Source: Daucus carota subsp. sativus (Eukaryota; Streptophyta; Magnoliopsida; Apiales; Apiaceae). Taken from it: 64,000 bases of DNA. Within the stretch, counting starts at the first letter, position 1, and each line of letters starts with the position of its first letter. The notes under the pieces were generated by a model. That model was not told the origin of the DNA, did not search any database, and was given only the letters and a program-made list of their open reading frames with translations. A program made the translations under genes and the position numbers. Of the stretch, positions 1-64,000 are shown piece after piece. The stretch spans positions 53,316,380 through 53,380,379 of the forward strand of contig NC_030383.2 of assembly GCF_001625215.2 (NCBI RefSeq). The letters are read 5' to 3'.

Positions 1-138
1 TATAATTAAAGACCCAACTTTTATTTTTACTCACCACATGCAGTCTCATTTGCCCAGTCAATTTAAGATTTTTGGTTATAAGCATTTTTCTACTTTGGGT
101 AATGTCAAGTTTTTTGACTAATTTTCCCCTCTTTCATG

Positions 139-226
139 AGGGGTGTAAACGAGCCGAGCTGAGTCGAACGATGCCAAGCTCAGCTCGAGCTCGATTAAAA
201 ATTTTTTAGTTCGAGCTCGAACTAAA
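139..226. repeat. GAGCT-rich repeat, one terminus
   Basis: The segment opens with GGGGTGTAAACGAGCCGAGC and continues with alternating GAGCTC and TCGAGC motifs. The same terminus, in reverse orientation, closes the complete element at 20267-20937, so this looks like a solitary or truncated end of the same non-autonomous family. No second terminus or target duplication was found nearby. The other sequence in 1-764 holds no gene that I recognise; the open frame at 229-675 resembles no known protein and is probably chance. Confidence 0.55.
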
Positions 227-764
227 TAGTGAGCAACCATATTGCAGATCGTCATACAAACTTTAAAGTCACATTACTAGTTAAAGGACAAGTTACCATT
301 GTATGGAGTGACGTTTTTCCGCTCAAATTACAGGCCAAGCATTTGATATCAACCTCCACTCGTCTACTACGGAGTCTGTCTTTGGTGAGTAGACATTTAC
401 AAACTACTCGCTATATAAAGTGCTTCACCTTTAATGGAATATTTAAATTCCATAATTTGTTCCAAAACCTCGAGCTGCTACTCGTATTAGAGTTAACCGA
501 GCCACGCCGAATGAGAGCATATGCACTCTTAACCGTATATTTCCCTAGCTTGTCCTTCCGCCAAAACTATGAGTCATCATCCTGTTTCTGGATCAGGATC
601 GTGAGAATCAGATTAACATCCCTCTCATTCATATTCCTTCTACCTAAGCAACCATGCATCGAATGGAGAACTTAATGTGCAAATATTGGTGACGGGCCTC
701 AATTAATCAATCAAAAGGTATCCATTGGATCGTTTGGGTGCGAAAAAAAAAATCAGAATGAGGG

Positions 765-1010
765 ATGGATTTTAGGAAAATGGCAGATTTTAATCTAGCG
801 CTTTTAGGAAAACAGGCTTGGAGATTAGTCACTAATCCTAACAGTTTAGTGAATAAAATTTTCAAAGCAAAGTACTATCCTAAAGATAGTTTCTTATCAG
901 CTAAACTTGGAGCTAACCAAAGTTACGTTTGGAGAAGCATTGTGACATCGCATAAATTGTTGAAATCAGGACTCACTCGTCGTGTTGGCAATAATAATAG
1001 TATCAATGTT
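765..1010 (+). pseudogene. LINE reverse transcriptase C-terminal relic
   Basis: The frame contains FNLALLGKQAWRLVTNP, then KAKYYP and YVWRSI, which are the hallmarks of the region just after the reverse transcriptase domain in plant L1-type non-LTR retrotransposons. Only about 80 residues of that region survive; similarity fades after about 1000 and a stop follows at 1127. No upstream polymerase or endonuclease domain and no poly-A tail were seen. This is a 5'-truncated, decayed LINE fragment and not a host gene. Confidence 0.8.
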
Positions 1011-1225
1011 GAACATGACCCCCTGTCATCGTGTGAGCATGACTCTTATATTCATACAGTACATGCAGCCTTGAAAGAATTCAAGTCTCATCTCTCATGT
1101 CTGATGATCAAAGCAGCTGGGACATAGACTTGGTAAAAATGTTCAATTGTGTAATTTTGACTTATTAATTATTTATGAGTTATTAAAGATATAATAATAG
1201 AAATAAATTTGATTTTTAGGTAATT

Positions 1226-1899
1226 AGGGATGGCAAAAAAAAAACCCGATAGGATGGATATCCAATCCATTTCGGCCTGAATGAATTTCACCGAATCCAA
1301 TATTTGTTGGATTTGGATTTGGATCCATTTTTTAAACCAGAAAGAGTTTGGATTTGGATATTATGTATTTCGCACTGAAATCGACCCGAAATCCAATATC
1401 CAATCCAAACCTGATTCGAACCCGAAAAAAATCCAACATATATTTATATAAATATATAATATACTAATGTACTTTTTTCAATTTTAGGTATATTTACTTT
1501 TGCCTATAGTATATAGACTAGTGCGAATGTGTATATTCGTGGATGATTATGTCTTTTTTTTATTTAATTAATAAATTACTTTAAATTTTCAGACTCCATA
1601 TAATGGAGATTTTTATTTAGAAATTATTACATACAGTTCCAAATGTTATTTAATGTGTAATAATTTATTATTAATGTAGTTTAAATATAAATTAAATGAA
1701 ATTCAAGTGAGAGAAAATCAAAGGTAAAATTACTATAATACTACTTACCTTTTGGAATTTGAGTTTCAGATAAATTTGAATTCGATCTGAAACCCGTGGA
1801 TTTGATATTTAAAACACAATTGGATTTTGATTTGGATTATAAAAATAATTTGGATTGAGATTTTTTAGATATCCGAAATCTCACCTGTTGCCATCTCTA
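1226..1899. mobile_element. Non-autonomous element with GGGATGGCAA termini
   Basis: The left end reads AGGGATGGCAA and the right end TTGCCATCTCT, an inverted match of 10 out of 11. The interior is rich in repeated ATCCAATCC and GGATTTGGAT motifs on both strands, and has no coding capacity. An imperfect flanking duplication (GGTAATT versus GGCTAATT) suggests a 7-8 bp target site, pointing towards a hAT-like class, but this is weak. About 670 bp long. Confidence 0.55.
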
Positions 1900-2038
1900 T
1901 GGCTAATTTATGACTTATGCCAGCCCTATGTGGCTTGTATTTTAATTAAATTTAAAATATAAATAATAAAATTATAAATGTAGATTGTACATTGCAATAA
2001 TATAAAATTATCAAACAAAACCGGAAATAAAGGGCCAT

Positions 2039-2218
2039 AAGCCCAAATAAAAACTGGACGAAAAGCCCAATAACGAGGTTAATGAATTATATACCGAACT
2101 CCCAAAACCCTAATAACGCAGACACCAGACGCAGCAGCCACAGAGAGAGAAGGGGGGGGAGAGAGAGAGGGAGAGCGAGAGAGCGGGCAGCAACAAATAT
2201 TCACCTTGAAGAAGAAAA
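2039..2218 (+). promoter_or_regulatory. RPS6 promoter: site II elements and telo-box
   Basis: Two AAGCCCAA motifs (2039-2046 and 2063-2070), whose complement TTGGGCTT is the plant site II element, lie upstream of a telo-box AAACCCTAA at 2105-2113. This combination is typical of plant ribosomal protein and other growth-linked genes, where TCP and PUR-alpha type factors act together. A TATATA-like stretch lies near 2089. A GA-rich 5' leader (about 2135-2180) follows before the start codon at 2219. The roles are inferred from motif and position. Confidence 0.7.
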
Positions 2219-4278
<2,060 letters not shown>

Positions 4279-5049
4279 ACTGAACATTACCTTGAGTTTT
4301 GATGATGTTCTTTGTTAGTTTAAAATACTAGTTTGGTTAAGGTGATTTTGTGATAACATATACTGTTCTATTGAATCTTATTAGACTTGTTTTATGGTAC
4401 TTATTTATTTAATTTGAGAGATCATTACGATTTTGTTATACTTTTATTTTGGTTATGTTCCAGTTATCTAGTTACTTTGGTTTACTGGACTTCACAAAAC
4501 ATAGTAGAATAAGATTTTACCAAAATTTCCTCTTGAGTAAATTTTATTAATGTAAATTTTTGCCAAAAACACTATTTGCAGTCTCTTCTTTTGATATGTA
4601 GTAGATGTGGCAATTTTTGATGTAAAAAATCTCAGCATGAAGCAATGTTTCATCAGTGTATATGTATGTGAATCTGGACCCATAAAGAAATTCATATTAA
4701 CTGTACTTACCTGGCTTCTGGTTTTGGGTAGTGCTGGGCTCTGGTATGAACTCTGAAATATAGTTTAAAAGGTTCAATTTCAATGAATGACATTTTAGAG
4801 AACTGGAATTTCTTAAAAGCACTGTTCTGGTTGTGTCACTTGAAGTTGACAGTTGCTAGTGCTAGAGAGTAGAGGCCCTGTTTATTGGTGAACCGGCTAT
4901 GTGCTGATTGGTAAACTAGCTGATGCGGGAGGCAATGGTTTGCGATGTGCCTTAGTGCTTACCTCATGTGAGGGGAGGGGCAGTCGCATATTCCTTTTCT
5001 TATAATCTCTTATATGACCCTAGTTTCCTGATTAAACCATAGGTAATTA
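4279..5049. other. RPS6 3' UTR and intergenic DNA
   Basis: The first 150-200 bases after the stop are T-rich and presumably hold the RPS6 3' UTR and poly-A site. The rest is unique-looking AT-rich sequence in which I see no gene; the short minus-strand frame at 4492-4695 has no recognisable content. Confidence 0.5.
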
Positions 5050-5297
5050 CCCTCAGTCCCCCTCATTTGTTTACATTGGGGGACGGAGGCTCGGCACACA
5101 TTCTAATGCTCTCGTAAAACGTAGTTCGATAAATTATTTTGAACTTTTTTTTCTTTTGAATAAAAATTTGATGTTTGAATTTTTATACAAAAAAGAAAAT
5201 TTCAAAAATAAGTTACAGAACTATGTTTTATATGCGCCTTAAAATGCGTGTCGAGCAGTGTGAAAAAACTGTAAAGAAATGAGAAGGACGGAAGGAG
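5050..5297. mobile_element. Stowaway-like MITE
   Basis: The left end includes CAGTCCCCCTCATTTG and the right end GGACGGAAGGAG, resembling the CTCCCTCCGTCC terminus of plant Stowaway (Tc1/mariner) MITEs. It is flanked by TA on both sides (5048-5049 and 5298-5299). No coding capacity. The terminal match is imperfect, so the copy is old. Confidence 0.55.
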
Positions 5298-5594
5298 TAC
5301 TAGAGATTTAGGGTCAAGTGTGAAACTTTTCCCCCTCAGTAAACCACAAGTCAGTTTCACTGTGTATGTATTTTGGCCAATATACTCAGCTCACTCCATA
5401 TGCAAGTAAAATTAAATACATAAAGTTAAGTACACTTATATTGGTAAGTTTACTTGTTAATAAATATACACAAGCTTCTGTTATTTAAAGTTGCTTTGAT
5501 TATTTTCTGAGTATGTGTTATTATTATCTCTTTGGCTAAGTGTGTTGCATAAAACAATAAACAACTACTGCACTGAAGTTATAAGCAGAACAAA

Positions 5595-5831
5595 CAGTGG
5601 CGGAGGCAGAACACAATGCTCAAGGGGGCACTCTTTTTTTTTTGACAGACAAGGGGGCACTTTTTAATTTTTAATATTCTAGGAGCAATTTTTAACATTC
5701 CAGGAACACGAGGAATAATATTTTGTAGATTAATATTGTCAAATATATGAATCTCATATAAAAACATATACATTTTTCTGAAACCTATGGGGGCATGGGC
5801 ACCCAGAGGCCCCCATGTCCCTCCGCCACTG
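5595..5831. mobile_element. hAT-type MITE with perfect 8-bp duplication
   Basis: The termini CAGTGGCGGAGG and CCTCCGCCACTG are perfect inverted repeats. The element is flanked by the exact 8-bp direct repeat AGAACAAA (5587-5594 and 5832-5839), the signature of hAT transposition. It is 237 bp long and non-coding; the interior contains GGGGGCA runs on both strands. The apparent minus-strand frames here are repeat sequence and not genes. Confidence 0.8.
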
Positions 5832-6022
5832 AGAACAAATATAAGACTGTGTAATCAAATCACCTTCATTTCTCGGTCTTTCAGTATTAATGATTGATTG
5901 TATTTGTGCTACTGCTGCAACAGCCTCTTCGCAGACATTTGAAATATATGAAATACAAGTGCATGATTTACTGAGCAAAAACATCCAAATGTATGATTTT
6001 CCTGAACCCTGAACACAATCGA

Positions 6023-8009
6023 TTAGTCTACCTTGTGACTGCTGCCCTGCTCGCCTGGGAGAGGTTCAATAAGAAATGATTTGAGGTGCTTGTACAATTC
6101 TTTCGGTTTCTCCATGTTGATTGCATGCCCTGTTTTCTTTAGGAGTACTAGTTTTGCATTTGCACCTAAATGCCTGTGAAATGTGCGTATCTGTCAAATG
6201 ATAGAAATGTGTAACACGCGATGACATGCTTTACAGTTCTAATATATGTAAAATGTACATAGACCTGTCTCTACTTCAAACATCAGTAAGATCTATTGTT
6301 TTTATACTGAGCCAGTGTGACAAATGACAATAGAGCATGCAGGCATCTAAAGCAGATGCGAATTTTTAGAAATATGATAAAATCAAGATATCATCTTCAC
6401 CTTTTTAATCTGTGTGCTAATTCCACTGGAAATATTTGATCTTCTTCTCCCCAGATAATCAGGGTTGGCTGCATCAAGGCACATATCAAATCAGTCAACC
6501 AATGTTAAAGGCAGCCTGGGAACAGTGCCGAAAACATATTAGTAACAAGAAAATCATAGCAACCTGAGTAATCCTCGGAAGATCAGATAATTTCCTATTC
6601 TTGTGTAGTGCTTCAATAAGCTCTCTTCTCTCTTGTAAGTTTTCAGTACACATCACCTGGAAAATAGAAAGCATCTGATTATTATCTCCCTTTGAAACCT
6701 TGTTGGTGCTTATTAACTTCCTCAAGTAGGACAAGGGACATTTACAGTGTCTTGCTATCTTTCAGTAAACATAGACCTCAATTTGTGATTGAGTTCGGTG
6801 AGTGTAGTATATATCTGAAATTGTATGTCAATACTTTCCTCCCTGAGCTTGTGATCAATACAATAGGGTGACTGAACTTAAATCTAAGATCATACAATCT
6901 ACTTAAAACTATTTCAAAATTCTTGATGTATATAACCAAAGAAACTTGCAAGACATAAAAAAATTGATGAACATGGAGAATAACTATAGTGCAGCTTCAA
7001 AATTTCTTAAGGAACTGAAGCGGAGCACTAAGAATAATACATTGTACAGGAATGGCAAGGTGATGTGTAGAGGCCAGCTAAATCATACCAATGCAAGTAG
7101 TTGAGATTTAAATTTGTGGTCTTTTACTCAGAGCAGTAGTGATGCCCCCATTTTTCATTTCTTTTTCACCGACAAAGTTATTGTCTCCATGAGAACAACC
7201 TCTCCTAACAGTAGAGATGAGGCGAGGTACTAAGTTCTGATTAAATTCTACCTCTCCCCCAAACCTCACCCTGCTCTACGCTAAGTATGGTTTATTCTAC
7301 AAATCCAAGCATCCATTTGATATGATAAAGCAATACCAAATTGAACACCAAATAGTCAAGAAAACGAAGAATAACAAACACATACATCAATAAAATCAGA
7401 CAAAAAGCAGGAAGGCAAAGGCTGCAAGGGCTTATAAAACGAAAGCTTCACGAGCTCCCTCAACTTCTCCGGTGTCTGAGCCAACAAAATATCCACCGCC
7501 TCCTCCACGCTCTTAACTCTAAACATCCCTTGTTCCATATCTTCATCCTCCAAACAAACCCCAGCACAGCCAACCACCAGCCTCTCCACTACATCCGGAA
7601 ACTGAGCCGCCAAACTATACCCCACAAATCCCCCATAACTAAGCCCCACAACACTCATTCTCTTAACCCCATGACCCTCCAAAGCCCTCATCACACACTG
7701 AGCCTGGAACCCTTCTGTCCTCTCAGGCCTGGAAGTATACGAGTCCCCGAAAAACAGCAAATCAGGGACATAGACATTAAACTTGGAAACCAAGGAGGGT
7801 ATGAAAGTGTTCCATTGCCACATAGCATTGGCACCAATGCCATGGATCAAAACTAAAGTGGGCTTATTGGGTTTGTGTTTCTTGGGGATCCAGCAGTGGA
7901 TGATGGTGCCGTCTTTGAGGTCAGTGGTGGATGATTTGAGGCCTGCGTAGGTGAAGTTGTGTCTGTAACACCAGTCCCGGGATGACGTGAAGCTGAAACA
8001 CTTGGACAT
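6023..8009 (-). CDS. Alpha/beta hydrolase fold protein
   Basis: A predicted serine hydrolase of 311 residues, encoded by exons 7386-8009, 6564-6656, 6401-6468 and 6023-6173 with GT-AG introns. The start at 8009 (MSKCFSF) fits the family; the longer open frame upstream begins at GTG and was not used. Visible features are the oxyanion motif LIHGIGANAMWQW (about residues 54-66), the nucleophile elbow GLSYGG with Ser124, the acid in WGEEDQ (Asp249), and the catalytic His278 in KKTGHAINMEKP. The triad is complete. There is no signal peptide, so a cytosolic location is likely. Plant relatives are annotated as monoacylglycerol-lipase-like or simply hydrolase family proteins. The substrate is unknown. 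It lies tail to head with the UGT gene on the same strand. Confidence 0.93.
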
Positions 8010-8808
8010 GGTTATGGGATCTTGTTGTGAAAATTGATGGGGAGGTGTTTGATGTTGGGAGCAGAGTATCACATCACTGTCAGTGCACGAACATCAGCCG
8101 TCATCAAGTTTACCTAATTTCATCATGTTTTTCTTTTGTTTTTAACTAAAGTGAAATGGACCCAGCCGGTTCAGTAGTTTGCTGACACGCCTGTACTCCT
8201 AAAACCTGGATACTTCTAGGAGTATTTTTCTTCGGATGGGCTGAAAAACCCCGGATAGGAACGGTCGGATTCTTTGTAACAGGTCGTGTTCGTGTCAGCA
8301 ATCGAGTCGATTTTGAGTTAAGCTAAAATAATTTAAAATTGAATAAAACTGGAAAATGAAGTTTTTAGAAATAATTTCAGGTCAATCAGATAATTTTCGG
8401 GTCACTTTCGAGGTTTGTCTCACTAAATCAGGTTGCGGATTGAGTCGGGATCGTGTGTGACATTTTCACGCCTAGATTATTAGGTGAAAATGGTCAAGGG
8501 CACTACTGCGGTTACTCAATGGTTGATTCAGTAGTTTAAATTACATTTCTTTGAAATACTTCAATATTTGTTGCGGGTCTTCAGTAGAAAAACTGATGTC
8601 TTTTAGTATCTTCCTATGCTATCATAATCAACCGACAGATTTGTATCGCAGGAAACAATATAATTCAAATCAAGAATTTACAGGAAATTTCGGAAAATCA
8701 AAAGGCACATACAAGAGGGTGAGACATGAGACAACAAAGTAGTAAAATTTCTGCAAACAAAAACGAAAGAGCAACACACAACACTCACATTATAAACTTA
8801 AAACTCTC
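8010..8808. other. Intergenic region with degenerate GTCGTGTTCGTG repeat
   Basis: The first part presumably holds the hydrolase promoter. About 8270-8470 resembles a dispersed plant repeat recognisable by GGTCGTGTTCGTGTC and GGGTCACTTTCGAGG, without clear termini. The stretch 8480-8808 abuts the 3' end of the UGT gene. I see no gene here. Confidence 0.4.
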
Positions 8809-11105
8809 TCATATACCAGAACCTTCAAAATGCAAAGCCTCCCTTATAACCTTATCAAAGTTGACATAAGATGATCCCCCGACATCAGTAGCTTCTTCTG
8901 CTATTCTTTTCCACTCTTTAGCCTTCTTCCTCAGTCCCTTCCCTTTCTCGCCCATCATTTCCTTCACGACCACCTCCACCTCTTCCCGCTTCACATCGTC
9001 ATTGATATCCATCCCAATTCCCCACTCCTTGCATGAATATCGACAATTTGTTTGCTGATCCGCAAAGAATGGCCAGCAAATAACTGGCACACCACCACAG
9101 ATCGTCTCCATCATCGAATTCCAACCACAATGTGTTAGAAATGCACCCACAGCAGGATGTGCCAGGACTTGATCTTGTGCGCACCATGTTGCTAACATTC
9201 CCCTGTCTTTAGTCTCCTCTAAGAACTCCGCGGGCAAGCCAGCTGAATCCAAATCTCCCATCACAATATCTTCTCGAATGATCCATAAAAATGAACGCTT
9301 ACTATTGGCAAGTCCCCATGCAAATTCCACAAAATGTTCTTTTGTCATTGTTGTCACACTTCCGTAATTTATGTACACAACAGAGTCGTCTTCCTTCTCG
9401 TCTAGCCATTCGAGACACTTGGAGTCTGGCTTCCATAAACTCGAATTGAGTGAATTGACCTGACTTTTCTCGGGTACATGACGGCCTAGCAGTGGAAGAG
9501 GCCCGATTGGGTAGATGTTGGTATAATTGAACTTGGAGATCAGTGCTTGCAGTGCTTCAGTTTCAAATGATTCGAAAGTGTTGAAAATTATGGCAGGGGC
9601 TTTCAAGTTATTTTGAGCTTCTTCACCCATGAAATCAAACATTATATCATCCGGATCACTGGTTCTAATGAAACTTGGAACGTCTCTGTATCGCACATCT
9701 TTTAGTCCCGTTATCCAGTTGACATCTTTGTCCAGTGTGCCATCCGTGAGATACTTGTCATCTGCGCGCCATCAATATTTAGATGTATTAGTATATGTGT
9801 TGTAAGATCAAACTAAATAAACAAGAGGCCTAAAGTTACTAAACTATATAATTAAATTTCAATTTAACATTATATACCCATGGGAATCTTGCTTAATCTG
9901 TTAGTATTGACTTTGATAATGGCATCTTAAGGAGGAATATGTTGCAATTAGTTTAAGCGTATTATTGTAATATAGATCGCATCAGCTATTCAGCTTCCCC
10001 AACAGGCAACCACTCGCATAAAAAAACAATACTAATAAAATTGCAGTTTCTATAATTGTTTGTAAGTGGTTGCTAGATAAAGACAGTATGTCTGATGTTT
10101 GATCACACCAGATTGAGAATCATTCAACAAATTGCAGAACGAGACCGCAAACTGTGGAAAAAAATTCAGGTAACTATCATGGTGACAACCGACAAGATCA
10201 GTTGTCACCATGATCTTAAAATAAGTGCTTCTTAATTAAAGTAAAAAAAGTGAAGTAGAAGTAAGAAGCAAGTTAAGACTTATAAGTGATTAAAGTGTTT
10301 GGGAAAAAAGTAGAAACTCTCAGATAAAAGCTAGCATTTGTAACTTCTAAAATGTGCTTCTACTTTTTTACACAAACGGGTAAGAAAAACAGAAGCTAAC
10401 TTCTTTGGAAAAGAAGCACTTCTGATGCTTTCCCAACAGGCACTATATACGTAACTGAATACCATTCATATATGCTTAAAATGTATCATCATATATTATA
10501 CAGAGCAGGATTCAGTTCTGCGGGGAACGAGTGAAAATAAAGAACTGTAAAATCTGAACCTTCTTGAAGACGAAAACTTGATAAATTGAAATGTGTAAAA
10601 AGTACACACCTTTGAATGGACATATGCCTCTGCTAATGAACTCACGATAATGCAAATACCCGATCATAGCACAAGCCGAAGCGGTCCAAAATTGAGCAGC
10701 CGGAATGCCCATTTCCTCCGCTGCTTTGATCCCAAATGACATAACACCGTCAGAAACCACACAACTCACTCGAGGCAGCTCAGGCGACGAGTTCAACTTG
10801 CCAAGCAACTCCTTAAAAGGTTTCAAACATGTTTTTCTCGTCGAGTCACATAACATAGGTATATCTTGGGTAGCATTTTGGTCGGATGGTGGCAATCCGT
10901 CTGGTATGGTCTCGAACTGAAAATCCGAAAATCCTTTGACAGATTCGGGGCCTTTGGATCGGATGAGACGCTTGTGGTTGAACTCGGTGTTGACAAAGGT
11001 GATGTGGAAGCCTCTGGAGTGAAGGAGCTTGGCAAGCCTCATCATTGGAGTTACATGGCCTTGTGAAGGATATGGAACGAGTACTGCATGAGGTTTTTGA
11101 GTCAT
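8809..11105 (-). CDS. UGT85-type UDP-glycosyltransferase
   Basis: A family 1 glycosyltransferase that moves glucose from UDP-glucose to a small hydroxylated acceptor in the cytosol. Exons 10610-11105 and 8809-9761 are joined in phase 1 and give 482 residues, the normal length; the single intron position is typical of the UGT85 group. The N-terminal acceptor domain has VPYPSQGH with catalytic His17 and its likely partner Asp119 in CVVSDG. The C-terminal PSPG box spans residues 358-401, beginning [14 protein letters not shown], with HCGWNS and ending in ADQ. The closest remembered relatives are 7-deoxyloganetin and cyanohydrin glucosyltransferase-like UGT85 enzymes, but the acceptor cannot be deduced. 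Both catalytic residues and the PSPG box are intact, so the gene looks functional. The intron carries a MITE-like segment and a perfect hairpin. Confidence 0.95.
10176..10214. repeat. Perfect 14-bp hairpin in UGT intron
   Basis: ATCATGGTGACAAC (10176-10189) is followed after 11 bases by its exact reverse complement (10201-10214). The stem sits in the UGT intron just beside a MITE-like segment. It may be a junction or end structure of that repeat and not a functional RNA element. Confidence 0.6.
10215..10440. repeat. MITE-like segment in UGT intron
   Basis: The segment contains GACTTATAAGTGATTAAAG, a motif GTAGAA near AGCTAGCAT, and a right end TTCCCAACAGGC. Read in reverse it matches the body of the element at 13998-14223 (shared order of TTCCAAA, CTTCTAC, AAACACTTTA and AAGAAGCAC-like motifs), so both belong to one dispersed family. 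Its left limit is unclear. Confidence 0.5.
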
Positions 11106-11356
11106 TTTCGAATCAGAGCTTTTTGTGTTTTGTGCTCTTTGCTTTGTTTCTGAAGGTTGGTGCAAGATAGTTTCAGGTCTCTGTGGTTTTTTATAGTACA
11201 AATTATGCAATATGCCCTGCTTTGTGAAAGTCGCATACATGACAATACGATGATTGCCAAAATGTTATAAATTCGGAATATTCAGTATAAATTATTGTGC
11301 TACAGAGTTTAGTCAATCTCAGAAGAAGGCCTTGGAACCTCGAAAGAATTATTTAG

Positions 11357-11791
11357 GGGTCGTTTGGATCGCGCTTTTGTGGTATCAGTTGTTCATTCCA
11401 AATCCATACCTGGTTGGCTGAAAATTTTCTTCCCCCAAACCCATTCCTCAAACCCATAAAGGTATGAGATTTTCATACCCAAGGGAGGAGGTGGGTATGA
11501 AACATGGGTTTCAGGAATCAAACTCTCTTCCTTTTATTTTCATTACTATTTTTATCATTTCATGTAGATTATTAATATAAAATGAAATTAATGACTCAAA
11601 AATATATATAAATATTAATTTAATAATATTTTAAATTAATTACAATTAATAACTCATAAATATTATAATTCAACCATATTCATTCCACCACTCAACCAAA
11701 CACCTGATATTAGATATGATATCTTAAACCCATACCAGCTTAACCCGATTCCTCATTCCAACCCCATATCCCCTCTTTAACCAAACGACCC
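11357..11791. mobile_element. MITE with GGGTCGTTTGG termini
   Basis: GGGTCGTTTGG (11357-11367) and its exact reverse complement CCAAACGACCC (11781-11791) bound a 435-bp AT-rich non-coding segment. These termini are like those of plant PIF/Harbinger or hAT-related MITEs. I could not define a clean target duplication. It lies upstream of the UGT start codon and may contribute to its distal promoter. Confidence 0.6.
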
Positions 11792-11952
11792 ATTACAGCT
11801 CTAATTATTTGGGTGTTTTTCTGGTGAGAGATGGTCTCAAATCTCACAAAATCCGAAAGTAATGTCCAGAATAACAGAGTTGGAAAAAATGTCTCAAATA
11901 TTAGTTATTAATACATGATAACCTAGCATTTTCAATTCGAAAAGAAAACGAT

Positions 11953-12130
11953 ATATCGTGTAACGTTTTGTTATTTTAACCACAGCAAAATGCTACACGA
12001 TGTAGCATCAACAGAAAGCTACACCATGTACCTTTTTTTTATTAATATCTAAAACACTACACGATGTAGCGTTAACGCTATATCATGTAACATTTTTTAT
12101 TAATATCTAAAACGCTACACGATGTAGTGT
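11953..12130. repeat. Short repeats of the palindrome CTACACGATGTAG
   Basis: The motif CTACACGATGTAG or close variants (ATATCGTGTAACG, CTACACCATGTA, CTATATCATGTAA) recurs about seven times, separated by TTTTTTATTAATATCTAAAAC spacers. The core is nearly self-complementary, so the tract could fold into serial hairpins. It is non-coding. Confidence 0.6.
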
Positions 12131-12316
12131 TAATAAATGATATTTCTGATCATTTTTCCGGATCTCAATATTTAGGTCATTAATGATGGATATAGTAATA
12201 ATGAGGATCAACATCCTTTTTTTTAATAATAAATTATCAGTAATCTATTGGATAATCGAACTCAGAATACATATATCATCAATGGGTTTTCTTCGATCGT
12301 TTTTTTAAGAAAATGT

Positions 12317-13450
12317 AAATCACCTCAGTCTGATTTTTATTCTTTCGACCTTCATTTATTAATTTTATACAACCATACAACGTCGTATATAATATTAAGT
12401 TATGAATTGTATTGTAAGAATTTCAGTATTTACAATCTTGCGTTAATTTTACTAGTCGTCTTTTATTTATCTTTAGAGTTTGTAAAGCGTCTTATATTCA
12501 ATCTTAAGAAGTCATTTATTTTTTAAGTTTACTTAATTTTATAGCATTCTATGCCATTAAAATTTCATGTTTGTAAATATTTCTATATAAAGTTTTATAT
12601 AATCAAATATAAACCTATTTAGAATCACTGATTCAATGTTGCATTTCAAGTAAATCCAATACATCGTGTTTTTTTTAATACAACCAAACCAAGTCACTTT
12701 ATTTACGTTATAATTTCAAAAGATTTAAACAAATATAAATCACCCTAGTCTGATTTTTATTTTTTGACCTTCATTTATTAATCTTATACGATTGTATAAC
12801 GTCTTATATAAAATCAAGTTATGAAATGCATTGTAAGAATTTCGGTATCTATAAATCTTGCTTTAATTTTATCATCCTTCTTTTATTAATCTTTAGAGTT
12901 TGTAAAGCGTCCTATATTGAATCTTAAAAAATCCTTATTTTTTAAGTTTGCTTCATTTTATAGCATCCTATGCTATTAAAATTTCAAATTCATCAATATT
13001 CATATATAGTTGTATATTATCAAATATAAACCTACTTAGAATTAGATATTCAATTTTGCATTTCAAATAAAATTCAATACATCATATTTTTTTTAAATGT
13101 AAACAAACCAGGTCAGTCTATTTACGTTATACTTTCTAAAAGATTTTTAAAAAAATATAAATCACCCCAGATTTTTATTTTTTGATATTCATTTATTAAT
13201 CTGATACACCTATACAACGTCCTATATAAAATCAAGTTATGAAATGCATTTTAAGAATTTCGGTATCTATAAATATTTTTTTAATTTAACCATCCTTCCT
13301 TTCTTATTCTTTAGAGTTTGTAAAGCAACCTACATTGGACCTTAAGAAGTCCTTTATTTTTTAAGTTTGCTTCATTTTATAGCATCCTATGCTATTAAAA
13401 TTTCAAGTTTATAAATATTTTTATATAAATATTTATATAATCAAATATAA
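12317..13450. repeat. 420-bp tandem repeat, about 2.7 copies
   Basis: AAATCACC(C/T) followed by GATTTTTATT, then CATTTATTAAT, an ATACAAC-like GTCNTATAT motif, AGAATTTC, TTTAGAGTTTGTAAAGC and ATCAAATATAAAC occur in the same order three times, starting at 12317, 12737 and 13159 (periods 420 and 422). The third copy breaks off near 13450. The copies differ by scattered substitutions and are non-coding; the frame at 12248-12526 is chance. Confidence 0.85.
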
Positions 13451-13997
13451 ACTTCATAAACAATGTCAGATTGTGAAGTGATATACATAAATACAAGTAA
13501 CAAAAAAGTTACTAATATATTACTTATACGACCCAAACTATAAAAACTAAAAAGTCCAAACGATATAAGGCTTTGCCATTATCACACAAAATATTATTAA
13601 TGATAAAAAAAAGTTTGTTTCAGAAATCCTACATGGGCTTTGGCCCAACCCAGTCCATCTGTGAGCCCGTCTGATCAGGCAGGGAATGTGCACGTTCAAA
13701 ATTAAGCGGTGAGGAATGAAGATAAGACAAAGGGGCTGGTTATGATCATAACATGGAGTTTGACATATGGGTGACACTGGTATATGGGTGGCGTATAATA
13801 TCAGGGTGAATGCAGTAGTAGCGTCAATGCTCTGATCAGAATTATAGAGAGGCTTTACCAAACAAAATGGCTCATACATGTAACATGTACTTCTGCTTCA
13901 GAGTTGCATTTCGGGAAATATAAGCCTATATAAGTAATCTTTATAGTGTTTGTTGCTTAAAGTAAAAAAGTGGATTATAGGTGAGAAATAAATTAAA

Positions 13998-14223
13998 CGG
14001 CTGTTTGGTTGAGAGAAGTGGTTGTTATTTCTGCCTTCCGCTTTTCTTGATCCGTGTGTGTAAATAAGCAGAAACACTTTTAAGGAGTTGAAAATGCTAA
14101 TTTTTCTCTTAAAGCTTCTACTTCTTTTCCAAACACTTTATTAACTTATTTACTTCTCATTTCTAACCCACTTTCTTAATTTAAGCAAGAAGTCACTCCT
14201 TTTAAGCTAATCCAAACGGCCCC
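13998..14223. mobile_element. MITE with GGCYGTTTGG termini
   Basis: The left end CGGCTGTTTGGTT and right end ATCCAAACGGCCCC are inverted repeats with two or three mismatches. The 226-bp interior is shared, in inverted orientation, with 10215-10440. Non-coding. No certain target duplication. Confidence 0.55.
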
Positions 14224-14510
14224 TAAGACTTATAAGTGATTAAACTGTTTGAGAGAGAAGTAGAAGTCCTGAAATAAAAGCTAGCATCACGAGAATAAGT
14301 CCTTATTTTTAAAAAAAAATGTATTTTTGTATAAATTTTTTGAATATAAATATTGAAGAGGTGAAAAAAAGTTTTAAAAACACTTTTTGAAATGCCTAGA
14401 ATTTTACTATAACTAAATATTATTTCATTATATTTTTATGGTAAAAAAATTCGGGGATGTCTTTGGAGATACCTTATCAGCCGATCTTCTTAACCAAATT
14501 TACCTACAGG

Positions 14511-14693
14511 GCGGATATAGGATTTAACATTTTGGGGATACCAAACAAATTTTCAAAAAACATCTATATATTTTTAAATAGTGCGGGGACAAATCTATAA
14601 TTTTACGAAATTTAGAATGATGAAAAAATATAAAAAATAAATAAATTTAGGGAGTACTGTCCCCCAACGCCTCTTCTTTAATCTACCCCTGCT
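14511..14693. repeat. Possible small MITE (CAGGGCGGAT termini)
   Basis: CAGGGCGGATATAGG on the left and CTACCCCTG on the right resemble the ends of a common plant hAT-like repeat (CAGGGGCGGATCTAGG). The inverted match is partial and no duplication was identified. Confidence 0.3.
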
Positions 14694-16495
14694 TCCCCAA
14701 GTAAAGCTGAAATTCCTCAGTATAAAATCATGCAGGTATAGTCAAATGCTGCCAAGAATTCGAAGAAGAGCTAATCATAAAATAAAGCAAAATGTATATT
14801 GCCTCCGGATATAGATTACAAGTGACCCCTGAAAGAATCTTACTTACGCACAGCAATAATAGTTGTACACTTTAGAGGGGTGAAATACTTGTCCAGCTAA
14901 ATTCACAAGTCAATATATCATGCTTCGAGTTTTGTTACACGATTCAATTTGATTTTAGGATAGGATGAAGTACAAATCTACAATGCTCTGCAAATGGAGT
15001 TTAGCCTCCTCGTTTAAATTTACTAAAGTTCCAATTTCTCTCCTGGGATCATATGCACCCTCTTCAAATATTACTTGGAGCCGAATAATTAGGAGTAAAG
15101 TCTACGACGTTGTTTGAACTTATACCAGATGACAACACGAAAAAATTGAGAAATGGTATAAAAGATGGTATAGTTTATGACTTTGCTAATTGTTTAAAGG
15201 TGTTTGACATTTCCATCTTTCTTTTCTTCTCATTGAGAAGTCCGACTGGAGGAGTCTAATAATTATACAAATTGTACTGTATATGCCTCCTCATTCTAAA
15301 GCACTTGTAATTGTATACTCCCTGCCTTTTCCTTCTTGAAGGAATATAAAAGAAAACAAATTCACTAACTAAACCAAATATAAAAGTTATGCGATAAGAT
15401 ACCGAGAGGATAAGATGTACGCCAACTTAATCCGGTCTTTACCAACTTGATCGCGTCTTTATTTTAGAGAATACATGATAACATAACATATAGAATAGAT
15501 ATATGAAATATGAATTAAAAAGAATTATTGATATAATAATAAAACACTATTCCCTCTGTTCCATAGAGTAGTATACATAAATGGTTGAATACGGAAATTA
15601 AGAAAAATAAAATTTAATGATGAGACCAACTAATATTATTTAATATAGTAAAAGAATAAATTGTATATTTTAATACTTTACTATTTTGAGAATGTATAGT
15701 AATTGATTGAAACATTCACAAAAGACACAGTAATAGAAATGAACGGGACAGAGAATATGTAGAATATCATGGTATCAAAGAGCAAATCCAAAATGTGTTT
15801 TATTTAATGCCCTAAGTTATAATTTAAGAAATTTGGTGAAAAACTTGATCCAATGATGTCATCATTAGGATAATCTCTTCAAATTTTATTTTTACGGCAC
15901 ATCTTCGTTTGCCCTATACTAGATTATATAATAAAATATTACACATACACTCTCTTTCTCTCTCTTTTATATTGTCCTTTAATGATGAAGAAAAACTTTT
16001 CATAACAAAATATTAAATATATAATAATGAAAAATATACATTATTGAAGTTGAAATTGGTCAAATATATTCTAAATTAATAGGACATAATTTTTATATTA
16101 TAGTTAAGACTTCAGTTAAAACATTGTTGGGCTTGCTCTAAAATAGACCGGGTAGACAAAAGAATACAGAATCCACCAACTTCTCTTCTTAAACATCCAC
16201 AACATTGTTTTCTTGTGCAATCATATGTATATAATCGTTACTCTCTCTGCAGTCTGCTTGCTCATTTTAACTCTCTACTTGATTTGTTTTCTTCAGTTCT
16301 AGCTGTTCCTTAGCCTCTCATTCGGAAACTTCTTGTTTAATTATATTCTCATTCATCTGATCTATATATTTTACATATTTCTTTCATTCATCTGTTCCAT
16401 AGTTGCTTGTCTAGTTGTCTGTGTTGTAATTCCGTTGTTTCGGTTTTACTTGTTGACAGCAAAAAAGAAGCAAAATTGAGAAAGAAGAGAAGCAA
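14694..16495. other. AT-rich intergenic region and F-box gene leader
   Basis: No coding region is recognised. A Stowaway-like MITE lies at 15550-15755. The pyrimidine-rich sequence 16150-16495 (CTCTCTCTGC, repeated TTCATCTG) immediately upstream of the F-box start codon is probably its promoter and 5' UTR. Confidence 0.4.
15550..15755. mobile_element. Stowaway-like MITE
   Basis: Left end TTCCCTCTGTTCC and right end GGGACAGAGAA approximate the Stowaway terminus, and TA flanks both sides (15548-15549 and 15756-15757). The 206-bp interior is AT-rich and non-coding. Confidence 0.6.
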
Positions 16496-18326
16496 ATGGA
16501 AAAAGGATGCAATGTGAGATGTTGGGATGAACTATTACCTGATGCACTTGGCCTTATATTCGATAAACTTTCCCTTCAGGAAGTGCTCACTGTTGTCCCA
16601 AGGGTGTGCAAATCATGGGGAAGAGCAGTCATGGGGCCTTATTGCTGGCAACAAATAGATATTGAAGAATGGAGTCGATATCAGCCGCCTGAAAACATTG
16701 ACAGAATGCTTCAAATGCTTATCAGACGTAGCTGTGGTTCACTCCGCAAACTCTGTGTTACTGGCCTCTCCACTGATCGAATGTATAGCTTCATTTCAGT
16801 CCAGTAAGTCCATAAAACACTACTTCATTGTTCATAGGCTTAATACCCTTTTAACCCTCAATGTTTGGGAGTATGTGCTGATGCGGTTTTAACTCGGCTG
16901 ATTCAACCGTCGAAGTATCTGATATGTTCCGATTAGTCCTCATACCAGGATAAAATCAAAAAAGGGTATATCACGGAGCGTAAACTTGACAATTACTATT
17001 AAAAATAAAGTTTGCTCGTTTCTTTTAATCCCTAATTAGAATACATTAGATGTTCCTTTTAACCCTTAAAAAATACATTAAATGTGTTTTTTAATCCTTT
17101 TAATCCTCAATGTTTAGTGTCTTTTTAACCCTCACGAGTGTGAAATGTCATGATTGTCCATCCGTTATATACCATTTTTTGATATGAGGGCTAATCGGAA
17201 CAATATCGGATACTTGAAGGGTTGAATCGACCGAGTTAAAACATTAAGGGCGTATCAGTACACACCCCAAATTTGAGGTTAAAAGGGCATTTAGGCTTGT
17301 TCATATTATATTAGTATGATTATCATTATGTCCTCGGTATGCAGACTGCCACTGCAGTCTGCATATAGCAATTGACTCTCTTAGTAATGTGGAAATTCAT
17401 TAGTGTGCGTAATAGAATTTATCGTCCTGACTGATACTTGCGCTATGAACTTAAAACTCTAGAGTTGATTCATTTCATGGAAGATGATATTCATAAATTC
17501 AATGGTCTGTTGTAGTTCCAAAAAGCTACAGTTTGTTCTGGAACTAATTTATTTAACTCGCAAACTTAAACACCTCGTAGTACTTATTACTAGTAAACTA
17601 CACATTTTTGTTCTAGGCTTTGTGAGAAAATAAAATTTGTCTTTTTGGGTCATTGTTTACTCCTGTCTTGCATTGGTTGCTAGTGCCAAGACTCTTCGGA
17701 CTTTACGCATCCCAAGAAGTACGATAAGTGACTCCATGATGAAACAAGTTGCTGGGAAGTTCTCTTCAATCACCTACTTGGATTTGAGTTACTGCATTCA
17801 TATTGGAGCCCCGGGTCTAGAGGTTATCGGAAAGCACTGTCAGTTTCTCAGTAAATTGCGCAGAATAATGCACCCACTGGAGGTAATAGGAAAGATCTCC
17901 CAAGACGATGAGGCTCTTGCCATAGCTGCCACGATGCCTCAACTCGAGCACCTTGAGATCGCCTATCTGCTTGTCAGTACTTATAGTGTAGTCGAGATAC
18001 TAACAAACTGTAGGCTGCTCAAACTACTGGATGTTCGAGGATGTTGGAATGTCAGTCTTGACACGAAACTTGTTCATAACTTCCCTGGACTAGAGGTTGT
18101 TGGACCCCTTGTCGTCGATCACAGTCCTGACGTAAGTAGTTGGGAAGGTTGCTCTGATTACTCTACTTGTTCTGGATATCTGGCATGGAATTTTGTTGCT
18201 GGTGACGCGGATAATTACAGGGATGGGATTTCAGAAGATGAACATAGTATTGATAATGTGGAAATGTGGTTTTACAATGGTCTTGATGCCCAGGATGCTG
18301 GATTTGATTGGCCGCAATCCCCTTGA
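16496..18326 (+). CDS. FBW2: F-box protein, FBW2-like
   Basis: Substrate-recognition subunit of an SCF-type ubiquitin ligase. Exons 16496-16803 and 17684-18326 join in phase 2 (CA to T) and give 316 residues. The N-terminal F-box covers roughly residues 8-50 (DELLPDALGLIFDKL, VVPRVCKSW) and would bind the SKP1/ASK adaptor. It is followed by degenerate leucine-rich repeats such as LRTLRIPRS, ITYLDLSYC and LKLLDVRGCW. The acidic tail ends in DAGFDWPQSP. The order of motifs and the GPYCWQQIDIEEWS segment match Arabidopsis FBW2, which promotes turnover of ARGONAUTE1; that role here is inferred by homology. The intron carries a MITE at 16837-17297. No lesion is visible. Confidence 0.92.
16837..17297. 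mobile_element. MITE in F-box gene intron
   Basis: Left end AGGCTTAATACCCTTTTAACC and the reverse complement of the right end agree at most of 20 positions (the right end reads TTAAAAGGGCATTTAGGCT). The direct repeat TGTTCATA flanks it (16829-16836 and 17298-17305), an 8-bp duplication. Interior non-coding, about 460 bp. It lies wholly within the intron and should be spliced out. Confidence 0.75.
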
Positions 18327-18884
18327 GTCTGATAATAATAATCACTCACATAAAATGATTTGATTTTAGCACCCATTTGATCCTTTAAATCACCAATTTA
18401 TGTATTAGACTGTTGGAGTGCATAACTATTGATGCCAATTTATATGCTTGTAATCTTGTGTTTTGAGTTAGCATCGGGTTATCTGTGAATGAGTAAAACA
18501 GATATATGGATCAACATTGTTACTTTAATTGATGGTATGCTGGGAGTTGGAGTTGGATAAAGAAAGAGAAGACAACACATTATAAGTTGATCCCTTCATA
18601 CGCAAAACACAAGTGAGGAGGGGTCAGATTCAGTAGAGTGACCACTCGATCCCCCGGATGCATACAAGTACCAAACTCCAAAATTCTGTTTAATCTGATC
18701 GGAAAAGAATCTAGAACATATCTTTTGTGAAAAAGCAGGTCCGGGTCCCGTTCACTCTGTGAACATAAATGTATCATAAAAGAATTTGTTCCCACTATTA
18801 TGGGGGCAATGCAACCAATCAAATTTCAATACATCATTTGGTAAAAAAATTTGGGACAAATGAAATACCTAGCATGATAAAAAG
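18327..18884. other. F-box gene 3' UTR and short intergenic stretch
   Basis: The 3' UTR of the F-box gene likely occupies the first 150-200 bases. No further gene is recognised; the short frames on both strands at 18580-18981 have no family resemblance and partly run into the adjacent MITE. Confidence 0.4.
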
Positions 18885-19650
18885 GAGTCCGGATCATCTG
18901 TCTCCTTTTTGTGTCCCCTTGTATGTCCCCTCTTTTCTATTGGTCAGTTCCTTGCACGTGCATTATAGTTTCTCTTTCTGATAGTTTTTCACAGTTAAAC
19001 TTTTCCAAATTTATATAACCTACATTTTTATTATTAAAATATAAAATATGTGTATAAAAAATATAAATTAGAATTTCATCCCACAAATAATAACGAGGCC
19101 CCCTGCATGCACACTAGTTTTATAATTAAAATTAGCCTTGTAAATAAAATCAGTCAATTTGATATTTAATAATAAATTAATGTTTTTTTTAATTATTTCA
19201 GTGATATTAAAAATATAAATGATATGTGGCAAAAAAAATAAAAAAATATAAATGATATAATTCTAATCATTTATATTTTTTAATTCTAATTTTAGCTAAA
19301 AATATTAGTGTGCATGCAAGGGGGTCTTGTTATTATGTGTAGGATGAAATCAGTTTATATATTTTATACACATACTTGTTACTTTTCTAGTTTAAAAAAT
19401 GCAACATTTGGGTATATATTATTATATTAAAATAGATCTTATATTCAACATGTTTTTTTATAAAAAAATAAATAAAATATATTTCAATAATAAAAATGTA
19501 GGTTATATAAATTTGAAAAAGTTTAACGGTGAAAAACTATCAGAGAAAGAATAAAAAGAAATTATAATTCACGTGCAGAGTAAGGAACTGACCAATAGAA
19601 AAGAGGGGACATACAAGAGGACACAAAAAAGAGATAGAGGATCCGGACTC
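18885..19650. mobile_element. Long-TIR Mutator-like MITE
   Basis: Starts GAGTCCGGATC and ends GATCCGGACTC, with inverted similarity continuing for well over 200 bp on each arm (for example CTATTGGTCAGTTCCTT near 18937 and AAGGAACTGACCAATAG near 19580; the GCATGCA tract near 19105 and near 19309). The 9-bp duplication GATAAAAAG is perfect on both sides (18876-18884 and 19651-19659), which is diagnostic of Mutator-like transposition. The right arm holds extra sequence. At 766 bp it is almost entirely a foldback structure and has no coding capacity. Confidence 0.88.
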
Positions 19651-19659
19651 GATAAAAAG

Positions 19660-20256
19660 AGTTGGAAATTATTTTGGGTATGTAGCATTATCCTTCTTTC
19701 ATTACTTAATAATAATATAAAACATTGTTACACCTACTATTTATCCGACTATCTCAAATTTATTGGTAAATATTAATTAATCCCACCATTTTACCTGCTT
19801 TTTATCAAACTTCACTCAATTTTATGCATTTTCTTGGTTATAATATATAAATAGTTTATTTAGCAAAAATAAAAATAATTAATAAATATAAAAATAAAAT
19901 TATTATTTGTAACATATATACATATAAATAGATAATAAAAATATGTATTATTCAAGATGTGGGTTGATCATTCAGCCTATTCTGTCAAAAACTTTGTACA
20001 ACCGAATATACCAAAAATAAAATTTATTTATTTATCTGAATCAAAATGAATCGAATTTGTTTTATGAAACAACCTATATAATAAATAAAACTAAAATTTC
20101 TTTTTTATCAAAGAAATATATCAATTAATCAATATCTCTTTATTTATATAAATCTAACTAAAGTTAAAAATTAGATATAATATTTATAATTTTAAGATAT
20201 ATATAAAAATATATGGTGTATATAAGAATTATATTATATATGACTAGATTATTATG
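19660..20256. other. AT-rich intergenic region
   Basis: Very AT-rich sequence with runs of ATATAAATA and AAAATAA. I see no gene, no terminal repeats and no tandem structure beyond simple low complexity. Confidence 0.5.
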
Positions 20257-20266
20257 GACATAAATA

Positions 20267-20937
20267 GGGCTGTAAATGAATTAATACGCTCGATAACCGC
20301 TCGGTGTTCGGTTCGAGAAAAGCTCAGTTCGATTTTGGTTCAATTCATGAACGAGCTGAACTTGAGCACAATTTTAAGGTTCGTTTTATAAACGAGCTGA
20401 ACTTGAGCACAGTTGAGTTCGACTCGATAGTTCGCGAACAAGTTCGAATTATGAGTTCGTGAACTTGGCTCGTGAACATGGCTCGTGGATGTGGGAGTTT
20501 TATTAATGGATGATTTATTATGAATTTATGATTCTTTAGAGCATAAATTAAAATATTGTTAGAATTTTAATCTATTTTTTTAATTAAATTAAATAACAAA
20601 CAAGCTCGTATATAAATTTATGAGCATAAGCTAGCTCGTTAACAAAATTTATTAAACAAGCTCGTGAACAAAATTAATGAGCGGTTGTTGAGCAAAAATT
20701 TGTGAGACATGTTCGTGAGCGTAAGTTAATGAGCGGTTCGTGAGCAAAAGCTCGTGACATAGCTCGTGAGCGGTTCGCGAGCCGTTCGTGAACAGAATTG
20801 TTCCTTAATGAGTCGATACTCAAACAGTATTATTGGCTTGATCCAAACTCGAGCTCGAGTTCGAGTTCGCTAATTTTTTAACAAACGATACACGAGCACT
20901 CTAGAATTCGGCTCGGCTCGACTCATTTACACCCCTA
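20267..20937. mobile_element. GAGCT/GTTCG-rich non-autonomous element
   Basis: The left end GGGCTGTAAATGA and the right end TCATTTACACCCC are inverted repeats with one or two mismatches. The flanks share a 10-bp direct repeat GACATAAATA (20257-20266 and 20938-20947), which suggests a Mutator-like or related target duplication of 9-10 bp. The interior consists of repeated GAGCTCG, GTTCGTGAGC and CTCGTGA motifs, with no coding capacity. A terminus of the same family lies at 139-226. Confidence 0.7.
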
Positions 20938-21252
20938 GACATAAATATATTTTTAGGAATCAAAGTCGATGATTTTTATTTTAACTTATTCAATCTAGAT
21001 TGAATATAGCGAATTTTCAGAAAATTAGCATTAAACCGAAACACATCCGCTCGTAAGTTTTTCAATTTCGATTCGGTATCTCAGGTGCCTAAAACTATTA
21101 TGGCAAAATAAAATCAAGGAAAAAAAATAAAAATCTGAGTTACACAAGGCCGATATTATGCGACAACCGAGCCGCAACTGAACATGTCAGATGCATCTCT
21201 GTGTTTAATTTGTCGACATCCAAATCCAAAAATCTCTCGAATCACAACTGAA

Positions 21253-25459
<4,207 letters not shown>

Positions 25460-25880
25460 GTTTGCTCTATAAATATATCTCTTGTATTACTTTTTGTTGA
25501 GCGAGTATGAAGGAAAAATTGGAGGCTTTGTGATTGACTATCCAATTCAATCTGGATGGCCAAAGTTTAATGTTTTGCCTTTTTGCTTGACGATTTTGAT
25601 AGAAGTCCACTATAGCCAATGGCTAAAAGAAATATGTTATGTTCATCTGTGTGTTAACTTTGTAGGAAACATAATTCTCTATTAGGGAGTTTTAGAAATC
25701 TGAACAGATGAGAGATTCATATTTCTAAATAGGTGTCTGACCCAATCACTTACATCCGGAAGTGACATAAAAAAACAGGAACTGATCAAAAAATAACTCG
25801 AAATTATATAGCTTTAAGTCTGCGTTAAGAATCTGGACTTTTATGTTCAATAGACTATTACATGAATGGAACAAGTGATC
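25460..25880. other. Convergent 3' region between DAHP synthase and SDR copy 1
   Basis: The two genes converge here and only about 420 bp separate their stop codons, so both 3' UTRs and poly-A sites must lie in this stretch. The frame at 25482-25685 is not recognisable and is probably UTR. Confidence 0.5.
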
Positions 25881-26789
25881 TTAGAATGACATCTTCTTGA
25901 GTGATTCCTTCAAAGCAATATTTGTAGTGCTGTAGCCTCCATCCACTACAAGGTTCACACCACTCACGTACTTGGCCTCGTCGCTTCCCAAGTACAATGC
26001 AGCCGCAGCTACATCCTCTGCCTCCACCGTCGCCTCCTTCAAATTCGCAATTTCTGCAATAAAATCCTCCACCTTCTCCTTGTCACTCATTCCCAGGCCT
26101 TTCATCAGCATTGGAGTCACCACTCCGAATGGAGACACACAGTTCACTCGTACCCCGTGACTCCCCATCTCCACACATAAATTCTTCGCCAGACCCAAGA
26201 CCGCGTGCTTTGAAGCACAGTAGGCATGCGGGACATCTCCATGAACTACTGATGCAACACTTGAAGTGAACAAAATGCTGCCTCTTCTTGCAGGAACCAT
26301 GACTCTACACGCGTGTTTGGCGCACAAGAATGCACCAAGCACATTAGTATCGAACACACTCTTGAAATTTTGATATGTTGTGGCTGATATTCTTGGATCA
26401 GGCAGACCTGTGATGCCAGCGTTAGCAAACATAATGTCAAGCTTACCGTGCTTGGTGACGGTGAAATCAACCAAATTTTGGACATCCGATTCATTAGTAA
26501 CATCACAGTGGACATAAGAAAGATCATCTTGGTCTTTGCACAGAGATCGCCCTAGTTCGTCTTGACGACCAGCAATCACCACCTTTGCACCATGCTGCAC
26601 AAAGACACGGGCCGTCGCTCCACCAATGCATCCAGTACCACCAGTAATTACAGCTACTTTACCCTCTAACCTGCAAAATCACAACTCCGGTGACTCGTAC
26701 ATAAATTAGTGCTTGGATGAGTGGATCATCAATCATGGTAAGATTGGTTACCTCTTGGCAACGGGAGCTAGCAGTGAAGAAAGTTTCAT
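25881..26789 (-). CDS. SDR oxidoreductase, tandem copy 1
   Basis: Short-chain dehydrogenase/reductase of the plant secoisolariciresinol dehydrogenase-like (SDR110C) type. Exons 26752-26789 and 25881-26670 give 275 residues; the first exon codes only for MKLSSLLAPVAK plus two bases. The Rossmann motif is TGGTGCIGG (residues 22-30). The catalytic set is Asn122, Ser150, Tyr163 and Lys167 (YCASK), all present. At the end of strand beta-2, where NAD-dependent family members carry Asp, this copy has Gly47-Arg48 (VIAGRQD), a combination that would favour NADP. The neighbouring copy keeps Asp47. The C-terminus is LVVDGGYSTTN plus a short tail. The substrate is unknown: members of the group oxidise lignans, diterpenes or xanthoxin. 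Confidence 0.94.
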
Positions 26790-27290
26790 GATTCAGGGAG
26801 CTTAGATATCTCTACAAATTAACTTGCAGCTACAAAATAGATGGTAGATGCAACTTATATATATTTCACAGAACAAGCTACTCATAACTGTTAATGTTCT
26901 TGCTGTCAACTTGGTGCAGAGCAAATTATGATGGAACCCATTTTTTAATACACTTCTGATAAGCATTGTATTTTAAATAAGATACGGAAGTAGATATAGT
27001 TGAAAGTCCAAAATTTGTAGAATAAACAAACATTTGTAGAATAAATAAACATTTGGATGTTCCGGAACACACAAAGAAACTGCAATTAGTGTGGGAAATT
27101 TTTTCTACACTTGAGCTTGAAGAGTCACTAGTGTGGTTTTATTGTTTACATAACGTGTTGGGTCTGGGATGGTCTACAAATTACACCTTTAAAACAATCA
27201 TAAAAAACAAATCAGTTGTTGCAACTACCCAAAAAACTATCATATCTACACAGCCAGTTGATCATTAATAAGAAAGAAAAACACTGCCCT
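26790..27290. other. Upstream region of SDR copy 1
   Basis: This interval presumably contains the promoter of SDR copy 1 (transcribed leftwards). The frame at 27053-27268 has no recognisable content. No repeat termini were seen. Confidence 0.4.
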
Positions 27291-27477
27291 AGAAGATGGA
27301 TCCAAATGAAATACTTAGTTTTTTACAAGATCCCAATAACAAGGCTGGAATAATCACCCTAATTATATGAATGAGATCTGAAAATTATGAGATTCAAGCT
27401 ACCTCATTGTATGAGGCCAGTGAGCAGGACAATTTGTAGCTTGAGTATGTGACCTAGTGCCAGGAAACATCATATGA
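27291..27477 (+). pseudogene. Decayed copy of DAHP synthase exon 4
   Basis: AGAAGATGGATCCAAATGAA matches the start of the functional exon 4 (24452 onward) exactly. Alignable blocks follow in the same order: AATAACAAGGCTGGAA, GAAAATTATGAGA, CAAGCTACCTCATT, GAGCAGGACAA and GGAAACATCATA. The frame is destroyed by substitutions and small deletions, including an early TAG and a TGA where the functional gene has an open frame. No other DAHP synthase exon was found around it. It lies between the two SDR genes, which explains the arrangement as a tandem duplication of a DAHP synthase-SDR block. Confidence 0.85.
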
Positions 27478-27519
27478 ATGGGAAACCAGATGAAAATACA
27501 TAAAATAAGAAACTTCATC

Positions 27520-28411
27520 TTAAATTGACATCTTTTGGAAGGATTGTTTCAAAGCAACATTTGTAGTGCTGTAACCTCCATCCACTACAAGGTTCATACC
27601 ACTCACATACTTGGCCTCATCGCTTCCCAAGTACAACGCAGCAGCCGCGACATCCTCTGCCTCCACCGTTGCCTCCTTCAGATTCGCAATACCTGCAACA
27701 AACTCCTCCACCTTCCCCTTATCACTCATTCCCAGCCCTTGCATCAGCATGGGAGTCACCACTCCAAACGGAGACACACAGTTGACTCGTACCCCGTGAC
27801 TCCCCATCTCCACACACAAATTCTTGGCCAGGCCCAAGACCGCGTGCTTTGAAGCAGAGTAGACATGTGGAACATCTCCATAAGTGACAGACGCAACACT
27901 TGAAGTGAACAAAATGCTGCCTCTCCTGGCAGGAACCATGACTCTAGCCGCGTGCTTGGCGCACAAGAATGCACCAAAAACATTTACATTAAACACGTTC
28001 TTGAAATCTTGGTACTCTGTTATTGAAATCCTTGGATCATTGAAGCCTGTGACACCAGCGTTAGCAAACATAATGTCAAGCTTACCGTGTTGGGCCATGA
28101 CAGAATCAACCAGATTTTCGACATCTGATTCATTAGTAACATCACAGTGAACAAAAGAAAGGTCATCTTGGTGTTTGCATAGGGAATGGCCTAGTTGGTC
28201 TTGAACATCAGCAATCACCACCTTGGCACCATGTTGCGCAAAGAGACGCGCCGTGGCTCCACCGATGCATCCAGCACCACCAGTGATTACAGCTACTTTA
28301 CCCTCTAACCTGCAAAAAAAGAAGCAATATATTCATACCGCATAGATGCTTGGGACTTGGTAAGGTAGGTTACCTTTTGGCAACGGGAGCTAGCAGTGAA
28401 GAAAGTTTCAT
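27520..28411 (-). CDS. SDR oxidoreductase, tandem copy 2
   Basis: Paralogue of the SDR at 25881-26789 with the same architecture: exons 28374-28411 and 27520-28309, also 38 and 790 bp, and 275 residues. The Rossmann motif is TGGAGCIGG, followed by VVIADVQD with Asp47, the residue that binds the adenosine ribose hydroxyls and marks NAD preference. The catalytic Ser150, Tyr163 and Lys167 (YSASK) are conserved. Most differences from copy 1 fall in the strand beta-2 region and around residues 82-120, near the cofactor pocket and active site. SDR110C-like function (NAD-dependent oxidation of a secondary alcohol in specialised metabolism) is inferred from family. Confidence 0.94.
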
Positions 28412-29471
28412 GATTATGAGTATGGGTTGCAATCACCTCTGCTGCTACGCGAAATAAACTAGTCCAAATTTCATTTTCAACTGTTAAGCCAAGGTGTGCG
28501 TTTATGAGAAGCATCAGCTTAAAAGTAGCTTTCATTTTCCTTCATTAGTTTATATTAAAAAGCTACAAATCTATATAATTCTTAAAGCATGAGTCATTTT
28601 TTAAGGCTGCTTTGGTAATTTCACATTCTCTTGGATCAACCCGTTAAGCTCCGGATTGACCCAGCAGCTTTCTCATTCAAATTAACACTATGAAAGCATA
28701 TTTCGGGTTTTTATGCGACCCACCCGATTTCCACTGGATATGCAGCATGTTCCTGCCATATCAGGAGCGTTGCATTTAATGTTGTTCCTTCGATCATGCC
28801 ACTCATTACGCTTTTTGTATGACAAGTCTAATTATTTTTGGTATGTTTTCAAAATAAAATTTATACCTAAATTTCAGTATATTCTAAAAGGAATACAAAA
28901 AATCATATGTGACACAAAACAAATGATGTCCCAATCATAATGAGATGAGATTTTTGGTATGTTATCAAACAAATTTTTATATAGAAAATCATGTTTACTG
29001 ATATTATTGACTAGAATATCCATTAGTGATACGATGTTTTTATTTGTGAGTTCCTTTTCATTGCAAAGAATATCAATCATCAGTGATCTTCTTCAACATT
29101 CCTTCTAATTTAAATACTTGATATCTTTGTTATTATCAATTAGCACGACAAAATTATCAAATTATGAGCTGCTTCTACTCTAAATCTTTCTTTACATATC
29201 TTTATACAATTTAGTTGAAGCAGCTGTGATATCCTTCCGATTGAATACAGAAGGAATGCATGATCAGACATGCAAAATCAGTGGTTTTGACCGTGTTTCC
29301 TCCTTTAATACATCAATGCTATAAATAAAGATGCAGAATTGTCATCTTTCTCCAAGGCTCCTGCAGGACACGCCAATCATACAGGTTGTGTGTTTTTTTG
29401 TCATAGTTACTATGTTCTTGAGTGCTTTCTATATACTGACCCCGCATTTTTACATATAATCTCTTCCAGTG
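28412..29471. other. Intergenic region, SDR copy 2 to RPA-like pseudogene
   Basis: The first part holds the presumed SDR copy 2 promoter. No gene is recognised in 28600-29460; the short frames on both strands are featureless. No repeats with clear ends. Confidence 0.4.
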
Positions 29472-30709
29472 ATGAGCTTCCACGAACATATCTTCTCTAT
29501 TGACACAAGTAAGCTGACATGGACACTTAAGGTGAGGGTTACAAGGATGTGGCCGACACTTGATAATCAAGGCAATGTTGTTAGGCACAATATGATTCTT
29601 CTGGATTGTTTGGTAAGCGTCTTTTTCCCTTTTTTTGCATGGTCGAAGTGTTGCTTTACATTTGAAAACTGTCCCAAATTTGCTGGACATGCACATTCAC
29701 GCAATTGTAAGGCCAGAAATATGGAATCAAATCAATCCTAATGTGCTTGAGGGAGGTTTATACATTATAAGGAATTTCCAGATGCTTCCTCCTCAGGGCC
29801 GTCTTAGGCCAGTAAGAATTAACAAATGTATTTTATTGATCCAGACCACCACCATTAATGCTATTCCCGTCGACGACTTTGCTATTCGTTTGCATAAGTT
29901 TGAAATTGCACCACTGTCCATTCTAGAGGAACTTATTGAATCTGATGATCCAGAGTACAAGCCATGTTATGCAGCAGGTATGGACAATTTTATACATTAT
30001 AATACCTTATGTACTATATCAAGTAAACAATATATTGATGTTTCGAGCAGATGTGGTGGGAGTTCTTCATGCGCTACAACCTATCCGGATTATAAGGTCA
30101 AGTAATATTGACAAGCATGTCGTCCGTTTCTCTATATCCGATGGCAGGTTTATTTTTTTCGAAAGCTCTATCACGTGCTAATTACTATCATTTTCTGTCA
30201 ACTATACTATATTGGACGAATTAAGTTTTTTACTGTAACATGTAGTGATTCGTTTGGGTTTTTACAAGGATCTCAATCCCGGTTCATTTCTTTGGGCCAC
30301 CAAACGAAAACACTGAATAACTATACGGCCATGATCTTCAGAATTAGATAATAGTTATTCTTGCATGTGTAAGAATTAGTCGTTTTGGAGGTAAACATCT
30401 TTCACTCTTGAACTTTATTTTCAATCCATATATGATTCGTTGATCACATTCATGGGTGTAATGATCTGTCACCATTTTCAAAGAGAATCCACATCACCAA
30501 CTTGCCTGGCTCAAAGATTTACATTAATCTCCAATATCATGATGTTACTGAATTGAGGCAGAGGTTCAATAAGTTATTTTTTTAATTATAAATTTATTTC
30601 ATAAATTGTTTCATAAATATCACAATATCACTAATATAAAAAATGATCATACTAAGTCGTGTTGTTTTCATGTCTTAGGTTGGCAGAAGATGAAGACCAG
30701 AATCCGTAG
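29472..30709 (+). pseudogene. RPA-like OB-fold protein gene, broken copy
   Basis: Homologue of the intact gene at 32687-34153. Recognisable exons: 29472-29612 (WTLKVRVTRMW, HNMILLDC), about 29686-29977 (HAIVRPEIW, EGGLYIIRNF), 30051-30147 (VVGVLHALQPIR, FSISDG), one starting near 30275 (VHFFGPPNENTE), one near 30485-30585 (ITNLPGSKIYINL) and a last one ending at 30709. The first and third exons have exactly the same lengths as their counterparts in the intact gene (141 and 97 bp). Two lesions are visible: no canonical acceptor AG precedes the second exon, and an in-frame TAA at 30318-30320 replaces a codon that is CAA in the intact copy. It could encode a shortened protein if an alternative splice is used, but decay is more likely. 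Confidence 0.75.
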
Positions 30710-31097
30710 ATAAAAATCTGCAATCGCACGTTATCTGCTTCTATATAAGATTACATTCCTTGAGTCATGGAATATTTCTATAGGTTGCCCTTTTAAATTA
30801 AAAATAAATAGATTATCATTTTGTTAAGGAGTTGTGATGATTCTGTTTCATTTGAATAAGGATATTTACCCAACGTATTCTTAATCACAATCTTGATGTA
30901 ACAGTTTATCAACAAATCTATTGGAGATACATTGTTTATTTTAATATTTTAATTATCAGTTCCAGGTTCGTTGTAATTGTTTCTCTTATTTTGTTCTCCC
31001 ATAATCTGGGCCTTGATTTTAGCACCTCATCCTACAATATAATTGATAAATTTCAACTATGTCACTGAGATTGATATAGAATCTTCCTCTCACAAAT

Positions 31098-31980
31098 TAT
31101 AGCCCATGATCAAATAATATATTTAACGTATCAATTATCAAAATGTCCACATCAAAAATTTATATTTACTTATAAGTATTTAATTCTATAATATATAATA
31201 TATAATTATTTATATTTATTTATTTATATAAATATTTGACGTATATATGTATTTATTCCTAAGACTAATTTTCATTGAGTTGAAGGTGGCGTAACACTTG
31301 ATCATTGCTATATTTATTTGCTTTAACTTTTCAAGTACGTTTTCAATATAGAAAAAAAAGTAATTCTACACGTTATTTTTAATATTTTTAATAGGTAAAG
31401 TTTATATCGAAGAATATAAAGTTTATTGTTATAATTATAAAAAAATTAATTGTAACTCAATTATGTTGAGGATTCTCATAAATCCATTTGGAGAAACATA
31501 TGATCAACTTAATTATGGTTATTGATCACTAATATACATATATCCATATCCATATTCCATATTTGTTGAAAAGACACCACACACATGACTTCTAACGACC
31601 AGATTCATTGTATCTTTCTATCGCACATGTTTTTTCCTACATTTTAGGCCTTAATTTTAGCACATCAACCTAAATTTTTTTTATAAACTTCAAGAAAATC
31701 ATTGAATTTTATAATTGATCTTCTTCTCCGAAATTATGGTCGAAGATTAGAAATCGAGATTATCTGAAATGTTATCACAAGCGTGAATTATAACAACCAG
31801 GTTCTTTTTTTAATTCTATCACCTATGTTGTTGTCTTACATAATAAGCCTTGATTTAAGCACATCATCCACAAAAAAATAATTGACAAATCATTGTATTT
31901 GATAATGCATCTCTTTCTCCTAAATTATAGCCAAAGATTGTCCCTTAAATGATAACTAAATTAGAGAGTTAGAGGACTAG
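31098..31980. repeat. Downstream duplicated segment, copy 1
   Basis: Begins TTATAGCCCATGATCAAAT and matches 34455-35740 at high identity over its whole length (shared blocks include AAAATGTCCACATCAAAAA, TTATTTATATAAA, CTAAGACTAATTTTCATTGA, ACATATGATCAACTTAATT and GAGAGTTAGAGGACTAGATCA). It follows the broken RPA-like copy, as its partner follows the intact copy, so both belong to one tandem duplication. A third, shorter and more diverged version of the second half is visible at about 32335-32475. Non-coding. Confidence 0.85.
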
Positions 31981-32686
31981 ATCAAGTTATATATCTTACG
32001 ATAAATTATTCAAAAATAAATATAAAATTTCCTAAAATTTTAAAATTCGAGATATATTTTACAATTTCTCTTCAAATCAAAATAAGATTCTAAGTTGGTT
32101 TTTTTTGTAATGCGCGGTTTTACTATGTTTGTCTTTTGAAAGTTGAACTTCTTGCTTTCAATTATCATGATGTATCTTTATTATATCTTTTTTTCTTTGG
32201 TTGCTATGTTTGCATATCTCGAATAAGTTACAGATTAGTGCTTACAAGTTGCAAAACAATGGTGACAGCTACGAAATATGCATATTCTGTAATTTGAACT
32301 CCAAAATTTTTATATTATTTTATTAAATTTTATAACTCCAAAAATGTGATTTTTATAACCATGTTGTTGTCCTACGGCCTTGATTTCACCACATCATCGA
32401 CAAAATAATTGATAAACTACAAAAAAATCATTGTATCTAATAATGCACCTTCTTCTCCTCAATTATAGCCCAAAATTATGTACACGTGTATATACACTTT
32501 ACTGATTGTAAATCATCTCTTGACTCATGCACTTGCATCATTCAAACACTTGCATTATTTGAAAAGCTATGATATAAATATAGGTATCTTGGTCTTTATT
32601 TTTCATCGATCATCTGACAATACACATCCTCTGTAATTATCTTATATTTTCTACAAAAATTCTTTAAGCTGATCTTTTTCTTTGCT

Positions 32687-34153
32687 ATGGAGGACCATCA
32701 ACATATTGCATTGGTCAACGAGTCCCAGACAGATTGGATCATAAAAGTACGAGCAACACGAATTTGGGCAGCGAAAAGACAAAATGGTGACATTAGTTTG
32801 CATCATTTAATTCTTCTTGACTGTCAGGTATGATATGTGCTGATACGTTTTTTCATAAATTTATTATTATTTATATGTGTTATGCGTTATTCTATACAAA
32901 TTATTTTACAATTACAGAACAATCACATGAGTGCCACTGTTAGGCCGGATGTTTGGGAATTGTTTCGTGATATATATCGCGAAGGCGGTTTATACCTTAT
33001 AAACAAGATGGTTGTGCGACCGGCATTTGGTTATTATCGGTCTGTGAGTGCGGAAAAAAGGATCATTCTACTTCCATCAACCGTGGTCACTGTGTTGAGC
33101 GATGATGGTGTGATTCCGGATCATAAGTTTGAATTTGTTCCTCTTCAAGATCTGAATCCGTATTCAGTCGATCCTTTTCAGGAACATACACCAATTTTTT
33201 CACCAGGTTGTTATACTGTAGTAAGCATAAAAATTACATTTTACGATATTGTAACACGATTTTATAAATATTAAATTTTCATGATTAGTTAATTATTACA
33301 ATTGGTTTTGATTGTGATGATATGACAGTTTAAAAATTATTCTGCAGACATTATTGGAGTTCTTGAAAACCTTCAACCAATACAGACTCTTCAGACCATC
33401 CATGTTCCGAGAGAAGTTGTAAAGTTTGTAGTCTCTGATGGAAGGTAGTATTTATTTCTATGTGTTATTATGTTACCGATACCAGTAGCAACAATCAGGC
33501 AATGATAATTATGTTATATGTTCCATATGTTGTGTAATTATTTAAAATTATATAAAATTATATATTTTACAATTGTGTAAAAATATATATATATATTTAT
33601 ATAATTATATAACAATATAACAACATATATTAATATAATATATGATTTAAGAAATAGGAAGTGGAAGTTGTGATTCACACTAATCCTTAATATTGTTAAT
33701 CCTTAATATTGTCACAGTACCAGACACCCGGTAAGCTTTTTTGGGCCACCTGATGCAAACACGGCGCAACTGTATAATCACCTGCCTACGGAATTGCTGA
33801 GGATTCTAATAATATCAAGTAGTAGGATTACCAACATCATGGGTATCAATTAGAAAATTACTGCTAAAATTATTGCTGGGTAATGCAATTATTCATATAA
33901 ACATCTATTTCGTTGTATTTTCCAGGTAAAATGTGTATATCCAATTTACCGTATTCGCGTATATACATTGATCTCGATCTTCCACAAGTTTCCTACTTCA
34001 AGCAGAGGTAATCCTTTACTATTCAAATTGTTTGTTTTCCTATAGGTTGGTAGCACTTCATTAGTGTGTAATGGTTTGCGTTTTTTTGGTACTTCAATTG
34101 TTATTTTCAGGTTCGTGATGGAAGGATACCAACCTCCGATCTTTCACGGATGA
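32687..34153 (+). CDS. RPA-like single-strand DNA binding protein (OB-fold)
   Basis: Protein resembling plant replication protein A 70-kDa subunit fragments (DUF223 type OB-fold). Exons 32687-32827, 32918-33206, 33348-33444, 33718-33842, 33926-34007 and 34111-34153 all have GT-AG borders and join in one open frame of 258 residues. Family features: WIIKVRATRIW and HHLILLDCQ in the first OB strand set, ATVRPDVWELF and EGGLYLI, DIIGVLENLQPI, VVKFVVSDG, VSFFGPPDAN, then NLPYSRIYIDLD. It is far shorter than RPA70 itself (about 600-650 residues), and lacks a visible C4 zinc ribbon. Such short proteins are common in plants and also occur in Helitrons as RPA-like genes; Helitron-like termini lie 3-5 kb downstream. 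Whether this is a host gene or a transposon-derived gene cannot be decided from the sequence. Confidence 0.8.
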
Positions 34154-34454
34154 TGATGATCAATGTCAAGAGATTTAGAGATTTTAATGTGTAATTTGAA
34201 ACAATCTTTTTGATTATAACAGTTCGGTTTCTTATGCATATATTCAGAAAATTACTGCATCTAATCTTTCGTTTTACTGCTTCAAGGTTATTTTTAAATT
34301 GTATTTTTGTATATTTAACACCTTAATTTTGTCAATAAAAAAAATTGCATAAATATAATGCCAAGTCATTAGTTTTATATACTTTGATTACTCATACAAT
34401 AGCAAGATTACTCATTGCAATATGAATTTTATATGGGTAACAAGATTTAAAAAA

Positions 34455-35740
34455 TTATAGCCCATGATCAAATAATATATTTAACGTATCAATTATCAAA
34501 ATGTCCACATCAAAAATGTATATTTACTTATAAGTATTTAATTCTATAATATATAATATATAATTATTTATATTTATTTATTTATATAAATAAATATTTA
34601 TCGTATATACGTATTTATTCCTAAGACTAATTTTCATTGAATTGAATGTGACTTAACACTTGACCATTGCTATATTTATTTGCTTTAACTTTTCAAGCAC
34701 GTTTTCAATATAGAAAAAAAATACTTCGACACGTTATTTTAATAGGTAAAGTATATATCGAAAAATATAAAGTTTATTGTTATAATTATAAAAAAACATT
34801 AATTTTTAACTCAATTATGTTGAAGATTCCCATAAATCTATTTGTAGAAACATATGATCAACTTAATTATGGTTATTGATCACTAATATACTTGAGTTAA
34901 GTTCTATGGAGTACATAAAAACATTGGAGTATTGGAGTACAAATCACAATTTTTTAGTTTGATCCTATATAATATCTTTGATTATCCTAATTTTGATATA
35001 ATCTATCATTTATAAGTTGTCTTGCACATAATTGTTAATTAATCATTAATATCTTTCAACTTTAACAAGTATTAAGATTATTGTTCTGCTTATTAGTTAT
35101 ATTGCAGAACATAGAGTCCTATGATTTATAAAAGTAATTATTCTACCATTTGATCACGATGTTTATGTTGCAGAACAAAATGTGCAGGTTGTCAAGTATT
35201 TACAAATATTATTGGACAAAAAAAAATTGAAATTTAGATGACTAGATTACATTTTATCAAACTTTGTACTCCAATACTCCAATTTTTTTTGTACTCCATA
35301 GAACTTAACTCTATAAATATATCCATATCCATATTTCATATTTGTTGAAACGACATTTTAAGCCTTGATTTTAGCACATCAACCTAAAATTAATTTATAA
35401 ACTTCAAGAAAATCATTGAATTTTATAATTGATCTTCTTCTCCAAAATTATGGTCGAAGATTAGGAATCGAGATTATTTGAAATGTTATCACAAGCGTGA
35501 ATTATAACGACCAAGTTCTTTCTTTATTTTTATCACCTATGTTGTTGTCTTGCATAATTAATAAGCCATGATTTAAGCACATCATCCACAAAAAAATAAT
35601 TGGCAAATCATTATATTTGATAATGCATCTCTTTCTCCTAAATTATAGCCAAAGATTGTCCCTCGAATGATAACTAAATTAGAGAGTTAGAGGACTAGAT
35701 CAGGTTATATATCTTACGTTAAATTATCCAAAAAAATATA
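34455..35740. repeat. Downstream duplicated segment, copy 2 (with MITE)
   Basis: Partner of 31098-31980, differing mainly by the insertion of the element at 34893-35312 and by a few short indels such as an extra AAATA near 34587. The order of shared blocks is unchanged. It lies 300 bp beyond the stop codon of the intact RPA-like gene. Non-coding; the frame at 34667-34879 is repeat sequence. Confidence 0.85.
34893..35312. mobile_element. MITE with long inverted termini, empty site known
   Basis: The terminal 21 bp are perfect inverted repeats (34894-34914 and 35291-35311, beginning GAGTTAAGTTCTATGGAGTAC without its last base on writing) and the similarity extends inward through a second block around GGAGTATTGGAGTAC. 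The interior is AT-rich and non-coding. The paralogous segment at about 31530-31545 reads straight through (AATATACATATATCC), so the insertion came after the segmental duplication. The class is unclear. Confidence 0.8.
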
Positions 35741-36424
35741 AATTTACGTATATTTTTTATAATAAATATTTCTTTTATAATATATGAATCTTATTATAAC
35801 AGATTCAATCTTATTTCTTTTCAGATACTTGAATCTAGCCTGTTATAACTTATATGTAGATAAGAAAACATAAGCAAAGTTTATTTGATTTTCAATGATT
35901 TTGGCATTTATTATTACAATCCATTTTTGTATAAAATATAGTGGCTTCCATATACATTATATTCAATAAGCAAATCAAGATTTTTTGTTATAATTTCAGA
36001 TTAATGAAATCTTTTCTCACTTCACAATTTTAGTTCTTGATGATGAAGTTTTTATATATTAGATTTTTTTAATTTCCAAAGGATCTAGCAAGCTATAATT
36101 CATATGCAAATAAGAAAACGTAATCAAACTTAATTTAATTTTCACTACTTTTAGCATATATTACTACAATGTTTTTTCGTATAATTTGTGCAATTATCAA
36201 TTTTCAATATAGGCAATAATTGTAGCATATAATTTTAGTAATGTAACTGAATTATGACCACATATGTATTCTTTTATTGATGTATTCCTTCAAAGTTAAT
36301 TATTCCTTAACTTATTTATCAATTTTTATTAAGGACGGGAGGAAATTCTATCATCAACATATTCACCTTAATTTTATAATTAAGGAATGGATGGAAGCTT
36401 TATAATCTGCATATTCAGGTTAAG

Positions 36425-36860
36425 AGGGATGTATTGGATTGAATTTCAAAGCATTTTTTTTTTCATTCATGAAATCCGAGGGTATTCGATTGGGATTGTT
36501 TGAAATCTATTAAAATCTTGAGGTATTCGATTGAAATTTTAAATTATGCTACAAAATCAGGTAGTATTCAACTGGGATTTTAAATTATGCTTTAAAATCC
36601 GATGGTGTTCAATTGGTATTGTTTAAAATCCATTAAAATCTGATAATATTCAAATGCTGATGGATTTTTTTGGATTTTATAAAATGATGGATTTTGTGGC
36701 AGCCTTCAGTGTATTTTAAGTTTTTTGAAATCCCACCAAAATCAATGGGATTTTAAAGTACTGTGCCTAAATCCTATCAACTCTGCCACATTTTATCAAG
36801 AATCCGCACAAAATCAGATTCACATACAATCCATTAAAATCCCAATCGAATACACCCCCG
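36425..36860. mobile_element. PIF/Harbinger-like MITE with TAA duplication
   Basis: Termini GGGATGTATTGGATTG and CAATCGAATACACCCC are inverted repeats; the interior repeats GTATTCGATTGGGATT several times. TAA flanks both ends (36422-36424 and 36861-36863). The corresponding sites in the other two array units (near 37745 and 38945) read AGRTTAAGTTT without insertion. A 3-bp TAA target points to PIF/Harbinger. Related, more diverged sequence occurs at 39868-40292. Confidence 0.82.
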
Positions 36861-38381
36861 TAAGTTTAAAATTATTTCTGTTTCTAAATAAAAAGATTTA
36901 TATAGTCTGCGTCGCTATAATTTCTGTTGCGTGATTTTATTTATTTTTAATCAAATTCGTATATATTATCTTTAACATATATAACGTACTTATCGCCAAT
37001 AACATAACACGATCATTATGACTCTTACATACGTTACCTTTCATAACTTATATTTCATATCATACTGTTTGTTAATAAAAAATGTATAACTTAACTAGCT
37101 AGATAAAATAAAACAAAAAATCATACCCGTGTGCGAAGCACAGACCAAAATGCTATGAGCATATTTTCATTTAAATAACTTAACAATATAATTTTTTTAC
37201 ATACAATTAATTGTAATTTTGTTATTTTAGTTAAGATGCGAGGGGTCGCCGTTAGGCGACCCTGAGAAATTTTAATTATATAGTCATTATTATTTTCAAG
37301 TTTTTATAAATATTATAGAAACAATTACCTAATATTTTTTTATTATTTTAAGTATACAAATAATGATTTGATAATAGATCCATAAATTTATAAATATTTA
37401 TTCCAAACTTGAAATATTATTATTATATTAAATATTTGGTTATATTAATAATACTAATGAAAAATCTATTATGTTATAAAATCAATACATAATCTATTCC
37501 ATTATAGACATTTATCACGTTATCTTCTTATTATCAATTTTAAATATAGTCAATAATTGTAGCATATATATAATTTTAGTAATGTAGCTGAATTATAACT
37601 ACATATGTATTCCCCTAAGGTTAATTATTTCTTAACGTATTTATAAATTTTTATTAAGGACGGGAGGAAACTCTATCATCAGCATATTCACCTTAATTTT
37701 ATAATTAAGAAATGGATGGAAGTTTTATAATTTGCATAGTCAGATTAAGTTTATAATTATTTGTGTTTCTAAATATATAGATTTATATAGTCCGCGTCGT
37801 TGCAATTTCTGTTGCGTGATTTTATTTTTTCCCAATCGAATTCGTATATATCATCTTTAACATTTACAACGTACTGATCGTTAATAATATAACACGATTA
37901 TTTTGACTCTTACATACGTTGCCTTTCATAACTTATATCTCATATCATATTGTTTGTTAATAAAAAAATATATAGCTTAACTAGATAAAAAAAACCAAAA
38001 AATCATACTCGTGTGCGTAGCATGGGCCAAATGCTATGAGCATAGTTTCATTTAAAAAACCTAACAATAAAATTTTTTACATACAATTAATTATAAATTT
38101 TGTTATTTTATTTAAGATACGAGGGGTCGCCTGGCGACCCCGAGAAATTTCAATTATATAGTCATTACTATTTTTATGTATTTTATAAATATTTTAGAAA
38201 AAATTACCTAATATTTTTTTATTATTTTAACTATACAAATAATGATTTAATAATAGATCTTTAAACATATAAATTTTTATTCAAAAAATTAAAAACTATT
38301 ATTTTAAATATTTGGTTATATTAATGATACTAATGAAAAATCTATTCCGTTATAAAATCAATAAGAATCTATTCCATCATA

Positions 38382-38693
38382 CTCCCTCCGTCCCAGTCAT
38401 TTGTATACAAATGGCTGGGACACGGAGACCAAGAAAAGGGGTAAAAAATGAGTAAAGGTGGGTGAAAAGTGAGTATAGTGGTGGGACCCATTTATATTTA
38501 ATAATAAATTTGAGATAGTGGAGAAAAGTAGTGGGTGTAATAGTGTTTATATTATTATAGAATGAAGATAGTGGGAGATTGTAGTGGGTGTAGTAGTGTT
38601 TTATATTATAAAAAATTACTATTTTGGGAATGTATAGAAATGATGGGACATCCCAAAAAGGAAACTGTATAGAATTGATTGGGACGAAGGGAG
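38382..38693. mobile_element. Stowaway MITE in third array unit
   Basis: Starts CTCCCTCCGTCCCA and ends TGGGACGAAGGGAG, the classic Stowaway terminal inverted repeat, with TA on both sides (38380-38381 and 38694-38695). It is 312 bp long and non-coding. It interrupts the third unit only; units one and two lack it. Confidence 0.92.
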
Positions 38694-39867
38694 TAGATAT
38701 TTATGACGTATATCTGCTTATTATCAATTTTCAGTATAGACAATAGTTGTAGCATGTAATTTTAGTAATGTAGCTGAATTATAGTTACATATGTATTTCT
38801 TTATTGATGTATTCATTTACGGTTAATTATTTCTTAACCTATTTTTCAATTTTTATTAAGGACGGGAGAAACTCTATCATCAGCATATTCAACTTAATTT
38901 TATAATTAAGGAATGGATGGAAGCTATATAATCTGTATAATCAGGTTAAGTTTAAAATTATTTATGTTTCTAAATACAAAAATTTATATAGTCCGCGTCG
39001 TTATAATTTCTATTGCGTGATTTTATTTTTTTCAATCGACTTTCGTATATATTATTTTTAACATCTACAACGTACGGATCACCAATAACATAACTCGAAT
39101 ATTTTGACTCTTACATACGTGCCTTTTATAACTTATATCTCACATCATCCTGTTTGTTAATAAAAAATGTATAGGTTAACTAGGTAAAAAACAAAAAATC
39201 ATACCCGTGTGCGTAGCACGGGCCAAAATGCTAATAAACACGTTAAATTTCATAACTTAAAACTCATAATAAGTAGTTTGACCGCGTCGATTACCCGTCA
39301 GATTTGGGGTTAATCAAAACAGAAAGTATAAGTTAAGTTGATAAAAAATCAAAGAATAAATACCCGTGTGCGTAGCACGGGCAAAAAAAGCTAGTATTTA
39401 TAAAAGATTGAGATTTTTTTTTTAACTTCTTTTCCAAACCGTTTAATAATTTATAAAAGTTAATTTATTTCTCAATTTTTACTTCACTTATTTAATTTAA
39501 ACAAAAACTCATTTTTTTTTTTAAACTAACTCAAACGCAACGGGAAAGGCTTTTACGAGGACAATTGTCTACTAACACATAGCAATATAAAAATCTTAAG
39601 GTTCGTTGTATTCTAAGACATAATAATATAAAAATATTTGAATGAAGTACAACGAATATTAGTACAAGGAAATATCACAATAAATATAACTCTAGGATTA
39701 CGGTAACAAGCATTTTCAACGGAATTCGTTAATTGTGTGGTAAATCGGTGATGAGCGTTCCAAGTTTGATGTTAAAAAGTAATGTAGCAAGTTCTACTAA
39801 TTAGCTGAATAATATAGTTTTACAACAAAATCTCAAATTAAACCGTTATCCTTTTATTTTATTAGAG

Positions 39868-40292
39868 TGTATTCAATTGAGGTTTTTAAATAAAAAAAAA
39901 AATTCATTCATGAAATTTGATATTATTCAATTTGGATTTTAAAAAATGTATAATAATCTTGGGGTATCCTAAAAAATCTTGTAATATTCAATCGTGATTG
40001 TAAATTATGTTTATTGAATTGAGAGATTATTTAAAATACATTAAAATGTGATGATATTCAAATACTGATTGATTTTCCGGATTTTATAAAAATGATTTTA
40101 TAAAGTCCGGAAAATCCATCAAAATCCATCAAAATCCATAAAATTTTGAAATATTTTACATAAATCTTAACGACTCTCGTCAACTCCGTGACATTTTGTC
40201 AAAAATTCGTATAAAATTAGATCACATATGATTTATTAAAATTCATAAATTATATAAAATTTATTAAAATTTCAGTCAAATAAATCCATGTA
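39868..40292. repeat. Diverged relative of the 36425 MITE
   Basis: AGTGTATTCAATTGAGG, then a poly-A stretch and ATTCATTCATGAAATTTG, followed by several TATTCAAT and ATCCATCAAAATCCAT motifs, mirror the interior of the element at 36425-36860. The right end TCAGTCAAATAAATCC is degraded. Non-coding. Confidence 0.6.
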
Positions 40293-40440
40293 ATATCATT
40301 CTCAACTCTGATAAAAGGAACGGAAAATATATACCATACGAGAAAGTGATATAACCAATCTATTTGTATTTAATTGAATGGAAAATAGTTGTTGAAGATG
40401 CAAAATGCGATTGGTGTAGTCCCTGATTGGAACAAATAAA

Positions 40441-40516
40441 TAAGTTGTTGCAACTACTCAGTAAAGAATCCAAATAAATAAGTTGTTGCAACTACTCAGT
40501 AAAGAATGCGAGTCCA
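40441..40516. repeat. 38-bp tandem duplication
   Basis: TAAGTTGTTGCAACTACTC occurs at 40441 and again at 40479 with near-identical surroundings, giving two copies of a 38-bp unit. Non-coding. The surrounding DNA (40293-41090) holds no gene that I recognise. Confidence 0.8.
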
Positions 40517-41795
40517 TCCATGCAGCTCTAGATACGTATTTCAAAGGTGCAGGCAAAGATTAATTATATAAATTACTTCACATATTCTTTTTTCTTTTTT
40601 TTTTTTGCGAACAAAGGATTTTATAGAACTTGCGAATCAGTAAAAAATACAAACTTTCTTCAAAAGTCGTATTACAGGACATCCCCACTGCTTAGGATTT
40701 TCCTAGGAACCTGCCGACTAGCTCCACACTCTAGTTAAAGTATGAACAGACTGTTTTGTTGGGCCGCGCAACATCCATTAACTCCGCAACTCCGCATTAG
40801 TATGATATTGTCAGCTCTAGGACGTGGCCAAACCCGAACGGATTTATTTTCGGGCTCCTCCCAAAAGGCCACATACTAATGGAGTTCTTTGGCTGCTTAT
40901 ATTCAAGACAAATTTTCTTTATATTTTCGATGTGAGATTTGGGTTGAACCCACTTAACATGTTTAACAAAGAATAACAGAGGTTGTGATAAGCTCCTTAA
41001 GCATACGACGACAATCCATAACCATATGATCAAAAGGAGAAGACATGGTTATTGAACTCCTTATTGCATGCACAACCACCAAGCACTCTAACCTGTGTGT
41101 GTTTATCGTTACAGAAACATATGCTGGTGAGCCCATAGAGCCCAGCTCATTTGACACTTCTGTTTTGCAAAACCGGAAGAGCTGATCACTAAAACGAGAA
41201 CGTTCAGAATATTTATCTTGAATGTGTACAACGAAATTAAAAGCTAACTAACAGTAGAGGTGGTAGCTAGAAAATACGTGAAACTCCTACCTCAACTCCA
41301 CTTCTACGTGATCACCTAAAATAATGCTATTGGAATACAACCTATTCTTGATGACTATGTCAAACCAAACAAATAATTAAAACAAATTTAGATTAATTTC
41401 CAACAATCTTCCCCATAATCGAAACTTACGAAGCTTCATCTATGATGCACTTCTAAACCACCATCAATTTTGATGCACATCTCGTAAAAAAAAAAAAAAG
41501 CTTTGGAGCACTTCTCCTCATGGTGCACATAATCACCCATAATTTTAAAAGAGAGGTTCTCCCTTGATCAATTATTCCATGCCTTCTTAATCAATTTGGA
41601 ATTTACAATTCTTTGCCAGATGCCCATATATATCTTTTGCATTTGAAGCACTGTGGCTTTCCTTTGTGCCAACAATCCTTTTATTCATGGCCGAGTTTAT
41701 GATAGTGGTTGCATTGTCCTTCATTGCATGTGCCTTTTGATCATGAAGTTTTAGCTAATAGGAGTCCTTCAATTTTCCTCCATTTTTTTCTTCCC

Positions 41796-42404
41796 TCATT
41801 GATCTCCTTTGGTCGACGGCAGGAGAGAATTGATTAATTCTGAGACGGTTAATTTTGAGAGATCTTTAATATCTTTATGTGAAGAAATTTTAGTCTCATA
41901 CCACTCCGGAAGAGTTACCAAAAGCTTGTCCACGACTCTCTGACTTGAAAATTCTCCACCAAGTAATTTGATTTGATTGACAATGGAAATCAACCTACTA
42001 CCATATTCTTCGACACCTTCATTACTTTTCATCCCCATAATCTCAAGCTCCCTTTTGAGGTTGAGAATTTGCATAAGTTTGGTTTGTTGGTTGCTTTTGA
42101 ACTCTTCTTTGATTTTTTTCCTATGCTTCCTTAAGAGACTCACAACCCATGATTGTTGTAAAAATCTCTTCAAACACCGTTGAATGGAACATGAAAGTGC
42201 CTTTGGCTTTCGTGCCATTTCTTCTTCATGTTTCTTGATTTCGCCTGATGTTGGATTTCTTGGAAGAGGAGTAGACTTAGTGTCACTCTCAATAACGTCC
42301 CATAAATTAAGAGCTTTCATGTATTCTTTCATTTTGATGGCCCATGAATGATAGTTATCGCCTTTGAACAATGCAATAGAGATGGATAAATTGTTTGATG
42401 TCAT
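41796..42404 (-). CDS. Gag-like protein of the Copia element
   Basis: A 202-residue frame opens MTSNNLSISIALFKGDNYHSW, followed by a WDVIES segment; both are typical of the N-terminal gag domain of plant Copia elements (DUF4219 then UBN2-like). A helical region including VDKLLVTLPEWYETK follows, as in UBN2. The frame stops at 41796, and a zinc-knuckle-like sequence (C-x2-H motif in CNHYHKLGH) remains downstream at about 41640-41740 but is interrupted. It is part of the retrotransposon and not a host gene. Confidence 0.75.
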   Translation of the reverse strand: MTSNNLSISIALFKGDNYHSWAIKMKEYMKALNLWDVIESDTKSTPLPRNPTSGEIKKHEEEMARKPKALSCSIQRCLKRFLQQSWVVSLLRKHRKKIKEEFKSNQQTKLMQILNLKRELEIMGMKSNEGVEEYGSRLISIVNQIKLLGGEFSSQRVVDKLLVTLPEWYETKISSHKDIKDLSKLTVSELINSLLPSTKGDQ

Positions 42405-42428
42405 TGAATATGAAAGATAAATACTTAA

Positions 42429-42459
42429 TATATATATGTGTGCGCGCGCGCGCGCGTGT
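42429..42459. repeat. Alternating TG/CG tract
   Basis: ATATATATGTGTG followed by a run of GC dinucleotides and GTGT, an alternating purine-pyrimidine tract able in principle to adopt Z-DNA. It lies in the leader of the Copia-like element, between its primer binding site and gag. Confidence 0.9.
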
Positions 42460-43161
42460 TAAAATATCAACCAACAATCCCTAGATCATGAGGCTCTGAT
42501 ACCATGTATAAAATAAAACAGACCTGTGTGTGTTTATCGTTACTAAAACATATGCTGGTGAGCCCACAAAGTCCATATCATTTCACACTTTTGTTTTGTA
42601 AAACTAGAAGAGCTAATCACTAAATGAGAATGTTCAGAGTATTTATCCTGAATGTGTACAAAGGAATTAAAAGCTAACTAACAATAGAGGTGGTAGCTAG
42701 AAAATAGGTGAAACTCCTACCTCAACTCCACTTCTACGTGATCACCTAAAATAATGCTACTGTTGATGACTATGTCAAACTAAACAAATAACTAAAACAC
42801 ATTAAAACAATTAAAACAAGTTTAGATGAATTTTCCAACAGCTGCTACTTCCCCTTCATAATATGCTGATGACTTGGCCTACACAAGATCGCCTATTTGA
42901 TCCCTTGCAATTATATGTTAAAAAGATAATTTGTATTTCCTATAAACCAAGTATCCAAAATATTCTAGTCCTAGAGTCATGATCAATGTTTAGTGTATGA
43001 AACCAAGAGTCTCCAAATTATTCATATATCTAATTAATGATGAATTCTAGGAAGATTCTAGATATTTTGTCTATCGATATACAGACTGTTATACCAGCAC
43101 ATGTAAATTATTAAGAAAAATAAAATCTTATGTTTTCTTCAAGTTCTGTACCCAACATATT

Positions 43162-44480
43162 TGGTATCAGAGATGTTAATATCTCACTCCTAAAATACAT
43201 AAATCATATTAGTTCTCCTATAAAGTATCATGGCAACAAATAATTATTCAATATTCAGCTATGCATAAAACAGTATTCCCATTTTCAATGGTGAAAGTTA
43301 TGACTTCTGGAGCATTCAAATGAGGACACTGTTTATGTCTCATGATTTATGGGAATTAGTTGTAGAGGGGTACGAAGCAACGGCAACTTAGGGGGAGATA
43401 ACGCCGTGGACAGCGGCTAAGAAAACTGAATTCAGAAATAAAAGAAAAGGGATGCAAGAGCTCTTCTATATATTCAACAAGGAGTCAGCAAAGCCATTAT
43501 TCCGCATAAAATGAGTGCTAAAACTTCAAAAGAAGCATGAGAGTTTCTGAAGAAACAGTTTCAAGGATATGACAAAGTGATCTCTGTAAAACTTCAATCA
43601 CTTTGGAAAAAATCTGATAATTTGCAGATGAAGGAAAGTGAAACTATTTCTGAATTTTTCTCCACATTTTCAACCATAACAAATCAGATTATAAGTTATG
43701 GTAATAGCTCAGAAGACAAAAGGATTGTGATAAAAGCCTCCCTGCAAAATTTCAACATGTGGTAGTAGCCATTGAAGTTTCTAAAGATCTGGCAACCCAT
43801 ACTCTTGATGAACTGATGGGTGCTCTTGAAGCACATAAAGAAAGAATACAAAGATTTGAAAATCAGCCTATAGATCAAGCTTTGAAAATCAGCCTATAGA
43901 TCAAGCTTTTCAAGCAAAAATGAACATCTCTGATAAGAGGGAAGTTGCACATCAAGATGGTAACAAAAGGAGCAGCTGCAACAACCAAAGCAGCAACAGA
44001 AGAAGAAATCAAATTTGGCAAACACAAGAGGCAGAGGAAAGAGGTACAATTTTAATAACAGAAACAATAATTTAAAATGCATTATATGTAACAAGACAAA
44101 TCATGAATCAAGAAATTGAATCTTTTATTGTAAAAGATGCAAAATTCCAAATTATTCTCAGAAGGATTGATGGTTTCAAAATAGAGTTCAAGATAATTTC
44201 TCAGAGCGGGATGGAGATACACAAGTAATTTTTTCATGCATGAATACACAACTGCAACAACACCACTGCTGGTATATTGACAGTGCTTCCAGTAATCATA
44301 TGTTCGGAATTCGAGAGCTATTTGCAGAATTTGATGAAAGTCAACATAGATTCCCGATCCTGACCCACACTGTAATGACATTTTTTCCTCAGACGGTAGA
44401 AGGTAAGGTAATAGCAAGCCCAACTAAAAAACTCCGATTTATTAGATTGATTAGTAGATATCTATATGGGGTTTTGATTT
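43162..44480 (+). pseudogene. Degenerate Copia gag-protease remnant
   Basis: A primer binding site TGGTATCAGAG (43162-43172) is followed by a shattered gag. Recognisable pieces are IPIFNGESYDFWSIQMRT, LWELVVEGY, LQSLWKKSDNLQMKESETI, LDELMGALEAHKERIQRFE, a degraded zinc knuckle, and the protease segment WYIDSASSNHM near 44270. Many frame changes and stops separate them. No integrase or reverse transcriptase remains and no flanking LTR pair was identified. It is not functional. Confidence 0.8.
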
Positions 44481-45249
44481 GAACTTTGTTTTTGATGATA
44501 TTTCATATTTGCCCAAATATCTTCCAAGTCTTGATATAAACTGTCAGCGAAATACCTTTCAAACTTTATACAAAACAATTGACGACTAAATTACCAATGA
44601 CTCATATTTACTAATAGCAGATTATTTTCTAGCAGGTAGCAATTTTTTTTTATAAAGGAGCACTTTATTTTAGTTTTTGCAATCCATACATGCTTATGAA
44701 ACACAACAAACGGAGGGAAATTCGTCTTTTCTGGCTTCCTTCTCCCCTAATATATGGGTTTAAAAATCATTTATTGACAACCTCTACTATAATACCAGCG
44801 GAAGACACTTTCAAAACCAAACTAAACCCGATGATCACTCACATCAAGCACCACAAATATCTGGACAATAACTTAAGGCTGAACACCAAAAACACCTATG
44901 ACCAAATTCAATAAACTGCAGTGGTACAAGCGTGTAATATTGGCTCAACCCGCAAATCAAGAAAAGGTATAAACTTACGAACCTTCACAATCGGCCACAC
45001 ATATATATATCCGATCACAACGCAAGCGCTTCAAATCAAGGACTGTGCAGAGCAATGGGCGATAGCAGGTGCTTTCAATTCAGGACCGTATAGACCAATG
45101 ACAATGACAGAGATGAGGAACACATATATTGTCGCCGCGCACCGCAGGAAAAGAACAGAAATCGTGTATGGGCAAGATTCAAAGCACGTCTGGAACTTAT
45201 TGCAGGATATTAGATTTTTGGAAAATATCGTAGTATTGTAGATTTGTGC
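44481..45249. other. Unassigned sequence between retroelement remnants
   Basis: No known coding motif was found. Two plus-strand frames (44690-44914 and 44921-45241) resemble no family I know. GC content is somewhat higher here than in the array region. It may be transposon leader or filler DNA. Confidence 0.3.
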
Positions 45250-45541
45250 TGTTAGGAATTATAATTTAAATTAGCTATTATTAATAATTATATTAGGGGT
45301 TTACCTAGTCCACAGTGGTTGGTCCCTTATATTTAGGAGTGTGCTTGCTTATTTGTTTTCTGTTTAGAGGTCGTGGGAGTGTTCCACATATTATGCTAAG
45401 TGGGTATATGTCCACTAGCAGTGTGTTTCTATTTAAGCATTGTATTTCCATTCAGTTTGATAATGAAAAAGAACAAGACTTCTTCCTGTTCTATCTATGC
45501 ATAAGCAGCAAGCTTAGTAGTTATTAAATTTTTATTCAACA
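45250..45541 (+). mobile_element. LTR-like segment followed by tRNA-Met primer site
   Basis: Begins TGTTAGGAATT and ends TTTTTATTCAACA, followed by TGGTATCAGAGC (45544-45555), a Copia-type initiator tRNA-Met primer binding site. A TATTTAAGC box and a downstream TTTGATAATG element are placed like an LTR promoter. The 292-bp length is normal for Copia. The matching downstream LTR was not found with certainty. Confidence 0.7.
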
Positions 45542-46174
45542 TCTGGTATCAGAGCTTGAGGGAGTATCAAGGCTTAACAGCCTTCCCTATGGTTTCTTGG
45601 AGGGATAACGATTCATTTCGAGAAGAAGCTCCATGCTGGAATGAAGCTGAAGGCCAGGAAGAAGTCCCAAGAAAAGCATCAACAGAGAAGCAAACAAGAA
45701 GAATCGTTTGTCACTTACAGGGGTTTAGAGGTGCAGAGGCCCATTCACTCGAGGCCCATTCACCATATTTAACACTCACGTTGTAGCACTGGAATGTGGT
45801 AGAATCTTGGAGGCAGAAATAGCAATATTTACTTGGTTATTTCTGGGCTGTATTAAAAGAAGTGTACGGAGTGTCAATATGCAGTGTGTGAAAGTCGGGA
45901 AACAGGAGGAGGTTTGGATGGTCGGAACTGTCGACTTTGTGTGGACTGTGTGCATGCATGTAGGTGGTAACATGCTGATGAACAGGATGCCAGACGGGCA
46001 AAACAAAAGGCCAGACGGGCCAGCCAAACAAAAGGCCACACGGGTTAAGTTGAAAGCCATACCGGCTTGTGAAGAATAGTCATACGGACTCAGAAGAATA
46101 GCTATACGGGCTCAGTTTAAAAGCCATACGGGCTGGGAGGATTTCTTCAGGAAAATTTAGATTAAGGGGGAGAT
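45542..46174 (+). mobile_element. Internal region of a non-autonomous LTR element
   Basis: Lies between the primer site at 45544 and a purine tract AAGGGGGAGA (46164-46173). It has no gag or pol coding; short frames at 45556-45786 and 45807-46079 show no family motif. The part 45990-46135 contains repeated copies of AGACGGGC, CACACGGG and GCCATACGGGCT in a loose 20-35 bp periodicity. Confidence 0.5.
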
Positions 46175-46439
46175 TGTTGGGATTTTAATCAAAATTTTAT
46201 GTTTACGTTATGTTTTGTTTATTTGAATAAGTCAGCCTGGTTCACAGCGTATTAGGATTAGTACGTGGAAGTAGTAGTCAGTTAGGTAGTTGTTTGTTTA
46301 GTTCTATTTAAACTCTTGTAATCTTTTTATTATGCAGAAGATATACAATGTAGTCTCAGGAGTTTATTGGCTCTTGTACATATATATTTTCATCTTGGTT
46401 TTTATATGAAGTTATCATTTTAGTAGTTTAATTTTAACA
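46175..46439 (+). mobile_element. LTR-like segment, inserted at Copia pol border
   Basis: Begins TGTTGGGATTTT directly after a polypurine tract and ends TTTTAACA, with a TATTTAAAC promoter-like box near 46307; all fit a Copia 3' LTR of 265 bp. It adjoins, without a gap, the truncated reverse transcriptase of the minus-strand Copia element beginning at 46440. It is too diverged from 45250-45541 to be its obvious partner. Confidence 0.55.
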
Positions 46440-49400
46440 TGTCAAAGTGTGCTCATATGGGCATTTTTGAAAACCTTGCTTGAGAAAGTAGGCATTTATA
46501 CGATTGTACCAGGCTCTTGGGGCCTGTTTTAAGCCATAAAGTGCCTTCTTCAACCGCATAACTTTATTTTCTTCTCCTGTCTTGACATACCCCGGAGGCT
46601 GATCCACGTATACTTCTTCATTCAATTCGCCATGTAGGAATGCCGACTTGACATCTAGCTGAAAAATAGGCCAAGAATTCAGAGCAGCTAAAGAGATTAC
46701 AGAACGGATAGTTTCTTGCCTTGCAACCGGAGCGAAAACCTCTCCGTAATCAACGCCATATTCTTGCTTGTATCCCTTTGCTACTAAACGAGCCTTGTGC
46801 TTGTCAACTTCGCCTTTCTCATTCAGTTTAGTTTTATAAACCCACTTCACACCGATTGTTTTGTGACCCTTAGGCAGATCAACTAGCTCCCAGGTATCGT
46901 TCTTCTCTATGGACTTGATTTCAGCGTCCATTGCTTGCTGCCACTTTGTGTGCTTGACTGCTTCTTTAAATGTAAGTGGTTCAGAATCTGCAAAGAGAGC
47001 ATAATGGGCAATAACATCATCATCTGAAAGATCATCGCCGCTTTCATAATCAACCATCCAAGCAGGTCGCTTCCTTAGTCACTGATTCGGAAGAGAATGG
47101 TCAGATGTAGAAGAACCTGACACTTGATTATCAGCTGATGGAACCTCTGACTCATCAAGTATAATTTGATGTTGTTGCTGTGTTTTCTCAGAATTCTGCT
47201 GTGTTTTCTCAGACCAGTTCCATACATTCTCTTCATCAAAAATGACATCTCTACTGGTAATAACTTGATTTGTTGCAGGATTGAACAGTTTGTAAGATTT
47301 ACTTGGTTCGCTGACACCAAGAAAGACACACTTCACACTCTTATCATCAAGTTTCTTCCTTTTTGCATCAGGTATGTGTGCATATGCTATGCACCCAAAT
47401 ACCTTAAAGTGATCTACAGCAGGTTTAAGTCCACTCCACGCTTCTTCAGGTGTCTTGTGTTTAACAGAGAATGTCGGACATCGATTTAGAACATGAATTG
47501 CCCACATAACTGCTTCAGGCCAGAAACGCTTAGGAACTCCTCCTTTGACCAGCAAGCTTCTAACCATATTGAGAATCGTACGATTTTTTCGTTCAGATAC
47601 CCCGTTCTGTTGCGGTGTATATGAAGCTGTGAGTTGTCTTTTGATGCCTGCTTCTTTACAAAACACGTCAAACTCCTGAGAGCAGTACTCTCCCCCACGA
47701 TCTGTTCGGAGTGTTTTGATCGGTCTGCCTTTTTCTTTTTCAACAAGAGCTTTAAAGCATTTAAATGCAACAAATACTTCAGATTTTTCCTGCAAGAAAT
47801 ACACCCAGGTGTTCCTACTAAAGTCATCTATAAATGAAACAAAATACCTTTTGTTTCCATTTGATGTTGGATTGAGTGGCCCACATATATCTGAATGCAC
47901 CAGATCCAAACAAGCTTTTGCTCTCAGTGCCTTTCCTTTTGGAAATTGTTCACGATGTTGCTTGCCAAGTACACACTCTTCACATACTTTTGATGGAACT
48001 GTGATCATAGGTAGTCCAGTCACCATTTGCTTCTGATGAAGTGTTTGTAAGCCGTTGAAATTCAAGTGGCCATATCGAAAGTGCCACATCCATGAATCAA
48101 CTTCCTTAGCAATCAAACAAGTGTGAACATTTGTAATATTCAGCGGAAACATTCTGTTCGATGTCATTTGAACGACAGCAATGGAACCCCTTACCGGATC
48201 ATATATCTCACAAGTACCTTTCTGCAAAGTTATGATATAACCTTTTTCTTGCAATTGACCAGCACTTAGCAAATTAGTTTTGAGCGAAGGGATATAAAAT
48301 ACATTTGAAATTGTTTCAACAAAGTCATTCTTGGTTTTAATCTGAATATTTCCCTTTCCCATAACATCAACTTTTGAATGATCACCAAAACTAACAGTGG
48401 TACGAAAACTTTCATTCAAGTATGAAAAAGAAGACTTACTACCAGTCATGTGATTGCTAGCGCCTGTATCGACATACCAAACTTCTGAATCAGTCTCCTC
48501 AGCAGCATGAAATGCCATCAGAAGTGTCTCTTCTTCCTTGCTTTCAGCAAACTTCAATTGCTCTTCTTTCTCCTTGTTGTATGGCATCTTTGTGTAGCAT
48601 TCATTACGATAATGGCCATATTTCCCACATCTGTAGCACTCAATGTTAGATTTATCATATGTTTCTTTTCCACGGTTATGAGGGTAAACATCATCTCTCT
48701 GGAAATTGTTGTGTTGTCTGCCTCCATCTTGAGTTGCACGACCACCTCTTCCTCTCCATTGACCTCTTCCACGACCTTGTCCTCTTGATCTCGAGGATTC
48801 AACAAGTGACAAGGCTTTTAAAGCTTGTTCCTCCGTACTACCATGTTCTGTGTTGCCACGATTTAGTTTTTGTTCATGCACCACCAAAGAGCTTTCTAGC
48901 TCATCAATTGACATCTCCTCAGTATTCTTTGACTCCTCGATCGAACAAACAATGTAGTTGAATTTTGGATCCAAAGATCGTAAAATCTTCTCTACAATGG
49001 CACCGTCTCCAAGCTTATCACCATAAGTCCGCATATTATTTGCAATAGCCATGGTCCGCGCAAAGTAGTCATGAACGGACTCTCCATTTTTCATTTCAAG
49101 ATTCTCGTAGCTTTTCCGTAGGGCCTGAAGCTGTGCACGCTTCACTCTTGCTGACCCTTGATATTTCTTTTTTAAAGAATCCCATATGTCCTTTGAAGTG
49201 TCCTTCTGCAGAATGGTCTCCAAAATTGTACGATCAATTGCCTGAAAGAGATAATTTTTCACCTTCATATCCTTTAATTTCTGTTCATCAAGCTTTTGTT
49301 GTTGTTGAGCCGTCAAAGTAGTACCTTTTTCAGGAATAATATATCCCGTCTCCACAAGATCCCAGTATTCTTTAGATCTTAAAAAATTCTCCATCAACAT

Positions 49401-49469
49401 GCTCCAATGGTCATAATGACCATCAAACCGAGGAATGGCAGGCTGCACAAAATTACCTTCTGTTGTCAT
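46434..49469 (-). pseudogene. Copia gag-pol polyprotein, truncated and with one stop
   Basis: The frame starting at 49469 shows, in order, gag, a zinc knuckle C-x2-C-x4-H-x4-C (about residues 278-291, CYRCGKYGHYRNEC), an aspartic protease DTGASNHM with Asp334, a GAG-pre-integrase segment (WHFRYGHLN), the integrase core (HSDICGPL, FIDDFSR, then SERKNRT), and the start of reverse transcriptase (WELVDLPKG, KARLVAKGY, FLHGEL). One TGA at 47079-47081 interrupts the frame between integrase and polymerase; it sits where an Arg codon would be expected, so C-to-T decay is likely. The catalytic centre of reverse transcriptase and RNase H are missing, cut off near 46440 by an LTR-like segment. Otherwise the frame is strikingly well preserved. 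Confidence 0.93.
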
Positions 49470-49509
49470 CTCTCCTGTTGTTGCAAATCACCAAAGCTGC
49501 TACTGTTGT

Positions 49510-49591
49510 GCTCTGATACCATGTTAAGTGACCAATTCTCCTAAAACCTCAAGGTGTTAGGAGGAGGGCTTACCAGGATCATATTCTAACA
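49510..49591 (-). mobile_element. Short LTR and tRNA-Met primer site of the Copia element
   Basis: On the minus strand a 70-bp segment (49591 down to 49522) starts TGTTAGAATATGATCCTG and ends CACTTAACA, followed immediately by TGGTATCAGAGC (49521-49510), a primer binding site, and 40 bases later by the gag start. It closely resembles the 73-bp LTR of the TRIM at 56748-57160, sharing TGTTAGAATAT, GATCCTG and CTAACACCTTGAGGTTTTAG. This suggests that the Copia element has, or had, miniature LTRs. The other end of the element is lost, so the LTR limits are inferred from TG/CA and the TRIM match. Confidence 0.7.
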
Positions 49592-50144
49592 TGTGCAGCT
49601 TCGAACTGAGGCTCGGAAAGACTGATACTCTGCTACATTTGCTTCGGAGGAGATATCAGATTTGGGCAGGCTTGGCTCGTATGGGCTTGGAGGCTATACA
49701 CTTGTTTAGGAATAAGCTGATTTATTTGTTAAATAAGGAGGCTTGACATGTACCTGTCATAAAACTTCATTTTTCTTTAAAAAAATGATTTGTTAAGGTT
49801 ATAATTAGATAGTTAAATTATAATTAAACTTAGTATATGAATTCTAACATCCAAACTCATCCAAATTGTTAATATGAAATATTATGAAATCCATAACAGA
49901 ATCAAGAATAGAATCCAAAATAGAATCATATAGATATATCTTTTGCAATGATTATTTCACATAGAATCATGTTATTTTTAATCTATTTTTATTGTTAAAC
50001 ATGGTGGATACTATTTTTATTCATAATAAAACATTAATCAACTTAAAATTTGAATTTAATTCAAGTTTTTGATGAGTATCTACATTTGATTCTAAAGTGT
50101 TCTGTGTTGTCTTTTTTTTAAGAGTGTTTTTTTTAAAGCAATGA

Positions 50145-50182
<38 letters not shown>

Positions 50183-51041
50183 TAGACAGAAGCAGAAGTA
50201 GACTCACAATAACTAAATGTAATCATAACAGACTACTTTAACAATAGTCAATCATTTTAAAGTCGGCCATTTTAGCGAACAATGCTCGAACTTTTTTTTC
50301 TTGAAGGAGCCAACAATGCTCCCCACCTAATAGGCTACTACCTATACCGATTTCTGGATATCACTTGAGAGCTTGTATGACAGAGTTAGCTGCGAAGAGA
50401 TGAAACAGCAAGCATGTTGAAAATTTAACATTATTTTGCAGCGAAAGATACAGTTATCATGTTCTTTAACGTTACATAACCAGACTTTCAAATTTCAACA
50501 TAGTACCCTCCTTTACTGTGGGCAAAACAAAAAAAATGAATGAATTAAAAACGCAAGGCTAGGTCAGATAGTTCAGAAACCATCGCCACATATGTCTCTG
50601 TTAGTCCGGAGATATACCAGGATAGTCCTGATGTATACATGTGTACTCTTTGGAAATATGACCGATCGCCTACTCGGTTATTACCTTGATTTGTGTATGT
50701 TGTACAGAAAAAAGAAATGCAATAACGATGACTTGAGAGATGATCCAGGTTCCAACAGTTGAATTATGAAGTAAAAGTACAGACAGATATCAGATTATAC
50801 AGATTAACACCAACTGCATGAATTTGATATTTCACATCTTCACCGTCATCTCTTCAAATAAATTCTATTACTGAAAAACATTAAACATACATGGTTAAAT
50901 CAGGTAGATGGGATTTACAAACGATTACAGGTAAATTCTAATATAAGTGTAGTCTAATATATATGTGTAGTCCTACTAATCCCTTGAACTGAATTTGAGA
51001 GATCTAAGTTTTACAAGAAATGCAAACTAAGACTGATCAAA
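49592..51041. other. Intergenic region with (TA)n microsatellite
   Basis: Contains a (TA)n tract at about 50147-50178 and otherwise AT-rich unique-looking DNA. No gene is recognised. The last several hundred bases before 51042 should contain the CAMTA 3' UTR and poly-A site (the gene is read leftwards). Confidence 0.5.
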
Positions 51042-54000
51042 TCAGGCTTCTGCAAACATGAAGGTGTCATCGCCCAGTAATGCTTCAAGATCAAGAAGAT
51101 CATCGTCAAAATAGTCTGCTGTTACTGCTGCTTCATCTGAGTTGTTCATTGCCATATCATCTGTTGCCTGCAGCATGATTGAAATCAAGAAATATTACAT
51201 ACTGGTACACCATTTTATGGAAGTTAATAAAATAGAGTATGATTTTATGAGCAAGCCCCATTAAACCTTGTCCACTAAAATGTCTTGCTTTAAATTTGGA
51301 AGAACAAGTTTTGACATGGTCAAGATAAAATATCTAGAGTTTAATTATTATAAAAAAAAAAATCAACTTTCAGGTCTTGGTTATTGTCGGCTATACGCTT
51401 CTTTTTAAGCAATCCTAGGTAATTAAGTAAAATCTGAATCGATAGGAAATAAAAATAATCCACTTGAAGAATCAAAATTTATACACAGCAAAGATATCCT
51501 TTTTCATTTATCAGCATCAGGGATATTTAAGTTGTAACCATCAAATAAATAGCTTGCAATTGGGTATCAGCGCATAGTACAAGTAGTTATTGATTCTATG
51601 ATTTAAACAGACATGTGATATATATGATGCATACTCAAAGTCAAAGCATAAAAGTATCTTTGCTTCCTGCATCTCAGAATGAAATTCAGCATTGTAAATT
51701 TTATGATTGAAACAGACATGTAATATATATGATGCATGCTTGAGGTTAAGACATCAAATACCTTTGTTTCCTTCATCTCAGAAACAACATTAAGCAACCT
51801 ACGATACTGATCTCTTGCCTCAGGATACTGAACCATTGACTTTACCCTAGCAAGGGCCTTTTGCAACCTCTCCTCTGTCTGCTTTCTGCCTTCTTTCAAG
51901 AAATCATAATCGTCTTCTTTAGAAGATGTGCCTTGCGTGCTGGGGCCCTCAAGACGTGTCTCTGTCTTGAAACTACTCAAACCTCTTCCTTTCCTTTTCC
52001 AGCGTAAAATCACCTTGTCCAGGATTCCCACAGACCAGATGATCTTTTTATAGTTCTTCCTCACTTGGTGTCCTCTTACATGAGCCTTTGAAATTAAAAT
52101 TATGTTTAAATACAAAACTAGATGGTTGCAGATAAGGACAATTGTGCGTCAAGTGTGTGTGACCGTGTTAAATATAATTTTTTTTAAAAACTGTGTTAAA
52201 TACTACTTATTGAGGAAGGATTGCATTAAACCTGAATTTTGACTACTCTTTGCCGAAATATCAAGAAATCCTTTCTGCCTTTGTAACTACGGAACTTATT
52301 CTGTATTCTGGTTGCAGCGGCATGGACCGGCTCATCATGCTGACCCGCTCTGCTTGACTTGACAGCAAGAAGAGAAAGAGCATGCTCGTCTGACATTCCG
52401 AACTGACTATCATCATATTCTTTTAGCTGCTTCTTCTGGAATGACTGTATCCTGTAAACTTGATGAATGCGAGCAGCGGCTTGAGTAGCATGACAGACAG
52501 CAGCTAGCGAATCCTTCAAGGAAAGTCCCTGTTGAAAGTCCCCATCACTGATTGGGGTTGGGGTCCTCTCTGCAACTGCCTGCACATCATTTAGACTCGG
52601 AACACCTCCAGCATCACAGTTATTTGCATCCTTTAAGTTGAGTGATGAAAGATGGGAACTTAATGCACATTCGGCAATATATCCTGCAATTCCCTTGTGC
52701 CCATTGGCAGAAGCAAGTTCTGCTGGATCTCTGCCTCTCGGATATTTAGGTGAAGGATCCGTTAATGCTCCAGGAGCTGCCCCTTGAGAGATGAGGAAAG
52801 GCACTGTATGCTCCCTGGGTTAACAGAAAATAAGAAATAAAATATTACCAGAAATGCAATAACAAAATGGTGCACTAGCAAACACATTATGTCCACAAGT
52901 TTTGAATGGCAGAGATTTCTACCAAGAGAAGACTACATACTAGAATACAATTTACAAGCATTCAATATCTTTACCTGCCAAAATATGCTGCCCAGTGGAG
53001 TGCAGTCCAGCCATTCACATCTCGGAAATTGATATTGACACCTGCAGCTACGGTGGGAGTTATAGCCCAATCATAACCAAGAGCAGCTGCAAAGTGTAGC
53101 ACCCCTTGGCCACCCTCATCCACTACACTTGGGCCTTTTCCTCCTTCGGCTACTTTTTCGCGGAGCCATGCATGCAACTTCTCCTTGAGTAATTTCTCTG
53201 GAAATTGGTTGGCTAATGTTTCAGAGGAGAATTCGTCTGTACTTGTAAGCATAAATATTTGTTGCCACTCATTCTCATCCTTTATTAATGAGTTAAGGTT
53301 ACTGCTGAAGTTCAAATTATCATCCATGATACCCGGAACTGAATTATGGTAAGCACATCTTATGGATAGCAGATTTGTAAATCGCATATGAAGAAGAGCC
53401 TCACTTGAACTATCACTACTTAAATCAGCGGCATCCACATCTCTGAGATTATAAACCTTAAATTCAAATTCGCGTATTTCACTGCAAGCCAGCCTATTGG
53501 CACATGTTACATAGAAAGGAACTCTTCCAGAATCGTGATGGGGTGTATGGCAATGAAGAACGCCATCTGCTACAACCTCTGCTGGAACTTCAGCTTCCCC
53601 GAACATGCACGCCCACTTACAGTTCACAACGTCTTGATGACTCTTTAAGAACCTTCCAGTTATTACCACCTAGTTATCATATAAGCCAAAAAAATACAAG
53701 ATGTATTAGTGCATCAACAATCTTCTTATTTTAGTGCATGTAAATTACAAATTTCATATAGTTCTCCTGAAATACAAACATACAACCGCATAATTTCAAA
53801 TGATGGATTCGGTCCAAATGATAAGTTTGGACTATCAAAATACTTTGGGCTGGATTTGGTTCAATTCCATGACAGTCATGTCAAATCCATCATTACAAAT
53901 GAATTCTATATCCCCAAAAAAAAAATTTGAAGTAAATTTGTAGCAGGGGATTCAAACGTTAGCATTCAATGTACCTTAACTTCAGTCCCAGAATAAGCAC

Positions 54001-57000
54001 AGTTTGGTGAGAAGTCAATAATGCTAAATAGCTGGTCTTGGGAAAGAGAGGGGCTCATTGTGTAGGTTTCGAACTCCAGTTGAGAGGAAATGTTAGAATC
54101 GACAACTGCGACTTCACTTCCAACTGCCTCCCAGTAAGCCCCAGAGCTAGATTGAATTTGTGCCTCATTAACATCTCCGAGTTCCTTGCTCATCCATCGA
54201 CCAAAGCTATCAAGATTTTTAAGGCCATCCAATGGCTGCTTCAAGGCTAAATGATTGGCTTTCGCATCTACTGTCGCACTGTTCTCCACCTCTGTTTTCA
54301 TGAAGCTTCCAACTTCTGCAGCTGCAAACTGTCCATTCTGCTCACCATGTTGTGACTCCGTGTAATTAAACAAGTCAAAAGAGTCAATGTTCCCTTCATA
54401 AAGCATAGCATTCTGATTGTAATTTGGGTACTGTTGCAAATTCTGTTCCATGGACCACTTCGGCAGGTGCAAAGATTCACCTTCAAAAGACTATTTGCAA
54501 GTTGGATTAAAACATGCAGTTATCTCTGGCAGATTTTAAGAAAAAAAAACTCCTAATTTACATGCATATCCCAATTTGATTGTTGATGTAAAATACACTT
54601 ATGATTTCCATAGACTAAATACAGTTTTGAATAAGAATTTAAACTTTTACAAAATGTCATGGGACTATTCATAATTAGATATCTTATTTACGCATGTTAC
54701 AGCTACTTATATCGATTGCCCTTAAAGAAATTGTAAATTATCATTCTTGGAAAAATATAAAACAGAACATAACATTGCTTTTTACAGAGATTACCCAAGA
54801 CAAATTTCTCAAAGATTAGAGCGTCACCTTGCTGTTCTTGACATGAAACTTAAGCTAGTCAGCATGTGATGAATAATCAAAAATGAAACTTTAATTTCAA
54901 GAATTTTTATAAAAGCTAAAAGTTGGATACACATTCAACGATTATGTTTCCTAACAAGAAATTTAGATTTTCAATTTTTATTGAGAAAATAAATGATCCA
55001 TATCAGAAGGCAATCACATCTCACAAGTAGCTAATTATATCTTCATGGGTATATTTTTAGGATGAATAAAGGAGGCCAATCCCCAAGCCACCCGCCCCCC
55101 AGGAGAGGGAAAGTCTGGGTAGACAGATCAGTTTTGGTACTAGAGGCAAATATGAAGAAAAAAAAAAAAAAAAAAATCCTGCCAAAAGAAAACATAAAGT
55201 AGATACTATTTAACATTACATGACGAATGTACTTTAAGTGTTTTCAAGTAATTCCATACCTGCCACCCTCCTTGGCCACGTAAATGATTTCCAAACTCCT
55301 CAATTTTGCCAAAAGCATCTCCGCAATCTTGGGCAGAATTTTCATTTCCCCATCCCGTTACAATATTCAGGGCAGATTCTCTAGACGGATGTATGGGTTG
55401 AATGTGTGAAGTGGCTTGAATGCTTCCTTGGTAATCATCTGTTAACAGTTCAATACATTATAATCTCCCATAGAACAGTGTTGAGCTATTTACGACTTAA
55501 ATGGTTGAAAACAATTTGTAGCAAATACTTTACTTGAAAGAGCTGAATAATAAGGCACAGAAAGTGCATCATCCATCTTTTCTGCGTCAGACTGCTGCAA
55601 CTTGTGAAAGGATTGGAGCCCAGAACCTGATCGGTAACTATATGCTGCAAAAAAATTAACATTTTGGATTATTCAAGTATAATAGGAAAAAATTTCTAAA
55701 AAATATAAAAACATTGTAAAACACACTAGTTAAAGTTGAATATAAGCATGATCTAAGCTTGACCACTGAATATGGCTTAGGAACTAAGATGGCATGTCTA
55801 AAAACAAACCTGACTCAGCATCTGCATATTCTGAGGTTTGAGTGCTGTTCAGGCTTGTTGTGTCAGTAGTTTGTGAGGGCACATTATAACCATATTGCTG
55901 AAACTTGGAAGATAGAGAGCTGTCAACTTCAGTATCAGGCAAAATTTCTTCTTCTAGAGAGTTGGGAATAACTCCTTCAGTTCCCCTGGTACGATTGTAG
56001 TGTGTCCTGTTCCCCTGAAATGGATATTTTTTCTTAAAACTATATAAGCAAGCTAATATATAGTCTCATGCATAAGTAATGTATTGATAGTCTCATGCAT
56101 AAGTCGTATACTGATATCTCTTATATAGACTAGGATATCGTATATCTCCTTCTGCTTGGCATTAGTATTTTAATATAAAAAAAACACCCACAACTTTGCA
56201 AAGTTGGGATGTATTAAAAACTCTGGAGAGACATTCTGTGACCTTGTAACATTAAAGTGATTTAGAGTCACTTACATATCTGCGGCCTTGCTTTTCTAGT
56301 GCTAGACTGAGTGAAAGTTAACAAGCATGGATTATGGGTTTTGAAGAAGACTTTGGGGTACCACTCCCTGGGACTAGGCCTCAAATACCTTCAGTTTATA
56401 TAAGACAAATTCATAAAATTTTATTGTTTGTTATCCACCAATCCAATATATATCTTATTGATGATCTTAGTATCTCTTCAACAATTAGAGTAATATAGCA
56501 GACAGTTAAAAGTTTTAAAAAAATCTCTACACTTACAAAACAACACACTTAAAATTTACACCTTTTTCCCTAAATGTTTAAGATACTTTTAGTTACTATA
56601 TGAGTTTTATATCAAAGTGCCCACAATTCTCACCAAAAACTATCAAGTGACTACCCGGGGGACTCATTTTAGCCAATGGAATCACTATATATATCACTAT
56701 GTTAAATCTTGAAAAATAATTAATAGAAAACTTAATAAAATCCAAATTGTTAGAATATAAGATCCTGAAAAGGGCCATCCTCTAACACCTTGAGGTTTTA
56801 GAGTAACTGGTTCCTTTACATGGTATCAGAGCCAGGTTGGCAGAGGACTCAGGTTCGATCCCTGCCACCCCCAATATTCTCACAATTTATAGTGGCACGA
56901 ATGGCAAATTAATGCTCCAAAGATGAGCGTCCCTGATCCACTCTTCGACCCATAAAGGGGGAATGTTAGATGAGCGTCCGTGATCCACTCTTCGACCCAT

Positions 57001-58399
57001 AAATGGGCTCTCGAGTGAGGGGGAATGTTAGATGAGCGTCCGTGATCCACTCTTCGACCCATAAATGGGCTCTCGAGTGAGGGGGAATGTTAGAATATAA
57101 GATCCTGAAAAGGGCCATTCTCTAAGACCTTGAGGTTTTAGAGTAACTGGTTCCTTTACACAAATCAACAGATGATGTGTGAGTCACATGGATTACAAAA
57201 AAGAACTAGAACCAAAGATCACAAAGAAATATAAAAAGGTTGTAGCAAACACGTCATTTGTTTGTTAACTTTTTCATTTATATGTTTTCAAGATTTAGCG
57301 GAGTGATATATATAGTGATCATAGTGACTTAAATGAGTCTCTGTCGAGATCGGTTAGTCACTTGTAGTTTTTGATAAAAATGGTGGGCACTTTGATATAA
57401 TACCCGTTACTATATTATCATTTGTGTGACCCGACTTGTTCCAGCTTTATTAAGTATGAAAAATCTAATATGCTTGTATATTTATCAACAAGGTTTGATG
57501 GTAGACTGATTGATCCATCCTAAATGGATCAATACTGGATATAGTCACTCTGTACTTTGAACCTTATCATTTTAATCCTGTTTCCTGCTAGACACACACA
57601 CACACACACACATATATAAGAGTAACACTCTATATGTGTGTGTAGTATGTATGTATGAATATATATATAAATATTATATATATACACACATATTATATAT
57701 ATATATATATACATATATTTATATATATAGGCTAGTATCATATACAAACCAACCATTAAATAAATACTAAAAACCAGCTTAGTTTAATTTAGTGATATTC
57801 TCAATACGATTTAGTGATATTCTCTTTAGAATTTAGTGATTAGTGTTGCAAAATTGGTGAAAATTTCCGGGAATTGGTGAAAATCGGTGAATCTGTTCTT
57901 GTACTCGATTCTTGTGGTGGTGGCGGTGGTGGAGATGAAGGCGGTGGACATCGAAGGAGGTAATGGAGCAACAGTTTCGGCAGGAGTGTTCGGCAGATCT
58001 GATATATAAACAAAATCGAGCAATGCCTTTATATTGGCAGTAAAGCAGCGGAGATGGCGGAGATAAAGACGACGAAGGTGGAGGAGGTGACGCACATGGA
58101 GTGGTGAAGGAGGAGAAGGTGGAGGGGATGGTGGAGGTGGGGTAGACGTTGGTGGTATAGACGGTGGAGGCGGACTGGAGGGACAACAGACGTGGAGGAG
58201 GCGCATTGGAGGGACGCCGGACGTGCAGAAGGCGGAGGGGGCGGCGGACCGAAGTTGCCAGAAGTGGAGGTGGAGCTTGAGATGGAGGTGGAAACGGGGT
58301 TGTTGAAAGATTTGGTGATTTTGTGTTTAGATTTTAGTGATATTGCAGCTGGGTTTTTAGTTTGTAGAATAAGGAGATCTGTAGTACAATAAGACTCTC

Positions 58400-58430
<31 letters not shown>

Positions 58431-61400
58431 ATCACCAATAATTCCATATCGAATTTAAGGTGTTTACAATAAGAATATCACTTGATATTATAATACTGAA
58501 AGATGATATTTATATAATATATCACTGAGCTGAATCTAATCAATCATTTAATGAAGTAATATATGTTATACTACACTTTTTGCCCAAACGACATACAGGT
58601 AAACCAATAGGTTATCTTGAATCTTTACAAAAATTAACCCAGGTATGCAATAAATCAACGAGTTCAGATTATTTGTGACGGGGATTGTCTAGGTGGTAAG
58701 TGGAGTCGAGTAGATGGAGGTGTGGCTCAGCTAGTCGACTAGCCGGTAAGTCGTATTCTAGTCTTCAGATAGTCAATATATAAATATTAATAATAATTTA
58801 TACATTGTACAATATGTATATATATACTATTATAAATATTAATAATAATTTATACATTGTACAATATGTATATATATAGTATTATACTAAGAAGCAAGTA
58901 AATCTAGTCTTGATAAAATAAACAAGGAAGAGAAATCATGACTACCACAGTAATTAGTCAATGGTCAACATAATATTGAGACACTTACAAATTGGAGTAA
59001 CATGCATATAAAACAATATGAATGTACATGTTAATACAAGCATACCCGCACTGCCACACACACACGCACCCGCACGGAGTATATATGCATATGTAAACAC
59101 ATTGCAGGAGTACATAAAAACTAAAGGTAAAATACACACAAACTGACATTTTTTGTTTATTTATATGTTTTCACATTTTTCTGAAGAAATAGAACTCAAG
59201 GTAAATCGGCATTGAACAGAGATTGAAAAGACGACGAGGCTTGACAAGCCACAACAGATTTAGTCATCCCTTTCAACAATAAGGTTTCTACGCTAAGAGA
59301 TTAAGCAATTCAAACAAAAAACGATAGGATTTATATTGTGTTTTGTTCGACGCACCAGTCAATGGTCCAAAACAGCAAGGAAATCCGACTAGTCACTACG
59401 TCGACAAGTCGGCCAAATTCCTCGAAATAGCAAGTTGACTAAATTAGTCATTTAGGAGATCTCGACTGCTCGATGTTGACTAGTCGAGTGCAGTGACAAC
59501 CATTTTTGTGACATCTAAATTTAACTGAAGGTTGTTCTTAATTAAATTGTAAAAGGAAAAATGACTAGAGAGTAGAGACTGAAAGGATAAATACTAACCT
59601 TTACTTCCCGGTAGTGGACAAGAACTATGTTGGAGAGCTCCCTGAGGCAGTTAATAAGAATACAGGAAAGTCAGAAATTGTAAAATGCTTCAGAAAATAT
59701 ACGGCATGCACAAAAACTTAGTGCACTTCTAAGGGCTTTAGTTATCAAGTAGCTAAAAAATTCATGCATCAATATCTGAAGGACGTAAAGTGTTTCATAT
59801 ATTTACTAACCACACACATTAATTCAAACTCGAGCCTTTAAAGTTTTTTTTTTTACTTTTTCCACTATAATTATTATTAATTATCATAACAAATAAAGTT
59901 TTGGCCTTTAAGGCTGCTAAGTTCAGTGTGTCATAGAGTTTCGAAGCAGGCAGCCGAGTTCAGATACTCTCCGACTTATATGTTGTTCAAGCTCGACCTC
60001 AATGAACCTACCTCCTTTCTAATTTTTTTACTTTCATCACATAACTCCGCCAGCACCTGCTTATAGAATTTAGACTCATAAATTAGTCTGGTTTGTGCCT
60101 GATCTATATAGCATAGTAATAATTTTGAAATAAATGAAACAGCTCAAACTCGACTCAACTTGTGAAGCTCAAGTGCAAGCTTGAGCTGATGAAATCAGAA
60201 AATGTCTCACAAATCATCACAGGAGAATACGGATTTAGCCTCATTTGTCAAAGACTTATATATATCAACTCAAAAGTACACCCTGCAGTGTTTAAGATGC
60301 ATTGGTGTTCTTAGAACATGAATCTCAAAAGCATTTGATGTTATAATTCTGCAACCTTAACCTGTAGTTCTCCAAAGTCATCAATCATTGTATATATCAT
60401 TGTCTATGCAAGTAATGCACAAAATAACAGATTTAAAAGTCGAATCAATGTCTGAGCAATCCTCCCGCCACCCCTTCCCCCTGGGCAATTTCCATTGTTA
60501 TATTGCGTATATTTATGTCCACAAGTCTGTGTGCATGGAGAGAGTACTATAATTTAGAAAATGATCTGAAGTAACATATATTTTAGATACTCACTCTTCA
60601 AGCAACCAGTAGCTGCGCCTTTGAAAATTTTCATTATTTTCTCCATGAGCATAGTAACAATGCAAAACATCAACACTTCCAGCCTGAAAAAATGTTAAAT
60701 CTACATACTTAAGATTGATGCATGAACAAAAACTGTTTAGCAGAAAATGATAATAACAGAAAATAAACTGATCAAGTCAATTGCAAGTGTTTATGCATTC
60801 TTGAAATGCTTACTTTTACAGCCATTGCAACTTATTAACATATGTTTCTTTCCTTTCTAAGCAGTGAAGGGAGAATGCGGAAACTAAAAGAAGAGGGGGC
60901 GGGGGATCCCATAGTATGTAGAGTATTTTAAACAATCCTACTAGTTTTTGCAAATTTATTAGCATAGGAAGCAGGAGGAACGAGTTGGTAAAGTACTTAT
61001 TAAAAAATATTCCACTAATCCTCATATCCAAACAGGACAATTCTTAATACCAACCTTGAGTCTTTCATGAGCTTCCTTAATTGTCTTTCCATCCCTTTTT
61101 TTCCTCCAATTATGTCCATCTTTTCTAAAATACCTTAAAACTTTACGGTCAAAAAGAAATAGTGAACCATCTGAAAAAAGAATTCCATGTCAAGCCGCTG
61201 TATAATCGTAAATCATCAACTATTAGAGCATCTTTAACTTGAAAATTCACACACACACACACAGAGAGAGAGAGATGTTACAGTGCTTACTTATAGTGAT
61301 AAAAGAAGGGAAGCAAAGTAATTAAGAGAGATCAAGCTGCTATACATGTTTGTGGGAAAGCGGAATACACACTATTCAAACTACACTAAGAAAAATTGAC

Positions 61401-62267
61401 AGCTAACTATATGTCATCCACGAGCCAACTCAACCATTTCCCACAGATTCACATAATAAGGAAGTTATTTATCCACATCACAGAAAAAAGCACAGATTTA
61501 CCATTCAGCTAGTGAAGCTATTTAACATGAGTTCTAACTTGGTAAAAGAGTACAAATTCAATAAAGAGTGTGTTTCCAAGAAACAATACTAGACAAACAA
61601 ATACACACTATACGTGAAGAATACATAAGTGCTGTTATTTAGTGTCATTTATCATTATATTGGTTTTCTTAAGTCTTAACTAGAGTCTAGAATGAAAAGA
61701 ACAGCACATTAGTTATGGAATTCACTCAACTAAGTCAGGACACTTAAATCTGATTGCTAACAGTAAAGGCCTAAGAATCCTTGATAAATCTTTAACATAA
61801 ATTATAATCTATACCATTTATGTATAGATGTGTGTGGACAGATACATATTGCATAGAGAAGAACACACACTACTCTAAACAGGGAATTTATAACATGAAA
61901 ACTTGACCATTTATTTTTAACCTCTGCATCTTTCACAGCTTCTATTCGCAAATTTTTATGAGAGCAAGTGTAGGCGTGCATGTTTGTGTGAGCAGAAAAT
62001 GATCAATACACAACACGAAACAGGAAAACATTACATAGCAAACAAGCATGTTGCACAGGAAGCAGGATGGTAAATCAATCATCCGCAAGATTAAGCTAGT
62101 CAAATAATAGTTAACAGATGCCTTGTTTGATGCACTTATTGTCATACTTGGAGGCCTATGCGCTGGCTCAGGAGAAATTCGAAACTTGTTATAATTTCTA
62201 AGTATTTCACATATTTCAGCAGGCCGTAGCCATCGATTTTGAGCTTCCAAGAGTATTTGCTCAATAT
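51042..62267 (-). CDS. CAMTA: Calmodulin-binding transcription activator (CAMTA), first exon missing
   Basis: Nuclear transcription factor that links calcium/calmodulin to gene expression. Exons, in order: 62148-62267, 61055-61170, 60595-60683, 59599-59641, 55810-56014, 55534-55644, 55260-55438, 53975-54490, 52975-53669, 52232-52814, 51762-52085 and 51042-51167. They keep one frame for 1035 codons including the stop, all with GT-AG borders. Domains: CG-1 DNA binding (WLRPAEICEIL, GSLFLFDRKVLRYFRKDGHNW, YWLLEEELSNIVLVHYREVK); TIG (IIDFSPNCAYSGTEVKVVITG, CMFGEAEVPAEVV); ankyrin repeats (GQGVLHFAAALGYDWAI, GWTALHWAAYFGR); IQ motifs (AATRIQNKFRSYKGRKDF, VKIQAHVRGHQVRKNY); CaM-binding ILDKVILRWKRKGRGL; acidic tail ending LLGDDTFMFAEA. 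The TIG domain places it with CAMTA1-3-like members. The first coding exon was not found up to 64000. Introns are short except 56015-59598. Confidence 0.96.
51600..51785. repeat. Duplicated exon end and donor in CAMTA intron
   Basis: 51600-51675 and 51707-51785 are two copies, offset by about 105 bp, of a segment containing ACAGACATGT, ATATATATGATGCAT and CTTCATCTCAG-like sequence. The right copy includes the 3' end of the penultimate CAMTA exon (MKETK) with its GT donor at 51760-51761. The left copy, inside the intron, has AT instead of GT at the equivalent donor. Confidence 0.8.
56748..57160 (+). mobile_element. Complete TRIM retrotransposon in CAMTA intron
   Basis: Two 73-bp LTRs (56748-56820 and 57088-57160), starting TGTTAGAATATAAGATCC and ending CTTTACA, differ at two positions. 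The left one is followed by the tRNA-Met primer binding site TGGTATCAGAGCC (56821-56833); the right one is preceded by the polypurine tract GAGGGGGAA. The 5-bp target duplication CAAAT is perfect (56743-56747 and 57161-57165). The 267-bp interior has no coding capacity. It contains GGTTCGATCCC (a B-box-like tRNA sequence) and three tandem units beginning GATGAGCGTCC (56922, 56969, 57031; the last period is 62 bp). The element lies antisense to CAMTA in its 3.6-kb intron. Confidence 0.95.
57591..57730. repeat. (CA)n and (TA)n microsatellites in CAMTA intron
   Basis: A (CA)n run at 57593-57611 is followed by TATATATAAG, GTGTGTG, and several (TA)n blocks up to about 57728. Simple sequence in the same intron as the TRIM. 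A further (TG)n run lies at 58411-58432. Confidence 0.9.
57768..58362. repeat. Repeat-like block with GGTGGA-rich core in CAMTA intron
   Basis: CTAAAAACCAGCTT near 57768 and AGCTGGGTTTTTAG near 58349 are inverted, suggesting a non-autonomous element. The core (57910-58290) is a purine-rich mass of GGAGG, GGTGG and GGCGGA motifs. The minus-strand frame through it (57826-58206) would code for a Pro/Ser-rich peptide, which follows from the base composition; it is unlikely to be a gene. Confidence 0.4.
58784..58880. repeat. Tandem duplication of a ~55-bp AT-rich unit
   Basis: AATATTAATAATAATTTATACATTGTACAATATGTATATATATA occurs twice in tandem (about 58785 and 58836), cited here by its first blocks AATATTAATAATAATTTAT and ACATTGTACAATATG. 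Non-coding, within the long CAMTA intron. Confidence 0.85.
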
Positions 62268-64000
62268 CTGCAGTGAAACAACTATATGAGTACATCAAAC
62301 CTACAAAGTTTATAAACATAATCAGCATACTGTCTACATTCATCATATATATTCAGTGTACCAACAAATTATATTTGCAGCTTGTAATCCATAGTCATGC
62401 AATGATATCCATCCATCCATCTCACAGTTCTTGCCCTTGTAACACTAACACATAGGGTTATAATATCTCTCTCCAATACTTCAGCTTTGTTCAACAGTTT
62501 TTTATTTCTTTCACACTGCATCTAGTATGATACTCATATCATTTGCCACTTCAATTCCTTTAGATACCTACAGAATTCCCTTTTTACCACATTCATATAA
62601 ATTTCTAGATATGTGGTGATTTCACGCTATGATATATATTTCACATGAAAACAAAAAAGAAATTGAGATCTTAACATATTTGAAACATTTATAACTGAAT
62701 GGTATGATAATAAAATATAGCTGTTTGAAAAAATCTATTTTTATACTACACAGTTAACAGCCCAAGTCCACTGGGCCAAGTTTAACTAACTTCAGGGATC
62801 CACAAGCTCTCCAAATATAATGACTTGTTAATGTATGAAGCAAGTCCAACAACTTCCCTAAATGTAGGATAAAATGGCTCTAGCATTGTCTACTGACTTC
62901 CTATATCACTAGGACATCCCTCTCATTCCCTATCTTTAGTTAAACACTAGTCATTCTTTTATCATTTTTAGGGATAAAAAATTGGGGGTTTTCACAAATA
63001 CCCAAGGCTAGAAAGATTTTTCCAAAAATACTGTAACTTTTTTCAAAAATTGCAAAAATACAATTTTCCAAATAAAAATTGCAAAAATACCATTTTCTGA
63101 AACTATTTTTGCAAAAATACGGTTTGTAACTTTGCAACTGAATATGCAACTGCTAGCAACCATATTTGCAACCATATATGCAACTTTAAAAAAACACTAT
63201 TAAAAACAACTTCAGATAGGATGAAGTGCCCTTGCAGGGCCTGGGCCTAGTATCAGCAATCAAACAGCCTAATTACCCTATCCCAGCAACACAACCATAG
63301 CCACCTCAACTACCATAGCCGCAGCCTCCATAACCACCCCCACCATATCCACGGGCTATTTTCGTTTATATACCATGCATGTGGTCCTCTAATTCTAGAA
63401 CATTTTCCACCCTTGCTCAATCTAGTAAGCCGTAGCTACAGATTTTGGTATCAATTATTGTAATTTCAATGTTTTGATATATGTCGAGGCTTCAGTGTCC
63501 GGGAAGAATGCTTCACTGTCCAGGAATGTATGTGCGTATGTGGATGGGTGGATTGTCAAGAGTCATGACCTTATCGGGTCATTGTTACCTGAAAGGCTAA
63601 AAGCACAAGAGCAGAGATTTCTATCTGAAGATTATGGAATTCTAAAAATAAGAAAGTTGCATTTAGTTGCATATTTGGTTGAAAGGTATATTCACATTAT
63701 TTTCACAAGATGGTAAAATTGCAAAAAATAACTTACAAAAAGTTGATAAATACCCTAAAAAATTTACTTCCCTCCTTCTGTACCATTTAGTTTCCACTTG
63801 CTATACTTTTGGTCCCAACTCCCACCATTTAACATCTACTACATCAAATATATTTTTATTTTAATAATAGTGAATAAAAATAAGAAATATTGTTCGAATT
63901 GAAATACTAAACAATGTCCTAAATCTATGACACTGTTGGACTTGCTCTTCGTAGTTGGACTTAAGCTTATGGTATGACGTGTTGTTAGTGTACTTAATAC
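62268..64000. other. First CAMTA intron in window; repeats and relics
   Basis: By gene structure this stretch should be the intron preceding the first CG-1 exon, or its upstream part. About 62990-63190 is AT-rich with GCAAAAATAC repeated at least four times and TATGCAACT motifs. 63295-63355 on the minus strand reads as a Gly-rich relic (GYGGGGYGGCGYGS then a stop). The frame at 63474-63716 has no recognised family. No CAMTA first exon with a proper donor was seen. Confidence 0.4.

Follow-up and report, generated by a model that had tools for sequence, protein, structure and literature searches.

Coding Copia relatives have already been named for miniature retroelements, and the premise of the original prediction, that the autonomous elements on which TRIMs depend are unknown, is outdated, candidate Copia partners having been published in 2012 (PMC3281118) and 2016 (PMC4717578). 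In the part of the earlier paper drawn on here, Gao et al. (2012; PMC3281118) described FRetro64, a Ty1-copia element of 5,234 bp with LTRs of 76 and 90 bp, as the putative autonomous element for FRetro129, a SMART of 292 bp from Oryza brachyantha and grasses. The later survey (Gao et al. 2016; PMC4717578), as far as its excerpted results go, looked for larger relatives of 289 TRIM subfamilies and obtained them for 11, with LTR identities of 79–98% and similar LTR size; among these 11 larger elements, four have the full set of coding domains, and the other seven are short or truncated. Among the 56 Copia families listed in Table 1 of a study on Medicago (PMC2533021), the shortest LTR measures 126 bp.

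The locus described here lies in a stretch of 64,000 nucleotides of carrot DNA, which was analysed as a whole and is referred to below as the window. It contains a damaged Copia copy on the minus strand, with foreign LTRs to its left, and a TRIM about 7 kb to its right. The features are as follows.

49592–49596, plus strand: TGTGC, candidate target-site duplication next to the Copia 5' LTR; the same five bases occur at 45245–45249, directly before LTR X
49522–49591, minus strand: Copia 5' LTR, 70 bp, TGTTAGAATATG...CACTTAACA, assigned by homology to the TRIM LTR
49535–49564, minus strand: predicted hairpin within the Copia LTR, with counterparts predicted in the TRIM LTRs at 56777–56806 and 57117–57146
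49510–49521, minus strand: Copia primer binding site TGGTATCAGAGC, by direct reading, with a spacer of 0 to the LTR
49470–49509, minus strand: Copia leader of 40 bases, from the primer binding site to the gag ATG
47079–49469, minus strand: gag-protease-integrase ORF of 796 aa (Pfam), ending at an in-frame stop, codon 797
46440–47078, minus strand: truncated N-terminal part of the reverse transcriptase, RVT_2 positions 1–153 of 244 (Pfam), in the frame of the gag ORF
46175–46439, plus strand: LTR Y, 265 bp, TGTTGGG...TTAACA, taken as a 3' LTR, following a purine tract and adjoining the truncated reverse transcriptase
45250–45541, plus strand: LTR X, TGTTAGG...TTCAACA and then TCTGGTATCAGAGC, taken as a 5' LTR, with a primer binding site at 45544
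56748–57160, plus strand: TRIM, 413 bp, with LTRs at 56748–56820 and 57088–57160 and a primer binding site at 56821–56832

Coding content and damage of the Copia copy

The Pfam domains Retrotran_gag_2, Pol_BBD, gag_pre-integrs, rve and SH3_retrovirus were found in the 796-aa ORF; Pfam listed no protease family, and a protease is presumed to be present within the ORF from the layout. Gag is followed by integrase and then by RVT_2, all in one frame with a single in-frame stop, and by this domain order the copy is classified as Ty1-copia. A Copia element with a presumed 5' LTR had been predicted at 46434–49591, and both were borne out, but the Copia part stops at 46440; the ORF as listed extends to 46434, and its final two codons are situated in the foreign LTR. 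When the copy was inspected for two LTRs, a target-site duplication, a primer binding site and a purine tract, the 5' LTR and the primer binding site were present, and the candidate duplication TGTGC was shared with the left end of the foreign sequence. No reverse transcriptase tail, purine tract or 3' LTR of the Copia copy was found in the 64-kb window.

The missing part of pol was searched for by comparing the window with the Copia pol of a plasmid-collection record (L002; 899 residues). Residues 18–564 match the window at the Copia copy only, and the remaining L002 pol has no match in the window at an E value of 1 or better; as RVT_2 in L002 extends to residue 650 (Pfam), the unmatched part includes the reverse transcriptase tail. 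RNase H lies beyond the reverse transcriptase tail in Copia pol; it gave no Pfam match on the L002 pol, and from the cut in the reverse transcriptase it is presumably missing from the Copia copy. A motif scan of six raw frames revealed no YVDD/YADD word in the Copia part; the four that it listed lie at other places in the window (36361, 37686 and 38887 on the minus strand; 42862 on the plus strand), and L002 pol showed homology at none of them. The copy therefore falls short of the complete open pol, with full reverse transcriptase and RNase H, of an autonomous element. Because of the in-frame stop, the shortened reverse transcriptase and the 3' LTR that was not found, it is not autonomous; it is dead and incapable of autonomy.

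The collections scanned for relatives were viral and prokaryotic and are uninformative on plants. The 796-aa protein had no confirmed relative among their viral contigs and genome contigs; four plasmid records and one phage record were matched, none of them covering half the query. Two records listed as Actinomycete plasmids of 4.6 and 5.2 kb (L002, 1–4649, and L001, 1–5159) carry a Copia-type pol with ~38% identity to the Copia copy over 45% of the query, and both are probably eukaryotic contaminants. The 20-base LTR core had 0 matches among the viral contigs and two exact matches in one Stieleria assembly (L003, 5325–5344; L004, 4890–4909), and the 5' words matched one viral contig. The Stieleria loci share only 20–24 matching bases with Copia or TRIM, within a GC-rich bacterial repeat, and the viral-contig locus gave nothing against either element at E 1e-3; in view of the short matches and the lack of wider similarity, these words were taken as chance and not as relatives. 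A literature text search with LTR and primer-site words retrieved no plant paper; only the 11-base TGTTAGAATAT was matched, in 11 papers of which, by title, none is on plants (one concerned human LINE-1).

Homology of the Copia and TRIM LTRs

The TRIM has two LTRs of 73 bp each, identical at 71/73 positions (97%), and is flanked by a perfect 5-bp target-site duplication, CAAAT (56743–56747 and 57161–57165), which fixes the borders of its LTRs and makes them a standard against which the Copia LTR can be assessed. The purine tract AGGGGGAA, representing its PPT, precedes the 3' LTR, and the longest stop-free run across six frames is 69 codons. The element is thus shorter than 1 kb, has two LTRs, a target-site duplication, a primer binding site and a purine tract, and is non-coding as judged by stop-free runs, as is characteristic of a TRIM. 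In its interior (56909–57092), the purine tract occurs three times with TGTTAG directly after it (GGGGGAATGTTAG), at 56957, 57019 and 57081, in tandem units of 62 bp; copies 1 and 2 continue with ATGAGCG and the last alone continues into the LTR, and it looks as if the junction of purine tract and LTR has itself been duplicated. An inverted repeat surrounds the TRIM (56604–57403), with arms of 87% (56604–56642/57365–57403) and 78% (56661–56739/57261–57339), and the TRIM is perhaps nested inside a foldback or MITE-like element.

The Copia unit, read on the minus strand from 49591 to 49522, runs from TGTTAG to TTAACA over 70 bp; it is named an LTR on the grounds of homology and placement, repetition within the Copia copy forming no part of the basis. 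Homology to the TRIM in LTR and primer site was observed directly. When aligned globally in pairs, the Copia LTR and the TRIM 5' LTR have the same base in 61/75 columns (81%), and the Copia LTR and the TRIM 3' LTR in 59/75 (78.7%). BLASTN puts the two values at 79.7% and 77.0% over 74 columns, and MAFFT, which aligned the three sequences with fewer gaps, at only 50/73 (68%) and 48/73 (66%). The percent identity varies with the gap setting, and the homology of the LTRs, as judged from these alignments, does not. The local score of the Copia LTR against the TRIM LTR is 72, which was reached by 0/5000 dinucleotide shuffles (maximum 29), and within the window BLASTN returned an E value of 2e-11 with just the LTR as query, and of 4e-16 when the query was lengthened to include the primer binding site.

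The likeness described in the original prediction was confirmed. The three words said to be common to both LTRs, TGTTAGAATAT, GATCCTG and CTAACACCTTGAGGTTTTAG, are all exact in 49522–49591 (minus strand) and in the TRIM 5' LTR (56748–56820), the third having one change in the TRIM 3' LTR; the lengths are indeed similar, at 70 and 73 bp, and the same 12 bases, TGGTATCAGAGC, directly adjoin both LTRs with a spacer of 0 (49510–49521, minus strand; 56821–56832, plus strand). We take this sequence to fit the initiator Met tRNA. The Copia LTR is two bases shorter around 49580–49583, where the TRIM LTR has TATAAG close to its start (56756), and a scripted word scan showed no TATA word in the Copia LTR.

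The extent of the match was determined by BLASTN with positions 46434–49700 as query, extending 109 bases beyond the outer LTR end: the match to the TRIM begins at the LTR border verified by the target-site duplication and ends where the primer binding site ends. It is this overhanging query that establishes the outer border, the shuffle comparison having used pieces cut at the LTR start. The 40-base Copia leader has no similarity to the TRIM interior (995/1000 shuffles score as well), and a shared interior, as in OsajLTRA10 (PMC4717578), was not found by BLASTN or shuffles after the primer binding site. With respect to the size and identity of TRIM partners (79–98% in the results cited from PMC4717578), the carrot pair has 70 against 73 bp and an identity on the edge of that range, about 77–81% by pairwise alignment and BLASTN and lower with MAFFT.

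As controls, the Copia LTR was compared with five further stretches that resemble LTRs, all from the window, namely the two clear LTRs X and Y, two repeat-pair stretches, and one stretch before a primer-site-like word. X and Y showed no similarity to the Copia LTR, its score with them being reached by 310/1000 and 855/1000 shuffles, respectively; neither did the two repeat-pair stretches at 41.1–42.8 kb (712 and 619/1000) or the stretch 43000–43162 (977/1000). For each TRIM LTR in the same control, 0/1000 shuffles reached the score. Among the stretches tested, the likeness as measured by these scores is therefore specific to the Copia–TRIM pair, and chance similarity of the two LTRs is excluded by the BLASTN E values, the 0/5000 shuffles and the five-stretch control.

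A hairpin is predicted in the core shared by the LTRs. The 30-base hairpin pieces from the three LTRs have z values of -3.87, -2.54 and -3.62 (200 shuffles each; pieces picked after inspection), and the whole-LTR folds have -0.67, -1.19 and -2.44, scarcely better than shuffles in two of the three. The stem is CTCCTAA/TTAGGAG in Copia and CTCTAA/TTAGAG in the TRIM, with an extra C on the left and an extra G on the right in Copia; in the pairwise alignment these single-base indels on opposite sides keep the stem, and the MAFFT alignment sets the gaps elsewhere, without the paired stem indel. It would be rather surprising if the shared core proved to be a selected RNA hairpin acting as a cis signal by which Copia proteins recognise the TRIM, in packaging, dimerisation, RNA end formation or strand transfer, and such a hairpin might be the least that an LTR of 70 bp needs in order to work. 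The whole-LTR folds and the gap placement by MAFFT speak against this idea. The hairpin is treated as a lead only, because the pieces were chosen post hoc and, in this sample of three LTRs, two are almost identical.

Neighbouring remnants and the breakage of the Copia copy

LTR Y, at which the Copia sequence ends, is unrelated to the Copia LTR and opposite in orientation to the Copia copy. X, with its primer binding site, and Y, with its purine tract, have the same orientation and lie ~630 bp apart, with unrelated sequences. Their likeness is no better than chance (375/500 shuffles score as well), and they are therefore hardly two LTRs of one element; the stretch 45250–46439 is a chimera or consists of two adjacent remnants. 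Two further degenerate remnants with Copia gag were detected by tblastn with the Copia protein, at 41091–42833 and 43163–44341, one of which is on the minus strand between ~300-bp repeats. Neither Rfam (at the gathering score) nor ARAGORN produced a match over the window (0 each).

Two 5-mers drawn at random from the window are the same with a probability of 0.0017, but several junctions were inspected, and the TGTGC found beyond the Copia LTR and before X is therefore only suggestive of a target-site duplication. Perhaps the copy was broken by insertion and subsequent deletion: a retroelement would have inserted into the Copia reverse transcriptase, and the inserted element's LTR and the Copia 3' LTR, both starting with TGTTA, would then have been the end points of a deletion at these starts, in which the tail of the Copia copy was lost and the outer TGTGC preserved.

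Origin of the shared LTR and comparison with known systems

We consider it probable that 49510–49591 represents the true 5' LTR and primer binding site of a degenerate Ty1-copia element, and that this LTR shares its ancestry with the miniature LTR of the nearby TRIM. Common ancestry is favoured by the gag, integrase and reverse transcriptase in Copia order behind the LTR, by the LTR match of 61/75 with its shuffles and controls, and by the published pairs of like design, FRetro64/FRetro129 and the 11 larger elements. The 70-bp LTR is most likely the Copia copy's own, because it is single, the TRIM interior is absent and the primer binding site leads into the gag leader. BLASTN of this LTR against the window found no second Copia LTR; apart from the self-match, it returned both LTRs of the TRIM and a match of the palindromic core to itself. 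The related LTRs and the identical primer binding site would also be expected from insertion of a TRIM into the 5' end of the Copia copy, the case named beforehand as a refutation; it is unsupported and very improbable, as two LTRs with an interior between them would be expected after a simple insertion, and this contradicts the layout, in which there is a single LTR, no second repeat and no TRIM interior, and the gag start codon (49469) follows 40 bases past the primer binding site. Somewhat less improbable, and still unlikely, is a chimeric 5' end, in which a template switch at the shared primer binding site put a TRIM-type LTR on a Copia body whose family normally has another LTR. The TRIM similarity does end at the last base of the primer binding site, and the 3' LTR that would serve for comparison is missing, but about one in five sites differs from both TRIM LTRs, so that the donor was neither this TRIM nor a very near copy.

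Under common ancestry of the LTRs, intact members of the Copia family would supply, or would have supplied, Gag, protease, integrase and reverse transcriptase, and these proteins would also serve in the packaging, copying and integration of the TRIM RNA, which has the same primer binding site, a related LTR core and LTR ends that are nearly the same. The TRIM lineage itself would probably have arisen from a Copia element that lost its interior, or by ancient LTR exchange between the two. The Copia family could have been a plausible source of enzymes for the TRIM, as far as the sequences tell, the copy itself being a relic. The autonomous partner foreseen in the original prediction is thus upheld for the homologous 70-bp LTR that belongs to the Copia element and for the same primer binding site, but not for the copy as such, which is broken and whose similarity to the TRIM ends at that site. 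The explanation as a whole, common ancestry included, is weakened by a Copia–TRIM identity that is far under the 97% of the TRIM's own LTRs and barely reaches, or falls short of, the 79% at which the published range of 79–98% begins. It is also weakened by the 3' LTR, purine tract and end of pol, none of which was found, by the similarity ending at the primer binding site, where OsajLTRA10 and FRetro64 share interior sequence with their miniature elements, and by the presence of one copy only. It is possible, if rather doubtful, that the LTRs do have a common ancestry and the TRIM is now mobilised by another Copia family of the genome. The divergence of ~19% between Copia and TRIM, against 3% between the TRIM's own LTRs, is in keeping with such a mover, and a paper of 2024 (PMC10886601) suggests, in the passage considered and from other cases, that LTR homology is unnecessary for trans-mobilisation; on the other side, 0/5 other LTR-like stretches of the window resemble the Copia LTR, and the TRIM, compared with the window by BLASTN of its LTR, matched the Copia LTR and its own LTRs only.

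As it stands, the carrot locus offers a single dead copy. A close likeness is FRetro64, as portrayed in the cited part of PMC3281118, which is likewise a Ty1-copia element with miniature LTRs and a similar primer binding site, named as partner of a miniature element; in contrast, the interiors of FRetro64 and FRetro129 are 96% identical and their LTRs share an 11-bp motif only, whereas in the carrot pair the LTR is shared, the interior is not, and the Copia element is broken. In OsajLTRA10/OsajRetroS10, according to the excerpts of PMC4717578, the Copia LTR has the size of the TRIM LTR (115 bp in both), comparable to the situation here; OsajLTRA10, however, shares its interior with its TRIM, which the carrot Copia does not. 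Proteins are short or truncated in 7/11 of the larger elements in these excerpts, as in the carrot copy, although the elements are described as complete. The Medicago families (Table 1 of PMC2533021) are also coding elements with short LTRs, their minimum of 126 bp contrasting with 70 bp here. In the Rosaceae, the consulted part of PMC5659011 links coding Copia and TRIM families of the Ale lineage with TGTT/AACA ends through their primer binding sites, as is the case here, but their LTRs are ~150–270 bp with unusual ends and their TRIMs exceed 2 kb. The 70-bp LTR is slightly below the 76 bp of FRetro64, the shortest LTR of a coding Copia element in the literature compared (as cited from PMC3281118). 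If intact copies exist, the question arises of how promoter, RNA end and integrase signals all fit into an LTR of this length, and the pair would join the few published examples in which a Copia relative has been named for a miniature element. The Copia/TRIM pair fits this published kind, and such pairings have already been described.
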